A stretch of DNA of 64,000 bases from Cardiobacteriaceae bacterium (GTDB lineage Bacteria > Pseudomonadota > Gammaproteobacteria > Cardiobacteriales > Cardiobacteriaceae). The DNA lies in contig JAUNEA010000002.1 of NCBI GenBank assembly GCA_030525785.1, positions 1-64,000 of the forward strand, given 5' to 3'. The notes below the pieces were generated by a model that worked only from the letters and a program-made list of their open reading frames with translations, had not been told where the DNA came from and made no database searches. A program made the translations under genes and the position numbers. Positions 1 to 64,000 of this stretch are shown piece by piece (the first letter of the stretch is position 1; every line of letters starts with the position of its first letter).

Positions 1-234
1 AAAACAGATTGGCTCGTTTGGAATGCAAAATAGCTTTGAGTTCGGTGGGTTTGAGGGTATTCATTATAATACATTAGTTTTTAATATTGCTATAGTTTAA
101 TTTGAGATATATTCTTTGTCAATACTAGTCATTTCTGGGAATTTATGATTATGCTATAGGTTGTATCATTATGCTCAACTACAAAGTGCTGTGCAAAAAT
201 ATGGTATGTATTCCATTGGTCATACTTGAGATCT
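1..234. other. Trailer-side flank of CRISPR array, no gene seen
   Basis: AT-rich stretch to the left of the most degenerate repeat. No open frame with a ribosome-binding site and no further repeat at the expected 60-bp spacing was found. Because the array is transcribed leftward, this is its distal (trailer) end. If cas genes are linked to this array on this side they lie beyond the left edge. Confidence 0.5.
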
Positions 235-2307
235 TTTCTAAGCCACCTATGCGGTATGTAACGAGTTTTCTTCTCAAGCACTTTTAGCTCTTGTTTTCTA
301 AGCCACCTATACGGTGTGTAACAGACTGTTAAGCGCATTTTGTTTGATTTGTGCTTTCTAAGCCACCTATAAGGTGTGTAACTTACGACAAGATGAACGC
401 GCCCAAGCACGCTTTTTCTAAGCCACCTATACGGTGTGTAACTGGAATTATTGCGCGGGTGTTGCTGACTCAGCTTTTCTAAGCCACCTATACGGTGTGT
501 AACCAATCGGCAAACCCACAGGACGCGCCGAAATCTTTCTAAGCCACCTATACGGTGTGTAACAGGTGTAACCAACTTAAAATCAATGGCTTAATTTTCT
601 AAGCCACCTATGCGGTGTGTAACGTTGGGTTGGGCGCTGGAGACGGTGCAGGATTTTTCTAAGCCACCTATGCGGTGTGTAACGTCTGGGCGTTTGACGC
701 TGAACAAACCCAAGCTTTCTAAGCCACCTATGCGGTGTGTAACGTTGTGCAAAGTGCGAGAAGACGCGCCCGCGTTTTCTAAGCCACCTATGCGGTGTGT
801 AACGCCAACCCAACGACTTTTAAAATGTCAGTTTTTTTCTAAGCCACCTATGCGGTGTGTAACTTGCGAAAGTCAAGAGTGTCGCTGAGAGCTTCTTTCT
901 AAGCCACCTATGCGGTGTGTAACTATCAGGCGTTTTGTACCCAGAGATGACAGGCTTTCTAAGCCACCTATGCGGTGTGTAACAAATTCGCGCTTAAAAA
1001 TATTTAGACGATTTATTTCTAAGCCACCTATGCGGTGTGTAACGCTAATCGTTATGAGATGTTAAAATGTTAAATTTTCTAAGCCACCTATGCGGTGTGT
1101 AACTGAAAGATTAAAGCCCGAAAATTGGGGTGAGGTTTCTAAGCCACCTATGCGGTGTGTAACATGCGGCGTTACAGACAGCGCCATTTCACAGTTTTCT
1201 AAGCCACCTATGCGGTGTGTAACCTGATAGCCTCGAGGCACTAATCGCTGAAACATTTCTAAGCCACCTATGCGGTGTGTAACAAGTTCGTCTACGCGCT
1301 CTTGGGGGTCAAGTCTTTCTAAGCCACCTATGCGGTGTGTAACTACCACCAATGCCAGCGCCATCACCAAAAAATTTTCTAAGCCACCTATGCGGTGTGT
1401 AACTAGCTTCCACCAAATGCTTGAATTCGTCGGGTTTTCTCAGCCAGCTATGCGGTTTGTAACGTTAACTAGTTAAATAGTTAAATAGTTAAACTTTTCT
1501 AAGCCACCTATGCGGTGTGTAACTGCTGATTACGCAGTAAACTCAGGCGTATCAATTTCTAAGCCACCTATGCGGTGTGTAACGTCTCGGGGGGCAAGCA
1601 TCGCGCAGCCCCATGATTTCTAAGCCACCTATGCGGTGTGTAACAGTCTGATTTGTACGGTACACGGTACAAAGTCGTTTCTAAGCCACCTATGCGGTGT
1701 GTAACTCATTACACAGCAGAAAAAGGTTGCTCGATTTTTTCTAAGCCACCTATGCGGTGTGTAACATGGATTAGATGCGAGCATTGCTGATGCGCTGTTT
1801 CTAAGCCACCTATGCGGTGTGTAACCTGGCAAGTCTAAATCGCCCACAATTGCAGGCTTTCTAAGCCACCTATGCGGTGTGTAACGGCGCTAAAAATTTT
1901 TTGGGGTCAATAGCTTTTTTCTAAGCCACCTATGCGGTGTGTAACTGCATATGCTTATAGATTTGGTATTAGGGGAATTTTCTAAGCCACCTATGCGGTG
2001 TGTAACTTACTTTGCGAAGATTTCCACTATCATTAACATTTCTAAGCCACCTATGCGGTGTGTAACCACCAAGCCCAAAGCATCGTGTGCTTTGGGTTTT
2101 TCTAAGCCACCTATGCGGTGTGTAACATAACGCGCTGTATTTTCATTTTTGCTCATACATTTCTAAGCCACCTATGCGGTGTGTAACGTTTTGTCACATA
2201 TCTATCAAAATCATAAAACTTTCTAAGCCACCTATGCGGTGTGTAACATTCACCCAAATCTTCTAAATACCCGCAAAATTTTCTAAGCCACCTATGCGGT
2301 GTGTAAC
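235..2307 (-). CRISPR. Type I-F CRISPR array, 35 repeats and 34 spacers
   Basis: Thirty-five 28-bp repeats, reading TTTCTAAGCCACC...GGTGTGTAAC on the plus strand, alternate with spacers of 32 bp (33 bp at 443-475 and 1645-1677). On the minus strand the repeat ends CTTAGAAA, matching the 8-nt CUAAGAAA-type handle of subtype I-F (Csy) crRNAs, with a short CACC/GGTG hairpin around loop GCATA. So transcription is leftward. Repeat starts include 235, 295, 355, 415, 476, then every 60 bp to 1556, then 1617, 1678 and on to 2280. Repeats 1-6 carry substitutions (mostly A for G in the loop) as expected for an old trailer end. Repeat 21 (1436-1463) is an internal degenerate copy. Long open frames across this region are artefacts of the 60-bp periodicity. 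No cas gene lies in the window. Confidence 0.97.
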
Positions 2308-2460
2308 TAGATTATAGCAGAGAAAAATTGTTGGAGCTATCTAGGGTTAGCAAAGATTTTCTATCAATAACCAATTCAAAAACTATTGAATTTAAGTATT
2401 TGAATGCAAAAGATATTTTTGCGGACTTGTAAAAATAGGTCTGCATAAAGGTTTTAGGCA
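2308..2460 (-). promoter_or_regulatory. CRISPR leader
   Basis: AT-rich 150-bp stretch next to the least-degenerate end of the array, so it should hold the promoter for leftward crRNA precursor transcription and the site of new spacer integration. On the minus strand a TATAAT hexamer lies just before the first repeat. Type I-F leaders normally adjoin cas6f; here the neighbour is an unrelated DUF4340-like gene. Leader identity is inferred from repeat polarity and composition. Confidence 0.7.
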
Positions 2461-2916
2461 TCAAAGCGCTTTGGGGGATTGAGAGAGCCAAACCTCGCGT
2501 GGAGTAGCAATAAGAGATTTGAGGCGTTCATGACACAAATAAACCTCGCCCTGATGATGCACATAATGTGCCTCTGCATAGCTGTTGTGATTACTGATAC
2601 TGTATTCGTAAGTATTGATACGAAAATGGCGTGGATTATGACGTGTGAGCTTAAATTCGGATTCTGGAAAAACATGTCTGCATTCTTGTTTCATCAAACG
2701 CTCTATATTTTCCACTAAAGCGCTTTGTACCTGTTGGTTATCTAGCAGCCAAGTGCCATCGTTGGCTTTGATCAGATGTAAATCGCCATCTGGCTGCAAG
2801 AGGGTCAGGCTTGTCCAATTTCTTGGCTGTGGTAAGGAAGGCTGGCGCTGGTGATAGAACAATATTAGCAATACCACATTGATTCCAACCCACCAACCAA
2901 TAAAGCGTCTTGTCAT
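2461..2916 (-). CDS. DUF4340-like membrane-anchored protein
   Basis: A 151-residue protein with one N-terminal membrane segment (about residues 6-22) and a short outward domain with the pattern leu-x-leu...DGTW-LL, reminiscent of DUF4340 proteins that accompany GldG-type ABC transporter components. The ATG start at 2914-2916 overlaps the TGA stop of the upstream GldG-like gene as ATGA. The longer open frame, starting 15 codons earlier, is therefore not used. The two genes are probably co-translated. The end of the gene lies inside a copy of the dispersed palindrome. Family assignment is tentative because the protein is much shorter than typical DUF4340 members. The transport substrate is unknown. 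Confidence 0.7.
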   Translation of the reverse strand: MTRRFIGWWVGINVVLLILFYHQRQPSLPQPRNWTSLTLLQPDGDLHLIKANDGTWLLDNQQVQSALVENIERLMKQECRHVFPESEFKLTRHNPRHFRINTYEYSISNHNSYAEAHYVHHQGEVYLCHERLKSLIATPREVWLSQSPKAL

Positions 2917-4241
2917 GATAATCTCCTGATTCTTCTTTGTTTTAACGCCATTATTCCCCAAGCTAATAGGGGTAACAGTGGTAGGCAGGCAATCAACATC
3001 ACGCCTAACCCCAAAGCGCTTTGGGGGCTGAGCTGGATATATTGGTCGGGGCGTTCAGGATTTTGGATTTGTGGAACAGAGCGTGTGCGCATAGTAGCAA
3101 GTATTTGGTTCAATAAGGCACGATTACCGCCCGAAAAATAGACGCTATTGCCTAAGTCACTATCGCCAAGAATAAAGAGATATTGTTCGGTATTTTCAAG
3201 CTTGGGGTGAGGGCGAGAGAGTTGCCAAGCCAGTGGCAAGGAGCCTTTTGCCTCTTGTTCATCAGCCTTGAGTTCTGTGGCAAGAGGATTGGTTTCGCTC
3301 CAACTGTGTTCACTGCTCCAGAGAAGCGGCGTTCGTGTAAAGCCTTGTGTGGGTTCAGTTTGGGGGAGCAGAGCAACGGCGGTGGCGAGAATGGGGGCTT
3401 GTTTGAGTTCACGAGTAACAGCGCTATCGCCTAATTGCTCAATCACCAACCATTCAGGATTCTCCAAGCCATATTTTTTGGCATCAGCATCAACCATAAC
3501 ACCTTCTGCAATGACTAAGCCCGAAAGTTCACGAAGCGCTTTAGGAAGGTATGGTCGTTGGGTGTCGGTGGTGTAAAGTAGATGATTTCCTGCGGCAATA
3601 TGCTGGCGTAATTCTTCTTCTTCTTCTTCAGACAAAGCGCTTTGTGGGTCAGCAATCACCAGCATACTGTCTTTAGGCAACGGCATTTCGCCTTGTGTAA
3701 ATGCAGCGTGTAAAAGGTCGCTACCTTGATAGAGTTGATAAAAGGCTCGCCAAGAACCTGCACTATCGCTTAAGAAAGCTCGTTCCCCATGCCCTTGAAT
3801 ATGCAGGAGCTTACTTGATGAGACATGCTGCAAACGTAAAAGCGCATTGGCGATGCTTAATGGCGAGACAATATCCACGCGGCTTTGTTTACCATCTTCC
3901 AACGTTAAATAAAGTTGCCCCTCGCGTGAAATGCCACGTGCTTGAGCGCTGATGGGGTCATGCTCAAGAGATTGAAATTGTAGGGTAATGTGAGGAATAT
4001 AGGGCTTAAGCTCCTGAATAGTCTCCGTTATAGCACGGCGCATTCGTGGATTGCTTTGAACATAAGCTTCAATCTTGACCGCAGGCAAATGTGCCAAAGC
4101 GCTTTGTTGGGCGGCGGTGAGCTGGAGCGGTGGGGTTGAACGAATGAACAAAGCACTTGGATTATCGAGGCTTAATTGGGCGAGGAAAAAGGTGGCGCTG
4201 ATGATGAGTAGCCACAGGGCGTGATATGCTGAACGGCTCAT
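2913..4241 (-). CDS. GldG-family ABC transporter auxiliary protein
   Basis: A 442-residue protein with an N-terminal membrane segment (about 8-24), a large periplasmic domain of the GldG/ABC-auxiliary type (including HIQGHGERAF and VIADPQSALSEEEEEEL), a late FILGDSDLGNS segment and a C-terminal membrane helix (about 410-430) followed by basic residues. In other bacteria such proteins sit beside an ABC ATPase and an ABC-2 permease, with a DUF4340 protein downstream. Here only the DUF4340-like partner follows, by ATGA overlap; the upstream neighbour is divergent xerD. The ATPase and permease must be elsewhere or lost. Substrate unknown; in Bacteroidetes the relatives serve gliding, which should not be assumed here. 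Confidence 0.8.
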   Translation of the reverse strand: MSRSAYHALWLLIISATFFLAQLSLDNPSALFIRSTPPLQLTAAQQSALAHLPAVKIEAYVQSNPRMRRAITETIQELKPYIPHITLQFQSLEHDPISAQARGISREGQLYLTLEDGKQSRVDIVSPLSIANALLRLQHVSSSKLLHIQGHGERAFLSDSAGSWRAFYQLYQGSDLLHAAFTQGEMPLPKDSMLVIADPQSALSEEEEEELRQHIAAGNHLLYTTDTQRPYLPKALRELSGLVIAEGVMVDADAKKYGLENPEWLVIEQLGDSAVTRELKQAPILATAVALLPQTEPTQGFTRTPLLWSSEHSWSETNPLATELKADEQEAKGSLPLAWQLSRPHPKLENTEQYLFILGDSDLGNSVYFSGGNRALLNQILATMRTRSVPQIQNPERPDQYIQLSPQSALGLGVMLIACLPLLPLLAWGIMALKQRRIRRLS

Positions 4242-4268
4242 AAAATCGAAAACAATGTGGAGGACAAT

Positions 4269-5168
4269 ATGGAACGCGCTATTGTAAGCGATGAAGTTGC
4301 TTTTTCAGCTTTTTTGGATTACTTGACGTTAGAAGAAGGCTTGAGTGAGAAATCCTTAATGGCTTACCGCAGCGATTTGGATTTGGCAAAGCGCTTTTTT
4401 CATGAAGAGGTTTCTCTGCTGCTTTTAACCACTCACGATGTGCAAAATATTTTCGCCCAATGCTTGGATTTGGGTCGGAAGCCTTCTTCCATTGCAAGAT
4501 TGCGCAGCTCATTGCGCCGTTTCTTTCAATTTGCCTTATACAAAAAATGGCGTGAAGATGACCCAACAGCTCAGCTTGCCAGCATGAAGCATTTGCGAAC
4601 CTTGCCGAAGGTTTTAACAGAGGAAGATGTGGTGGCGTTGTTAGATGCGCCAGATGAAAGCGCTTTGGGGCGGCGAGATAGAGCCATGTTGGAAGTTTTG
4701 TATGGGGCTGGTTTGCGGGTTAGTGAGTTAGTGGAATTAAAGATGAGTTCGGTTTCTTTGGAGGAAGGTTGGGTTCAACTTTGGGGGAAGGGGAATAAGG
4801 AGCGGATTGTGCCATTGGGCGAGGAGGCTTGCCATGCTTTGCGAGATTATTATCGTGGGGCAAGGCTTGAGTTGTTAGAGGGGCGCGTTTCGGATTATTG
4901 CTTTGTAACCGCAGCTGCTGAGCCGATGACGCGTCAGGCATTTTGGTATCGCATCAAGCATTATTCAAAACAAGCTGGTATCAAAACCAATTTATCACCG
5001 CATACTTTACGCCATGCCTTTGCTACCCATTTACTCAATCATGGCGCGGATTTAAGAGCGGTGCAGATGCTTTTGGGGCATCGCGATTTAACCACCACGC
5101 AGATTTATACGCATGTTGCCAAAGCTCGCTTAGCACAATTGCATGCCAAGCATCACCCACGCGCTTGA
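4269..5168 (+). CDS. xerD: Tyrosine recombinase XerD
   Basis: Site-specific tyrosine recombinase that, with XerC, resolves chromosome dimers at dif. It has an N-terminal SAM-like DNA-binding domain (about 8-90) and a C-terminal catalytic domain with the Arg in GAGLRVSEL, Lys in GKGNKERIVPLG, His-x-x-Arg in SPHTLRHAFATHLL, His in GHRDLTTTQ and nucleophile Tyr in IYTHV. The ending LHAKHHPRA closely matches XerD rather than XerC. The ATG at 4269 is preceded by GGAGG with 5-nt spacing, giving 299 residues, the normal XerD length. A GTG four codons earlier overlaps that ribosome-binding site. Transcribed divergently from the GldG-like gene. Confidence 0.97.
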   Translation: MERAIVSDEVAFSAFLDYLTLEEGLSEKSLMAYRSDLDLAKRFFHEEVSLLLLTTHDVQNIFAQCLDLGRKPSSIARLRSSLRRFFQFALYKKWREDDPTAQLASMKHLRTLPKVLTEEDVVALLDAPDESALGRRDRAMLEVLYGAGLRVSELVELKMSSVSLEEGWVQLWGKGNKERIVPLGEEACHALRDYYRGARLELLEGRVSDYCFVTAAAEPMTRQAFWYRIKHYSKQAGIKTNLSPHTLRHAFATHLLNHGADLRAVQMLLGHRDLTTTQIYTHVAKARLAQLHAKHHPRA

Positions 5169-5222
5169 AGATAAGGTTTGCAAAGGGGAAGATTTGGCAT
5201 TTTCCCCCTAAATCAGGATACA

Positions 5223-5879
5223 TCATTGGCTTAGTTTTTCAATGATGGGTAAAAGTTGCATCATATCAGCCTCTTCCACAAACTCATCTGCTTGCAAGCG
5301 AACTTGTTCGCGCACCACAACCCCACCATAACCAATGACTTTATCTGCTGAAGGTTTGGCTGCAACATCACTCATACCATCGCCAATCATCACCACACGC
5401 GATAAATTTAAAGCCTCGCGCCACGTTTGAATGATGGTTGATTTGCCTCGCGCGGTGGTTAAAGGGTGGTTGGGGGTATGGGCATAGGCTCCGTGTTCAT
5501 CAAAAGATATGGGTACGGCAAACAGATGCTCAATGCCCAAATCCTGTGCCAGTGGTTCAATAGCTTCCTGTAGACCACCACTGACAATTGCCAAACGATA
5601 GCCTTTTTGCAATAAAGCTTGAATAAGCGCTTTGGCATTGGGGGTTAGGGTTTGTTGATATTGTTGGGCGATTTGACGCAAAAGCGCTTTGTTGGGGCGA
5701 ATCAGCTCAAGGCGCTTGTGATACACCGATTCCAAAGCAATTTCGCCATTCATGGCAGCATGAGTAAGCTCTTTGACTGCCTCGCCCACGCCAGCTAATT
5801 CCGCCAATTCATCAATGCCTTCAATGGTAGAGAGTGTTGAATCGCAGTCAAAAACGATGCCGATGGTGTTTGGGTTCAT
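5223..5879 (-). CDS. serB: Phosphoserine phosphatase (HAD family)
   Basis: A 218-residue HAD phosphatase that should hydrolyse O-phosphoserine to serine, the last step of serine synthesis. Motif I is FDCDSTL (residues 10-16, nucleophile first Asp), motif II is IVSGG (about 99-103), the motif III Lys lies near ARGKST and motif IV is MIGDGMSD (about 168-175). It lacks the N-terminal ACT-like extension of E. coli SerB, so it is the short form. Convergent with xerD, with only 54 bp between the stops. A good terminator (5913-5934) separates it from the upstream ialB-like gene, so it is likely transcribed alone. Confidence 0.85.
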   Translation of the reverse strand: MNPNTIGIVFDCDSTLSTIEGIDELAELAGVGEAVKELTHAAMNGEIALESVYHKRLELIRPNKALLRQIAQQYQQTLTPNAKALIQALLQKGYRLAIVSGGLQEAIEPLAQDLGIEHLFAVPISFDEHGAYAHTPNHPLTTARGKSTIIQTWREALNLSRVVMIGDGMSDVAAKPSADKVIGYGGVVVREQVRLQADEFVEEADMMQLLPIIEKLSQ

Positions 5880-5906
5880 AAAGTTTCCTTCATCATAGAG
5901 TGCCTT

Positions 5907-5936
5907 AAAAAGAAACCCCGAAAACTCGGGGTTTGG
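5907..5936 (-). terminator. Intrinsic terminator after IalB-family gene
   Basis: AAACCCCGA and TCGGGGTTT (5913-5934) form a 9-bp stem with a 4-nt loop. On the minus strand this is followed by TTCTTTTTAAG. It lies between the IalB-like stop and the serB start. Confidence 0.9.
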
Positions 5937-5953
5937 ACAAAGCGCTTTGTGGA

Positions 5954-6424
5954 TTAGAGATTTTTCAAGCCTTCTGTGATGCCTTTGAGGGAAAATTCCA
6001 TCGCTTGAGGCTCATCTAAAATAAACACACCCACTTGCATTTTGCTGCCTTTACGCACATTTTCTAAAGATTTTTCATCAAATTCGATAATAGCTGTGCA
6101 ACCACCTTCATCGCAGAAATCATAAGCCGCACGACCCAGCTCTTTCATATCGACCGCAACCCCTAAGCCCCCTTTTAAGCTCACACCCAAAGGCACCGTG
6201 ATGAATGCCACCACATTTTGCTTACCCTCACGTTCGAGTTTGCGGAAAATGAAGCGTCCGATAGGATTTTTTTGGTTATCGTTAGCGACTTGAATCAAGC
6301 CACAGTCTTTGCCTTCGCAAGCGCCTTTCCAATCGCCATAGGCTTTGTCATGCGTGATAGCAGCATGGCTCAGAGAACCCATCAAAGCGAGGCTAGTGGC
6401 GAAGATTTTGGTGAATGTTTTCAT
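5954..6424 (-). CDS. Invasion-associated locus B (IalB) family exported protein
   Basis: A 156-residue exported protein with a signal peptide (MKTFTKIFATSLALMGSLSHA, cleavage after SHA). The mature part follows the IalB pattern: YGDWKGACEG near its start, paired cysteines (CEGKDCGL and CDEGGCTA), an ITVPLGVSLKGGLGVAVD strand and a final LKGITEGL. IalB was named from Bartonella erythrocyte invasion, but the family is widespread and its biochemical role is unknown. The ATG at 6424 has AAAGGA 6 nt upstream; the open frame extends ten codons further without support. Flanked downstream by a strong terminator and upstream by a pair of dispersed palindromes, it is probably monocistronic. Confidence 0.8.
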   Translation of the reverse strand: MKTFTKIFATSLALMGSLSHAAITHDKAYGDWKGACEGKDCGLIQVANDNQKNPIGRFIFRKLEREGKQNVVAFITVPLGVSLKGGLGVAVDMKELGRAAYDFCDEGGCTAIIEFDEKSLENVRKGSKMQVGVFILDEPQAMEFSLKGITEGLKNL

Positions 6425-6539
6425 TGTCTTTCCTTTTATAGGTTGTGAAAGCAAAGCGCTTTGGTTTGTGAAGTAAAGCGCTTTGATAGGGCTATATTAT
6501 ACGGTAAATGCTGATGTCCGCTGCTCATGTCATTTGGGC

Positions 6540-7727
6540 TTAGCCTGTGAGTTGGCGGCTGATGATGCGTTTCAATGGCGAGAGGCTTTGCGCTACACGC
6601 AACACGCCATGACGAAGCGCTTTGGCAGGGTGTTGTTCGCTGGTGAACAGTTTCACAATCGCATTGGTGCCGTGATAGAGCAGGCGAGTATTGCGTTGGT
6701 GGCGGCGGTCATATTCGGCGAGCAAAGCGCTTTGCCCAATATCTTTGCCTTGTGCGGCATAGCGTAAAATCAGCTGCGCCAAAATGGCTTGACCTTCTAA
6801 GCCAAGATTAAAGCCATGCGCGGTGACAGGGTGCATACCACAAGCGGCATCGCCAATGAGGGCGGTGCGTTGGGTGTAGAAATGGCGAGCGTGTACGCCA
6901 ACCAAAGGATAATGATGTACGGTGCTGGAGAGCGTCATGCTACCCAATTCATGCTGGATTTGAGATTCAATCCAATAGGCTAAATCTTCAGGGGATTTTT
7001 GCAAAATCTCAGGCGCGTGGCGACTATCAAGGGTGACGACACAATTGGTCTGATGGTCATGCAAAGGCAATAGCGCAAGCGTTGAGCCATAGAAAAAACA
7101 TTCACGCGCGGTGTGGTCATTGGGGAGCGTATGCTTGAGGCGGAAAACAATCACACTGCGACCAAACTCATGTGTATCAGCCGCAATGCCCATTTGCTTG
7201 CGAATGGTTGAAAAACGGCTATCCGCAGCAACCAAAAGCTTGGCGTGTAAAACCGTGCCATCATCAAGCTTGACCCACGCTTTTGATTCATCAGAGCCAC
7301 AAGAAAGCGCTTTGCGTTCCAAGTAAAAATCCAGATTTTGATGTTGTGAGACAACGGCAAAAGCGCTTTGGCGAATGAGATGATTGGAAACCAAATAGCC
7401 TAAAGTATCAATCGATTGACCAAGGCTGTTGCGCTCAGGTATAGGGAAATGTAAACGATAGGGCGAGTTGCCATTTAAAACCGATGCTGCTTTTAGCAAA
7501 TGAATCTCATCAGGGGGCAAATGTTGCCAAAAGCCTAAGTTTTCCAAAAGCGCTTTGGAGGGGTGAGTGAGAGCAATTTCGCGCCCATCAAAATCAGGAT
7601 TTTTTAAGGATTCATACGAGGCAGGGTCAATCTGGGCAATGGATAAACCACTTTCTGCCAACGATTGCGCCAAAGATAATCCCGCTGGGCCAGCGCCCAC
7701 AATCACCACATCATAATCTTTAACCAT
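6540..7727 (-). CDS. ubiM: UbiH/UbiM-family FAD-dependent hydroxylase
   Basis: A 395-residue aromatic-ring flavoprotein hydroxylase of ubiquinone synthesis. The N-terminal dinucleotide fold has VVIVGAGPAGLSLA (residues 7-20). The DGREIALTHPS motif follows near 48-58, where UbiH and UbiF have ARxxALS-type sequences, which points to the UbiM branch described in Neisseria and relatives. The second FAD motif is ALIGDAACGMHPVTAHGFN (about 290-308). Downstream lie two dispersed palindromes (6452-6485). The gene is probably alone on its transcript. UbiK (50.2 kb) is another ubiquinone factor in this window. The UbiH-superfamily call is firm; the UbiM subfamily is moderately sure. Confidence 0.8.
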   Translation of the reverse strand: MVKDYDVVIVGAGPAGLSLAQSLAESGLSIAQIDPASYESLKNPDFDGREIALTHPSKALLENLGFWQHLPPDEIHLLKAASVLNGNSPYRLHFPIPERNSLGQSIDTLGYLVSNHLIRQSAFAVVSQHQNLDFYLERKALSCGSDESKAWVKLDDGTVLHAKLLVAADSRFSTIRKQMGIAADTHEFGRSVIVFRLKHTLPNDHTARECFFYGSTLALLPLHDHQTNCVVTLDSRHAPEILQKSPEDLAYWIESQIQHELGSMTLSSTVHHYPLVGVHARHFYTQRTALIGDAACGMHPVTAHGFNLGLEGQAILAQLILRYAAQGKDIGQSALLAEYDRRHQRNTRLLYHGTNAIVKLFTSEQHPAKALRHGVLRVAQSLSPLKRIISRQLTG

Positions 7728-7885
7728 ACGCTCTCCTTTCTCAGATGGCTCTATTGCACGATTGCACAGGGCAAAGCGCTTTTGGCAAATGGATAGAAAG
7801 CGCTTTGTTTGGGCATCAGATTGTACGAGTCAAAGCGCTTTGGGGCAATGATATGACTCAAGTGTTGACCGAATGTGGTACAAAA

Positions 7886-7906
7886 AAACCGCTCAATTGA
7901 GCGGTG
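7886..7906 (-). terminator. Intrinsic terminator after ydcH-like gene
   Basis: The perfect palindrome ACCGCTCAATTGAGCGGT (7888-7905) is followed on the minus strand by a run of seven T residues. It lies 21 bp past the YdcH-family stop. Confidence 0.9.
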
Positions 7907-7926
7907 GTTTTGGAGAAAGCAAGGCT

Positions 7927-8160
7927 TTAGCCTTTTCTTTCTTTTTCAACGTTTAAGATGTACTGATAAATCTCATCTTTTAAGGCTAATTTTTGCACTT
8001 TCTTCTGCTCGATTTCGCTGTGGGCAGAAACCGCCGTAACAGGATTTTGCTCTAAGTTATTGATTTCTTCGTCCAATGCATTGTGTGCATCAAACAAGCG
8101 AGCAAAATGGCGGTCTTGTTGGCGTAATTCAGCAATCAGTTCGCGATGTTCATGTAACAT
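7927..8160 (-). CDS. YdcH/DUF465 family small protein
   Basis: A 77-residue mostly helical protein. Its N-terminus MLHEHRELIAELRQQDRHF and the following LFDAHNALDEEI match the DUF465/YdcH family, small cytoplasmic proteins of unknown function found throughout proteobacteria. Heptad-like spacing suggests a helical hairpin or short coiled coil. GGAG-like AAGGAG precedes the ATG. A strong terminator follows, so the gene is its own transcription unit. Confidence 0.85.
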   Translation of the reverse strand: MLHEHRELIAELRQQDRHFARLFDAHNALDEEINNLEQNPVTAVSAHSEIEQKKVQKLALKDEIYQYILNVEKERKG

Positions 8161-8285
8161 GATTTTCTCCTTAGTTGTTGGTTTATGGCGTTACGCCGAA
8201 AATAGAAGATAATTTTCTTCCTTACCGAAAATTATAACCCTCTTAAGGATTGGCTTCAAACCTTTACAGGCTTTTCTTTGCCTAA

Positions 8286-8316
8286 GAAAAAAGCGCTTTG
8301 AAGCCAAAGCGCTTTG
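8286..8316 (-). terminator. Terminator built from two dispersed palindromes
   Basis: On the minus strand two palindrome copies (8305-8316 then 8290-8300) fold into an 11-bp stem with loop GCTT, followed by a T run. It sits just after the DUF4198 gene stop, in the correct orientation. Confidence 0.8.
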
Positions 8317-8334
8317 TAAGGAATCCAGAGCGGA

Positions 8335-9138
8335 TTAATGCTGATGACCGATTTGGAAGGTTAAGGTGGTGTAAGTTGATTCCTTCATGCACTCAGCTTG
8401 GTCTTGGTAAGGAGCTGTGTAATCTACCATCGCTTTCCACAAGCCTTGACGCAAAGGAATAATGTTCACTTCGCCATTTTTGTCGGTTTTATCAGCAAAG
8501 GCTTGAGGCTCGATTTTGTGGTCATGCGTATCGGTGTTTTCTGTGCCAAAACCTTTGAATGTCGCGTACACATATTCGCCCACCAATGGCTCACCACGAT
8601 ACAAAACTTTTACCTTAAATGGCTGACCTACCAACACATTTTCAGGGTTATCCAGAGGCACAATCTCTACCAAATGCCCCAAAGGTTTGTTGATGGCATT
8701 CACATCAGCCGCTTCATGTCCAACGTTTACGATTTGCTTGGCGTACATTCTGCTTTGTTCACAATGCTCAGCGCCTTCGTAAGTTTTTAAAGTAGCATCT
8801 TTTTTCCAACCGTCTTTACCTTTTGACCAGAAAGTTGGCGCATATTCAGCGCTCAGCAAATAAGAGCCGTTGGCTAAGCCTTCTTTGCTTTCAAATTGAT
8901 AGTTTTTTTCACCTTTTTGAACCAAATCCTGTGAGCCTTCTTTGCCAATCAATTGCACGCCTTTTTTGAAAATAGGCAAACGAGCTTCGGGAATTTCTTC
9001 AAAAACAGGGAAGTGACCATAACCTAATTCAGCTTTTAAAACTTCTCCGCCGTGAATGTGGTTGGATTCTAACCATAAACGATGAGCAAAAGCTTGGCTG
9101 CTGGCAAGGGTTAAGAGAGCAAGTAGGGTTTTTTTCAT
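8335..9138 (-). CDS. DUF4198 periplasmic protein (nickel/cobalt-uptake-associated type)
   Basis: A 267-residue exported protein with signal peptide MKKTLLALLTLASSQAFA and mature start HRLWLES, the usual beginning of DUF4198 proteins. The C-terminal half (DKNGEVNI...GLWKAMVDY) is an immunoglobulin-like domain, and the protein ends HQH. Some DUF4198 proteins (NikK-like) accompany nickel or cobalt transporters; metal binding here is inferred from that and from the upstream ABC operon. The start at 9138 is chosen at the signal peptide; the open frame runs 44 codons further upstream without support. It is the last gene of the 13.8-8.3 kb operon, 106 bp after the pseudoazurin gene, and ends at a palindrome-pair terminator. 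Confidence 0.8.
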   Translation of the reverse strand: MKKTLLALLTLASSQAFAHRLWLESNHIHGGEVLKAELGYGHFPVFEEIPEARLPIFKKGVQLIGKEGSQDLVQKGEKNYQFESKEGLANGSYLLSAEYAPTFWSKGKDGWKKDATLKTYEGAEHCEQSRMYAKQIVNVGHEAADVNAINKPLGHLVEIVPLDNPENVLVGQPFKVKVLYRGEPLVGEYVYATFKGFGTENTDTHDHKIEPQAFADKTDKNGEVNIIPLRQGLWKAMVDYTAPYQDQAECMKESTYTTLTFQIGHQH

Positions 9139-9244
9139 GACAAATACTCCATCAATAGGTAAGTAAGGGTGCGTGATTGTATAACATGAATAACCTGTGG
9201 TAAAGAATCTACTCGCTCTCAAAGCGCTTTGTTGAGATAAAGCT

Positions 9245-9682
9245 TTATTCTTCCTTAATTTGTTCAGCAAGCTTTTCTAAACGACCTTTATTGCTCATGG
9301 CGCGTTTTTCCAAGCGTGGCACTTTTTCCAAAACATCAGCCAGATTCACGGCTTTACCAACCTGAATCATGCCAACCATATTCATCATGCTGTGTGGTGG
9401 GCAAACATAAATGTAAACACCTTCTTGGGTTAGCGTGATAGAGAATTTTTCATCTAAAGCGCTTTGGAATTTCTCCGCACCTTCAGGCATCACTTTCGAT
9501 TCTACGTTATGCCCTTTGTTGGTTGGGATAAAAGTGACGGTATCGCCCACGTTCACATGCAGAAAAGCAGGCTCAAAAACCATCGGTTCTTTATCAGAGC
9601 CTATATCGAGCATCTTGACTTCATACTCTGCCGCCCAAAGCGCTTGGCTTATCATAAAATTTAACAGTAAAAATTTTTTCAT
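9245..9682 (-). CDS. Pseudoazurin-type blue copper protein
   Basis: A 145-residue periplasmic cupredoxin. Signal peptide MKKFLLLNFMISQALWA is followed by EYEVKMLDIG. Copper ligands are visible: His in NKGHNVES and the Cys-x-x-His-x4-Met set in VCPPHSMMNM, with the spacing of pseudoazurin. A charged helical C-terminal tail (about 110-145) is also pseudoazurin-like. Such proteins carry electrons to periplasmic nitrite or nitrous oxide reductases. The start at 9682 has GGAG 7 nt upstream. It lies 42 bp after the ABC ATPase gene in the same direction, an unusual position for an electron carrier and a hint that the importer handles copper or another redox metal. Confidence 0.85.
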   Translation of the reverse strand: MKKFLLLNFMISQALWAAEYEVKMLDIGSDKEPMVFEPAFLHVNVGDTVTFIPTNKGHNVESKVMPEGAEKFQSALDEKFSITLTQEGVYIYVCPPHSMMNMVGMIQVGKAVNLADVLEKVPRLEKRAMSNKGRLEKLAEQIKEE

Positions 9683-9724
9683 CGAACACTCCAAAAAACA
9701 AAAAACTAGCACAGCAAAGCGCTT

Positions 9725-10492
9725 TTACGAGCGCCGCCGTGCAGGAATAATAATCGGCAAACCTTGTTCATCTTGATGGCGATAAATGGGTACATGGTAA
9801 AGCTTCTCGACCAAATCGCGCGTCAAAACCTCAGAAGCATGCCCTTTACCATGAATTTTCGCACCTGATAACAATACCACTTCATCAGCAAATTGCGAGG
9901 CAAGATTTAAATCGTGCAAAATCATGAGGGTAGTGAGATTTCGTTCGTGGGTTTGTTGATGCACGCGCTCTAAAAGCACGCATTGATGATGCATATCCAA
10001 AGCGCTTATAGGCTCATCTAACAGCAGTAATTCAGGATTTTTCAGCAAGACTTGTGCAAACATTACCATCTGCCGTTGTCCGCCCGAAAGCGATAACACA
10101 TCTTGCCCTGCTAAATGCTCAATGCCTAATTCGTGCATTAAAGTAATCGCAGCGTGTAGTTGCTCATCGGAAACATGGGTACTTAAGTTATCCAGCTGCC
10201 CCAAAAGCACCACTTCCAAAGCGCTTAAGGAAGCATCGACCATGCTATCCTGTGGCATATAGCCAATGCGCTTACGCCATGTGTAGATAAGCTCTGGTGT
10301 AATACTTTGATTTTGAAAAGAGAGTTTGCCTTTAAAGGGCAATTCCGTAAAAATCCCTTTGATTAATGATGACTTACCTGCGCCATTGGGGCCTAAAATG
10401 GCATAAACCTTCCCTGTTTCAAAGCAGATATTGAGTTTATCAGCCACACATAAACGCCCACGATAGAGCGTAAAATCTTCTAACACCAACAT
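9725..10492 (-). CDS. Iron-siderophore/metal ABC transporter ATP-binding protein
   Basis: A 255-residue ABC ATPase of the FecE/BtuD type that powers the FecCD-type permease encoded just upstream. Walker A is GPNGAGKSS (about 36-44), the Q-loop is YMPQDS, the signature is LSGGQRQM, Walker B is LLLLDEPISALD and the H-loop is ILHDLN. The ATG at 10490-10492 overlaps the permease stop as TGATG, so translation is coupled; the open frame extends upstream but inside the permease gene. The substrate cannot be read from the ATPase; see the paired binding proteins. Confidence 0.92.
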   Translation of the reverse strand: MLVLEDFTLYRGRLCVADKLNICFETGKVYAILGPNGAGKSSLIKGIFTELPFKGKLSFQNQSITPELIYTWRKRIGYMPQDSMVDASLSALEVVLLGQLDNLSTHVSDEQLHAAITLMHELGIEHLAGQDVLSLSGGQRQMVMFAQVLLKNPELLLLDEPISALDMHHQCVLLERVHQQTHERNLTTLMILHDLNLASQFADEVVLLSGAKIHGKGHASEVLTRDLVEKLYHVPIYRHQDEQGLPIIIPARRRS

Positions 10493-11562
10493 CAATGCCC
10501 CCGCTTTGACAAAATAATCCAAAAGAAAAATGGCACGCCAATGATAGAAGTGATGATGCCAATGGGAAAAATAGCACCGGGTTTTAGGGTTTCTGATAAC
10601 ACTGAAGCGCAGGATAAAAATGCTGCACCACATAAGGCTGAGGCTGGTAGGAAATAGCGTTGATCTTCGCCAACCAAAGTGCGAGCCACATGGGGAGAGA
10701 CCAAGCCAATAAAGCCAATGGTGCCAATAAAGCTGATAACCGTTGCCGTCATTATTGCCACAATGACCAGCACTTTTAGCCGTAGCCGTGTCAAATTGAT
10801 GCCTAAGCTAATCGCGCGACTTTCCCCTAAGCGTAATGCCGTCAATTGCCAAGCGCTTTGATACAGTAGCCAGAGGCAAATGGCAGTAATGCATGTTGTA
10901 ATGGCAAGGGTAGTGTGGGTGGCTTTGCTAAGGCTGCCAAAGAGCCAGAAGAGGATTTTTTGGCTGTCTTCAGGGGTGGAAAGATATTGAATCAGCGATG
11001 AGCCTGATTGAAATAAGAACAGAAGCGAAATGCCCACCAAAACAAGTGTTGCCGAGCTAAAACGGCGCATGGCAGCAAAAGCAAACATCACGCCTGAAGC
11101 CAGCATGGTCATCACAAATGCCATAATTGGTTGTGCGATATAAGCAGGTAAGCCAAAGCCACCAAAAACAATCACTAACGCCGCCCCAAAGCCAGCTGCT
11201 GCTGCCATGCCGAGTGTATAGGGAGAAGCCATAGGATTATTGAGTAAAGTTTGAATCTCTGCTCCACCAGCGCCCAAAGCTGCACCAGCGACCAATGCCA
11301 TTAAAGCGGCTGGTAGGCGTAAGTCATTGACAATAGTGCTGGTAAAGGTATCGACTCCTTCAAGATGCAAAAGCGCTTTGAGAACATCAAGTGAGCTAAT
11401 CAAGCCACCAGCAGGTCCATTGGTTAAATCCAAAACCAAGCTGATGAAACACATCGCCATAAAGCCAATTAATAGCACAAAGCGCTTTTTTTCGCGTTGG
11501 CGATGAGAAAGTAGTGTTTGGTTTTTGAGATTATCTTGCGTTGAATAATTGGTATCACTCAT
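10492..11562 (-). CDS. FecCD-family metal ABC transporter permease
   Basis: A 356-residue inner-membrane permease with about ten hydrophobic segments. Family landmarks are DLRLPAALMALVAGAALGAGGAE (about 80-102), NNPMASPYTLGMAAAAGFGA and GFIGLVSPHVARTLVGEDQRYFLP (about 285-308). FecCD permeases import ferric siderophores, haem, cobalamin or other chelated metals as homodimers with one ATPase type. It is the single permease gene here, 54 bp after the second binding-protein gene with a hairpin in the gap, and TGATG-coupled to the ATPase. Confidence 0.92.
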   Translation of the reverse strand: MSDTNYSTQDNLKNQTLLSHRQREKKRFVLLIGFMAMCFISLVLDLTNGPAGGLISSLDVLKALLHLEGVDTFTSTIVNDLRLPAALMALVAGAALGAGGAEIQTLLNNPMASPYTLGMAAAAGFGAALVIVFGGFGLPAYIAQPIMAFVMTMLASGVMFAFAAMRRFSSATLVLVGISLLFLFQSGSSLIQYLSTPEDSQKILFWLFGSLSKATHTTLAITTCITAICLWLLYQSAWQLTALRLGESRAISLGINLTRLRLKVLVIVAIMTATVISFIGTIGFIGLVSPHVARTLVGEDQRYFLPASALCGAAFLSCASVLSETLKPGAIFPIGIITSIIGVPFFFWIILSKRGH

Positions 11563-11575
11563 TATTTTTCCTTCG

Positions 11576-11602
11576 CAAAAGAAAGGGCGACCAAAGCCGC
11601 CC
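11576..11602 (-). terminator. Leaky terminator between binding-protein and permease genes
   Basis: On the minus strand GGGCG(GCTTTGGT)CGCCC (11585-11602) is followed by TTTCTTTT. It lies between the second binding protein (stop at 11617) and the permease (start at 11562). A partial terminator here would give more binding protein than membrane components, as is common in ABC importer operons. Confidence 0.7.
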
Positions 11603-11616
11603 GTGTTTGTGATGCT

Positions 11617-12711
11617 TTATTTTGCCTGAATGAAGAAAGTGCCTTCAGGAGTGATGGGTAAGTATTTTTTGTGGTAATCAAGATAGGTTTGGAGGGGGTC
11701 AATATCTTGGAAGGCTTCAGGATAAAGCGCTTTGGCAATGTATTGAATGGAGGCTGCATCGGCGAGTGTGCGTGAAGCACCTTGATAAATACCATGCAAA
11801 CGCCCTGCTTTGATAGCAGGCAATTCCGCCCAACCTGTGCGATTTTTATAAGCTGCTAAGCGCTTTTGAGCCTCATCTTCCGTAATGTTGATGCCCATGA
11901 CCATGCCTTCAGGGTTTTTCTTCAATTCTGTTTCACGACCTGTGATGAAAACAACCTCAGGTTGTGCCGCAATCACCGCTTCAGGATTCATAGGCCCTGC
12001 ATATTCCACCACGCCTTCCGCAATGTTGGCTGCACGCGCTTGAACCGCTAAAGGCCCCCACATGGTGTTGCCAAAGCTATTGCCACTCTCTTTCGGGCCT
12101 TTATTACCAAATTCGATATAGGCTTTGACTTTTGGAATATTCAAGGCATCAATGCGTTGGTGAACATCTTTAATCACGCCTTCATACCAAGTAGCGAGTT
12201 CTTTCGCGCGTTCTTCTTGACCTGTAATAACGCCCAAAAGTTCGGTGCTTTTCAAATGTAAATCCAGTTGTTCTTTGTTGTAATCCAGCACAACCACAGG
12301 AATACCCAACTTATGAACAGCATCTAAATCCATTTCTAATGCTTGCCATTGCCAATCTGCCAGCACGATTAAATCTGGTTTGAGCGATAACACTTTCTCC
12401 ACTGAAAAGGTTCCTACTTCAACCTCGCCTACATCTTCCAGCTCGTTTAATTTCGGAAGCGCTTTGGAGTAAACTTCCCAGCTGGAAGGAGTCCAATCTG
12501 TCCAAACAGCTTTGGAAAATCCCACGACATTATCCAGTGCCTTTTCTCCACCAACAGCCAAGTAATCCGTGTAATAAAAGCCCAGCATGATGCGTTTAGC
12601 AGGCACATCAACTTTTACTTCACGACCCACCACATCGGTGATGGTTTTGACTTCAGCTACCGCATGAACCGATAAAGCTAAAGCAGCAAGTGCAAATAAT
12701 TTTTTCAACAT
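11617..12711 (-). CDS. Periplasmic metal/siderophore-binding protein (paralogue 2)
   Basis: A 364-residue TroA/FepB-fold solute-binding protein with signal peptide MLKKLFALAALALSVHAVA. The mature part has TDVVGREVKVDVPAKRI, the usual first strand of ferric-chelate binding proteins, a long central helix and a C-terminal IAKALYPEAFQDIDPL. It is a tandem paralogue of the next upstream gene, with the same length, the shared EFGNKGP motif and the shared end YHKKYLPITPEGTFF. The mature N-terminus has no lipobox Cys. The ligand may be a chelated iron, haem, nickel, molybdate or copper species; the sequence does not decide. Confidence 0.88.
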   Translation of the reverse strand: MLKKLFALAALALSVHAVAEVKTITDVVGREVKVDVPAKRIMLGFYYTDYLAVGGEKALDNVVGFSKAVWTDWTPSSWEVYSKALPKLNELEDVGEVEVGTFSVEKVLSLKPDLIVLADWQWQALEMDLDAVHKLGIPVVVLDYNKEQLDLHLKSTELLGVITGQEERAKELATWYEGVIKDVHQRIDALNIPKVKAYIEFGNKGPKESGNSFGNTMWGPLAVQARAANIAEGVVEYAGPMNPEAVIAAQPEVVFITGRETELKKNPEGMVMGINITEDEAQKRLAAYKNRTGWAELPAIKAGRLHGIYQGASRTLADAASIQYIAKALYPEAFQDIDPLQTYLDYHKKYLPITPEGTFFIQAK

Positions 12712-12734
12712 AAACCAATCCTAAGGGTTAACGA

Positions 12735-13826
12735 TTAAGGTGTTAAGAAGAATGTGCCATTTGGTGTAATTGGCAAGTATTTTTCATGGAATGAGAGGTA
12801 GGTTTTGAGGGGGTCTAAATCTTGGAAGAGATCAGGATAAAGCGCTTTGGCGATAAATTGTGCGGCGGCCAAGTCTGAAATAGAACGTGAGGCAGTGTGA
12901 TACAAACCAAACACGCGATTATTTTTCACCGCCTCGATATTCTCCCAGCCTTGACGTGCTTTAAAGCCATTTAAGCGCTTTTGTGCCTCTTCAGCAGAAA
13001 CATCAATGCCCATTGCCATGATTTCAGGTAATTCTTGGATATTGTTTTCAGTACCTGTAATGATGACAACATCAGGATTGCTGGTGAGGAATTGTTCAGC
13101 GCTGATTTGCCCCCAGTTTTCAACAAAAGGCGCACTGATATTATCGCCACCAACCGTTGTTGCTACGGCTCCCCACATATTTTTGCCAAAAGTGAAGCTG
13201 TATTCGCTTGGGCCTTTGTTGCCAAACTCCACATAAATCTTAGGCTTGGCCTTGCCAGCTTCGGTTACGCGTTTTTGCAATTCTAAAATCCCTGCTTCAT
13301 ATTCTTCGGCAATTTGTTTGGCTCGCTCTTCCTGACCACTCAAAATACCAAAGAGTTCTACACTTTTCTTATGATTATCAATGGTTTGGTCGTTAAAATC
13401 TACTACCACCACAGGAATGCCAAGTTTCTCAAAATGTGGCAAATCGGCTTCTAAATTCGCCATTTGTACTTTAGGAACGATTAACACATCAGGCTTTAAA
13501 GAAAGCGCTTTTTCGGTGGAGAAAGTGCTGTTGGTTGGGTAGCCAACATCGGTGATTTCTTGAAGTTTTGGCATTTTTTCGCTGTATAACTGCCAGCTAC
13601 CAGGATTGAATTTTTCCCAAAATTCACGAGAAATACCAACCACATGGCTAAATCCTTCAATGCCAGCAACGGCAATATAATCAGGATAGTAAAACGTGAT
13701 AATGGGGCGTTTGACAGGTACATCAACGCTGACCTCGCGATCCATCACATCGCGAAAGGTTCGCACTTCAGCAGAAGCCCAAGCGCTAAAAATCAAAGCG
13801 CTTGATAATAAAAGAGGTTTTAGCAT
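12735..13826 (-). CDS. Periplasmic metal/siderophore-binding protein (paralogue 1)
   Basis: A 363-residue exported solute-binding protein, first gene of the operon. Signal peptide MLKPLLLSSALIFSAWASA precedes RTFRDVMDREVSVDVPVKRP. It shares architecture and several blocks with its downstream paralogue (STEKALSLKPDVL, EFGNKGP, YLPITPNGTFF) but differs widely elsewhere, so the two may bind different chelates and feed one permease. The 24-bp gap to the next gene indicates co-transcription. Upstream, a 5-1-5 inverted repeat at 13893-13903 could be an operator. Confidence 0.88.
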   Translation of the reverse strand: MLKPLLLSSALIFSAWASAEVRTFRDVMDREVSVDVPVKRPIITFYYPDYIAVAGIEGFSHVVGISREFWEKFNPGSWQLYSEKMPKLQEITDVGYPTNSTFSTEKALSLKPDVLIVPKVQMANLEADLPHFEKLGIPVVVVDFNDQTIDNHKKSVELFGILSGQEERAKQIAEEYEAGILELQKRVTEAGKAKPKIYVEFGNKGPSEYSFTFGKNMWGAVATTVGGDNISAPFVENWGQISAEQFLTSNPDVVIITGTENNIQELPEIMAMGIDVSAEEAQKRLNGFKARQGWENIEAVKNNRVFGLYHTASRSISDLAAAQFIAKALYPDLFQDLDPLKTYLSFHEKYLPITPNGTFFLTP

Positions 13827-13892
13827 AAAAATCCTTTACCATAGAGAATTGTCAGAAACATAAGGTGATGGACATCAAATAATGAAATAGGA

Positions 13893-13903
13893 ATGAGTCT
13901 CAT
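13893..13903. promoter_or_regulatory. Possible metal-regulator operator
   Basis: ATGAG-T-CTCAT is a perfect 5-1-5 inverted repeat about 70 bp upstream of the metal-uptake operon start. It partly resembles the 7-1-7 Fur-box layout. It could equally be a chance repeat; no other copy was looked for systematically. Confidence 0.25.
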
Positions 13904-13989
13904 CAGGTTGCGCATTGTAAAGATTTTTACGGAAAAAGGAGGGGATTGTGGTACGGATTGCAGGAATGTAACCAAAGCGCTTTGGGGGC

Positions 13990-14018
13990 AAAAAAGAAGG
14001 TGAGCCAAAGCCCACCTT
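13990..14018 (-). terminator. Intrinsic terminator after argG
   Basis: AAGGTG and CACCTT with inner pairs (13997-14018) form a stem. On the minus strand it is followed by CTTTTTTG. It begins 21 bp after the argG stop. Confidence 0.85.
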
Positions 14019-14038
14019 GTTGTGTTTGAAAATGCAGA

Positions 14039-15397
<1,359 letters not shown>

Positions 15398-15431
15398 CTA
15401 AGCGTACCACAAAGCGCTTTGGGGATAGCTT

Positions 15432-17429
15432 CTAACGTTTGGTGGGTAGAAAAAGCGCTTTGGGATTTTTGCGGATTTCTTCCCAGAGAATAGCGAGGAA
15501 GGGTTTCATCGGCGGAAGTGTGCTTTCGCGTGCGCGTAGAGCAATATTGAGAGCCAAGTAGAAACTGACCCAAAGATTGACCAAGCCAATCATCAGAACC
15601 GAAAGTAGACCTCCTAAAAATAGCCCCCAACCAAGATGTTGGCTTGCGCTGGCGTAAGCAAGGTTGGCAGAGGAGAAGGCGATATGGCGGATATCCAGTG
15701 GTAAGCCTAAAATTTTGCCCAGCCAAGGCGTGAAACCAAGTAGGAAGCCGAAACAGAGGTTGCTGTAGATAGCCCCAAGATTGTGGTGCATAAATTCTGC
15801 AAATTGCAAACGGCGTTTTTCTGATAAAACGCGCATCAACAGAGGATTGACGCGCAATCGTTCATTGAGCCTTAAATAGCGAGCGCGGTTATCAAAATAC
15901 CCTGTGATAACTCCAGAGAAACACAACCAAACAGCGGCAATGCTGGCATAGAACAAAGCGCTTGGTAAATCAAGGCTATGGATTTGTGCATAGGCAACTT
16001 TTTGGCTCAAAAGCGCTTTGTCTGTCCAGCTGGCATAGCCCCATGAAAACAAAGCTGCAACGCTCATGGCTAGTGTGATATTGCCTAAAACAGCGTAACT
16101 TTGGCTGCGATGCACATCAAGCAACAATTGCGCCAATTTGCGTCCACTGGCACGACCATGCTCACTTTTTTCAATGGCCTCGGCAAGATAGCTTGCAGTC
16201 ATGGCAGGTTGTTTGGTGGCGACACTAAAGCCACATAAATAAATCAACACAAAGCCTAAGCCATAATTGAGGCTGGAGAGAAGGGTGTAGGTATTGAGGT
16301 GGAGATTCAAAGTGCCGAGATAGAGTTTAATCCATGCCATAAATGCAATGATGACTCCGCCACCTGCTGCCCCCAAAAACATTTTTCGTAAGCCTTGAGT
16401 ATCGGAGGCGATGTAATGTTCGCCATGATGGCTTTTGTGTTGCGTGATGGACTGGCTGAGAAGAAAAGCGCTTTTTCGCCACAAATGCCCAATACGCCGT
16501 TGTTTCAAGCCATTTTGTAATAAATCACGAATCAAGCCAAGCCAATGGCGAGCCTCATTTTCAGGGGTTTGCGCAACCAAAAGGGCGAGTAGGTTTTTCA
16601 GGCGTTGCAAGCTTTGTTGTAAGCGTTCAAGCAAATAGGCGGTGGCGAGTGAACTGCCGTAGGAAATGGCACGGCTGTGGAGGTGGTCAAGCTGTTGTTC
16701 TGCTTGTTCAATCAAAACCATAGCATGGGATAAATCCTCAGGCGTGACGATGTTGTCAGGTTGTTCACGCCATTGGGTGATGAAGGTATCAAGCTCACGT
16801 TGTAGCGCGATGAAAGGCGAATCAAGCTCCAGAAGGCGTTTGTCGAGGCGGATTAAATCAGGCGTTAAATCTTCAGCGCTTAGACGAATGGCGAGCATTT
16901 CTAGGGTATACAAGCATTCTTCACGCAAAAGCGCTTTGGTTCGTTGCTTTTGCTCGCTATCTTGGCTGAGTTGTTCGAAGACATGAAGCCATGTGCGTGG
17001 GCTAAGTGCTGCAAGCCAAGCCAAATCTTTTTGCCCATGAAACACATGCTCCAGCACATCATGCAGTTGTTTTTCATCAACAGGTAGGGGATTGAGGCGT
17101 TCGTAAAGTAGCGTTCGGGTTTCGTGCCAGATACCGTGTCTGGCGAAAATGCCAACATTCACAAAGCTGGCATAGGCATGCAAACTTTGTAACCATTCAT
17201 GAAAATGTCTGCCAATGGCATCACGAGCCTCAGGAGCTTTTGGCATCACCTCCACCAAAGCGCTTAGCCTATCTTGGGCTTTTTCCTCACCACCTTGCCG
17301 TAACCATTCTACCCAATCGCGCAGAATGGGTAGAAAGGCATTGTGTTGGGCGAGGTGATGAAGTAAGTCTTCAGGAGAAAACTTGGCGAGTTGGCGTTTT
17401 TCAAAGAGGCTTAGTGGCTGGTAACTCAT
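15432..17429 (-). CDS. Gcr/SpecificRecomb-family membrane protein
   Basis: A 665-residue protein. The first 320 residues are soluble and helical; the rest holds six or so membrane segments, with the family landmark FVLIYLCGFSVATKQPAMTASYLAEAIE (about 395-422, partly quoted) and NLGAIYSNLCFGFLLGFTPWLGKILGLPLDIRHI-type loops later. This matches Pfam SpecificRecomb, long annotated as Neisseria site-specific recombinase Gcr. The membrane architecture and absence of recombinase residues make a recombinase role doubtful. The ATG at 17429 has AAGGA at good spacing; it follows tmk by 10 bp, so the two are co-transcribed. Confidence 0.8.
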   Translation of the reverse strand: MSYQPLSLFEKRQLAKFSPEDLLHHLAQHNAFLPILRDWVEWLRQGGEEKAQDRLSALVEVMPKAPEARDAIGRHFHEWLQSLHAYASFVNVGIFARHGIWHETRTLLYERLNPLPVDEKQLHDVLEHVFHGQKDLAWLAALSPRTWLHVFEQLSQDSEQKQRTKALLREECLYTLEMLAIRLSAEDLTPDLIRLDKRLLELDSPFIALQRELDTFITQWREQPDNIVTPEDLSHAMVLIEQAEQQLDHLHSRAISYGSSLATAYLLERLQQSLQRLKNLLALLVAQTPENEARHWLGLIRDLLQNGLKQRRIGHLWRKSAFLLSQSITQHKSHHGEHYIASDTQGLRKMFLGAAGGGVIIAFMAWIKLYLGTLNLHLNTYTLLSSLNYGLGFVLIYLCGFSVATKQPAMTASYLAEAIEKSEHGRASGRKLAQLLLDVHRSQSYAVLGNITLAMSVAALFSWGYASWTDKALLSQKVAYAQIHSLDLPSALFYASIAAVWLCFSGVITGYFDNRARYLRLNERLRVNPLLMRVLSEKRRLQFAEFMHHNLGAIYSNLCFGFLLGFTPWLGKILGLPLDIRHIAFSSANLAYASASQHLGWGLFLGGLLSVLMIGLVNLWVSFYLALNIALRARESTLPPMKPFLAILWEEIRKNPKALFLPTKR

Positions 17430-17439
17430 GAGAAATTCC

Positions 17440-18072
17440 TTACAAAGCGCTTTGGCGCAAGAGAGGTTGAAGGGTGTTGAGAATTTGGTGGAAGACTGCA
17501 TCAGGTGGGAGATTGGCGTTAATCAGAACATGGCGTTCTTGTTGGCTACGAGCCAAGTAGCCTTCGCGTACGCGGGCATGAAAATTGGCAGATTCTTGTT
17601 CGATGCGGTCTTTGGCTTGCTGAAGGCTACGTTTTTCCAAGCGAGCGCGGCTAATAGCCTCATCGCTCATCAAAATTAACGCTAAATCAGGGGAGGGTAA
17701 TTGCAGCCATTGTTCCCACTGATGAATGATGCCCAAATCTAGCCCACGACCATAGCCTTGATAGGCATAGGTTGCATCGTGATAACGGTCAGAAATGACC
17801 CAAATCCCTGCCTCAAGCTTAGGCAAAATGACTTGGCGCACATGCTCAACGCGAGCAGCCAGCATCAGCAAAAGCTCTGTTTCGGCGTGCAAAGCGCTTT
17901 GATGGAGGAAGAGTTCACGAATCCGTTCGCCCACTTCTGTGCCACCTGGCTCGCGTGTGAGATAAACAGGTTGGTGATGCTCAGCGCACCATGCTTGCAA
18001 TTTTTGGATTTGGGTGGTTTTTCCTGTGGCTTCTGTGCCATCGAGGGTGATGAAAAGTCCGCGTGTAGGCAT
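17440..18072 (-). CDS. tmk: Thymidylate kinase
   Basis: A 210-residue kinase converting dTMP to dTDP. The P-loop is DGTEATGKTT (residues 11-20), with Thr where many homologues have Gly-Ala. The DR motif is SDRYHDATYAYQGYGRG (about 93-109), and the TREPGGTEVGERIRELFL block follows the P-loop. The lid region is ARLEKRSLQQAKDRIEQES. It lies 3 bp after mltG, as in the common mltG-tmk arrangement, but the usual holB does not follow. Confidence 0.96.
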   Translation of the reverse strand: MPTRGLFITLDGTEATGKTTQIQKLQAWCAEHHQPVYLTREPGGTEVGERIRELFLHQSALHAETELLLMLAARVEHVRQVILPKLEAGIWVISDRYHDATYAYQGYGRGLDLGIIHQWEQWLQLPSPDLALILMSDEAISRARLEKRSLQQAKDRIEQESANFHARVREGYLARSQQERHVLINANLPPDAVFHQILNTLQPLLRQSAL

Positions 18073-18075
18073 AGG

Positions 18076-19083
18076 TTACTCGGATTGATAATAGGCTTTT
18101 ACAGCTTGTTGGTGTTGTTCGTAAGTATCGGAGAAGGTGTGTCCACCATCTTTTTTTGCCATGAAAAACAAAGCGCTTCCCTCAGCAGGATTCATAGCAG
18201 CTTCAAGGCTCAAAAGGCTGGGATTGGCAATGGGGGTTGGTGGTAAGCCTAAACGGGTGTAGGTGTTGTAGGGTGTATCGGTTTGCAAAAGCGCTTTGGT
18301 GAGTTTGCCTTGATAGCTGCCATTTTGTATAGCGCCATAGATGACAGTTGGGTCAGTTTGCAGTTTCATGTTTTTTTGCAAACGGCGTACGAAAACACCA
18401 GCTACTTGTGCGCGTTCACTTTCCACGCCTGTTTCTTTTTCAATGATAGAAGCCAAAATCAAAGCCTCATACGGGCTTTGGAGCGGAAGGTTGGGGGAGC
18501 GTTTTTGCCATGCTTTATCAAGGGCTTGTTTTTGGGCTTGGTGCATACGTTGAACCAAATCCAAAGCGCTTTGTCCGTGTGAAAATTGATAAGTGTTGGG
18601 GGCGAACCAGCCTTCCAATGCATCTTCAGGCAAGTTAAGAGCTTGGGCAATTTGGTTTGGTGTCAAAGCGCTTTGAGTTTGAAGGGCAGGGTGAGCATGA
18701 AGAGCTTCCAGCATTTCTGCAACCGTTTTGCCTTCAATCAAAGTGAATTGATAAACCACAACTTTTCCTGTGGCAAACTTATCCAGCAAATCAGGGAGCT
18801 TGGTCTCTGGCTTGATTTCATATACACCTGCTTGGATTTTGTGGTGTTTTTTCTGCAAGATAGCGTGGACAGTGAAGCTGTATGGTTCAGGCAAAATGCC
18901 CTGCTGAACCAAATCCTCTGCCAATTGCCACACACCGCGACCACGTTTAACTTCAAAAATCTTCGCCTCCTCCATCAACACAGGCTGCTGCAAAGCGCTT
19001 TGGTAATGGTAAACCGCCATGCCTGCAAGCGTTAAAGCCAGCAAAGAGAAGAGAAGGAAGATTTTGAGGAGAAAACGTTTCAT
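18076..19083 (-). CDS. mltG: Endolytic murein transglycosylase MltG
   Basis: A 335-residue inner-membrane enzyme that cleaves nascent glycan strands and so helps set their length. One N-terminal membrane segment (about 5-25), a LysM-like region (FEVKRGRGVWQLAEDL) and the YceG catalytic domain with Glu in ASIIEKETGVESE (about 213-225) and the later YNTYTRLGLPPTPIANPS block. It starts 30 bp after fabF and runs into tmk by a 3-bp gap. pabC, which often lies between fabF and mltG in gammaproteobacteria, is absent. Confidence 0.95.
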   Translation of the reverse strand: MKRFLLKIFLLFSLLALTLAGMAVYHYQSALQQPVLMEEAKIFEVKRGRGVWQLAEDLVQQGILPEPYSFTVHAILQKKHHKIQAGVYEIKPETKLPDLLDKFATGKVVVYQFTLIEGKTVAEMLEALHAHPALQTQSALTPNQIAQALNLPEDALEGWFAPNTYQFSHGQSALDLVQRMHQAQKQALDKAWQKRSPNLPLQSPYEALILASIIEKETGVESERAQVAGVFVRRLQKNMKLQTDPTVIYGAIQNGSYQGKLTKALLQTDTPYNTYTRLGLPPTPIANPSLLSLEAAMNPAEGSALFFMAKKDGGHTFSDTYEQHQQAVKAYYQSE

Positions 19084-19112
19084 AAACCTACCAAAGCGCT
19101 TTGCAAAATGGC

Positions 19113-20384
19113 TTAAAGCGCTTTAAAAATCACGCTGGCGTTGGTGCCACCAAAGCCGAAAGAGTTGGAGAGCGCCACTTTTACTGTGCGTTTTTGCGCT
19201 ACATTGGCGGTGTAGTTCAAATCGCATTCAGGGTCTGGGTTATCGAGGTTGATGGTAGGTGGAATGATGCCATCGCGTAAGGTGAGCAGGGTGAAAATAG
19301 CTTCTAAACCACCAGCAGCGCCAAGCGCGTGCCCTGTCATGGATTTGGTAGAGCTGATGTTCACCGAATAAGCATCAGCGCCAAAAGCGCGTTTAATCGC
19401 CATCGTTTCGGCTTTATCGCCTGCTGGAGTGGAGGTTCCGTGAGCATTGATGTAATCAACATCGCGTGGTGCTAAATCGGCATCTTTCAAGGCTTGCACC
19501 ATGCAACGCGCGGCTCCTTCGCCATCTTCTTTGGGCGCGGTCATATGATAGGCATCGGAAGTCATGCCAATGCCGACCACCTCGCCATAAATGTTGGCAC
19601 CACGAGCCAGCGCGTGGTCAAGGCGTTCCAACACAATGACACCAGCACCATCAGCCAAAACAAACCCATCACGGTCTTTATCCCATGGACGAGAGGCGGC
19701 TTCGGGGTTATCGTTGCGTGTGGAAAGCGCTTTGGCGGCGGCAAATCCTGCAATGCCCATATCATTGCCTGCCATTTCTGACCCTCCCGCAATCATCACA
19801 TCAGCATCGCCCATTTGAATCATACGAACGGCTTGTGCGATGGAATGCGTGGCGCTGGCGCAGGCAGTTGCAATAGCGATGTTTGCGCCCAAAATGCCAT
19901 AGCGAATAGAGAGGTTGCCCGCAATCATGTTGATGATGTTTTTGGGAACGTAAAACGGAGACACGCGACGAGCGCCGTTCTCGAGAAAATCACGATAGCC
20001 ATCAAGCATACCTGGCAGACCGCCAATCCCTGAGCCGATGATGATGCCTGTGCGTTCTGCCAAAGCGCTTTGGCTGAAATCCAAGCCGCTGTCTTGAATC
20101 GCATCAATGCCAGCCGCCACTCCGTAATGAATAAAGCTATCCATTTTGCGTGCTTCTTTAGGGTCAAAATATTTTGTTAAATCAAATCCTTGAACGGAAC
20201 CACGAAAACGAACAGGCAAAGCGGAAGCATCGTAATCGCTGATGGGCGTGATGCCACTTTTGCCTGCCAGAACATTTGCCCAAGCGCTTTGTAAGCTACT
20301 GCCCACAGGGCTGACAATGCCCATGCCTGTGACGACTACGCGATGAATGGTTTTGTGTTGAAGTGATGTATTGAGAGTACTCAT
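19113..20384 (-). CDS. fabF: 3-oxoacyl-ACP synthase II
   Basis: A 423-residue condensing enzyme elongating acyl-ACP in fatty-acid synthesis. Active-site Cys lies in ATACASATHSIAQA (about 180-193), and the two His residues lie in NAHGTSTPAGDKAE and STKSMTGHALGAAGG. The N-terminus VVVTGMGIVSPVG starts at residue 17, so the protein has about a dozen extra leading residues; GGAG precedes the ATG used. The stop codon lies inside a palindrome copy, and a second copy follows, forming a hairpin before mltG. First gene of fabF-mltG-tmk-gcr. Confidence 0.97.
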   Translation of the reverse strand: MSTLNTSLQHKTIHRVVVTGMGIVSPVGSSLQSAWANVLAGKSGITPISDYDASALPVRFRGSVQGFDLTKYFDPKEARKMDSFIHYGVAAGIDAIQDSGLDFSQSALAERTGIIIGSGIGGLPGMLDGYRDFLENGARRVSPFYVPKNIINMIAGNLSIRYGILGANIAIATACASATHSIAQAVRMIQMGDADVMIAGGSEMAGNDMGIAGFAAAKALSTRNDNPEAASRPWDKDRDGFVLADGAGVIVLERLDHALARGANIYGEVVGIGMTSDAYHMTAPKEDGEGAARCMVQALKDADLAPRDVDYINAHGTSTPAGDKAETMAIKRAFGADAYSVNISSTKSMTGHALGAAGGLEAIFTLLTLRDGIIPPTINLDNPDPECDLNYTANVAQKRTVKVALSNSFGFGGTNASVIFKAL

Positions 20385-20503
20385 GTTATCTCCGCTCTTG
20401 CCAGTCTAAAAAAGTAAACGAGCATTATAGCCATCTTGCTGATGGTGAGGAAAGATGAGGCTTTGAAGTGGGGAAAAGCGCTTTGTGGCGCAGCCGATGG
20501 ATT

Positions 20504-20731
20504 TTAATAATGTGGCGGAATTTCTTCGCGCAAGCTGCCACGCATGATGCCTGTTTGTTGTTGTTGCTGCTCATAGAGATAGCGTAGCTGCTCTTGCTGT
20601 AAACTCAGCTGTTCGGAGAGTTTAGCGATGACTTGGTTCAACGCCTCAATGGTATATTCCTGATAAGCCAGCTGGCTTTCTAAGGCAATCAACCGTTCCC
20701 ATAAAGCGCTTTGTTCAATCGAATTATCCAC
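20504..20731 (-). CDS. slyX: SlyX family protein
   Basis: A 75-residue coiled-coil protein with the SlyX pattern LIALESQLAYQEYTIEALNQVI and the typical C-terminus PPHY. Function unknown; SlyX was named from E. coli lysis work but is generally found beside unrelated genes. I chose the GTG at 20729-20731, which has GGAGG six nt upstream and overlaps the smc stop; a TTG six codons earlier is possible. Translation is probably coupled to smc. Glutamine-rich second half. Confidence 0.85.
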   Translation of the reverse strand: MDNSIEQSALWERLIALESQLAYQEYTIEALNQVIAKLSEQLSLQQEQLRYLYEQQQQQTGIMRGSLREEIPPHY

Positions 20732-23700
20732 GTCCCACCTCCACGGCAACCAAACGCGAAACGCCTGGCTCGCTCATGGTTACGCCAATCAAACGCTCGC
20801 ATTGTTGCATGGTTTTTTTGTGGTGTGTGATGACGACAAATTGCGTTTCTTGCGCCATTTCTTGCAATAAAGCACACAATCTTCCCACGTTTGCCTCATC
20901 AAGTGGTGCATCAACCTCATCAAGCAAGCAGAAGGGCGCGGGGTTCAAACGAAACAAGGCAAACACCAGTGCCAAAGCGCTTAAAGCCTTTTCTCCGCCT
21001 GATAATGCTGTGATATTTTTTAGCTTTTTTCCTGCTGGTCGTACCGTAATATTCACGCCAGCCTCCAAAATATCGCCTTCTTCCCACGATAAAAACGCCT
21101 CACCGCCATGAAACAATCGCGGAAAGAGTGCGCCAAAATGCTGATTGACCTGTTCGAGAGTTGTTTTGAGGCGTAGACGGGTTTCTTGGTCAAGGGTTTG
21201 AATAGCTGTTTTGAGCAATTGCATACTGTAGCGCAAATCGTGGCATTGCCGTTCCAGCTCATCATGTTCACGGCTGATTTGACCAAACTCCTCCACTGCG
21301 CTCAAATTCACAGCGCCCAAGCTTTCCATCGCTTGATGCGTTTCGCGGATTTCTTGCTGGAGCGCGAGTGTGTCTAGGGTTTCATCATCAGCAAAACGCA
21401 ACGGCTTACGTTCTTCGGCTTCAAACTCGGCAAGCAAAGCGCTTTGTTGTTCTTGGAGGAACTGGCGTTGTTGTTGGAGATGTTTGAGGCGTTCTTGTTG
21501 GAGTTGCTCGGCATTTTGGCGTTCTTGTTGTTGTTTTTCAAGCAGGTAGAAGGCTTGGCGGCAGGCTTCTGCTTGGGCTTTGGCATGTTGTAGTTGGTTT
21601 TGTGTTTTTTCCAGTGCCAAAGCGCTTTCTTCTAATGCCAGTGATAATTCCTCCAAACGTATTTGGCGCTCTTCTTTCAGCGTTTGCAATTGGGCTTGTT
21701 CGCGTGTAATCAGCTCAATTTCTGCTTGTTGCTGGGTTTGATGTTGTTGCTGGCTTTCAAGAAGGGCTTGTTGACGTGAATATTGTTGCTGGCGTTGTTG
21801 TTGGGATTCTTCGGCGTGTTGGAGCTGGGTTTGGGCTTGTTGCAAAGCGCTTTGGGCGTTGGTTAGGGTTTCAGGGTCAAGCTGTTGTTCTTGCAGGGTT
21901 TGTTGTTGTTCTTGTAAATGCTCAATGCTGGCTTGCAATTCGGCGTAAGTTTCATTGCCACGCGCGACATCTTCTTGCAAAGCGCTTTGAGCTTGGGCTT
22001 GTTGTTGTTGGAGATGTTCGCGATGTTGGAGGGCTTGTTGCCAGAGATGATGCTCATGGTCAAGGCGTTGGCGTTCGTGCAAAGCGCTTTGATACTGGGC
22101 ATGGGCAAGCTGACGTTTTTCATCGCACTGTTGCCATAGGCTTTGTTGTTCAAAAGCTTTTTGTTGCTGTTGTTCATGGTGTTGTTTTAGCTCAGGCAGC
22201 TCATCGTGTAGGGCTTGTAAACGCTCGATAAACACACTGTGCGCATCGGCTTGTTGGGGCTGGAGGCTGTGGGTATTGAGGAGGGTGCCATCGAGTGTGA
22301 GATAGTGGGTATGGGGATTGAGTTTTTCAGGCTCAATCTCGGCATCATGCAAAGGCAGAGGCGTGAGATGTGAAAGCCACAAAGATAAATCCACATTGCC
22401 TTGAATGATTTCTTGCCATAACACAGGCACCAAACCCTTACTGCTGTAGGCTTTGCCGTCTTGCAAAGCGCTTTGGAAATGTTCAGGGGTATTGCCACAA
22501 GGTGCATTCAGCAAAGGAGCGAGATAGCGATGCAGAGCCGTTTGCCATGGTAAGGCAATGGAGAGTTCACGAAACACAGGTGGCAAGGCTTGCAAAGGCT
22601 CACTCAAATCCCGATGGGGCAAGCTTTGATTCAAGGCTTCGATTTGATGCATCACGCGCTGAAGCTTTTGTGCGCTGGCTTCGGCGTTTAGCTTGGCTTG
22701 TTGCCATGTTTTTAGCGCTTGTTCGGTGGCTTGTTCAGCTTGTTCGAAAGCGCTTTGGCTGGTTTTTTCAAGAGCTTTGGCTTGCTCCCATTGTTCGAGG
22801 TCAAAACTGGGTAGGGGAGGCAAAGCGCTTTGTTGCCATGTTTGCAGACGCTGTTGCCATGTTTGGAGATTGTGGCGCAGGGTGGCAGCTTGTTGTTGCT
22901 GATGGCGGAGCTGTTGGGCGAGATGGTGTTGGGTTTGTTGTTGTTGGTCAAAACGTTGCTTTTCTTGTTGGAGGGCGTTGTGTTGTTGTTGAACGCGGCT
23001 ACGCAAGCTTTTTAGCTCAGGTTGATACGAGTCGATACTTTCCTTAAGAAGAATCAAAGCGCTTTGTTGTTCGGCTTGGTTTTCGGCGTTTTGGGCGAGT
23101 TGCTCGTGCAAACGTTGGAGGCGGCGCTCATATTCATGGGCGCGTTCTTGATGATGGAGTTGGTGGGTTTGCTCGGTGCGTTGTTCACTTAGGAGCTGTT
23201 GATGATGATGCTGACTGTTTTGATGGAGGGATTCCTTGTGCTGATAAGCATTTTGGGCATCTTGGAACGCTTGTTCAGCAGTAATCAGCTCATTTTTTAA
23301 CGCTTCGCTGGGCTTGGTGGAGAAAGCGCTTTGTTCACGTTCAATCGCAAGGCTTAATTGTTCAATAGATTGATTTTGCTGATAATATTGGAAGCTTCGC
23401 AAGCGATGCTGTTTGGCTTGGTGGGTGGTTTTCAGTTGCACATATTGCTCAGCCACACTGGCTTGCTGGGCGAGAGTTTCGCGTTGTTTGGCAAGCCCTT
23501 TGAGGCGTTCTTCGTGTAGGAGAACGTATTGTTCGGTCTCCTCCATGCGTTTTTCACTCTCACGGCGACGGTTTTTGTAGAGAGCAATCCCAGCGGCTTC
23601 TTCAATGAAACTGCGTAATTCCTCGGGCTTGGCTTCAATGATGCGGCTAATCATGCCTTGCTCAATCACAGCATAACTTCGCGCTCCCACGCCAGCCCCT

Positions 23701-24095
23701 TGTAACAATTCGATAATATCGCGGCGGCGCACTACTTTCTGATTGATGAGATAAGTAGATTGCCCATCGCCTTGAATTTTGCGGCTGATCACAATCTCGT
23801 TAAAAACGGAGAAAGCGCCTGATGCCGTTCCATCGCTGTTATCAAAATGCAGGCTGACTTGGGCAAAATGGCTGGCTTTGCGTTTGGCAGAGCCACCAAA
23901 AATGACATCACTCCCACTGCCAGCGCGTAAATGTTTGGCAGTGTTCTCACCCAGAACCCAGCGCACAGCATCAATGATATTGCTTTTGCCACAGCCATTG
24001 GGGCCAATGATGCCTGTCAAAGCGCTTTGAATGGGGAAGGTGGTTGCATCGGCAAAGGATTTGAAGCCGTGTAGAGTGATGTTTTTGAGCTGCAT
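20724..24095 (-). CDS. smc: Chromosome segregation protein SMC
   Basis: A 1123-residue structural-maintenance-of-chromosomes ATPase for chromosome compaction and segregation. The N-terminal head has GFKSFADATTFP and Walker A GIIGPNGCGKSNIIDAVRWV (about 28-47). The arms are long coiled coils. A hinge-like region lies near 480-600 (ALPPVFRELSIALPWQTAL through LTLDGTLLN). The C-terminal head has signature LSGGEKALSALALVFALF and Walker B LLDEVDAPLDEANV. The coiled coils are unusually glutamine-rich and contain many palindrome-encoded Gln-Ser-Ala-Leu units, one of them just before Walker A. No scpA or scpB is adjacent. Many gammaproteobacteria use MukBEF instead. Confidence 0.96.
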   Translation of the reverse strand: MQLKNITLHGFKSFADATTFPIQSALTGIIGPNGCGKSNIIDAVRWVLGENTAKHLRAGSGSDVIFGGSAKRKASHFAQVSLHFDNSDGTASGAFSVFNEIVISRKIQGDGQSTYLINQKVVRRRDIIELLQGAGVGARSYAVIEQGMISRIIEAKPEELRSFIEEAAGIALYKNRRRESEKRMEETEQYVLLHEERLKGLAKQRETLAQQASVAEQYVQLKTTHQAKQHRLRSFQYYQQNQSIEQLSLAIEREQSAFSTKPSEALKNELITAEQAFQDAQNAYQHKESLHQNSQHHHQQLLSEQRTEQTHQLHHQERAHEYERRLQRLHEQLAQNAENQAEQQSALILLKESIDSYQPELKSLRSRVQQQHNALQQEKQRFDQQQQTQHHLAQQLRHQQQQAATLRHNLQTWQQRLQTWQQSALPPLPSFDLEQWEQAKALEKTSQSAFEQAEQATEQALKTWQQAKLNAEASAQKLQRVMHQIEALNQSLPHRDLSEPLQALPPVFRELSIALPWQTALHRYLAPLLNAPCGNTPEHFQSALQDGKAYSSKGLVPVLWQEIIQGNVDLSLWLSHLTPLPLHDAEIEPEKLNPHTHYLTLDGTLLNTHSLQPQQADAHSVFIERLQALHDELPELKQHHEQQQQKAFEQQSLWQQCDEKRQLAHAQYQSALHERQRLDHEHHLWQQALQHREHLQQQQAQAQSALQEDVARGNETYAELQASIEHLQEQQQTLQEQQLDPETLTNAQSALQQAQTQLQHAEESQQQRQQQYSRQQALLESQQQHQTQQQAEIELITREQAQLQTLKEERQIRLEELSLALEESALALEKTQNQLQHAKAQAEACRQAFYLLEKQQQERQNAEQLQQERLKHLQQQRQFLQEQQSALLAEFEAEERKPLRFADDETLDTLALQQEIRETHQAMESLGAVNLSAVEEFGQISREHDELERQCHDLRYSMQLLKTAIQTLDQETRLRLKTTLEQVNQHFGALFPRLFHGGEAFLSWEEGDILEAGVNITVRPAGKKLKNITALSGGEKALSALALVFALFRLNPAPFCLLDEVDAPLDEANVGRLCALLQEMAQETQFVVITHHKKTMQQCERLIGVTMSEPGVSRLVAVEVGRG

Positions 24096-24138
24096 GATGA
24101 GGAATGGTTGAGAATGAGAGGTTGTGATTATAGAAAAC

Positions 24139-25086
24139 TTAAGTGTAGAGTGCCAAAGCGCTTAGGCAACGGTGATAATGTTCTTCGCCAGAACCAAAGG
24201 GGATTTCTTGGGTGGGGAGGCGTAAGCTGTATTCAGCTTGCTCACGGTGAGCTTCCACAACCCAAGCTGCCATTTGCGATAAACGCTTTTCCACATCGCC
24301 TTCGGTTTGGGCAAAATCCAATACCATACGCAAGCTGCCACTGCCTTCAAACTGCTTGACCAGCCAACCGCCACCGCGTCCACGATTTTTCCACGCCACA
24401 CGCGATAGCGAATCGCCCAACACAAAAGGTCGCAAGCCGCTTAAATCTTCTTCGCCCAATCCGCCCAAAGCGCTTTGTTCGTATCCTTGTGTCCAAGCCA
24501 TTGGTAAGGGCAATGACCCTTCAGGCTTTGGATACACCAAAACTTTTGCCTCTAAGTTCAGCCATTGCCATGTTTCAAACATACCCAGTGGAAATTGGCT
24601 AGCAAGCTCCACAATATTGAGATGATGATAGCCACGCATGCTTGTTGGCTCGAAGAGATGGGCGCGAACTTGTCCATGCGCAGGAATATCCAGTATCTCT
24701 CCTCGCCCTACCATGCTTTTCACTTCGACACGCGCACGCGTTTTGCCTTGATGCTCAACAATATCCACATAAAACATTGCCTCTTCGCCCAGCCAAACCG
24801 CATTTCCTGCCAGAGCTTTTACTTCAAGGCGTGAGAGTTGAGCGACTGTAAAACCACTGGACATCAGCGCCATCATCAACACCAAAAAGGTTAGCGCGTA
24901 TCCCAAGTTAAGCTGATGGTTGGCTGACCAAATAAACATCACCACCAACACAAAAAACACGCTGACCCCAAATCGCGTAGGCAAAATAGGCATGCGACCA
25001 TTGCTGCGTAATTCGACCAAAGCGCTTTGTTCACTACGTGCGAGAAAATAAGGCAAAAAGCGATGGCGAAAAGGTGTGCGACTCAT
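24139..25086 (-). CDS. DUF58 domain protein
   Basis: A 315-residue protein with two membrane segments (about 40-85) and a C-terminal DUF58 domain marked by LSGLRPFVLGDSLSRVAWKNRGRGGGWLVKQFEG (about 210-243, quoted in part). DUF58 proteins pair with MoxR ATPases; the start here overlaps moxR as ATGA (25083-25086), so the pair is co-translated. The third common member, a transglutaminase-like DUF3488 protein, is not present. Likely role is assembly or maturation of an envelope or metal-dependent complex with MoxR; the substrate is unknown. Confidence 0.88.
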   Translation of the reverse strand: MSRTPFRHRFLPYFLARSEQSALVELRSNGRMPILPTRFGVSVFFVLVVMFIWSANHQLNLGYALTFLVLMMALMSSGFTVAQLSRLEVKALAGNAVWLGEEAMFYVDIVEHQGKTRARVEVKSMVGRGEILDIPAHGQVRAHLFEPTSMRGYHHLNIVELASQFPLGMFETWQWLNLEAKVLVYPKPEGSLPLPMAWTQGYEQSALGGLGEEDLSGLRPFVLGDSLSRVAWKNRGRGGGWLVKQFEGSGSLRMVLDFAQTEGDVEKRLSQMAAWVVEAHREQAEYSLRLPTQEIPFGSGEEHYHRCLSALALYT

Positions 25087-26021
25087 AATGGAACCGCCAC
25101 ACGACCTAAAACGCTTAATAAGGCTTGTTGATGCTGGCTATCGTGGCTTGCCGTGCCACGTACACGATGCCATGCAACCAATGGGAAGAGGCGTTGGATA
25201 TGTTCAGGGTAAACCGCATCTTTGCCTTCAATCAAAGCTAGAGCTTGGGCGGCGTGTATGAGGGCGAGTCCTCCACGTGTGGAAAGCCCTTGTGTGAATT
25301 CGCGGCAGTGACGTGTTTCGTGTAAGAGTTTCTGAGTGTAATGTGCAACAGCCTCAGAAATATGGATTTTTTCTCGTAAGCTTTGCAACATCACAATATC
25401 CTGTTCGCTTAAAAGCGCTTTGCTTTTTGATAACAGGCTATCACGTGATTGACCACGAAGCAGCGCCATTTCTTGCTTGGCAGATGGATAACCCATAGAA
25501 AGGCGCATGATGAAACGGTCAAGTTGAGATTCAGGTAGAGCAAAAGTGCCGACTTGCTCCAGCGGATTTTGGGTGGCAATGACGAAAAAGGGCTTGGGTA
25601 AAGGCAGCGTTTGGCGCTCAACGCTTACTTGTCTCTCTTCCATCGCTTCTAACAAAGCGCTTTGGCTTTTGGGCGAAGCGCGGTTGATTTCATCGGCAAG
25701 AAGCAACTGGGTGAAGACAGCGCCTTTTTGGAATTTGAGTTGATGGGTCTGGGGATCCAATAAGCTGAAGCCAATGACATCAGCAGGCAATAAGTCAGAG
25801 GTAAACTGAATACGGCGAAAATCCAGAGATAACGTGGCGGCGAAGGCTTTGGCAAGAGTGGTTTTGCCTGCGCCTGGCAAGTCTTCCAGTAGTACATGAC
25901 CACGCGCCAGCAAGCAGCATAAAGTGTGCAAAATAACCTCAGGTTTGCCCACCACAATTTGATTCATTTGTTCGAGAGCGCGGGTGAGTTTTTGGTGTAA
26001 ATCGGCAGGAATGATGCTCAT
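25083..26021 (-). CDS. MoxR-family AAA+ ATPase
   Basis: A 312-residue AAA+ protein. Walker A is DLPGAGKTTLAKA (about 47-59), Walker B is LLADEINRASPKSQ (about 108-121), the sensor 1 region is FVIATQNPLEQVGTFALPE and the DRF motif QLDRFIMRL follows. MoxR ATPases act as chaperone-like factors with DUF58/VWA partners, here the next gene. Its start overlaps the lpxK stop as ATGA (26018-26021), forming a coupled lpxK-moxR-DUF58 set. Confidence 0.93.
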   Translation of the reverse strand: MSIIPADLHQKLTRALEQMNQIVVGKPEVILHTLCCLLARGHVLLEDLPGAGKTTLAKAFAATLSLDFRRIQFTSDLLPADVIGFSLLDPQTHQLKFQKGAVFTQLLLADEINRASPKSQSALLEAMEERQVSVERQTLPLPKPFFVIATQNPLEQVGTFALPESQLDRFIMRLSMGYPSAKQEMALLRGQSRDSLLSKSKALLSEQDIVMLQSLREKIHISEAVAHYTQKLLHETRHCREFTQGLSTRGGLALIHAAQALALIEGKDAVYPEHIQRLFPLVAWHRVRGTASHDSQHQQALLSVLGRVAVPL

Positions 26022-27016
26022 GGTGAATCCTTAATTTTTTGAGTAATCAGAGAGATAAGCGCTTTGGGTGGTTGGAGCTGATAATCCACTACATACACAG
26101 GAACCATCGTTTCCGCCTCATACCATGCCTTGATTTTGACAGCGTCTTTTCGTGTGATAAGCACGGCTTCTGCTGGTGGCAAATGATGGGGAGAGATGGG
26201 GCTATGGTCAGGTAATGCGGTCAAAGAAATGGGGGTAATGCCTTGTTCTTTTAGCGTTTCCAAAAGGCGCTTGGGGCGAGCGATGGCGGTTAAAACAGCG
26301 CATCTTCGCGTATTCAAATCTTGCCACAAGACAGGATTCTCTGTGCTTAACTCATAGACACAAAGCGCTTTATCGCATGAGAACACAGGGCAGGGCGATT
26401 GAGGCGCAGTGCCATAATCGGTGAGGATTAAAGCATCAACCGTATTCAGCCGTGAAACAGGTTCACGCAAGGCCCCAGCAGGCAAACAAAATCCATTGCC
26501 AAAGCCTAAATCGCTGGCATAAGCCACCAGCTCAACATCGCGCCAAAGCGCTTTATGCTGCAAGCCATCATCAGCCAGAATTAGATTCACAGGGAGATGA
26601 GTCAGCAGAAGTTCAATGGCAGCTTGGCGATTTTTAGAAACTGCCACAGGCAAAGCGCTTTGTTGATACAACAACAAAGGCTCATCTCCAACTTCATCAG
26701 CCGTTGAAGAATCTTGAACCAACAAAGCGCTTTGGGCATGTCTTGTCGCTCTGCCGTAGCCACGCGAAATGATGCCAACCTGATAACCTTCTGCCGAAAG
26801 CGCTTTGGCAAGAGCGAGGGTTAGCGGAGTTTTACCATTGCCACCAACCGTTAAATTACCTACCACTACCACAGGCACAGGCGCACGATAAACCCGCAAC
26901 CAGCCCAAACGGTACAGATGATGGCGTAAAAAAACGCCCCCGCGAAAGAGTAGCGAGAGCGGATAGAAGAGGTAGGATAAAAGCGCTTTGTTGCGCCACC
27001 AATGAGGAATATCCAT
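26018..27016 (-). CDS. lpxK: Tetraacyldisaccharide 4'-kinase
   Basis: A 332-residue inner-membrane enzyme that phosphorylates the lipid A disaccharide at position 4', so the organism makes lipid A. The N-terminal helix (LLSYLFYPLSLLFRGGVFL) anchors it. The P-loop is VGNLTVGGNGKTPLTLALA (about 52-70), and the ADDGLQHKALWRDVELV block (about 148-164) is characteristic. It carries several palindrome-coded insertions (QSAL, KAL). It follows plsY by 6 bp and precedes moxR with ATGA overlap. msbA, the usual neighbour of lpxK, is not here. Confidence 0.95.
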   Translation of the reverse strand: MDIPHWWRNKALLSYLFYPLSLLFRGGVFLRHHLYRLGWLRVYRAPVPVVVVGNLTVGGNGKTPLTLALAKALSAEGYQVGIISRGYGRATRHAQSALLVQDSSTADEVGDEPLLLYQQSALPVAVSKNRQAAIELLLTHLPVNLILADDGLQHKALWRDVELVAYASDLGFGNGFCLPAGALREPVSRLNTVDALILTDYGTAPQSPCPVFSCDKALCVYELSTENPVLWQDLNTRRCAVLTAIARPKRLLETLKEQGITPISLTALPDHSPISPHHLPPAEAVLITRKDAVKIKAWYEAETMVPVYVVDYQLQPPKALISLITQKIKDSP

Positions 27017-27022
27017 CGTGGC

Positions 27023-27640
27023 TTAGGAGGCGACTTTGGAGAAATCAAAGGGCTTTTCTTCGCCTTTTTTCAAACGTTCGATATTTTCTTTGTGACGAAT
27101 CATCAGGCAGTAGCAGAAGAAGAGAATCAGCAAGAAGAATTTCGTGCTGGCGTAAACAAATAAAGCCGCAAGAGGCGCAAAGGCAATGGCGCAAAGAGCT
27201 GAAAGTGAAGAGATTTTGGTTTTGTAGAACACAAAGACCCACATCGCTGCCACAAACAAAGCCATGATGGGCGAGATGGCTAAAATCACACCAAAAGCCG
27301 TTGCCACACCTTTTCCGCCTTTAAAGCCAAAGAAGTAAGGATACAAATGCCCAATGAAAGCACCAAGACCTGCCATAATGTAAGGCGTTTCAACCCCTTT
27401 GGGCGAAAGCAAACAAACCACCACAACAGGCAAAAAGCCTTTCAAAACATCGCCAGCTAAAGTCAAAGCAGCGGCTTTTTTTCCACCTAAACGTAAAACA
27501 TTGGTTGCGCCAGGATTGCCTGAGCCAGCTTCGCGAGGGTCAGGGAGATTAAATGCCCGACAAACCAATACCGCGCTGGATAGTGAACCTGCTGCGTAAC
27601 CCAAGCCTAATGCAATTAAACTCCCTAAAAACACCAACAT
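27023..27640 (-). CDS. plsY: Acyl-phosphate:glycerol-3-phosphate acyltransferase
   Basis: A 205-residue integral membrane enzyme making lysophosphatidate for phospholipid synthesis. It has five or so membrane segments and the three PlsY motifs: GSGNPGATNVLR (about 39-50), KGGKGVATAFG (about 108-118) and a late RHKENIERLKKGEE. First of the plsY-lpxK-moxR-DUF58 group. Upstream 27641-27835 holds two palindrome copies and the fabI terminator. Confidence 0.96.
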   Translation of the reverse strand: MLVFLGSLIALGLGYAAGSLSSAVLVCRAFNLPDPREAGSGNPGATNVLRLGGKKAAALTLAGDVLKGFLPVVVVCLLSPKGVETPYIMAGLGAFIGHLYPYFFGFKGGKGVATAFGVILAISPIMALFVAAMWVFVFYKTKISSLSALCAIAFAPLAALFVYASTKFFLLILFFCYCLMIRHKENIERLKKGEEKPFDFSKVAS

Positions 27641-27784
27641 AAATGCTCCTTAAAATCAAAAATGACGGAATAGACATGAACAAAGCGCTTATTGTAGACG
27701 ATATGCGTTCTAAATGAAGCAAAACCTCCTTATGATTGAGAGCTATTGATGCCCACAAAGCGCTTTGTGATGAATGCTAGAGCC

Positions 27785-27813
27785 ATAAAAAAGGTGAGCC
27801 TAAAAGCTCACCT
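27785..27813 (-). terminator. Intrinsic terminator after fabI
   Basis: AGGTGAGC and GCTCACCT (27792-27813) form an 8-bp stem with a 6-nt loop. On the minus strand it is followed by TTTTTTATGG. It starts 23 bp past the fabI stop. Confidence 0.92.
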
Positions 27814-27835
27814 GATAGAGAGAAAGAAGGCTGGA

Positions 27836-28648
27836 TTATTCGCTTTTTTCTTCTTTATCTTCTTTGGGGAGATGGACGCTGGAGAAAATGTTGTAGCCAC
27901 TATCGACATAGCTGATTTCCCCTGTCATGCCTGAGGCTAAATCAGAGCATAAAAAGGCTGCCAAATTGCCAACTTCTTCAATGGTTACACAGCGTTTGAG
28001 TGGAGCAGTTTGTTCAAAGCCTTTGAGCATTAAGCGGAAGTCTTTGATGCCTGAGGCGGCAAGTGTGCGAATGGGGCCTGCTGAAATGCCGTTTACACGA
28101 ATGCCATCAACGCCTAAATCGGCTGCCAAATAACGAATCGCCGCTTCTAAAGAGGCTTTGGCTAAGCCCATCGTGTTGTAGTTTGGAATAGCCTGCACAG
28201 CGCCCAAGTAGGTTAAAGCAAGGGCAGCGGCGTTTCTGTCTTTCATCAAAGGATAAGCTTCGCGCATGAGGGCAACCAAACTGTAGGAGCTGATTTCATG
28301 GGCAGTGCGGAAGTTTTCACGGGTGCAACCTTCTAAAAAGCGACCCTCGATTGCCTCGCGTGGCGCGTAAGCAATGCAGTGGACTAAGCCATCTAAACCG
28401 CCCCACTCATTACCTAGAACCTTGAAAACATTGGCAATCTCTTCATCGTTGCCCACATCGCATGGCAGGAAAATCTTGCCACCCAGCTCGCCACCCATTT
28501 TCTCAACGCGTGGCTTGAGTTTGTCATTTTGATAAGTGAACGCCAGTTCAGCGCCTTCACGATGCATCGCCTGCGCAATGCCATAAGCAATCGAGAGATT
28601 ACTTGCCAAGCCTGTGATTAAGATTTTTTTGCCTTGTAAAAAGCCCAT
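27836..28648 (-). CDS. fabI: Enoyl-ACP reductase FabI
   Basis: A 270-residue NADH-dependent enoyl-ACP reductase, the last step of each fatty-acid elongation cycle. [22 protein letters not shown] (about 11-32, quoted in part) is the nucleotide-binding region, and the Tyr-x6-Lys catalytic pair lies in [15 protein letters not shown]. Residues [14 protein letters not shown] match the substrate loop. The ATG at 28648 is followed at once by the [12 protein letters not shown] start of the family; the open frame extends 43 codons upstream without support. The C-terminal tail is acidic and lysine-rich (KEDKEEKSE). Confidence 0.96.
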
Positions 28649-28715
28649 GATGTGTTCCTCAGGTTGTAAAAAAGAACATTGTAGCGCAAAGCGCTTTGTT
28701 TGGGGCGAGCTGAGA

Positions 28716-29075
28716 TTAGCTTTGAAGGGATTTGATGATTTCATCTTTGAGCGCGATAATTTCGTCTTTATGAGCAATGATAAGCTTTAATTTCTCAATT
28801 TCTAGTTGAAGATTGTGGTCGCTATTGTAATAGTGGTTATTGCTGTGATTTTCACTAATTTGACAAACCACATTTTTGTCTTCCAATTTGAGTAACTCAA
28901 TAACTTTAACGCCCAAAGCGCTCGCAATTTCATCTAATCTTTCTAAGCTTGGTGCGCTTTCTCCGCGCTCAATCTTGGCATAACCATTGCGCGATAATCC
29001 TAGTTTTTCGGCAAGTTGTTCTTGCGTTAAATGCTCCTTTTCACGAAATTCTTTCATGGCTTCAAAATTAATCAT
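28716..29075 (-). CDS. XRE-family regulator with C-terminal coiled coil
   Basis: A 119-residue protein with a helix-turn-helix ([33 protein letters not shown], about 7-39, quoted only as landmark for [20 protein letters not shown]) and a C-terminal coiled coil with the repeat [15 protein letters not shown]. The fold is Cro/CI-like and probably dimeric. It is upstream of fabI in the same direction (67-bp gap) and divergent from a small membrane-protein gene at 29177, so it probably represses that divergent promoter and itself. It marks one edge of an AT-rich island that lacks the dispersed palindrome. Confidence 0.85.
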
Positions 29076-29176
29076 AATGCACACTTCGGGTTGTCAAAAG
29101 AAAAGAGTGGGTTAGTTTAAGTTTGTATTCGTTAATTGTAGCATATTTTTTTGGCAACGGTTGGAGTAATTGAGCT

Positions 29177-29413
29177 ATGGATGAGAAAAAGGATATTCTA
29201 AAAGATGGTTTGGTGATTATTTTTACGATGATGGCTTGTGGAGTAGCTTGGCTTGGTTCTGGTTATTATCTTTGGAAAATGATTGGTGTGGATGGCTTTG
29301 GTAGCGCAATCATTTGGCTTTTTGCTTGGCCTATTTTGGCATCTGCAGCTAAATTTGTAACTGTGGGTGTTATTGTGTTTGTGGATAATTTTTTTGATAA
29401 ATTATTCAGATGA
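29177..29413 (+). CDS. Small two-helix membrane protein, unknown
   Basis: A 78-residue protein with two predicted membrane segments (about 12-35 and 42-70) and no recognisable family. The ATG at 29177 has GGAG 11 nt upstream in TTGGAGTAATTGAGCT. The coding sequence is AT-rich and contains no palindrome copy. It is the first of two genes divergent from the XRE regulator and separated by 19 bp from the next gene, so they form a small operon. A holin, toxin or immunity role is possible but cannot be shown. Confidence 0.6.
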   Translation: MDEKKDILKDGLVIIFTMMACGVAWLGSGYYLWKMIGVDGFGSAIIWLFAWPILASAAKFVTVGVIVFVDNFFDKLFR

Positions 29414-29432
29414 TTAAAGGTGGGTAGTATTT

Positions 29433-29942
29433 ATGGAAATAATATCTTGGATTGTAGGTATTTTCATTGCTTATATGACTCTAGTTGTTGTTGATGTTAG
29501 GAGGAGGCATAAACAATACGAATCAATTATATTAGAGTTGAAACGTTCATGTTCAAATCATTCGTTTAATAATACGAGGGTGGCACGTGATAATCGGTGG
29601 AATCTTTTTTGTTATTCTGTATACAGTTGGATCGAAAATGATTTGGATAATATAAAACACCTTGAGGTTTATTTAGATGATGATGGAACGGATGAAATAA
29701 TCGAAATAATGAGCAATGGCATAGATAATTTTATTAAAATAATGTTAATGGATATGATTGTGCAAAGATGTTATGAAAAGCGATTTACTTCTTGGGTGAG
29801 AAAAGTTGATATAATTACTGTCGAAAAAGATTTAAAAATGTTTATGGAAGAGAGGAGTGAATGTGGAGTGGCTTTTGTGGAATTGGCAATAATGGCTAGG
29901 ATTAAATTCAATAATTATTTAAAAATAAAACAATTGAAGTAA
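29433..29942 (+). CDS. Hypothetical protein with N-terminal membrane anchor
   Basis: A 169-residue protein with one N-terminal membrane segment (about 4-21) and a cytoplasmic, charged, helical remainder rich in Asp, Ile and Lys (for example YLDDDGTDEIIEIMSNGIDNF). No family recognised. The base composition is clearly more AT-rich than the neighbouring genes and there is no palindrome copy, consistent with recent transfer. Its partner is the small membrane protein just upstream. Immediately downstream lies an apparent remnant of another coding sequence (29944-30030). Confidence 0.6.
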   Translation: MEIISWIVGIFIAYMTLVVVDVRRRHKQYESIILELKRSCSNHSFNNTRVARDNRWNLFCYSVYSWIENDLDNIKHLEVYLDDDGTDEIIEIMSNGIDNFIKIMLMDMIVQRCYEKRFTSWVRKVDIITVEKDLKMFMEERSECGVAFVELAIMARIKFNNYLKIKQLK

Positions 29943-29943
29943 A

Positions 29944-30030
29944 GACGCAATTCCAAAAGGTCGTTATCATATTCAAGTTGGGGTTGGGCAAAAGGATTTT
30001 CAATATGTAGCCTTTGATATTGTAGATTGA
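29944..30030 (+). pseudogene. Possible C-terminal remnant of a lost gene
   Basis: A 28-codon open stretch without a start codon, in a different frame from the preceding gene, reads DAIPKGRYHIQVGVGQKD (first part) and ends in VDtga. The peptide looks protein-like (a beta-strand-rich tail), not random, but I recognise no family. It could be the end of a gene replaced by the AT-rich cassette. Confidence 0.3.
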
Positions 30031-30049
30031 GTTTGCTAAATATCATTAT

Positions 30050-30104
30050 TAAAAACAAAGCGCTTTGGTAGTCGCTTTTAATACGATTCCCAAAGCGCTT
30101 TTTA
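30050..30104 (-). terminator. Palindrome-pair terminator after pdxK
   Basis: Two palindrome copies (30091-30101 and 30056-30068) can pair as a stem of about 12 bp. On the minus strand it is followed by GTTTTTAATAATG. It is placed just past the pdxK stop at 30119. Confidence 0.75.
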
Positions 30105-30118
30105 TGGATAAATCTTGA

Positions 30119-30943
30119 TTAAGGATTTAAAGGATACAATTCTCCAGTACCTTGTAAAACGGTATTTTGTAATGCCAAGACAACATAATCTCCACCTTCT
30201 TGAACAGCCTCAGAAAGCGCTTTTCCTTTAAGTAAAGCAGCGGTTAAAGTTGCGTGGAAAGTATCGCCTGTGCCTTTAACGCTGCTTTGAATAATAGGGT
30301 GGCTGGTTTTGGCTACGTTATCTTTGGTGACAATTAAATTGCAAACGCGTGTTTTATCTGTATCAGGGCTGCTGGTGACAATAACGGTATGAGTTTTGCC
30401 ATGAATGAGTTTACGAGCGCTTTGAATGACTTCTTCTTCGGTTTGGCTTTTTTGTTCGCTTAAAAACTCTAATTCAAAATGATTAGGCGTAATTAAACTA
30501 GCGCAAGCGGCCAATTTATCGCGATAGCAAGCAGCTAATTCAGGCTTAACATAAATACCGCTATCATGATCGCCTAAAACAGGGTCAATACCAATATGAA
30601 TATGAGGATATTTTTCCGCAACCATTTTTAGCCAATCCACCAAAATATCAGCTTGTTCAGCACCACCTAAATACCCCAAAACAATGGCTTTGGCAGAATC
30701 TAAAACGCCTCGTAATTCTAAATCTTTCAAAAATCCTGAAAACCAATCGGAAGGAATAGCGCTACCGCTTTTGGTAGGATAATGTGGGGTATTGGAAAAC
30801 AAAACGGTAGGCACAACACAAACACGCAAGCCTTGTCGAGTAAAAGCAGGAACAGCAGCATTATTGCCAACGGTTCCATAAATCACTTGCGATTGAATGG
30901 AGATAATATCGTAAGGTAATGGTTTTAATCCTGAGTAGTACAT
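30119..30943 (-). CDS. pdxK: Pyridoxal/pyridoxine kinase
   Basis: A 274-residue ribokinase-like enzyme phosphorylating B6 vitamers in salvage. SIQSQVIYGTVGNNAAVPAF (about 15-34), VPTVLFSNTPHYPTKSG and GIDPVLGDHDSGIYVKPEL align with E. coli PdxK rather than PdxY. The catalytic Asp lies in VKGTGDTFHATL (about 224-235). It begins 10 bp after yjdM, so both share a transcript. It ends at a palindrome-pair terminator beside the AT-rich island. Confidence 0.9.
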   Translation of the reverse strand: MYYSGLKPLPYDIISIQSQVIYGTVGNNAAVPAFTRQGLRVCVVPTVLFSNTPHYPTKSGSAIPSDWFSGFLKDLELRGVLDSAKAIVLGYLGGAEQADILVDWLKMVAEKYPHIHIGIDPVLGDHDSGIYVKPELAACYRDKLAACASLITPNHFELEFLSEQKSQTEEEVIQSARKLIHGKTHTVIVTSSPDTDKTRVCNLIVTKDNVAKTSHPIIQSSVKGTGDTFHATLTAALLKGKALSEAVQEGGDYVVLALQNTVLQGTGELYPLNP

Positions 30944-30952
30944 ATCAACCTT

Positions 30953-31294
30953 CTAAGCTTTTTTAACAAATTCACTTTTTAATAACATCGCGCCAAATCC
31001 TTCAATTTTGCAATCAATGTTATGATCCTCGCCTGGCAATAGACGAATATTTTTTACTTTTGTTCCTTGTTTGATGCTTTGGCTGGAGCCTTTAGGCTTA
31101 AGCGCTTTGATTAAAACCACGCTATCGCCATGCTGCAATTCCACGCCATTGGCATCTAATACTTTATTCTCATCAGATGCAGGGGTTAATAAAGCATCGC
31201 GCCAATGATAATCGCATTCAGGGCAAACATAATCATTGCCATCATCATAGCAATAATCGCATTCGCACTCAGGACAGATTAATAATTCATTCAT
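30953..31294 (-). CDS. yjdM: YjdM/PhnA family zinc-ribbon protein
   Basis: A 113-residue protein with an N-terminal zinc ribbon ([12 protein letters not shown]...CPECDYHW, four or more Cys) and the C-terminal SH3-like block [21 protein letters not shown] then [15 protein letters not shown], near-identical in layout to E. coli YjdM. The old name PhnA (phosphonoacetate hydrolase) does not apply to this short form; function unknown. The ATG at 31294 is used; four extra codons from a TTG are possible. Co-transcribed with pdxK. Confidence 0.92.
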
Positions 31295-31408
31295 GATAAA
31301 TTCCAATCAAAAACAAAAGGACGATGATTTTAACATATTTTCATCTTATCCAATCAACAAAGCGCTTTGTTGTCAACGAGTCTGGAATCGAGGTGTGAAG
31401 AGGGATTG

Positions 31409-31417
31409 TGGTATAAT
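31409..31417 (+). promoter_or_regulatory. gyrB promoter, extended -10
   Basis: TG-G-TATAAT is a perfect extended -10 element, 34 bp before the gyrB ATG. No good -35 is seen 17 bp upstream (CGAGGT), which the extended element can compensate for. Confidence 0.6.
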
Positions 31418-31432
31418 CCTAGCCATTTTTGA

Positions 31433-33853
<2,421 letters not shown>

Positions 33854-33874
33854 CCCAAAGCGCTTTGAGGAGAA

Positions 33875-34363
33875 ATGATGAAATCAAAGGTAAGCTTTCG
33901 CTTGGCTGAGCCTGCTGATTCAGGCTTAATTTTGGACTTTGTACGCCAGTTGGCAAAATATGAACGATTGGAACATGAAGTGGTGGCAACGCCTGAACGT
34001 TTAGCCGATTGGCTATTTGAGAAGAAAGCAGCAGAAGTTGTTTTTGCCTTGTTAGACGGAAAAGAAGTTGGCTTTGCTTTGTTCTTCCATAACTTCTCGA
34101 CTTTTTTAGGGCGTGGTGGTTTGTATTTGGAAGATGTTTTTGTGCTGGAGGAATATCGAGGGCGTGGCGTGGGCAAAGCGCTTTTACGCTACTTGGCACA
34201 GGTGGCTCGTGAGCGTGATTGTGGGCGATTTGAATGGAGCTGTTTGGATTGGAATCAGCCCAGCATTGATTTTTATCGTTCTTTGGGAGCAGTGCCGCAA
34301 GAGGAGTGGACAGTTTTCCGTTTAACAGGCGAGGCTTTGGAAAAGTTGGCAACAGGCGAATGA
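33875..34363 (+). CDS. GNAT family N-acetyltransferase
   Basis: A 162-residue GCN5-type acetyltransferase resembling diamine (spermidine/thialysine) acetyltransferases: FALFFHNFSTFLGRGGLYLEDVFV (about 67-90, landmark LYLEDVFV), acetyl-CoA loop EEYRGRGVGKALL (about 92-104) and FEWSCLDWNQPSIDFYRSLG near the end. Substrate not certain. Two adjacent ATG codons (33875, 33878) follow GAGGAG; the second has better spacing. It lies 21 bp after gyrB and may share its transcript. A terminator follows. Confidence 0.88.
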   Translation: MMKSKVSFRLAEPADSGLILDFVRQLAKYERLEHEVVATPERLADWLFEKKAAEVVFALLDGKEVGFALFFHNFSTFLGRGGLYLEDVFVLEEYRGRGVGKALLRYLAQVARERDCGRFEWSCLDWNQPSIDFYRSLGAVPQEEWTVFRLTGEALEKLATGE

Positions 34364-34390
34364 GTTAGAGATTTAGCCTAAAGTTTGCTT

Positions 34391-34428
34391 GGGGTTAGAG
34401 GTGTGAAAGCTTCTAACCCTAAGTTTTT
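34391..34428 (+). terminator. Terminator between acetyltransferase and thiQ
   Basis: GGGTTAGA (34392-34399) pairs with TCTAACCC (34412-34419), followed on the plus strand by TAAGTTTTT. It overlaps the thiQ stop on the other strand. Confidence 0.75.
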
Positions 34429-35042
34429 AAGTGTTTCAATACGCCATCTTCAATGGTTAAGGCTTCTGCCTGCAAACGTTCTGTATCAGCAGCATCATGC
34501 GAAACGGCTAACAACAAAGCGCTTTGCTCGCGTTGCACTTGAACGGTTAAATCGCAAACTTTTGCCTTAGTGTCTGGGTCAAGGGCGGAGAAGGGTTCAT
34601 CTAACAAAATAATCGGGCGCTTTTGGAGTAAGGTTCGTGCTAATGCTACGCGTTGTTGTTCACCACCTGAAAGCTCAGCAGGAAATTTCTTTAAATAATC
34701 GTCAGGCAAGCCCATTGCCCAAAGCGCTTTGTTGATGGCATCTCGCGAGTTATTGACCAGAGCTAAATTGCGCCAAACACTTAAATGTGCAAACAAATTA
34801 TTGTGTTGAAACAAATAACTCACAGGTCGCTTGCCGACTTTTTCACGCGTTAAATCACGTTCATGCCAAAGAATCTGCCCTGATTGTGGGCTTAAAAAGC
34901 CTGCGATTAAATCCAAAAGTGTGCTTTTTCCTGAACCGCTGGGCGCAAGCAACACAAAGCGCTTTGCAGGTGGCAAGGATAAATCGGCGCGTAGGATAAA
35001 GGAGTCACGTTGATAGCAAAGCGCTTTGAAGTGAAGAGTCAT
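34419..35042 (-). CDS. thiQ: Thiamine ABC transporter ATP-binding protein
   Basis: A 207-residue ABC ATPase. Walker A is [13 protein letters not shown] (about 30-42), signature LSGGEQQRVALAR, Walker B IILLDEPFSALDPDT and H-loop AVSHDAADTERL. Short length and position after thiP identify ThiQ of the ThiBPQ importer for thiamine and its phosphates. Start set at the ATG four bp after the thiP stop; the open frame reaches into thiP. Transcription depends on the TPP riboswitch upstream of thiB. Confidence 0.93.
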   Translation of the reverse strand: MTLHFKALCYQRDSFILRADLSLPPAKRFVLLAPSGSGKSTLLDLIAGFLSPQSGQILWHERDLTREKVGKRPVSYLFQHNNLFAHLSVWRNLALVNNSRDAINKALWAMGLPDDYLKKFPAELSGGEQQRVALARTLLQKRPIILLDEPFSALDPDTKAKVCDLTVQVQREQSALLLAVSHDAADTERLQAEALTIEDGVLKHLKT

Positions 35043-35046
35043 AGGC

Positions 35047-36504
35047 TTATGGTTTTCTAAGGGTTTGATAAAGCTTGGCAATGATTTGAGGAAAGGCATA
35101 AAGGCTTAAGCTGAGCAGTAGCAAGTAGAGGCTTGTTTGCCATGCTCGTTGCTGACGATAATGCCCCAGTTCCTCGCTCAAATAAGCGGCAAGGGTTTGG
35201 AATTGGGTGTTGGTGTAAAACCTTGAAATAGCAACATCACCCACGCAAATAATCGCCACTAAGCCTGCCACTTTTGCCAGCAAAGGCGCAAGCAGAGGTA
35301 AATCAACTTGAAACCATTTATCCCACGCATTCAAATTCAGCTGTTGGCTGAGGCGTTCAGTTCGTTCATGATGCTGTTGCCAAGTGGGGAGCGCGAGCTG
35401 GTAGAGATAAGGTTGAACGGTTACGCTGAGCAAAGTCACATTAGCCAGCTGTGGGTAAGAAAACAGAGAAACATAAGGTTTGGCGAGTAAATAAGTGCCA
35501 AGACACAAAATCAAAGTTGGCATCAAATAAAGCGCTTCCATCAAGCGCTTTTGCATCAATTGAGGCTTGTAGAGCAACACAATATGCAACGCCAAAGCGC
35601 AAGGCATGGTGATGATGGCTAATTGTACGCTATCACTTATTGCGCTTAATAAGCTGGGGTTGAGTTCGGTATAAAACTGCTGGCTACTGTAATAAAGCAT
35701 GATGATAACGGGCATGAGCAACAATACTATGCCGAAACATTCGCACATGGTGGCAGAGGGGTAATAAAAGCGCTTAGTGGTAATGCTATGAGCGGGTGGG
35801 GTTGGTTTTTGGGGCATCAAGGCAAAGATGGGCAACAACACTATCATTTGTAACAATGCCAATTGTGCAGCCAGTGAGAGGTTGAATTCATATTTAACAG
35901 CTTGATAAATCGCGACTTCTAAGGTAGCATGGCGTGGGTCACCGCCGATAATGAGGGGAATAGTAAAGCTGGTAAAGCAGAGCAAAAAGACTAGACTGGT
36001 GGCATGAGCAAGCGCAGGGCGTAGCCATGTTAAAACCACATGCCAAGTGTAGCTCAAAGCGCTTAGGCGTAAGAGTTGGCGTTGTTGGTGGTAGTGGTGG
36101 GGAATGCGCTCTAAGCTTGGCAAGAGTAAAAGGGTGAGCAAAGGGGCGTTTAGCCAAGCGTGTAGCGTTACAATCCCCCCCATGCCTCTTAAAGGAACGT
36201 TTAGCCATCGACTCAAATCAAGCGCAATCAAAAGCATGATGAGCGTGGGGAGAATGGTGGTGATGGGTAACAAATGTCGCAACAGCTGAAAGCGCCCAGC
36301 CCATGCTCCCCAGAGTAAGGGGGCAGCAAGAGCGAGACTTAGGAGCGTGGAATAGCTTGCTTGGCGGAAGGAGAATACAAGGCTTCGTAACACATAGCGA
36401 CTGCCCCACGCATCGGTAGCAGGGGCATAAGTCCATAGTTGCCACAAACATGCTATTAACCACAGCGCAATTAATGCGCTGATGATTTGGCTCAAACGAG
36501 ACAC
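35047..36504 (-). CDS. thiP: Thiamine ABC transporter permease
   Basis: A 485-residue membrane protein with about twelve hydrophobic segments in two homologous halves, each with a binding-protein-dependent permease region (first half HAWLNAPLLTLLLLPSLE and FTSFTIPLIIGGDPRHATLEV; second half DLPLLAPLLAKVAGLVAIICVGDVAISRFY). The fused two-half structure and neighbours identify ThiP. It starts 13 bp after thiB. Confidence 0.93.
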   Translation of the reverse strand: MSRLSQIISALIALWLIACLWQLWTYAPATDAWGSRYVLRSLVFSFRQASYSTLLSLALAAPLLWGAWAGRFQLLRHLLPITTILPTLIMLLIALDLSRWLNVPLRGMGGIVTLHAWLNAPLLTLLLLPSLERIPHHYHQQRQLLRLSALSYTWHVVLTWLRPALAHATSLVFLLCFTSFTIPLIIGGDPRHATLEVAIYQAVKYEFNLSLAAQLALLQMIVLLPIFALMPQKPTPPAHSITTKRFYYPSATMCECFGIVLLLMPVIIMLYYSSQQFYTELNPSLLSAISDSVQLAIITMPCALALHIVLLYKPQLMQKRLMEALYLMPTLILCLGTYLLAKPYVSLFSYPQLANVTLLSVTVQPYLYQLALPTWQQHHERTERLSQQLNLNAWDKWFQVDLPLLAPLLAKVAGLVAIICVGDVAISRFYTNTQFQTLAAYLSEELGHYRQQRAWQTSLYLLLLSLSLYAFPQIIAKLYQTLRKP

Positions 36505-36516
36505 AAAGCGCTTTGT

Positions 36517-37479
36517 TTAGTTCAGATAATCAGCACGCCATTGTTCCAACCATTTTGGCATTTTTTCGGCAGTTTCTTGTGAAGAGAAATTGATGCCTTT
36601 GGGTTGTTTGGCGTTTTTGAAGGCTTTGGGCAAATCAACGCCATCAACCACAGGATACATCCAGTTATTAAGTGCTAACTCTTTTTGTGCGGCTGGACTG
36701 ATGAGAAATTGCATGAATTGTTGTGCTAAGTCGGCTTCTTTAGCGTGTTTCAAAACAATCGCATATTCAATTTGCTCATAGTGTGGCGCATCAAACAAAA
36801 TGGCTTCATATTGGGTATCGTTTTCCACCAACTCATGATAAAGCGGCGAAGTGGTGTAGGAGAGTACAGTGTCTACATGGTTTTTGGTGAACATACCATA
36901 AGCTTCAGACCAGCCAGAAGTCATGGCTTTGATTTTCGGACGGAGAGCTTGCCAAAGCGCTTTGCTGTCATTGCCATCAGCGTGTGTCCATGCCAAGAAT
37001 GAGGAGCCAACACTGCTGCTGCGTGGGTCTTGAATGGCAATCGTTAAGGGTTCTTGATATTCAGCAAAATCTTTCAACGAGGCGAAATGAGGGAGCTTGG
37101 CATCTTTGCGTTTGATGAAGGCAAGATAGCCAAAATCAAATGGCAAAGCGCTTTGGGTTTCGCCAAATCGGGTAGTGGTGGCTTGTTTTAAGGGCGCAAC
37201 GTGTTCGGTTAGAAGAGCCTCTCCCACACTTTGATTGTCTAAGCCTAAAATAATATCAGCATCAAGTGCTTTGCCTTCAAGCTGAAGACGGCGCAACATC
37301 ATCACGCTATCTTCGCTGCTGACCCAATCAATTTTGCACGCACACTCTTTTTCAAACAAAGCGCTTAATTTAGGTGCTGGCCCCCAATCGGAGTTGAAAG
37401 AGCTGTAGGTTAAGATAGTGAGATTTTTGGCATGAGCCATGCCCATTATGGCTAGGGCAAGTAAAGTGAGTTTTTTCAT
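36517..37479 (-). CDS. thiB: Thiamine-binding periplasmic protein
   Basis: A 320-residue exported binding protein with signal peptide MKKLTLLALAIMGMAHA. The mature part has LTILTYSSFNSDWGPAPKL, DADIILGLDNQ, PFDFGYLAFI and TIAIQDPRSSSVG, all typical of ThiB/TbpA, which delivers thiamine to ThiPQ. The ATG is 4 nt from the TPP riboswitch 3' strand, so translation is directly exposed to the riboswitch. Confidence 0.95.
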   Translation of the reverse strand: MKKLTLLALAIMGMAHAKNLTILTYSSFNSDWGPAPKLSALFEKECACKIDWVSSEDSVMMLRRLQLEGKALDADIILGLDNQSVGEALLTEHVAPLKQATTTRFGETQSALPFDFGYLAFIKRKDAKLPHFASLKDFAEYQEPLTIAIQDPRSSSVGSSFLAWTHADGNDSKALWQALRPKIKAMTSGWSEAYGMFTKNHVDTVLSYTTSPLYHELVENDTQYEAILFDAPHYEQIEYAIVLKHAKEADLAQQFMQFLISPAAQKELALNNWMYPVVDGVDLPKAFKNAKQPKGINFSSQETAEKMPKWLEQWRADYLN

Positions 37480-37483
37480 GTTT

Positions 37484-37558
37484 TCCTCGCGGTAGGATTA
37501 TCTACATCAGGTTCAAAGGGTGTATTCTCAGCCGTGTAACCACAGCACCCCGTGTGTT
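37484..37558 (-). promoter_or_regulatory. TPP (THI-box) riboswitch
   Basis: The minus strand reads GGGGTGC...GGCTGAGAATACACCC, then TTTGAACCTGATGTAGATAA and TCCTACCGCGAGGAAA, matching the conserved thiamine pyrophosphate aptamer (GGGGUGC, CUGAGA, GAACCUGAU and the closing GCGNAGGRA-type strand). Its last strand contains GAGG, the thiB ribosome-binding site, just before the ATG. Ligand binding should therefore hide the ribosome-binding site and turn off thiBPQ when thiamine pyrophosphate is plentiful. Confidence 0.96.
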
Positions 37559-37697
37559 AGTGTAATAGCAGTTCGATAAAATGAAAAGCTATTAATATCT
37601 CTGTAATTTTATTTGTCTATTAAGCAAACGGTAAGGACAAAGCCCAAAGCGCTTTGTAGAATAGGCTCATCATTCATTCATGCATTAGGAGATTACG

Positions 37698-38378
37698 ATG
37701 AAGAAAATGGCTTGGTTATGTGCAGGATTATTAGCATTGGTGAGTATTGGTGCAAATGCACAAATTCGCTATCAAGAAGGTAAAGATTATGTGGCTTTGC
37801 CTCAAACGCTTGATGAAGGCAAAGCACCGAAAGTGATTGAATTCTTTTGGTTTGGTTGTCCGCATTGTTATGCGATTGAACCAGCAGTGGTGAATTGGGT
37901 ACAAAACAAACCAGAGGCAATTGAGTTTGAGAAAGTTCCTGCGGCAAGTGGTAGCTGGAAAACAGGCGCTCAGCTGTTTTATACCTTGAAAGCCTTGAAT
38001 TTGGATTTGAATCAAGCGGTTTTTGATGAAGCAAATCGTAATTTGGCGATTGTGAGAAATCCGAAAGCAGCGGCGGAATTTGTGGCTAAAAACTCTACAG
38101 TAACAGTTGAAGAGTTTGATAAGGCTTGGAATTCTTTTGGTGTAGCCCAACAATTGAAACGCGCTGAAGAGATGTTTGAGCAAAGTGGTTTTGAAGGTGT
38201 GCCTTCGTTTATGGTAAACGGCAAATATGGCGCAACCATGACAGAAAAGCCTTCTCAATTGTTTGAAAAAATCGAATTCATGGCGTTGCACATGGGCGAG
38301 AAAGCAGCAGAGGAGCCAAAGGCTGAAGAAGCTAAACCTGAAGAAGTTAAAACTGAAGCTGCACCAGTTGCTCAGTAA
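37698..38378 (+). CDS. dsbA: Thiol:disulfide interchange protein DsbA
   Basis: A 226-residue periplasmic oxidoreductase with signal peptide MKKMAWLCAGLLALVSIGANA. The active site is Cys-Pro-His-Cys in FFWFGCPHCYAIEP (about 49-62), as in E. coli DsbA, and the cis-Pro loop is GVPSFMVNGKY. It introduces disulfides into exported proteins. The last 25 residues are an alanine/glutamate/lysine-rich tail (EEPKAEEAKPEEVKTEA) not needed for the fold. TAGGAG precedes the ATG. A terminator follows at 38.41 kb. Confidence 0.94.
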   Translation: MKKMAWLCAGLLALVSIGANAQIRYQEGKDYVALPQTLDEGKAPKVIEFFWFGCPHCYAIEPAVVNWVQNKPEAIEFEKVPAASGSWKTGAQLFYTLKALNLDLNQAVFDEANRNLAIVRNPKAAAEFVAKNSTVTVEEFDKAWNSFGVAQQLKRAEEMFEQSGFEGVPSFMVNGKYGATMTEKPSQLFEKIEFMALHMGEKAAEEPKAEEAKPEEVKTEAAPVAQ

Positions 38379-38411
38379 TCATAACCTTTTACACAAAGCG
38401 CTTTGGGCGTT

Positions 38412-38446
38412 CTGGCGGCGGAGTTTACCGCCGTCTTTTGTTTTCT
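38412..38446 (+). terminator. Intrinsic terminator after dsbA
   Basis: GGCGG (38414-38418) pairs with CCGCC (38428-38432), followed by GTCTTTTGTTTT. It lies 34 bp after the dsbA stop, with a palindrome copy between. Confidence 0.8.
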
Positions 38447-38605
38447 ATTTAAGGATAAGATGACAAGGGAAATCAGATGGGCAAAGCGCTTTGTCTGCAA
38501 TTGATGGCGTTTTCAGGTACTATATCGCGCCACGATGTAACATGCGTGAGCCAATAGCCATTTAGGTTGTTGGTTGGTTTATTTTTTATTTTTGTAGAGG
38601 CTAAT

Positions 38606-39031
38606 ATGACTGTTCAACGTACTCTTTCTATTATCAAACCTGATGCGGTTGCTAAAAATGTTATCGGCGAAATTTACAGCCGCTTTGAAAAAGCGGGCTT
38701 AAAAGTGATTGCGGCGAAAATGACGCAATTAAGTCGCGCTGAAGCCGAAGGTTTCTACGCAGTTCACAAAGAACGTCCGTTCTTCAATGCTTTGGTAGAA
38801 TTTATGATTTCTGGCCCTGTGATGATTCAAGTGTTAGAAGGTGAAAATGCGATTTTGAAGAATCGTGAATTGATGGGCGCAACCAATCCAAAAGAAGCAG
38901 CAGCTGGCACCATTCGCGCTGATTTTGCAGAAAGCATTGACGCTAATGCAGTTCATGGTTCTGATGCACCAGAAACAGCTGCTGTAGAAATTGCATATTT
39001 CTTTGCTTCAAGCGAACTTTGCCCACGCTAA
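38606..39031 (+). CDS. ndk: Nucleoside diphosphate kinase
   Basis: A 141-residue enzyme balancing nucleoside triphosphate pools. [16 protein letters not shown] starts the fold (residues 5-20), and the active-site His lies in [12 protein letters not shown] (about 115-126). The ATG at 38606 follows GAGGCTAAT; the open frame runs 13 codons further upstream. Followed by rlmN after a 32-bp gap, the common gammaproteobacterial order. The gene holds no palindrome copy. Confidence 0.98.
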
Positions 39032-39063
39032 TTTGGGCATGATTGGGCATATTTGACCAACTG

Positions 39064-40158
39064 ATGGGTATGACGGATAAGAAAACCAACCTTTTTGATT
39101 TAGAACGAGCGCAGCTAGAAGCATGGTTTGTGGAACATGGTGAAAAACCTTTTCGTGCCAAGCAGGTGATGAAATGGCTGTATCATGAGCGCGTGCGTGA
39201 TTTTGATTTGATGACAGATTTGAGCAAGTCAACGCGCGAGATGCTGAAGGAAAAAGCCACTTTGGTGTTTCCTGAAGCGATTGTGGATAAAACCTCCAGC
39301 GATGGAACGCGTAAATGGGTGTTTCGTTATGCTTGTGGCAACAGCATTGAAACTGTGTATATTCCTGAACCAGAGCGAGGCACTTTGTGTATTTCGTCCC
39401 AAGCAGGTTGCGCGTTGGCTTGTCCGTTTTGCTCAACAGCACACGAAGGATTTAACCGCAATTTGACGACAGGCGAGATTGTGGTTCAAATTTGGTTAGC
39501 CAAAGAGATGCTAGGTTGTGAGAGAAATGGCAATAAGCGTTTGGTGACCAATGTTGTGTTGATGGGCATGGGGGAGCCATTGGTGAATTTCTCCAATGTC
39601 ATTCCTGCCACTTCTCTGATGATGGACGATTATGCCTTTGGTTTATCAAAGCGCCGTGTGACGCTTTCAACCTCAGGCATTGTGCCTGCGATTCATGATT
39701 TACGTAAAGTCACCGATGTTTCGCTTGCCATTTCTTTGCATGCGCCCAATGATGAATTGCGCAATGAGATTGTGCCAATTAATGAGCGTTATGGTTTGGC
39801 AGCGTTGTTGGAAGCTTGTAAACAATATGTTGAACACAACAATCAGCATGGTGGCATTACTTGGGAATATGTGATGCTGAAAGGTGTCAATGACCGTTTA
39901 GAGCATGCTGATGAGTTGGCAGAGTTGTTACGGGGCATTCCTGGTAAGGTTAATTTGATACCGTTTAACCCATTTAGAGGCAGTAAATACGAGTGTTCGA
40001 GCCGTAATGCGATGTTGGCTTTTCAACGACGTTTAACTGAAAAAGGTTACACAGCAACGATTCGCAAAACGCGTGGCGAAGATATTGATGCTGCATGTGG
40101 TCAATTAGTCGGTAAAATCAATGACCGTAGTCGGCGTGAGCGAGTTTTAAGCCGATAA
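39064..40158 (+). CDS. rlmN: Dual-specificity 23S rRNA/tRNA adenine-C2 methyltransferase RlmN
   Basis: A 364-residue radical-SAM enzyme methylating A2503 of 23S rRNA and A37 of some tRNAs. The iron-sulfur motif is Cys-x3-Cys-x2-Cys in GCALACPFCSTAHEGF (about 114-129). NVVLMGMGEPLVNF, LSKRRVTLSTSGIVPAI and the C-terminal RKTRGEDIDAACGQL (with the catalytic Cys) are conserved. The start is uncertain: ATG at 39064 is chosen, with ATG at 39070 and TTG at 39043 as alternatives and no strong ribosome-binding site at any. No palindrome copy inside. Confidence 0.95.
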   Translation: MGMTDKKTNLFDLERAQLEAWFVEHGEKPFRAKQVMKWLYHERVRDFDLMTDLSKSTREMLKEKATLVFPEAIVDKTSSDGTRKWVFRYACGNSIETVYIPEPERGTLCISSQAGCALACPFCSTAHEGFNRNLTTGEIVVQIWLAKEMLGCERNGNKRLVTNVVLMGMGEPLVNFSNVIPATSLMMDDYAFGLSKRRVTLSTSGIVPAIHDLRKVTDVSLAISLHAPNDELRNEIVPINERYGLAALLEACKQYVEHNNQHGGITWEYVMLKGVNDRLEHADELAELLRGIPGKVNLIPFNPFRGSKYECSSRNAMLAFQRRLTEKGYTATIRKTRGEDIDAACGQLVGKINDRSRRERVLSR

Positions 40159-40232
40159 ACTTTAGGTGTATCGGTAGTAAATCAAATAGGAGAGGCAAAG
40201 CGCTTTGGGTGCTTTGATAGTTGAGGGGATTG

Positions 40233-41003
40233 ATGATGAGAAAGAGTTGGTTGTTAGGATTGAGTTTGGCTGTATTGACGGCATGTTCAGGTGGAAAAGT
40301 TGGCTCACAGGGTGTCAAGCCTAATTATTCTCAAGCTTATGAAGATTACTTGGCATTGGGTGTACAGTATGTGCAAATCGGGCGTTATGATTTGGCAGAG
40401 CCACGTTTAAAACGTGCGATTGAAATCAATTCAGAACCTCCTGAGGCGTGGAACGTTTTGGCGGTGCTTTATGAAGAAAAACGTGATATTGCCTCTGGCT
40501 ACCAAATCTATGAAAAACTCATCAATAGCCACCCTGATTATGCTTTGGGCTATCAAAACTTTGCGACATTCTTATGCAAATTTGAGCGCGAGCCTGAGCG
40601 AGTTGCTTTGTATCAACGTATGCGAGCGAAAAATGCTGACTTCCAGATTTTGTCTTACATTATTGAGGGCGATTGTTTGGTTAGCCGAAAAGATGAACGT
40701 GGTGCTGAGATTGCTTATAAGCAAGCGGTACAAATTGCCTCTGCTATCGCTAACCCCATTCCGCCGATTGCCAACAACGCCTTGTTGCCTTTGGCACAAC
40801 TTGCACAGCAGCGCGGCGACAACCAAAGCGCTTTGGGTTATATCCGTATTTTGCACACCCAAATTGGCTACAGTGCTGAGAGCGTAGCGATTGCTATTTA
40901 TGCTGCGCGAGCATTGGGCGATAGAGTGCTGGAAGATGAAATGATGCGAGTGATGCGTGCCAATTATCATGAAACAGAACAGGCGCGTGAATTGGGTCTC
41001 TAA
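40233..41003 (+). CDS. pilF: Type IV pilus biogenesis lipoprotein PilF/PilW
   Basis: A 256-residue outer-membrane lipoprotein with lipobox LTAC (signal MMRKSWLLGLSLAVLTAC) and six TPR-like repeats (for example LALGVQYVQIGRYDLAEPRLKRAI, landmark GRYDLAEPRLKRAI). PilF/PilW proteins help assemble the PilQ secretin for type IV pili, which also serve twitching and natural transformation. GAGGGG precedes the ATG at 40233. Position rlmN-pilF-rodZ-hisS is typical. It supports, but does not prove, a competence role for the dispersed palindrome. Confidence 0.9.
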   Translation: MMRKSWLLGLSLAVLTACSGGKVGSQGVKPNYSQAYEDYLALGVQYVQIGRYDLAEPRLKRAIEINSEPPEAWNVLAVLYEEKRDIASGYQIYEKLINSHPDYALGYQNFATFLCKFEREPERVALYQRMRAKNADFQILSYIIEGDCLVSRKDERGAEIAYKQAVQIASAIANPIPPIANNALLPLAQLAQQRGDNQSALGYIRILHTQIGYSAESVAIAIYAARALGDRVLEDEMMRVMRANYHETEQARELGL

Positions 41004-41030
41004 GATAAGGTAGCAAAGGAGCGGTAAGCC

Positions 41031-42134
41031 ATGAGTACAGAAGCAACGAATGCCACCGAAAAGGGGCAATTAAGCGTAGGCAACTATTTAAAGTATTTGC
41101 GTGAGCAACAAGGAAAAACGTTGGCAGAAGTTGCCAAGAGTATTGATCGCCGTGAAGAGGATTTGGCGCGGATTGAAGCTGATGATTTTAAAAGTTTGGT
41201 GAGGGAGTCTGCAGCTGTTTATGTGCAAGGAGCAATTCGTAATTTTGCCAGCAGTTTGCAAGTACCACGCAAGGATATTGATGCGCTCATAAAGCGCTTT
41301 CACCAGCAGATGGCACATGATGAGCCAGTGTTGGTTATTACCGAAGCTAATATAGCCAGTCAAACACGTTCTTTGCGACGTGGTCATTTGGTTCCTGTGT
41401 TGCGTTTGGTGTTGCCATTGTTGGCGTTTGTGGTTGGCGCGAGTCAGCTGTTGAACAGTGATTCTTGGGTCAAACGTAAATTACGCGAGGCTTTCCCTGT
41501 TCAGGGGCAAATGATAGAGCGCAATGCACAAGGGCAGGAAATCATGTTGAGCGGTGAATCAACTGTGATTAATGCTGGTGATTCAATGCTTTTAACGGTT
41601 AATCCTGTTGCTGTTAATACTGCTAATTCAAGCGCTTTAACCTCCTCAACCTCGCCAGCCTTAACGTTAGAAAGTGCCCCAGAACAATCTTTAACATCGC
41701 AAAGCACGCCTCTAGTAGCAGAAAACACCAGTGAATCGCAAAGCGTTTTGACCACTCAAAGTCCTATTCTAACTTTAGAAAGCACAGTAACGCCTGTACA
41801 AGATACTCCAGCCACTGCTCTTATCAACCCAGAATCAACAACGACATCTCAAGGCGAAACGCCTTTGGCTACGTCAAATACACAGGGTGCTCAGATTCGT
41901 CTTGAAGTGTTGAATGATGTTTGGTTTGAAATTAGCAATGCGCAAAAAAAGCGTGTTCATACGGGAACCTTCAAAAAAGGAGCTGTTTTGGAGCTTGATG
42001 CTTCGGGAGCTCCTTATCAATTAAGCTTAGGAAAACCAAGCGCTTTGAAGGTGGAGATTTCGGGGCAACAGGTGAGTTTGTCTAGCCTTTTGATGCGTGG
42101 TACGAAAAATCAGTATTCATTGAAAGTGGAGTAA
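41031..42134 (+). CDS. rodZ: Cytoskeleton protein RodZ
   Basis: A 367-residue inner-membrane protein linking MreB to the elongation machinery. N-terminal helix-turn-helix (VGNYLKYLREQQGKTLAEVA, about 16-35), one membrane segment (about 122-140, VPVLRLVLPLLAFVVGASQL), a long Ser/Thr/Pro-rich periplasmic linker (about 190-285) and a C-terminal DUF4115 beta domain (IRLEVLNDVWFEISNAQKKR). AAAGGAGCGGT precedes the ATG. It is 3 bp before hisS; ispG, often between them, is absent. Confidence 0.93.
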   Translation: MSTEATNATEKGQLSVGNYLKYLREQQGKTLAEVAKSIDRREEDLARIEADDFKSLVRESAAVYVQGAIRNFASSLQVPRKDIDALIKRFHQQMAHDEPVLVITEANIASQTRSLRRGHLVPVLRLVLPLLAFVVGASQLLNSDSWVKRKLREAFPVQGQMIERNAQGQEIMLSGESTVINAGDSMLLTVNPVAVNTANSSALTSSTSPALTLESAPEQSLTSQSTPLVAENTSESQSVLTTQSPILTLESTVTPVQDTPATALINPESTTTSQGETPLATSNTQGAQIRLEVLNDVWFEISNAQKKRVHTGTFKKGAVLELDASGAPYQLSLGKPSALKVEISGQQVSLSSLLMRGTKNQYSLKVE

Positions 42135-42137
42135 GCA

Positions 42138-43388
42138 ATGAGCGAAATGGTGACTTCTGTGCGTGGTATGCGCACAATTTTAGGTGCAGAAGCCCAATTG
42201 TTGGAGCGTTTACATGAGATAGCCCATGAGCTATTGCATCAGTTTGGTTATCAACCTATTGCCTTGCCGTTGGTGGAGAAAACCTCATTGTTTAAACGCG
42301 CTGTTGGTGAGGAAACTGATGTGGTGAATAAGGAAATGTATACCTTCCTTGACCGCAACGAAGAAAGTTTGACTCTTCGCCCTGAAGCAACGGCTGGCGT
42401 GGTTCGCGCGATGATTGAGCTTGGGCAATTGCAGCAGGTGCAACGTCTCTACGCTGAAGGCGCGATGTTTCGTTATGAAAAGCCACAGAAAGGGCGCTAT
42501 CGTCAGTTCAATCAAATCAGCGTTGAGGCATTTGGTATGCAGTCGCCTGCGTTAGATGTGGAACTTATTCAGTTGGCACATGAGTTGTTCACGCGTTTGG
42601 GAGTTCGAGATAAAGTGAAGCTTGAGCTGAATACTATTGGGCAGAGTGAGGAAAGAAAGCGCTTTGCAGAGGCTTTGGTTTCTTATTTAACGCCTTATAA
42701 AAACGAGCTAGATGAAGACAGTCAGCGCCGTTTAACGACCAATCCTTTACGTATTCTGGACAGTAAAGACCCCAAAACCCAAGCGCTTTTGGAAGCTGCT
42801 CCTGTGCTTGATGATTATTTGGGCGAGGAGAGTCGAGGGCATTTTTCACGCGTGTGCCAAATGCTGGACGATTTGGGCATTTCTTATGTGCGCAATCCGC
42901 GTTTGGTGCGTGGTTTGGATTATTACAACCATACCGTCATTGAATGGACAACCGATGCACTTGGCGCACAAGGCACCATCACAGCAGGCGGACGTTACGA
43001 CCATCTCATTGAGCATTTGGGCGGTAAATCCACACCTGCGGCAGGCTTTGCCTTTGGGGTGGATAGAATTGCGTTGTTGTGGGCAGAAACGGTGGGCATG
43101 AATGAAGAAAAACCACGCGTTTACGGCATTGCTGCCAGCGATAAACAACAAAGCGCTTTGTTAAAAATCAGCCAAAAACTTCGTGAAATAGGGGTTTCGG
43201 TTTGGGTGCAGGCGGATAGTCAGGCGTTGAAAAAACAAATTCAAAAGGCGGATAAATTTGGCGCAGAGTATGCTTTAATCATTGGAGACAGTGAGCAAGA
43301 AGCAGGCGTTTATACGCTGAAAAATCTGCGCACAGGTGAACAACAAATGCTCACCTCCGCTGAGCTTATCAACCATTTTCAAGCATAA
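42138..43388 (+). CDS. hisS: Histidyl-tRNA synthetase
   Basis: A 416-residue class II synthetase. Motif 2 is MFRYEKPQKGRYRQFNQIS (about 112-130), His-specific LVRGLDYYNHTVIEW (about 256-270) and motif 3 AAGFAFGVDRIALLW. The C-terminal anticodon-binding domain runs from about 330. Transcribed with rodZ, yfgM and bamB, with gaps of 3-38 bp. Confidence 0.97.
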   Translation: MSEMVTSVRGMRTILGAEAQLLERLHEIAHELLHQFGYQPIALPLVEKTSLFKRAVGEETDVVNKEMYTFLDRNEESLTLRPEATAGVVRAMIELGQLQQVQRLYAEGAMFRYEKPQKGRYRQFNQISVEAFGMQSPALDVELIQLAHELFTRLGVRDKVKLELNTIGQSEERKRFAEALVSYLTPYKNELDEDSQRRLTTNPLRILDSKDPKTQALLEAAPVLDDYLGEESRGHFSRVCQMLDDLGISYVRNPRLVRGLDYYNHTVIEWTTDALGAQGTITAGGRYDHLIEHLGGKSTPAAGFAFGVDRIALLWAETVGMNEEKPRVYGIAASDKQQSALLKISQKLREIGVSVWVQADSQALKKQIQKADKFGAEYALIIGDSEQEAGVYTLKNLRTGEQQMLTSAELINHFQA

Positions 43389-43396
43389 GGATAAAC

Positions 43397-44071
43397 ATGA
43401 TTAAAAATATAACTCGCAATCTGATTGACCCATTGGCAGAAAAATCCAATGAAGAAATCAGTGATTTGATTCGAGATTGGTTGGTTAAAAATGCAGGTAA
43501 TATTGCGTTGGTGATTGGTTTGGCTATTGCGATGAGCGTGGGTTATCAATGGTATGAAGGTCGAGGTGAAGAAAAACGTTCACAGGTTTCCTTCCAAATG
43601 GATGCTCTCCAAAGCGCTTTGCTTACTGATGCAGATAAAGAAACAGGCAAAATCGATGTGGAAAAAGCTCGCGCGATTCAAAAAACGATTGTGTCAGAAT
43701 CATCAAGCGCATCTTTACGCGATTTGTCTGCGCTTTTGTTGGCGAAAGCAGAAGATTCAAGTCATGCTAAAGCGCTTTTGAGCCAAGCCTCAGAAAGTTC
43801 TGATGAAATGGTTGCAGGGATTGCACGTTGGCAATTGGCATTATTGGCGATGGAAATGGGCGATGAAGAGGCAGCTAAGCAGCAAATGGAATTGATGCGA
43901 AATGGGGTGATGAGTCATCAAGTTTCAGCATTACAAGGCATTGTGGCGCAGGCTAAAGGTGATTACCAAAGCGCTTTGGAGATTTATCGTCATCAGCCTG
44001 TGGGCGAGCAAAATGTGTTGATGGAAATGATGATGAATGATTTGTCGGCACGCGCCGTTCTGTTGCCTTAA
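43397..44071 (+). CDS. yfgM: YfgM-family ancillary SecYEG translocon subunit
   Basis: A 224-residue inner-membrane protein. A short cytoplasmic N-terminus, one membrane segment (about 34-52, ALVIGLAIAMSVGYQWYEG) and a TPR-like periplasmic domain. In E. coli YfgM associates with PpiD at the Sec translocon as a periplasmic chaperone. Position between hisS and bamB is conserved. It has Gln-Ser-Ala-Leu units from three palindrome copies. Confidence 0.9.
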   Translation: MIKNITRNLIDPLAEKSNEEISDLIRDWLVKNAGNIALVIGLAIAMSVGYQWYEGRGEEKRSQVSFQMDALQSALLTDADKETGKIDVEKARAIQKTIVSESSSASLRDLSALLLAKAEDSSHAKALLSQASESSDEMVAGIARWQLALLAMEMGDEEAAKQQMELMRNGVMSHQVSALQGIVAQAKGDYQSALEIYRHQPVGEQNVLMEMMMNDLSARAVLLP

Positions 44072-44109
44072 TCTAACCCGTTTTCCGATACCTTAAACCA
44101 TAAGGAAGA

Positions 44110-45261
44110 ATGATGAAAAAACGCTTTTCGTGGGCATATGCCTTATTTTTACTCACCGCCTGTTCAGGCAATTTCTTTTACGGCAAAAGCAATTTCCCCG
44201 AGCCTCGCGAGCTGGATAAAGGCGTGGAGCAAAGCGCGATTCGAACCTTATGGCAACACAGTCTTGGTGAAGAACAAAGCGCTTTGGCGCTACAGCCCGT
44301 GTATGGCGATGGTGAGATTTTTGCCATCAGTGCTGATGGTCATTTGCGTTCTTATGATGCGGAAACAGGCGCGATGCGTTTGAATCGTGCCTTAGGCAAT
44401 AACATCACGGCGGGGCTTAGCTTTTCGCAAGGGGTGATTTTACTGGGAACGGAAAATGGCACACTGTTAGCACTTGATGCTCAGACAGGATTACCTCGTT
44501 GGCAAGCGCTTTTGAGTAGCCAAGCATTAGCTAAGCCTGCAGTGGGCGATGGTTTGGTGGTGGTGCGAACTTTAGACGGACGCATCAGTGCGTATAACGT
44601 GCAAACAGGTGAACATTTGTGGCATTACCATTTACCTTCGCCAGCATTGAGTATGCGTGGGCAAGCCTCTGTGATTGTGGAAGGTGGCGTGGTATTGGTG
44701 GTGACAGATGATGCGCGTTTGCTGATTCTTGACCAAGACAACGGCGTGGCTTTAGTGGAAGAACGCATGGCAGTTGGCGAGGGTCATCATCGGGCAGAAC
44801 GCATGGTAGATATCGATGCTCAGCCTCAACTGTTAGGCGATTATCTTTTTGCTAGTGCTTATCAGAAGTTTCTGATGGCATTTGATGTTCGTAGAGGGCA
44901 ATGGTTGTGGAAACAGGATTTATCAAGCGCTTTGCGTGATTTTGCCATTGTGGGGCAAGAGATTTTGGTATTCGGCAATGATCGTGGGCATTTGTATGGC
45001 TTATCTTTGCGCGATGGCAGACCTTTATGGCACGTCACTGAGTTGGAAGGTCGGAAATTATCACCTGTGGTAGCACTGGGTCGTTCACAAGTAGCGGTTT
45101 TGGATTTTGAAGGCTATGTGCATCAATTTGATGCTCACAGTGGAAGCGCTTTGGGTAGGAAGAAGGTGGCAGATACAGGTGCAGACTCCTCCCCTCTAAT
45201 ACTTGGGCAACGCTTGATTTGGCAGCTTAATAATGGACGCTTGATCGCCCTCGAGCCCTAA
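44110..45261 (+). CDS. bamB: Outer-membrane assembly lipoprotein BamB
   Basis: A 383-residue lipoprotein with lipobox LTAC (about residues 16-19) and a beta-propeller of PQQ-like repeats, such as ALDAQTGLPRWQALL, AYNVQTGEHLWHYHL and AFDVRRGQWLWKQDL. BamB belongs to the BAM complex that folds outer-membrane proteins. AAGGAAGA precedes paired ATG codons (44110, 44113); the second has better spacing. Order yfgM-bamB-der is standard. Confidence 0.95.
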   Translation: MMKKRFSWAYALFLLTACSGNFFYGKSNFPEPRELDKGVEQSAIRTLWQHSLGEEQSALALQPVYGDGEIFAISADGHLRSYDAETGAMRLNRALGNNITAGLSFSQGVILLGTENGTLLALDAQTGLPRWQALLSSQALAKPAVGDGLVVVRTLDGRISAYNVQTGEHLWHYHLPSPALSMRGQASVIVEGGVVLVVTDDARLLILDQDNGVALVEERMAVGEGHHRAERMVDIDAQPQLLGDYLFASAYQKFLMAFDVRRGQWLWKQDLSSALRDFAIVGQEILVFGNDRGHLYGLSLRDGRPLWHVTELEGRKLSPVVALGRSQVAVLDFEGYVHQFDAHSGSALGRKKVADTGADSSPLILGQRLIWQLNNGRLIALEP

Positions 45262-45320
45262 TGAAGCCCAATTTCGCTATGCCAAAGCGCTTTGCAGGAT
45301 AACCATAAGGATAAACAAGT

Positions 45321-46688
45321 ATGCAACGTAAACCTCTTATTGCTATTGTTGGAAGGCCGAATGTCGGTAAATCAACGCTTTTCAACACATTAACTCGTAC
45401 CCGCTCCTCGATTGTTTCTGATCAAGCAGGCTTAACACGCGATCGTAATTATGGTGATGCGGTGTTAAATGGTGTGGAATGCCGTGTGATTGATACGGGT
45501 GGACTCAATCGCGAGGAGGAAGAACAGATTGATTTTCGCGTGGATAAACAAGCGCTTTTAGCGGTTGAAGAAGCTGATGCGGTGGTGTTTGTGGTTGATG
45601 GTCGCGAAGGGCTGAATGTTGTGGATCAACGCATTGCCCAAGAGTTGCGCAAAAGCCGTAAACCTGTTGTATTGGCAGTGAATAAAACGGATTTTGCTGA
45701 CCCCAATGTGTTGTTAGCAGATTTCTATGCTTTGGGTTTTGAGCATACACTTGCTATTGCAGCGGAACATAAACGTGGCTTACGGCAGTTGGGTGAGGCG
45801 GTTTTGAGCCAATTGGAGACCTTGCCTGAGGAGCATTTTAGGGTTAACGATGAGCAAAGCGCTTTGTCTGACCAAGAAGAGCCTATTGCCTTAGCTGTTA
45901 TTGGGCGACCTAACGCAGGTAAATCCACCTTGCTCAACCGTTTGTTGGGAGAAGAGCGATTGGTGGCAAGCCCAGTAGCAGGAACCACGCGTGATGCCAT
46001 TGCTATTCCCTATATTGACCCTACCGATGGTACACATTACACCTTAATTGATACCGCAGGCATTCGCCGTAAATCGCGCGTTTACGATAAAGTAGAGAAG
46101 TTCTCTATTGTCAAAGCACTTGAGGCAATTGATCGTGCCAATGTGGTGTTGCTTTTGTTAGATGCTCATGAAAGCGTTAGTGATCAAGATGCACATTTAT
46201 TAGGTGAGATTATTCGGCGTGGACGAGCATTGGTGATCGCCATCAATAAATGGGATCATCTTGATGAAGACGCTCGTGCTGAAATTCAAAAGCAATTTGA
46301 GCGTAAACTGAAGTTTGTTAATTATGCTGAGCCTATTTACATTTCGGCACTTCATGGCTCGAACATTCGTAAACTATTGCCGATGGTGAAGCGAGCATAT
46401 CAAAGCGCTATGGTGGAAATCCCAACTCGTGCTTTAACGGAGGCATTAGAATTAGCAGTTCGTAAGCATCAGCCACCATTGGTGAATGGCTTTAACGTTA
46501 AAATGCAATACGCGCATTTGGGTGGACGAAATCCTCCCCATATCATCATTCATGGCTCACGAACGACCAATGTTCCTGCCAGCTATGAGCAATATTTGAT
46601 GAAATTCTTCCGTAGCTACTTTGATTTGGAAGGCACGCCGATTCGGATTAGCTTCCGAGATAAACACAATCCCTATCACGGAGAATAA
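45321..46688 (+). CDS. der: GTPase Der
   Basis: A 455-residue ribosome-assembly GTPase with two tandem G domains: GRPNVGKSTLFN, DTGGL and NKTD in the first (from residue 11), GRPNAGKSTLLN, DTAGIRRKSRV and NKWD in the second (from about 196), then a KH-like C-terminal domain (HIIIHGSRTTNVPASYEQYL). AAGGATAAAC precedes the ATG. Ends at a strong terminator (46.71 kb). Confidence 0.98.
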   Translation: MQRKPLIAIVGRPNVGKSTLFNTLTRTRSSIVSDQAGLTRDRNYGDAVLNGVECRVIDTGGLNREEEEQIDFRVDKQALLAVEEADAVVFVVDGREGLNVVDQRIAQELRKSRKPVVLAVNKTDFADPNVLLADFYALGFEHTLAIAAEHKRGLRQLGEAVLSQLETLPEEHFRVNDEQSALSDQEEPIALAVIGRPNAGKSTLLNRLLGEERLVASPVAGTTRDAIAIPYIDPTDGTHYTLIDTAGIRRKSRVYDKVEKFSIVKALEAIDRANVVLLLLDAHESVSDQDAHLLGEIIRRGRALVIAINKWDHLDEDARAEIQKQFERKLKFVNYAEPIYISALHGSNIRKLLPMVKRAYQSAMVEIPTRALTEALELAVRKHQPPLVNGFNVKMQYAHLGGRNPPHIIIHGSRTTNVPASYEQYLMKFFRSYFDLEGTPIRISFRDKHNPYHGE

Positions 46689-46704
46689 GTTTAACCAAGC
46701 GCTT

Positions 46705-46728
46705 TGCCCCAAAACTTGGGGCTTTTTT
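46705..46728 (+). terminator. Intrinsic terminator after der
   Basis: GCCCCAA and TTGGGGC (46706-46722) make a 7-bp stem with a 3-nt loop (AAC), followed by TTTTTT. Closes the rodZ-der group. Confidence 0.93.
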
Positions 46729-46772
46729 ATGAAACAGATGCCCTAAATGGGGCGAGATTTGGAGAAGTGGTG

Positions 46773-47264
46773 ATGACACGATGGTTAGCTGTGCCAACAG
46801 TAATAGCTTGGTTTTTAGCAGATTATGCAAGCAAATCATGGGCGCTTTCGCATTTAGAAACGCAGATGATAGTGGTTAATGATTTTTTCAATTTACGCTT
46901 GGCGTTTAATAAAGGGGCAGCATTTAGCTTTTTGGCAGGAGGAGATGGTTGGCAGAAGTATTTTTTTATTGCGATTGCTGTTGGGGTCTGTGGGTATTTT
47001 GCTTACTGCATTGTGAAGGAGAACCTCAGCAAAACGGCAATTTTTGCCTATGCTAGCGTGATTGGTGGGGCATTGGGCAATGTTTATGATCGCTTAGCTT
47101 ATGGGCATGTTGTAGATTTTTTGGATTTTCACTGGGGTAATGCTCATTACCCAACGTTCAACATTGCCGATGTGGGCGTGTGTTTAGGGGTGGGGATTCT
47201 TTTGATACTCTCGCTTTTAGAAACGGTTAGCAAGGAGGTAAGCCATGACAGCAAAAACGTTTAA
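46773..47264 (+). CDS. lspA: Prolipoprotein signal peptidase
   Basis: A 163-residue membrane aspartic protease that cuts lipoprotein signal peptides. Four membrane segments. LRLAFNKGAAFSFL (about 42-55), catalytic Asp in GGALGNVYDRLAYGHVVDF (about 99-117) and the second Asp in FNIADVGVCLGVG. The ATG at 46773 is preceded by GGAGAAGTGGTG. It is not linked to ileS, its usual neighbour, but overlaps ansA by 20 bp. Confidence 0.96.
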   Translation: MTRWLAVPTVIAWFLADYASKSWALSHLETQMIVVNDFFNLRLAFNKGAAFSFLAGGDGWQKYFFIAIAVGVCGYFAYCIVKENLSKTAIFAYASVIGGALGNVYDRLAYGHVVDFLDFHWGNAHYPTFNIADVGVCLGVGILLILSLLETVSKEVSHDSKNV

Positions 47265-48249
47265 GATTATGGTTGCAGGTGGCACCATTGCCATGCACGC
47301 CACGCCAAAAGGCTTAGCAGTAGACCCTCATTTCAAAAAGCGCTTTGGCGAGATGTTACAACGCTTGTACCCTGATGTGACATACGATATCGAGGTGTTA
47401 AATCCAGCATTGGATAGTGCCTCTGCAACGCCCGAAACATGGCTAAAGCTTGCCACTTGGGTTCGTGATAATCAACAAAGTGCTTCAGGCTTCCTGATTT
47501 TACATGGCACAGACACAATGGCTTATTCTGCCTCTGCTCTTTCGCATTGGCTGGCTGGCTCAAAGCAAAAAGTAGTATTTACAGGCTCACAAAAACCGCT
47601 TGGCTTTGAAGGGAGCGATGCAGAGGCAAATGTTGTATTGGCACTTCAGTGTTTGCAAGACGATGCTCATGAAACAGGCTGGGTAGGTTTGGCGTTTGGA
47701 GGATATTTGCTTGATGGGGCAGCGGCGAGGAAAATGGATAGTGTGAATTTCCAAGCTTTTTGTAGCCCAAATCAGCCAGCATGGTATGCAAATGGTCAGT
47801 GGCAACAGATGCCCCAAAGCGCTTTGTTGTTGGAAAAGCCAAGTCGATTTTGGCGAGGTGAAACAGTTTCCCTACCTAAGCAAGCTGTGATGATGTTGTA
47901 CATCAGCCCTCATATGCCCGCCTCCGCTTGGGAAGGGCTTGATGATGAACATGTATTGGCGGTTGTGATTCAGAGCTATGGCATGGGCAATCTTCCAAAC
48001 GATCAGGCGTTAGAAAGCGCTTTGACGGCTGCGCAATCGCGTGGGGTAGTTATCTTGAATACCACACAATGTTTGCAGGGTGGCGTGGCACAAGGGACTT
48101 ATGCCGCAGGCGCTGCTCGTTTGGGGGTTGTTGGGGGTGGTATACATACGCCAGAATCTTTATACAGCCTGCTTTACGTTGGCTTAGGTTATGGCTTGCG
48201 TGGAGAGGATTTGCGGATATTTGTGGAGCAGGCGTTGGGCGTGTCATGA
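47245..48249 (+). CDS. ansA: L-asparaginase, type I-like
   Basis: A 334-residue amidohydrolase converting asparagine to aspartate and ammonia. Catalytic Thr residues lie in VAGGTIAMHA (about 11-20) and LHGTDTMAYSAS (about 85-96), with GSQKPLGFEGSDAEANVV after. No signal peptide, so it is cytoplasmic. A strong AAGGAGG precedes the ATG, which lies within the end of lspA. Two hairpins follow. Confidence 0.9.
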   Translation: MTAKTFKIMVAGGTIAMHATPKGLAVDPHFKKRFGEMLQRLYPDVTYDIEVLNPALDSASATPETWLKLATWVRDNQQSASGFLILHGTDTMAYSASALSHWLAGSKQKVVFTGSQKPLGFEGSDAEANVVLALQCLQDDAHETGWVGLAFGGYLLDGAAARKMDSVNFQAFCSPNQPAWYANGQWQQMPQSALLLEKPSRFWRGETVSLPKQAVMMLYISPHMPASAWEGLDDEHVLAVVIQSYGMGNLPNDQALESALTAAQSRGVVILNTTQCLQGGVAQGTYAAGAARLGVVGGGIHTPESLYSLLYVGLGYGLRGEDLRIFVEQALGVS

Positions 48250-48250
48250 A

Positions 48251-48330
48251 AAAAGCACTTTGTGGTTGAATGTTTCACAAAGCGCTTTGAGGTTTTTAAG
48301 CCTGATGGGGCTGGGTATCATCAGGCTTGT
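48251..48330 (+). terminator. Two hairpins between ansA and GST gene
   Basis: First, AAAGCACTTTGTG (48254-48266) pairs with CACAAAGCGCTTT (48276-48288), one mismatch, followed by GAGGTTTTT; it uses a palindrome copy as one arm. Second, AAGCCTGATG (48298-48307) pairs with CATCAGGCTT (48319-48328). Together they separate convergent ansA and GST genes. Confidence 0.75.
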
Positions 48331-48942
48331 TTAGGTAGGGGGTAGGGTAGATTGGAGGCAATGGTATTTTTCATTCATCAACTTAGCCCAATCGATTAAG
48401 CCTGTTTCTTGCAAGACATCGGTCATCTGAATCATGCCATCGCGTACTTTAAAATAATCCACAAGGCATACGCTGACGAGGGTCACCATATTTAACTCAG
48501 TGCCAAAGCGCTTGAGTTGTTTGGCAAGAATGGGTATAGATCGCTGATTTCGTTCGAAAATCTGTTGATGGCGGCTGACCCACCACTCACTTTCAGGTCG
48601 GAACATTTTTTCAGGAATCATCAGTGATGTTGTGTTTTCTAAAATGCCATGAGCAAGCGCTAAATCATTTTTAAAGACAATATCTTGCTTGTGTGGTAAT
48701 AGTTTTTCAGCATGACCCAGTTCATCTAAATATTCTACAATCACGCTACTATCACACAGCCAAAGCCCTTCTTTTGTTTCTAACGCTGGCACTTTGCCTA
48801 AGGGATTGACTAAATTATGTGCCGATTGAGCATTAAAGGCATTACCCTCTACAGGTAGAAATTCGCACGCCAGTTGATGATGAGCTAAAGTTGCACGTAC
48901 TTTCCGCACATATGGGCTGGTAAGTGAACCCCAAAATTTCAT
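48331..48942 (-). CDS. Glutathione S-transferase family protein
   Basis: A 203-residue two-domain GST-fold protein. The N-terminal thioredoxin-like domain has SLTSPYVRKVRATLA (about 6-20), cis-Pro region LGKVPALET (about 49-57) and CDSSVIVEYLDELG (about 64-77); the rest is helical. It resembles YibF-like GSTs; the substrate is not known. Convergent with ansA; upstream 48943-48999 holds a palindrome copy. Confidence 0.88.
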   Translation of the reverse strand: MKFWGSLTSPYVRKVRATLAHHQLACEFLPVEGNAFNAQSAHNLVNPLGKVPALETKEGLWLCDSSVIVEYLDELGHAEKLLPHKQDIVFKNDLALAHGILENTTSLMIPEKMFRPESEWWVSRHQQIFERNQRSIPILAKQLKRFGTELNMVTLVSVCLVDYFKVRDGMIQMTDVLQETGLIDWAKLMNEKYHCLQSTLPPT

Positions 48943-48999
48943 ATAAACTCCTATTGTGGTTGAAGAATAGAATAAATCATTCCAAAGCGCTTTTTGCCA

Positions 49000-49551
49000 T
49001 TATGGGCTTTGCTGTAAAGTTTGGAAAGTAGAAGTCTGGCGAAATTGATTCAAATAGGTCAAAACCAAAGGTGCGAGATGAGGGTGGTCAAAGCGCTTTG
49101 TGATAGGGGTTTGGAAATAAGCTTCCCGAATTGGCGTGGCGCTAATCGCACCCATGCTGGGAAATTCAAGATACGGCCATTCTGGAAAAAGGCGCAGATA
49201 ATATGAGCTTTCATCTTTTTGGTGTCCCATTAGCGCGAAGGATTCTTGAGGCAGAATGAGGGTTTGAGTGATGTCTAACACCTGCTGTTTCCAAACCTCA
49301 TCATCATTGGGGCAATCACGAAGAGGAGCAAAGATGAGGCGACTCATAATCTCAGGAGATAAAGCGCTTTGAATCAGTTGTAAGCGTTCATCATAAGACC
49401 ACGGATTTTTTCGTGAAGCAGGAGCATGGCTGGAGCCAATCAAAAGCAATAAGCGCTTTGCATGTTTTAGCCCTTCTTCTACCATCAATCTATGCCCTTG
49501 ATGAAAGGGTTGGAAGCGTCCGATGTAGATAAGATTGTCGAAAGTTAGCAT
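49000..49551 (-). CDS. NadM-type nicotinamide-nucleotide adenylyltransferase
   Basis: A 183-residue nucleotidyltransferase with the HIGH-like motif GRFQPFHQGHRLMVEEGL (about 11-28) and the second ATP motif ISATPIREAY (about 142-151), as in NadM enzymes that join nicotinamide mononucleotide and ATP to make NAD. In many bacteria this domain is fused to a Nudix hydrolase (NadM-Nudix); here the protein ends after the adenylyltransferase. The gene stands alone, 24 bp from the cytochrome c5 gene. Confidence 0.85.
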   Translation of the reverse strand: MLTFDNLIYIGRFQPFHQGHRLMVEEGLKHAKRLLLLIGSSHAPASRKNPWSYDERLQLIQSALSPEIMSRLIFAPLRDCPNDDEVWKQQVLDITQTLILPQESFALMGHQKDESSYYLRLFPEWPYLEFPSMGAISATPIREAYFQTPITKRFDHPHLAPLVLTYLNQFRQTSTFQTLQQSP

Positions 49552-49575
49552 GCAAAGCGCTTTGAGTTAGAGAAT

Positions 49576-50115
49576 TTATGGAGTTACACCTGATTGTTCA
49601 ATCATATATTGAACAACGTGAGCGAACTCTTCATCACTCACACTCGCGCCACCACGTGCAGGCATAGCATTGATACCGTTAAGACCATTTTTAACTGCCG
49701 CTGCAAAACCGCCTGATTGTGCTAAACGAGCTTTCCATGCATCGCCATCACCAAATTTAATTGCTCCCAAAACGCCAGCGCCATGACAAGTAGTGCAAGT
49801 GTTGTTGTAAACGCTTTCAGCAGCTGAGAGTTGTTCGGCAGTTAAAGCAGGAGGATTCTCAGGGGTGTAATCGGTAGAAACAGGAGCAGCTGGAGCAGGA
49901 GCAGGGGCTGCAACGATAGGCTTCGCATTAGGGTCAGTGTTGATAACGACAGCGCCCACACGAGCTAAATTTTGCGCTTGTTGGTCAGCGCTCAATTTTT
50001 GGGGTTGTAAAGTGCCAGCCACAAAAAAGGGTACAGCCAGAAAGCCTAACAACACAATGCCTAGTCCAGAAATGGTGATTTTGGTTGATTTATCAAGTTG
50101 TTGAAAGATTGCCAT
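49576..50115 (-). CDS. Membrane-anchored cytochrome c5
   Basis: A 179-residue c-type cytochrome. An N-terminal membrane anchor (about 13-34, ITISGLGIVLLGFLAVPFFV), an Ala/Pro-rich linker (about 65-85) and one haem domain with CTTCH (about 106-110) and axial Met in NAMPARGG (about 149-156). Cytochrome c5 proteins carry electrons to terminal oxidases or, in Neisseria, to the nitrite reductase AniA. Monocistronic in appearance, with 102 bp to ubiK. Confidence 0.92.
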   Translation of the reverse strand: MAIFQQLDKSTKITISGLGIVLLGFLAVPFFVAGTLQPQKLSADQQAQNLARVGAVVINTDPNAKPIVAAPAPAPAAPVSTDYTPENPPALTAEQLSAAESVYNNTCTTCHGAGVLGAIKFGDGDAWKARLAQSGGFAAAVKNGLNGINAMPARGGASVSDEEFAHVVQYMIEQSGVTP

Positions 50116-50217
50116 GATGAGGTCTCGATTTGTTATGGTTGAAATGAATGGATTTCCAACAGGAAAAACTCAGGGGGAATTATCGATAATTTGCCCCAGC
50201 CAAGCAAGGGTAAAGCT

Positions 50218-50466
50218 TTAGCTTTGAGATAAAGCGCTTTGTTTTGCTAATTCAGCTTCTAAAGCTTCAATACGTTTTAGGGCTTCTTCAAGGAGGGCTT
50301 GTTGGGTGGCGTATTGTTCGCGGCTGACAAAATCCTGCGAGAGAAAGTTTTTTTGAAACAGGCGCTGGGCTTGTTGCTTGGCATCGTGCGCTAGTGGGCG
50401 CAAGGCACTGGGGGTATGTTGTTCGAGTTGGTCACGTAAAAAATCAAACGGATTACGGCTTAACAT
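50218..50466 (-). CDS. ubiK: Ubiquinone biosynthesis accessory factor UbiK
   Basis: An 82-residue BMFP/YqiC family protein: RNPFDFLRDQLEQHTPSAL, a middle KNFLSQDFVSREQYATQQALLE and a C-terminal coiled coil (ALKRIEALEAELAKQ). UbiK binds UbiJ and helps assemble the soluble ubiquinone-synthesis complex. Start at the ATG at 50466; four codons upstream are less supported. Confidence 0.9.
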   Translation of the reverse strand: MLSRNPFDFLRDQLEQHTPSALRPLAHDAKQQAQRLFQKNFLSQDFVSREQYATQQALLEEALKRIEALEAELAKQSALSQS

Positions 50467-50551
50467 GGGTATTCCCAATAGTGATAAATGAAGGCAATAT
50501 CATAGCACAAAGCGCTTTGGGGCAGGAGGAAAGCGCTTTGATGCGTTGGCT

Positions 50552-53389
50552 TTAAAGCTTGTTGGCAGATTGGAGCATAGGTTTAAGGAAGCGAGCCGTG
50601 TGGCTGCTGGGGTGTTGGGCAACCACTTCAGGGCTACCTTCTGCCACAATTTCTCCACCACCTTTCCCACCTTCAGGCCCTAAATCAACAATCCAGTCAG
50701 CCGTTTTAATCACATCAAGATTATGCTCAATAACCACCACACTATTGCCATTTTCGCGCAAACGATGCAAGACGCCCAAAAGCTGTTTAACATCATGGAA
50801 ATGTAACCCTGTGGTGGGTTCGTCCAAAATATAGAGCGTGCGACCTGTATCGCGTTTGGCAAGTTCTTTGGCGAGTTTGACACGCTGAGCTTCGCCACCA
50901 GAGAGCGTCAAAGCGCTTTGTCCAAGCGTGAGATAATCCAAGCCAACTTCCTTTAGCGTTTGCAGTTTGCGTTTGATGGCGGGAATGGCATCGAAAAAGT
51001 TGAGTGCTTCCTCAACCGTCATGCTTAAAACATCGTGGATATTTTTTTGGTTATAGAGAATGTCTAGCGTATCGCGGTTGTATCGTTTGCCGTGACATTG
51101 GTCACAATGAACATAAATATCAGGCAAAAAGTGCATTTCTACTTTAATCACGCCATCGCCTTGACACGCCTCACAGCGACCGCCTTTCACATTAAACGAG
51201 AAACGCCCTGCGCTGTAACCACGAGCGCGAGCCTCTTGAGTACCAGCAAAGAGGGTGCGAATATCGGTGAACAGTTGGGTGTAGGTGGCGGGGTTGGAAC
51301 GAGGCGTTCGTCCGATGGGGCTTTGGTCAATGATGATGATTTTGTCCAGATGCTCTAAGCCACGCAGTTGTTCATAGGGTGCTGGGGTGATGTGGTTGTT
51401 GTTAAGCGCTTTGGAGACGGCGTTGGCGAGGGTTTCATTAATCAGCGTGCTTTTGCCACTGCCTGAGACACCTGTGATGCAGGTGAATAAACCTAAGGGA
51501 ATGGAGAGGTTAACGTTTTTCAAATTATGCCCACTCGCGCCTTCAAGTTTGAGCCAGCGGTCGGTAGGTTGCTGTCGTTTACTTGGAACCGTAATGGCTT
51601 CACGCCCTGAGAGATATTTTCCTGTGATGGAGTCTGGGTGTTTGGAAACTTCTTGAGGGCTGCCTTGTGCAATCACACGCCCACCATGAATTCCAGCGCC
51701 TAAGCCCATGTCTACAAGATAATCGGCTGCTCGAATAGCATCTTCATCATGCTCAACCACGATGATGGTATTGCCCAAATCGCGCAGTTTTAACAAAGCG
51801 CTTAGGAGGCGTTCATTATCACGCTGATGCAAACCAATAGAGGGTTCATCGAGCACATACATAACGCCGACCAATCCTGCTCCAATTTGGCTGGCAAGGC
51901 GAATGCGTTGAGCTTCACCGCCTGAAAGTGTGGCGGCGCTACGTTCTAGCGTGAGATAGTCTAGCCCTACGCCGAGCAGAAAATGTAAACGTTCTTGGAT
52001 TTCTTTCACGATTTTCTCTGCAATTTGAGCCTTGTTGCCTTCCAAGCAAAGCGCTTTGATCCAAGCATAGGCATCAACAATAGAGAGTTGGTTGAAGGTT
52101 GGCAAGTTCATATCACCTATCCACACATGGCGAGCGGCGGTATTCAAACGACTGCCAGCGCAACTATGGCAGGCTTGCTGGCTCACATACATCGCCATTT
52201 CTTCTCGCACGGCGAGATTGTCAGCATCACGATAGCGGCGGTTCATATTAGGAATAATGCCTTCATAGCTTGCCTCACGCATACTCACTTTGCCACGTCC
52301 GCCAATACTGGGTAGAGGGATTTTCTCTTTGCCCGACCCGTAAAGCAAAAGCGCTTTGATGGATTGGGGCAGTTGTTCAAAGGGGGTTTCTTCCACATCA
52401 AAGCCATAATGCTTTCCCAAAGCCTGCATTTGTGGGTAGAAAAATGGTGTGTTCTTCCCCCAGCCACGAATCGCACCGCCTGCAATGCTGAGATAAGGTT
52501 GTACGACTTTCTCAGGGTCAATCAATTCATGAACCCCCAAACCATCGCATTCAGGACACGCGCCGTGAGGATTGTTGAAAGAAAACAGGCGAGGCTCTAG
52601 CTCGGTTAAGGTGTAATCGCATAGAGGACAGGCATATTGGGCGGAGAAGAGTTGTTGTTCTTTGGGATTGTCCATATTGAGCAATAGCACGAATTTGGGA
52701 TTCTGCTCCAAAGCGCTTTCAATCGAGGCAGTCAGACGTTCGCGTAGTTCATCGCGCACAGAAAAACGATCAACCACCACGCCTAAATCATGATTTTTCT
52801 TTGCATCAATCGGTGGCATATCTTCAATATCATGCACTTCGCCATCAAGCCAAATGCGAACAAAGCCTTGTTGTGCCATGCTTTGTAACCATTTTTGATG
52901 CTCACCTTTTCTTCCCATGACATAAGGCGAAATCAAATACCAGCGAGAGCCTTCGGGGAAATTCATGATGTTATCGGCGATTTGGCTGGGGGTTTGGGCA
53001 TCGAGTGCGACACGGTGTGTAGGGCAGTGTGCGGTGCCAACGCGTGCGAACAGGAGGCGGAGATAATCGTGAATTTCGGTTGTGGTGCCAACAGTAGAGC
53101 GAGGGTTGTGGTTGGTTGACTTTTGTTCAATAGAAATGGCGGGTGATAAACCTTCGATATGGTCAACATCAGGCTTTTCCATCATAGAGAGAAATTGTCG
53201 CGCATAAGCTGAAAGAGATTCTACATAGCGGCGCTGACCTTCTGCATAAATGGTGTCAAAGGCAAGAGAGGATTTGCCAGAGCCTGATAAGCCTGTGATG
53301 ACGATGAATTTATCGCGTGGTAAATCGAGGTCGATGTTTTTGAGGTTGTGGGTACGCGCACCGCGTAAAGAGATAGTGGTTTGGCTCAT
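50552..53389 (-). CDS. uvrA: Excinuclease ABC subunit A
   Basis: A 945-residue DNA damage-recognition ATPase of nucleotide excision repair. Two ABC modules: Walker [17 protein letters not shown] (about 30-45) and [16 protein letters not shown] (about 640-655), signatures [12 protein letters not shown] and [12 protein letters not shown]. Zinc fingers CPLCDYTL...CPECDG and CEACQGDGV...CDQCHG. The start at 53389 matches the usual [17 protein letters not shown] beginning. Two palindrome copies follow the stop (50508-50540). Confidence 0.98.
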
Positions 53390-53404
53390 GATGGATTCTC
53401 GGAC

Positions 53405-53434
53405 TAAAAAAGCGCTTTGAGGCAAAGCGCTTTG
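53405..53434 (-). terminator. Palindrome-pair terminator after DNR-like gene
   Basis: On the minus strand two copies (53434-53423 then 53419-53409) form an 11-bp stem around loop CCT, followed by TTTTTT. It begins just after the regulator stop and isolates uvrA. Confidence 0.8.
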
Positions 53435-53439
53435 GAGGA

Positions 53440-54111
53440 TTAGATAGCTTCACCATTCCAGTTTAACAAATGAATGGAAGAACCTTGCCATGTGAAATAG
53501 CCATCAAGTTCGAGTTGCTTGAGTAGGCGAGATAAAGTTTCGGGGCGAATGGCGAGATATTCAGCAATTTGCTTCTTGCTCATGGAAAGAGGGTAGGCGC
53601 GATGTTTTTGTGGGGCAGGAGGAAGTAGGAGGGTTAGGTAGTTGAGTAGGCGTGTTCTTGCGTCAAAAACACTCAACATTTCAACTTGCTGACTTAGAGT
53701 GTGAACATGAGAAGAGAGGCTTCCCATGATGGTTAAGCATAAAGGCGGGTGGCTTAGGAGTAGCTCAGCAAAGCGCTTTGAGTTGATGGCGAGGAGCTTG
53801 GTGGTTTCCAGAGCCATTGCATTGGCTGGGTAGGTGTCGCGTTGTAAAAACATCAAGGCTTCGGCAAAAGTTTGTGGTGGGTGGAAGGTTTTGATGGTTT
53901 TTTCTTTACCATCAGGCGTGGAGAAAAATAGCCGTACGCTGCCTTCTAACACCACATAAAAGGCTTGAACTGTTTCGTTTTTGGCAAAAATCAAATTGCC
54001 TGCTTGATAATCGCGAACTTTGCTGTATCGCATAATCTCTTGTTTTTGTTCTTTATCAAGAGGTGAGAAAAGATAATGGCTTTCGAGGATTTGTTCGATG
54101 GGCAAGTTCAT
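53440..54111 (-). CDS. Crp/Fnr-family regulator, DNR-like
   Basis: A 223-residue regulator with an N-terminal cyclic-nucleotide-type sensor domain, dimer helix and a winged helix-turn-helix ([20 protein letters not shown], about 170-189). The [22 protein letters not shown] segment resembles DNR/NnrR proteins that sense NO through haem. It has a single Cys and no N-terminal Cys cluster, so it is not a 4Fe-4S FNR. A role in nitrogen-oxide respiration is inferred and fits the pseudoazurin and cytochrome c5 genes. Divergent from the response-regulator gene. Confidence 0.85.
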
Positions 54112-54262
54112 GGTTGTGGTCCTTTTCTTGTTATATCTGGTGAGATATTGTGCCATTAATTATGATAGGGGTTGAAAAATTACCGTTTCTTCTAATACCC
54201 TGCTCAAGATTTGGTTTTACAATAACCAACGTTCAACAGGCACCTTTAGGTTGGAGACTAAA

Positions 54263-54952
54263 ATGCAAGTATTGATCATTGAAGATGACAAAGAAGTAGC
54301 AGCTTATATCTCGAAAGGATTGAGCGAGAGTGGCTATTTGACCGATGTTGCACACACAGGCAAACAAGGTTTGGAGATGGCGCAAAACGTTAATTACGAT
54401 ATTTTGATTGTGGATCGTATGTTGCCTGAATTAGATGGGTTATCAGTGATTGAGCGGTTACGTGCTGCCAAATCGAGTGTGCCAGTGCTGATTTTATCGG
54501 CATTAGGTGAGGTTGATGACCGTATTGAAGGTTTGGCTGCTGGTGGCGATGATTATTTGGTGAAGCCTTATGCATTTTCAGAGCTGTTGGCGCGTGTACA
54601 AGCACTAACTCGCCGCCGTCATAGCGATATTCAAGACAAAATGATGTTGCAAGTAGGCGATTTGCAATTGGATAGACTGAAGCGCCGTGTAACGCGAGGC
54701 GGTAAGAAAATCAATCTTCAGCCACGCGAATTTCGTTTGTTGGAATATTTGATGAGCCATGCAGGACAAGTGGTAACGCGCACTATGTTGTTGGAAAAAG
54801 TGTGGGAGTATCATTTTGACCCACAGACCAACGTTATTGACGTGCATATTTCTCGTTTGCGTAGCAAAATCGATAAAGATTTTGATGTAATGCTGATTCA
54901 TACGGAACGTGGCGCAGGTTATAGTTTGTATGACCCAACGGCGAGTAACTGA
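54263..54952 (+). CDS. OmpR-family response regulator
   Basis: A 229-residue regulator. The receiver domain has phosphorylated Asp in ILIVDRMLPELDG (about 47-59) and Lys in YLVKPYAFSEL; the C-terminal winged helix has INLQPREFRLLEYLMSHAG and VIDVHISRLRSKID. The ATG at 54263 follows GGAG. The kinase gene begins inside its 3' end and lrgAB follow, so one transcript probably encodes sensor, regulator and lrgAB. Signal unknown. Confidence 0.93.
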   Translation: MQVLIIEDDKEVAAYISKGLSESGYLTDVAHTGKQGLEMAQNVNYDILIVDRMLPELDGLSVIERLRAAKSSVPVLILSALGEVDDRIEGLAAGGDDYLVKPYAFSELLARVQALTRRRHSDIQDKMMLQVGDLQLDRLKRRVTRGGKKINLQPREFRLLEYLMSHAGQVVTRTMLLEKVWEYHFDPQTNVIDVHISRLRSKIDKDFDVMLIHTERGAGYSLYDPTASN

Positions 54953-56414
54953 ATTTTTACGTACCATGTTTAACTCAGTGAAGACGGCGGCTTTCGTCTC
55001 TTCACTGATGTTTACATTGGCATTTAGTATTATCACTAGCTTTGCGATGTTGCTAGTGTATAGCAGTGCTGAGCAGGAAATTACTGAGCAAATTGACTCT
55101 CGCCTGTATTCCGAAAGTAGCCATTTGCGAAGACGTTTAGAGGATAGAAAGCGCTTTGATGTTTCTGCGCCGATGGTGGGTATGATTGAGCGTGTGCCAA
55201 ATGAGTCTTCCATGAGTTACTGTTTGATGTATCCTCAGGGTTTGTATCATCAATTTCAAACCAAATGGAAAGATTTGTATCAGCAAGATAGTTTGTTTTT
55301 GAATATTGACCTCACTACTTTATGCCAGTTTAACAATAAAGATGATCAAGAAAAGCAGGCGATGCGTGTGGTGGTTCGTCCTGTAGCGCATGGCACCTAT
55401 TTTCTGATTATGGCGTACGATACCAGCGATGAGCGTGGTATTTTGAAACGCATGTTTTCGACCATTCGCTCTACTACGATTTTGCTTTTGGTGATTAGTT
55501 TTGTGGGAACGCTGTATTTAAGTAGCCATATTACGCACATCAGTGCCAATATTCGCAAAACGGCGCGAGAGATTGTTGATGGTGATTTCTCTCATCGTAT
55601 TCAAACCAATGATAATGATAGTGATGAAATGACATTGCTTGCCAAAGATTTAAATCACATGCTTGACAGAATCGAAGAGCTGGTGATGACACAAAGGCAG
55701 GTGGTTAGTAATATTGCTCATGATTTGCGTAGTCCATTGAATCGCATGAGAAATCGCATGGAAGTGGCTTTGATGGATAAAAATGTTCAATGCGCTACCT
55801 TGCGCGAGGTGATGGAGCAATCCAGTGCTGATATTGATCAATTGCTGAAAACATTTAACGCTATTTTGAATGTGGCTCAAATTGAGAGTCGCCAAAAAAC
55901 GGATTTCACAACAACCAATTTATCCATGGTTTGCCAAGATTTGGCGGAGCTTTATGATGTGGTGGAAGAAGATGACGAGGAATCTATTGTTGAGGGGGCG
56001 CATCATTTTTCCCATGATATTGAGGAGCATTTGCAGGTATTTGGCAACCGTCATTTATTGGCACAAGCTATCATCAATTTGCTGGACAATGCCGTGAAAT
56101 ATACACCTGAGGGTGGTTCTATAGCTTTGCGTGCTTATCGTAAGCAGCACAAAATTATTGTGTCTGTGGCGGATAATGGTTTAGGTATACCGCCTGATAA
56201 GTTTAAAGAAGTCTTAAAGCGCTTTGTGCGTTTGGATAGTGCGCGGAGTTCGCCTGGTAATGGCTTAGGTCTATCTTTGGTGCAAGCCATTACCAGTTTG
56301 CACGATGGTGAGATTCATTTATTTGATAACCAGCCAGGTTTACGCGTGGAGCTTCATTTTCCTGTGATGGAGCAGAAGGCTCAGGGTAAACAAAGCGCTT
56401 TGGGGTCAGTATGA
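54930..56414 (+). CDS. Sensor histidine kinase
   Basis: A 494-residue inner-membrane kinase. Two membrane segments (about 20-45 and 168-190) bound a periplasmic sensor; a HAMP domain follows, then the His in VSNIAHDLRSPLNRM (about 256-270), then the ATPase N box NLLDNAVKYTPEGG and G boxes DNGLGIP and GNGLGLSL. The ATG at 54930 overlaps the regulator gene by 23 bp; the alternative ATG at 54966 would avoid the overlap but has no ribosome-binding site. Its stop overlaps lrgA as ATGA. Confidence 0.92.
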   Translation: MTQRRVTEFLRTMFNSVKTAAFVSSLMFTLAFSIITSFAMLLVYSSAEQEITEQIDSRLYSESSHLRRRLEDRKRFDVSAPMVGMIERVPNESSMSYCLMYPQGLYHQFQTKWKDLYQQDSLFLNIDLTTLCQFNNKDDQEKQAMRVVVRPVAHGTYFLIMAYDTSDERGILKRMFSTIRSTTILLLVISFVGTLYLSSHITHISANIRKTAREIVDGDFSHRIQTNDNDSDEMTLLAKDLNHMLDRIEELVMTQRQVVSNIAHDLRSPLNRMRNRMEVALMDKNVQCATLREVMEQSSADIDQLLKTFNAILNVAQIESRQKTDFTTTNLSMVCQDLAELYDVVEEDDEESIVEGAHHFSHDIEEHLQVFGNRHLLAQAIINLLDNAVKYTPEGGSIALRAYRKQHKIIVSVADNGLGIPPDKFKEVLKRFVRLDSARSSPGNGLGLSLVQAITSLHDGEIHLFDNQPGLRVELHFPVMEQKAQGKQSALGSV

Positions 56415-56749
56415 TACGAGCATTGGGGATTGTTATAGGCTGCTGGTGGCTTGGAGAGTTATTGGTTTGGCTTTTGGATTTGGCTTTGCCTCCAAGTGTC
56501 TTGGGATTGTTGGTGTTATTTGGATTGCTCAATGCTCGTGTTGTTGATGAAATGCAAATCAAAGCGCTTTGTGATTTTTGCCTGCAACACATGATGTTGT
56601 TTTTGATTCCACCTTGTGTGGGGTTGATTCAGTATTTAGGGCTTTTAAAAATATATGGCGTGCAAGTGGTGCTAGCAACTGTATTGAGTACAAGTTTGGT
56701 GTTTATTGTTAGCGCCAAAGCTTATGAATATATACGCAAAAAAACATGA
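56411..56749 (+). CDS. lrgA: CidA/LrgA-family holin-like protein
   Basis: A 112-residue membrane protein with four hydrophobic segments and the LrgA landmarks LPPSVLGLLVLFGLL (about 26-40) and MMLFLIPPCVGLIQY (about 61-75). LrgA/CidA act as holin-like or pyruvate-transport proteins with LrgB/CidB. Its ATG overlaps the kinase stop (ATGA), and its stop overlaps lrgB, giving a coupled kinase-lrgA-lrgB chain. Confidence 0.9.
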   Translation: MIRALGIVIGCWWLGELLVWLLDLALPPSVLGLLVLFGLLNARVVDEMQIKALCDFCLQHMMLFLIPPCVGLIQYLGLLKIYGVQVVLATVLSTSLVFIVSAKAYEYIRKKT

Positions 56750-57438
56750 AAGAACTTCTATCTGCGCCAGCGACTTTACTGCTTTTGCTGCTGGGAATTT
56801 ATAGCTTGTGTCAGTATGCTCGTATGCGGACAGGCATTTTTTTGATTAACCCTGTTTTATGGGCGACCGTTTTCTTTATCGCATACCTAAGCGCTTTTGA
56901 TATTTCATACGAACAATTTAAGCCAACAGGCGATGTGGTAGCGATTTGGCTCCAGCCTGCGGTAGTTTGTTTGGCATTGCCCTTGTATCGGCAATGGGCA
57001 AAGATTCGCCAACAATGGTTGCCGATTATGGTTTCTCAGTTATTGGCGAGTGTGGTGGGTATTGTTTCAGGAGTATGGATTGCTTATGGATTGGGGGCAA
57101 GTCAGGAGGTAGCGATATCTTTGGCGAGTAAATCCGTAACCATGCCTATTGCTTTGGAGATTACGCAAGTGGTGGGAGGTATTGCTCCACTGACAGCTGC
57201 TTCTGTCATTCTTGCAGGTTTAACGGGTCAGATTCTGGGATTTTGGGTGTTGCGCCGTAGTCGAGTGAATAGCAAAATCGCAAGCGCTTTGGCTCAGGGA
57301 ACAGGTTCGCATGCTTTGGGTATTGCGGCAAGTTTGGCAATTAGTCAGAAATTTGCAGCGTATGCAACGGTGGGATTGATTTTTAATGGTTTACTGACTT
57401 CCTTTATTGCGCCATACTTGCTTAAATATATCCTTTGA
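56746..57438 (+). CDS. lrgB: CidB/LrgB-family membrane protein
   Basis: A 230-residue protein with about six membrane segments. SLASKSVTMPIALEITQVVGG (about 125-145, landmark KSVTMPIA) and the late GTGSHALGIAASLAIS are characteristic of LrgB. Partner of LrgA in control of murein hydrolase activity or pyruvate uptake in other bacteria. Last gene before the tRNA operon; no clear terminator is seen in the 34 bp to the tRNA promoter. Confidence 0.92.
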   Translation: MKELLSAPATLLLLLLGIYSLCQYARMRTGIFLINPVLWATVFFIAYLSAFDISYEQFKPTGDVVAIWLQPAVVCLALPLYRQWAKIRQQWLPIMVSQLLASVVGIVSGVWIAYGLGASQEVAISLASKSVTMPIALEITQVVGGIAPLTAASVILAGLTGQILGFWVLRRSRVNSKIASALAQGTGSHALGIAASLAISQKFAAYATVGLIFNGLLTSFIAPYLLKYIL

Positions 57439-57472
57439 ATTTAGTGAGTTAGTTTATTTTTGCACAAATAGC

Positions 57473-57500
57473 TTGCATTTATTTGAAGTTAGAATATAAT
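57473..57500 (+). promoter_or_regulatory. Promoter of initiator tRNA-rimP-nusA operon
   Basis: TTGCAT (57473-57478), 16 bp, then TATAAT (57495-57500), with GC-containing GGC after it. The tRNA starts 17 bp further on. Confidence 0.7.
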
Positions 57501-57516
57501 GGCAAACCTAATTTAT

Positions 57517-57593
<77 letters not shown>

Positions 57594-57604
57594 GATTCTT
57601 TAAG

Positions 57605-57630
57605 AAAGCGCTTTTTAGCGCTTTTTTTGT
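57605..57630 (+). terminator. Palindrome-derived terminator between tRNA and rimP
   Basis: AAAGCGCT (57605-57612), loop TTTT, AGCGCTTT (57617-57624) and a following T run make a terminator from one extended palindrome copy. It lies 12 nt after the tRNA and 29 nt before the rimP start, so it probably trims most transcripts after the tRNA, with read-through expressing rimP-nusA-infB. Confidence 0.8.
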
Positions 57631-57658
57631 TGTATCGACTTTTTGCAAGGAGCATTCA

Positions 57659-58132
57659 GTGACAAAAGAAGAACAAGTCAGTGACATTTGTCGCCCTGTG
57701 ATTGAGGGCATGGGCTTGGAATGGGTTGGGGTGGAATACCATCATGGTCGCCATGCTACCTTGCGTATTTACTTGGATAAGGAAGGGGGCATTGCTATGG
57801 ACGATGTTGTAGCCGCCACCGAACAGTTAAATCCTTTGCTTGATGTGCATGACCCTATTGGAGGTATGTATACTCTGGAAGTTTCATCACCTGGTTTAGA
57901 TAGACCTTTATTTACTCTTGAGCACTATAAGCGCTTTGTTGGCTCTTTGGTGAAAATCAATGTGCGCGTGGCGGTGAATAAACGGCGGCGCTTTGAAGGT
58001 ACTCTAATTGCTGTTGATGAAGAAACTCAGAAAATCAGCATTGAGTTTCAGGTGGGTAAAGAAAAGCTGGTTGAGCATTTGGCGCTGGATAACATTGAAA
58101 AAGGGCGTTTGGTTCCTGTGTTTGAAGATTGA
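57659..58132 (+). CDS. rimP: Ribosome maturation factor RimP
   Basis: A 157-residue 30S-assembly factor. VIEGMGLEWVGVEYH (about 13-27) begins the N-terminal domain; DVVAATEQLNPLLDVHDPIGG and YTLEVSSPGLDRPLF (about 75-89) are diagnostic. GTG start at 57659 with AAGGAG. First protein gene of the operon. Confidence 0.96.
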   Translation: MTKEEQVSDICRPVIEGMGLEWVGVEYHHGRHATLRIYLDKEGGIAMDDVVAATEQLNPLLDVHDPIGGMYTLEVSSPGLDRPLFTLEHYKRFVGSLVKINVRVAVNKRRRFEGTLIAVDEETQKISIEFQVGKEKLVEHLALDNIEKGRLVPVFED

Positions 58133-58152
58133 TAGATGATTGGGAGATAAAA

Positions 58153-59634
58153 ATGTCAAAGGAATTACTGGCCATTGCAGAAGCTGTTGCAAATGAGCGC
58201 GATATTTCGCGTGAGGCAATTTTTGAAGCGCTGGAAGCTGCTTTGGCAGCGGCGACCAGAAAGCGCTTTTTGGATAAAGATATTGATGCTAAAGTTGTCA
58301 TTAACCAAAAAACAGGCGAATACATCACTTATCGCTTATGGTATGTGGTTGATGATGATGATATTTTGGAAAATGTTGATGCTCAGATGCGTGAAACCGT
58401 TGCCCAAATCGAGTTTCCTCATGCCAATTTAAAGGTTGGCGATACACACGCTGTTCTCATTGAAAATGAGCCTTTTGGACGCATCAGCGCCCAGCAAGCC
58501 AAACAAATCATCATGCAAAAATTGCGTGAGGCAGAGCGGGAAAAGGTTTACCAACAATTTATTTCGATGGAAGGCACATTGGTGCATGGTATCGTGCGCC
58601 GTGTTGAACGAGGCAATGTGATTGTGGATATTGGCGAGGGTCATGAAGCAACCATTTTGAAAGAAAACATGATTCCACGCGAGAGTTTGAAAAATGGTGA
58701 GCGGATTCGTGCCTATATTGAGAAAGTGAACCGTGAAATGCGGGGGCCACAAATTTCTCTCAGCCGTACTGCGCCTGAATTTTTGATTCAGTTGTTTACT
58801 CTGGAAGTGCCTGAAATTGCATCAGGTAATATTGAGATTGTTGGGGCGGCGCGTGATGCTGGGATACGAGCAAAAATTGCTGTACGAGCGATGGATCCGC
58901 GCATTGACCCTGTGGGAGCCTGTGTGGGCATTCGTGGTTCGCGGGTGCAAAGTGTGATGAAAGAGCTAGGCGCTGAAAGTGTGGACATTGTTTTGTGGGA
59001 CGAAGATCCAGAAGTTTATATTCGTAAAGCCATGTCCCCAGCACAAATCAGCAAAACGCTTGCTTTGCCTGAGCAAAAAATCATCTACTTAGCTGTTGCG
59101 GAAGAGCAAATGCCGAAAGCTGTTGGTCGAGGTGGGCAAAATGTTCGTTTGGCTTCAGCATTAACAGGCTGGACGATTAATGTTCTGAAAGAAGAAGAAT
59201 TTGAACAGCTGACTCTGGGTGAACAAGAGAAAAAACTCTGCAAAGCGCTTGGCATAAACAGTGATTTGGCGAAAAAATTATTGGCGGCAGGTTATGACAC
59301 CGTTGAAAGCATCGCTTATCAAGATCGAGAAGAGCTATTGGCTTTGGGAATTGCGGATAAGCGCGTTGATGAATTGATTGAGAAAGCAGCGGATTATTTG
59401 TTGGCACAATCCTTTGAAGTAGAAGAGCATGCCAGTGATGAAGAAAGTCTGACGCTTCAAGAAATGGAGGGCTTACGTCCTGAAGTGCAAAGCGCTTTGC
59501 ATGCTCAGGGTCTGAGAACTCAAGAGGATTTGGCAGAATTATCGGTTGATGAGCTGATGAGTTATGCCAAAATCAGTAAAGAAGAGGCAAGCGCTTTGAT
59601 TTTGAAGGCGCGTGAGCCTTGGTTTCGCGGATAA
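58153..59634 (+). CDS. nusA: Transcription termination/antitermination protein NusA
   Basis: A 493-residue RNA-polymerase factor. N-terminal domain, S1 domain (GTLVHGIVRRVERGNVIVDI, about 138-157), two KH domains (AVRAMDPRIDPVGACVGIRG and LPEQKIIYLAV...PKAVGRGGQNVRLA) and two C-terminal helix-hairpin-helix repeats, as in E. coli (495 residues). The ATG at 58153 has GGGAG upstream. It lies 20 bp after rimP. Confidence 0.97.
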   Translation: MSKELLAIAEAVANERDISREAIFEALEAALAAATRKRFLDKDIDAKVVINQKTGEYITYRLWYVVDDDDILENVDAQMRETVAQIEFPHANLKVGDTHAVLIENEPFGRISAQQAKQIIMQKLREAEREKVYQQFISMEGTLVHGIVRRVERGNVIVDIGEGHEATILKENMIPRESLKNGERIRAYIEKVNREMRGPQISLSRTAPEFLIQLFTLEVPEIASGNIEIVGAARDAGIRAKIAVRAMDPRIDPVGACVGIRGSRVQSVMKELGAESVDIVLWDEDPEVYIRKAMSPAQISKTLALPEQKIIYLAVAEEQMPKAVGRGGQNVRLASALTGWTINVLKEEEFEQLTLGEQEKKLCKALGINSDLAKKLLAAGYDTVESIAYQDREELLALGIADKRVDELIEKAADYLLAQSFEVEEHASDEESLTLQEMEGLRPEVQSALHAQGLRTQEDLAELSVDELMSYAKISKEEASALILKAREPWFRG

Positions 59635-59646
59635 AGGAGTGAGAAG

Positions 59647-62349
59647 ATGTCAACCGTTGCAGATGTAGCGAAACAATTAAAAATTAGCGTTGAGCGTTTA
59701 CTGGCGGAATTGGGTGAGGCAGGTATTAGTGTTGGTGGAGCAGAAGATGTGCTGGCACCTGCGCAAAAAATGAAGCTGACCCAGCATATGAATGCCAAAA
59801 AAGCAGGCAAATCTAGCACAACAAAAGCCAGTACTGCAAAAACCGAAAGTAATCGTGGCGCAAAAGCAGGTAGTGAAAAAACAGGAACGGCGCGTAAACC
59901 ACGCACGCCTAAAGCCACAGCTGCGGAGAAAGAGAAAAAGCTCAGCCCGCTTGAACTCGCTAAACAATTGGCAGAGCAACAGCGTATGGCTCAGGGTGAA
60001 GCACAGCGTGAAAATGAACAGCGTGAACGAGAAGAGGCTATCGCTGCCGAAAAACGTCGCTTGATTGAAGAGGAAGAGCGCAAAGCGCGTAAAGAAGCCG
60101 AAGAGCAAGCGCGTAAAGAAGCAGAGGCGCAAGCTCAATTAGAAGCCAAAAAACGTAAAGAAGCTGAAGAAGCTTTAGCGCGTCAATTGGCGGAGCAAGA
60201 GAAAGAGCGTGCGTTGCGTAAAGCAGAGGCAGATAAAGCCAATGCCGAAAAGCAATTGAAGAAACAGCAAGAGCGCGAGAAGCAAGCAGCTAAAGAGCAA
60301 GAAGAGCTGGAAATGCAACGCCGTGAAGCCTTACGCGATGTTGAACGCCGTGAGAATTTTGAAGCAGAAGCAGAGGCTCGATTCCACATCAATAGCCGTG
60401 ATCGCGGGGCTGGCAAGAATGGTGGCGGTAAGCGCGGTGGCAAGGATAGAGGTGATGATGAGGGCGGTGGTCGCCGTGGTAGTCGTGGCAATGTTGGGTC
60501 TTCAAGTCGCAATGGTCACGATAAACGCAAACATGATGACCGTCATCAGCAACAGCGTAAAGGTGGTAAATTTGAAAAGCCTGTTGCTCCAATTGTACGC
60601 GAAGTGCGAATCCCTGAAACCATTACTGTTGGTGAATTGGCGCAAAAAATGAGCGTTAAAGCAGGCGATTTAATCAAAACCATGATGAAACTCGGCTCTA
60701 TGGTAACCATCAACCAAATTCTTGACCAAGAAACGGCAGCTTTGGTTGCAGATGAAATGGGGCATAGCTATGTTTTGATTAAAGATAATGACTTAGAGGC
60801 TCAAGTTATTGCGGAGGCGCAAGAAAACAGCGCTAATGTCATTCAGCGTGCGCCTGTGGTCACTATTATGGGTCACGTTGACCATGGTAAAACCTCATTG
60901 CTGGATTACATTCGCAAGGCCAAAGTTGTGGCAAGTGAGGCTGGTGGTATTACGCAACATATTGGTGCATACCGTGTGCAAACGCCTAAAGGCACGATTA
61001 CATTCCTTGATACCCCAGGGCACGCTGCCTTTACAGCTATGCGTGCGCGTGGAGCGAGTGCAACGGATATTGTGATTTTGGTGGTTGCAGCAGATGATGG
61101 CGTGATGCCACAAACCATTGAAGCGATTCAGCACGCACAGGCAGCGAAAGTGCCTGTGATTGTGGCGGTGAACAAAATGGATAAACCTGAAGCTGACCCT
61201 GATCGTGTTAAAAATGAGCTTTCTCATCATGGCATTATTTCCGAAGACTGGGGTGGAGAAACCTTATTTGCCCATGTTTCTGCGAAAACAGGAGAAGGTA
61301 TTGATGATTTGTTGGATAAAGTCTTGATTCAAGCGGAAGTTTTGGAATTATCTGCTCCATCAACAGGCTTTGGTCGAGGGGTAGTGATTGAATCGCGTTT
61401 GGATAAAGGTCGTGGTTCGGTTGCAACCATTCTGGTTCAATCAGGCTTGGTTAAAAAAGGCGATATTTTGTTGGCAGGTATGGAATACGGCAAAATTCGT
61501 GCCTTGATGGATGAGACAGGTAAAGAACTCAAGGAAGCAGGTGCATCGATGCCTGTTGAGATTTTGGGGCTTTCAGGCGTGCCAAATGCAGGTGATGAGG
61601 TTGTGGTGGTTGAAAGTGAGCGTAAGGCTCGTGAGATTGCCAACTTCCGTCAAGGTAAATTTAAAGAAATCAAAATTGCGCGTCAGCAGAAGGCAAAATT
61701 GGAGAATCTCTTTGCCTCAGGTCAAAGTGAGAGTTTGAAAGCTGTGAATCTGATGGTGAAAACCGATGTACAAGGCTCTGCTGAAGCGCTTTCTGATTCG
61801 CTCTTGAAACTTTCTACCGATGAAGTCAAAGTGAATATTATTGCTTCAGGCATTGGTGGTATCACAGAGTCAGATATTCAATTGGCGATTGCTTCGGAAG
61901 CCATCATCATTGCTTTTAACGTTCGTGCCGATGGCAATGCGAAGAAATTGGCTGAGCAAGAAGGCGTTGATTTGCGTTACTACAGCATCATTTATGAGGC
62001 GATTGATGAAGTGAAAGCAGCGATGCAAGGTCTGCTCTCGCCAGAAATTCGTGAAGAAATCATTGGCTTGGCTGAAGTTCGTAGCGTATTCCGTTCATCA
62101 AAATTGGGCGCGATAGCAGGTTGCGTCGTGATGGATGGGGTACTCAAACGCAATAATCCTATCCGCGTTTTGCGTAATAACGTGGTTATTTATGAGGGCG
62201 CGTTGGAATCCTTACGCCGTTTCAAAGACGATGTGAATGAGGTTCGCGCAGGCACAGAATGTGGTTTGGGCGTGAAAAACTACAATGATGTGCGCGAAGG
62301 TGACCAAATCGAATGTTACGAGCGCGTATCCATTGAGCGTAAGCTGTAA
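59647..62349 (+). CDS. infB: Translation initiation factor IF-2
   Basis: A 900-residue GTPase placing initiator tRNA on the 30S subunit. N-terminal IF2_N domain (1-50), a long charged Ala/Glu/Lys-rich and then Gly/Arg-rich linker (about 50-315), a second IF2_N domain ([20 protein letters not shown]), and the G domain with GHVDHGKT (about 407-414), DTPGH and NKMD, then domains II-IV. The only palindrome core lies near 61784. A palindrome-pair terminator follows the stop. Confidence 0.98.
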
Positions 62350-62364
62350 GCAACTCAATCAACC

Positions 62365-62399
62365 CAAAGCGCTTTGTGTTGGCAAAGCGCTTTGTTTTT
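62365..62399 (+). terminator. Palindrome-pair terminator between infB and rbfA
   Basis: Two perfect 12-bp copies (62365-62376 and 62383-62394) make a 12-bp stem with loop TGTTGG, followed by TTTTT. Because rbfA follows 15 bp later in the same direction, it is likely a partial terminator. Confidence 0.8.
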
Positions 62400-62409
62400 A
62401 GGAGAGACG

Positions 62410-62778
62410 ATGAAATTTGATAGAACCAAAAGAATTGGCGAGCAAATGCGGCGAGATTTATCACAGGCTTTGCCGATGTTGTTATCGCACCCACGCGCCT
62501 CGATGTTGTCGGTAACGGCTGTGGTGGTGACGCGTGATTTATCCTTTGCCAAAGTTTATGTAACTCATATTTTGAACGATGAAGCAGAGCGGCAGATGTT
62601 GGTGAAGATGTTGAACCAACAAGCGCCCCAATTTCGTCATTATTTGGCAAAGCGCTTGGATATTCGCAAAATGCCAGAATTGAGCTTTGTTTATGATCAT
62701 TCGGTAGAGTATGGTGCAAAAATGGAGCAAAAGCTAAGCGCTTTGGTCAAAGATTTGCCTGATGAGGAGGAGATGTGA
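62410..62778 (+). CDS. rbfA: Ribosome-binding factor A
   Basis: A 122-residue 30S maturation factor. RTKRIGEQMRRDLSQALPML begins the KH-like fold, and DLSFAKVYVTHI and YLAKRLDIRKMPELSFVYDH are characteristic. The ATG at 62410 follows AGGAGAG; 12 codons earlier in frame are within the terminator. Its stop overlaps the truB GTG as GTGA. Confidence 0.95.
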   Translation: MKFDRTKRIGEQMRRDLSQALPMLLSHPRASMLSVTAVVVTRDLSFAKVYVTHILNDEAERQMLVKMLNQQAPQFRHYLAKRLDIRKMPELSFVYDHSVEYGAKMEQKLSALVKDLPDEEEM

Positions 62779-63686
62779 GCCAATCTTATTCTGTTAAAAA
62801 ACGCGCCCTTTCGGGCGTTTTGCTTTTTTACAAAGACGCTGGTGTGAGCAGTAATCAGGCTTTGCAACGTGTGCGTTATTTATACCGTGCTGAAAAAGCA
62901 GGGCATGGTGGAACACTTGATCCCTTTGCTACAGGCTTATTGCCCATTTTGCTGGGGGAGGCGAGCAAATTTGGGCATTATCTGCTTGATGCTGATAAAA
63001 CTTACCGCGTTCGTTTGCAATTTGGTTTTGAAACCGATACCCAAGATTTAACAGGAAAACCAACGCGCCATGCCCCTATCCCTGATTTGAAATCTCTTGA
63101 CTGGGAAAGAGAACTCAAAGCGCTTTGTGGCGTGCAAATGCAACAGCCTCCGAGTTATTCTGCCTTAAAGGTAGATGGAAAACGGGCGTATGAATTGGCG
63201 CGTTCGGGCGAAGAGGTGCAGCTTTTGGCACGTGAAATTGAGATAAAGCGCTTTGAGCTTTTAGGCTTGGGTGAAGATTTTGCGGATTTGGAAGTTTGTT
63301 GCAGCAAGGGGACTTATGTACGTACGTTGGTTCAGGACTTAGCAAAGCGCTTTGGTTCAGCTGGTCATGCAAGCAAGCTAGAACGTGTGGCAGTGGGGGA
63401 TTTAAAGGTTCAGCCTCAGCATCATTTGCAAGCTTTACAAGCTTTGGCGACCGAACAAAGCGCTTTAGATGCCCTTTTGTTGCCATTGGAGACTTGCGTA
63501 GCAAAATTGCCACGCCTTGCTGTTCCTGATGAAAAAATTCGCTATCTTATCAATGGTAACGATGTTTTTGTGGCAACAGAGCTTGAGGGAGAAGTGGCGT
63601 TGTATCATGCAGAAAAGTTTTTAGGCGTGGGAGAAGTGAAGGGGCGGCGCGTGTTTCCCAAACGGTTATGTCAGCGTTTGGAGTGA
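62775..63686 (+). CDS. truB: tRNA pseudouridine-55 synthase
   Basis: A 303-residue enzyme making pseudouridine 55 in tRNA. The catalytic Asp is in GTLDPFATGLLP (about 46-57), with AGHGGTLD before it, and QQPPSYSALKVDGKRAYELA (about 122-141) is the TruB landmark. GTG start overlapping rbfA. The last gene of the operon; rpsO and pnp, common next genes, are absent. Confidence 0.97.
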   Translation: MSQSYSVKKRALSGVLLFYKDAGVSSNQALQRVRYLYRAEKAGHGGTLDPFATGLLPILLGEASKFGHYLLDADKTYRVRLQFGFETDTQDLTGKPTRHAPIPDLKSLDWERELKALCGVQMQQPPSYSALKVDGKRAYELARSGEEVQLLAREIEIKRFELLGLGEDFADLEVCCSKGTYVRTLVQDLAKRFGSAGHASKLERVAVGDLKVQPQHHLQALQALATEQSALDALLLPLETCVAKLPRLAVPDEKIRYLINGNDVFVATELEGEVALYHAEKFLGVGEVKGRRVFPKRLCQRLE

Positions 63687-63815
63687 AAGAGAAGATGTTT
63701 GTTTGTTGAAGAATAAAGATTTTTTGAAAGTTGAATAAATCGTGAATAAAATGCAAACAAGGGTTTGACGAAAAATTAAACTCTATGTTCTTGATTTACC
63801 AACGAGGAGTTCATC

Positions 63816-64000
63816 ATGTCTAAGAAAAAAATGGATACCCAAAGCGCTTTGTCTGTGGTGATGATTGGCGCACTCTCTACGTTCACGACAGAAGCTCAGG
63901 CAGTGGATTGTGTGCCAGATGTGAGCAATACCAACAGTTATGATTTATCGGGACAATTGTGTGATATTCAAATCAATTCGAGTCATGGTGATTTGGTTTT
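63816..64000 (+). CDS. Secreted protein, N-terminal part (runs off window)
   Basis: The first 61 codons of a gene cut by the right edge. A signal peptide of the form MSKKKMDTQSALSVVMIGAL...TEAQA is followed by VDCVPDVSNTNSYDLSG, a Ser/Asn/Asp-rich beta-type sequence that recalls autotransporter or adhesin passenger domains. GAGGAG precedes the ATG with 6-nt spacing. The palindrome at 63840-63851 codes Gln-Ser-Ala-Leu inside the signal peptide. Confidence 0.7.
   Translation, partial: MSKKKMDTQSALSVVMIGALSTFTTEAQAVDCVPDVSNTNSYDLSGQLCDIQINSSHGDLV

Follow-up and report, generated by a model that had tools for sequence, protein, structure and literature searches.

Why is a blue copper protein encoded within the operon of a FecCD-type ABC importer, and what does such an importer carry? 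The question is raised by a gene run of a Cardiobacteriaceae bacterium (GCA_030525785.1) in the first 64,000 nucleotides of contig JAUNEA010000002.1, hereafter referred to as the window. The original prediction, based on the sequence of the window, regarded the combination as unusual and proposed import of copper, or of nickel or cobalt. The best reading of the evidence below, at a probability of about one half, is a substrate-binding protein (SBP)-dependent iron importer served by a copper redox partner of its own.

Organization of the Operon

Six genes run in the same direction on the reverse strand. According to ORF calls and family assignment, the first gene encodes the periplasmic SBP1 (12735–13826; PF01497), followed by its paralogue SBP2 (11617–12711; PF01497), which is 49% identical to SBP1 and is the SBP accompanying pseudoazurin in other genomes. 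Downstream are a FecCD-family permease (10492–11562; PF01032, E = 4.1e-76), an ABC ATPase (9725–10492; PF00005) whose start overlaps the permease stop (TGATG), a pseudoazurin with a signal peptide and the copper loop CPPHSMMNM (9245–9682; TIGR02375), and a DUF4198 protein (8335–9138; PF10670, E = 8e-39). The successive intergenic gaps are 23, 54, −1, 42, and 106 bp. The SBP, permease, and ATPase families all scored above the Pfam cut-offs, and the joint encoding of a permease, an ATPase, and a Peripla_BP_2 SBP defines a FecCD-type (type II) ABC importer; the permease, being encoded by a single gene, probably forms a homodimer. The ORFs and families thus agree with the predicted run of two paralogous SBPs, one permease, one TGATG-coupled ATPase, and a pseudoazurin with short gaps. 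The DUF4198 gene, which had been counted in the same run, does lie on the same strand, 106 bp on, but its membership in the unit is doubtful, as discussed below. Each part belongs to an ordinary family; what is new is the combination, its spread, and the specialized copper loop.

Terminator-like hairpins, also on the reverse strand, were located between argG and SBP1 (13997–14018), marking the 5′ limit of the operon, and 3′ of the DUF4198 gene (8290–8315); 12 such sites were found, against 7.0 ± 2.9 in shuffled sequences. Between SBP2 and the permease (11585–11602, reverse strand), a G+C-rich hairpin followed by a T-rich tail is a weak candidate for an attenuator, and an Rfam scan of positions 7800–14300 returned no RNA element.

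Conservation of the Importer–Pseudoazurin Pairing

Homologous loci were collected by scanning one genome per species with the SBP alignment, pseudoazurin not being used in the query, and genes in G+C-rich loci were called by codon usage. A pseudoazurin gene was present in 38 of the 79 loci thus fetched, usually directly after the ATPase gene. The pseudoazurin-bearing loci span gamma-, beta-, and alphaproteobacteria and Campylobacterota, and were found in Cardiobacterium, Rappaport, Campylobacter, Helicobacter, Pelistega, Actinobacillus, Neisseria, Haemophilus, Aggregatibacter, Agrobacterium, Brucella, Aureimonas, Aeromonas, Vogesella, Rhodoferax, and Curvibacter, to which plasmid records added Vibrio coralliilyticus and Aureimonas sp. 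AU20. In Marinomonas, SBP and pseudoazurin genes occurred together without the permease and ATPase and were followed by a glutaredoxin-like gene. The original prediction had suggested a search for the same gene set elsewhere, and the order SBP2–permease–ATPase–pseudoazurin was indeed found again in distant genomes.

The pairing is far beyond chance, and the locus represents a conserved, little-studied cassette; because the same combination appears in many bacteria, it constitutes a conserved system rather than a chance neighborhood. The pseudoazurin is therefore a genuine member of the importer operon, as first noted, but no one-off oddity. Among 11 family relatives and the own genome, pseudoazurin and a permease orthologue were both present in seven and both missing from five, a distribution expected once in 792 if the 12 genomes were independent, although they are related. 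Homologous importers of Psychrobacter, Enterobacter, Nicoletella, Hydrogenophaga, and Azospirillum had no pseudoazurin match, indicating that pseudoazurin is not essential to transport.

A Distinct Group of Pseudoazurins

The window pseudoazurin scored 120 bits against the TIGR02375 cut-off of 109.85 and contains the type-1 copper ligands H58, C94, H97, and M102, which were invariant in 24 sequences. The importer copies have the copper loop CP[PV]HxxMxM, mostly as CPPHxMMxM, with CPVHRxMNM in Haemophilus and Aggregatibacter and CPPHLSMAM in Vibrio, whereas copies from the vicinity of nirK, nos, or nor, or of other unrelated genes, have KC[TLAK]PHxx[ML]GM. The Lys ahead of the Cys ligand in the denitrifier copies is missing from the importer copies. 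In a tree of 49 sequences, 35 importer copies fell on one side of a single branch (support 80/84); importer pseudoazurins thus form one distinct group, with moderate support. The window protein accordingly shares family and copper ligands with the denitrification pseudoazurins (TIGR02375) and differs from them in copper loop, gene neighbors, and tree group.

Pseudoazurins are common near nirK, nos, and nor genes, and NirK occurs in most Cardiobacteriaceae relatives, so that the window protein might serve a nitrite or nitrous oxide reductase and adjoin the importer by chance. Genome content and the tree largely contradict this reading, which we rejected as very improbable. The own genome (93.67% complete) encodes a single Copper-bind protein and yielded no match to NirK or NosZ, one of which a denitrification pseudoazurin should have as its partner; two relatives (G003 and G009) have NirK and no pseudoazurin; and the importer copies group apart from the denitrification copies. 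A gene annotated as pseudoazurin need not, then, mean denitrification.

Structural Features of the Substrate-Binding Proteins

The solved folds nearest to the AlphaFold2 model of SBP2 (pLDDT 93.8) included Veillonella 4mo9 and Yersinia YiuA, the latter with 27–29% identity on the model, and the YiuA structures among them are bound to iron, Fe-NTA, or the ferric catechol Fe-DHB-Arg-Ser. The proposed site of YiuA consists of R64, R165, and R223 together with H331 and Y334 (PMC5683015). In the alignment, these five residues correspond to a gap region, N145, G202, Q/H310, and S313 of SBP1/SBP2; the basic triad Arg64, Arg165, and Arg223 is thus not conserved, and the ligand of SBP1/SBP2 may differ from that of YiuA. 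Near-invariant among the SBPs were Y46, D49, W70, E200, M217, W218, E260, Y309, and R314, nearly all of them common to SBP1 and SBP2; judging from the mapped loops, these residues may belong to the binding site.

The SBP1 and SBP2 groups were cleanly split at only five positions (58, 73, 144, 231, and 315), with mostly conservative changes. A wider ligand range provided by two SBPs, as once suggested, is conceivable but finds no support here, the loops that appear to line the site being nearly identical. Pelistega, H. parainfluenzae, Aggregatibacter, and N. sicca have lone SBP1 orthologues, 58–64% identical, on a different contig, so that two SBPs per importer seem to be a recurring design; in Campylobacter and Helicobacter, one SBP each was found. 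In Rappaport, C. valvarum, and A. ureae the SBP1 gene is broken, which makes SBP1 look the more dispensable of the two.

Evidence for the Cargo

Iron is the likely cargo, as indicated indirectly by Fur-like boxes in relatives, the iron-starvation proteome of A. pleuropneumoniae, and the iron-bound YiuA folds. Fur-like boxes were detected upstream of homologous SBP genes in 22 of 72 promoters (p ≤ 0.05 versus shuffles; best match 16/19), which are not all independent, five being H. parainfluenzae-like, although several genera contribute. Matches of 15–16/19 occurred in H. parainfluenzae, Pelistega, Helicobacter apodemus, Vibrio coralliilyticus, Curvibacter, and Tolumonas, and the sites lie ahead of SBP2 operons and of some lone SBP1 genes. 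The window promoter contained no clear Fur box (best 12/19, p = 0.27). In A. pleuropneumoniae, the proteins of APPSER1_09785–09810, annotated in order as SBP, permease, ATPase, pseudoazurin, SBP, and "glutathione synthetase," increased by 1.5–3 log2 under iron starvation with deferoxamine (0.9 for the last gene), while the mRNA fell (PMC12507848).

The cargo is further suggested, indirectly, to be small enough to need no TonB receptor. The genome of Rappaport israeli (97% complete) contains the importer and yielded no TonB plug-domain match, so that the cargo in this species should not require such a receptor. A receptor adjoining the importer was identified at only one examined locus (L082); in the own genome, two receptors are encoded elsewhere, and a link between them and the importer is possible. 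Neighboring genes in other genomes agree with iron on balance: the H. parainfluenzae operon adjoins a gene cluster for an FtrD-like protein and FtsX permeases, a ferritin-like gene follows pseudoazurin in Agrobacterium, and a PCuAC copper chaperone gene follows the ATPase gene at one locus, in Rhizobium sp. CSW-27.

This last neighbor, the blue copper protein within the operon, and an additional Met, conserved at C+5 of the copper loop in the majority of importer copies, would suit an importer of copper or a copper chelate, with pseudoazurin as periplasmic copper carrier or store. We ranked copper below iron and consider it unlikely, since Fur-like boxes occur in several genera, the A. pleuropneumoniae proteins rise with an iron chelator, the nearest folds are iron-bound, and the invariant SBP residues include no Cys, His, or Met cluster beyond the single H152 and M217. 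The same iron evidence disfavors nickel and cobalt, which had been proposed on account of the DUF4198 protein.

The DUF4198 Protein

The gap ahead of the DUF4198 gene is larger than the others and holds a promoter-like site (9204–9176, by consensus match only), and a tblastn search found DUF4198 in none of the 79 importer loci. Cardiobacteriaceae relatives likewise showed no linkage between the two. In Cardiobacterium, the DUF4198 gene lies away from the importer; in an order-level relative it is near feoAB-like genes (names read from sequence), and on plasmids of E. coli and Aliarcobacter it comes after a TonB receptor gene. Its membership in the operon is doubtful for these reasons, and we rejected it as a core member; its product is probably a periplasmic protein with a role related to metals, encoded as a separate unit. 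Being unlinked to the importer, it gives no grounds for proposing nickel or cobalt. Import of either metal is supported by the resemblance of the DUF4198 protein to NikK, a nickel accessory protein that it matches weakly in sequence (9gcb, E = 0.88), but given this lack of linkage and the TonB receptors or feoAB-like genes that adjoin other DUF4198 genes, we regard it as the most improbable of the cargoes weighed.

The nearest solved protein is 9mhi/9mhk, the 9mhk variant of which replaces three His residues kept by the window protein; the mature window protein, judged by its signal peptide, would also begin with His. The 9mhi protein matches a DUF4198 gene of N. gonorrhoeae, beside which no importer gene was seen. 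The name given to 9mhi (formyltransferase) does not fit its family, and a literature search on PDB codes 9mhi–9mhl found no paper.

Proposed Role of Pseudoazurin

In the favored iron reading, small iron species would cross the outer membrane, probably via porins, and pseudoazurin would exchange one electron with periplasmic iron. Oxidation of Fe(II) to Fe(III) is the most likely direction, with the electron passed to the respiratory chain; an Fe(III) chelate would then be captured by SBP1 and SBP2 and handed on to the FecCD permease and ATPase. The direction in which the electron moves is inferred only, as is any contact of pseudoazurin with the SBPs.

Alternatively, the importer could bring in iron while pseudoazurin, merely co-regulated, replaces a heme cytochrome c at low iron, for instance as donor to cytochrome c peroxidase or oxidase. 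Such iron sparing follows the logic of the plastocyanin/cytochrome c6 exchange, and it would fit the dispensability of pseudoazurin for the importer in several lineages as well as the CCP/MauG di-heme peroxidase gene directly upstream in five H. parainfluenzae-type and both Aggregatibacter loci. Most other operon copies have no adjoining CCP gene, however; the pseudoazurin gene follows the ATPase gene in nearly every copy, and the particular copper loop without Lys before Cys suggests a different partner. We therefore hold this explanation to be possible but rather doubtful.

A gene for an ATP-grasp protein with a weak relation to glutathione synthetase (PF02955) lies beside the importer at 19 loci, as well as on the Vibrio plasmid; pseudoazurin is present in every case. 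Within Cardiobacteriaceae, such a gene was found in six of six importer-bearing relatives, mostly unlinked, and weakly in one relative without the importer, while the own genome had no PF02955-type match. The ATP-grasp gene occurs mostly in host-associated bacteria, and an MFS gene takes its place in mostly environmental species. More tentatively, the operon may represent a widespread and as yet unnamed class of ABC iron importers that depend on copper. A specialized pseudoazurin would act directly on the cargo or the SBP, and the third partner, either the ATP-grasp enzyme or the MFS transporter, might synthesize or export a small ligand for iron.

Should pseudoazurin act on the cargo, copper would be required for iron uptake through an ABC importer. 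Copper-dependent iron uptake is known for FTR1-type permeases, and our literature search found none for FecCD importers. Commensals and pathogens of humans and animals, including Haemophilus, Aggregatibacter, Actinobacillus, Neisseria, Cardiobacterium, Helicobacter, and Campylobacter, carry the operon, which thus bears on how such bacteria obtain iron.

Comparison with Known Systems

The nickel ECF importer NikKMLQO has only the DUF4198 protein in common with this gene run, whose importer is of the FecCD type and not an ECF permease with its ATPase. YiuABC of Yersinia (YiuA: 6b2x, 9hrj, 9hrp, 9ht5, and 9if3), which is Fur-regulated (PMC5683015), shares the SBP fold and sequence family and the FecCD-type importer; no pseudoazurin is described with YiuABC, and its R64/R165/R223 triad is not kept in SBP1/SBP2. 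The operon APPSER1_09785–09810, listed only as putative iron transport (PMC12507848), has the same gene set by annotation, but its second SBP gene comes after pseudoazurin and is followed by the ATP-grasp-type gene, an order also found at other Actinobacillus loci (L034, L055, and L057). FtrABCD and P19-FTR1 likewise couple a periplasmic cupredoxin-like copper protein to iron import, and FtrB oxidizes Fe(II) in vitro (PMC11966278); these systems differ in using an FTR1-type permease instead of an ABC importer, and the copper site of FtrB is D118/H121 rather than the type-1 H-C-H-M set of the window pseudoazurin.

Genes from related loci and the neighboring DUF4198 gene

Homologues of SBP1, one of the two paralogous binding proteins of the importer, were disrupted by a frameshift, deletion, or stop at three homologous loci from other genomes (L101, 7318-8358; L039, 7355-7657; and L065, 9001-10089), at all of which the pseudoazurin was still intact. 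Locus L101 also contained a gene for an ATP-grasp protein (12430-13284). The occurrence of this gene tracked that of the importer in Cardiobacteriaceae, including the copies unlinked to the importer in the genomes G002, G006, G008, G010, and G011.

Other gene settings of pseudoazurin were also observed. In two Marinomonas loci (L056, 8998-11069; L068, 8962-11033), an SBP, a pseudoazurin, and a glutaredoxin-like gene were grouped with no adjoining permease or ATPase. In a Lautropia locus (L167), a second pseudoazurin, whose loop reads CLPH, adjoined a FecCD permease and ATPase that were distinct and more distantly related.

The solved structures nearest to the product of the DUF4198 gene (window 8335-9138) were PDB IDs 9mhi and 9mhk, which were deposited as phosphoribosylglycinamide formyltransferase but belong to the DUF4198 family; their protein matched a Neisseria gonorrhoeae gene.

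Repeats in the window

A 28-bp CRISPR repeat, TTTCTAAGCCACCTATGCGGTGTGTAAC, was matched 34 times with a spacing of ~60 bp at 235-2307, and this array looks like type I-F. Across the whole window, the palindrome AAAGCGCTTT, frequently as CAAAGCGCTTTG, occurred in 131 copies in 64 kb versus 0.32 expected, both within and between genes (e.g., at 8290, 8306, 9221, 9456, 9716, and 11370). The loci of relatives were nearly free of AAAGCGCTTT, although a variant core, AAGCGCTT, was common in loci from one other Cardiobacteriaceae genus. The palindrome of the window resembles HIP1-like repeats.
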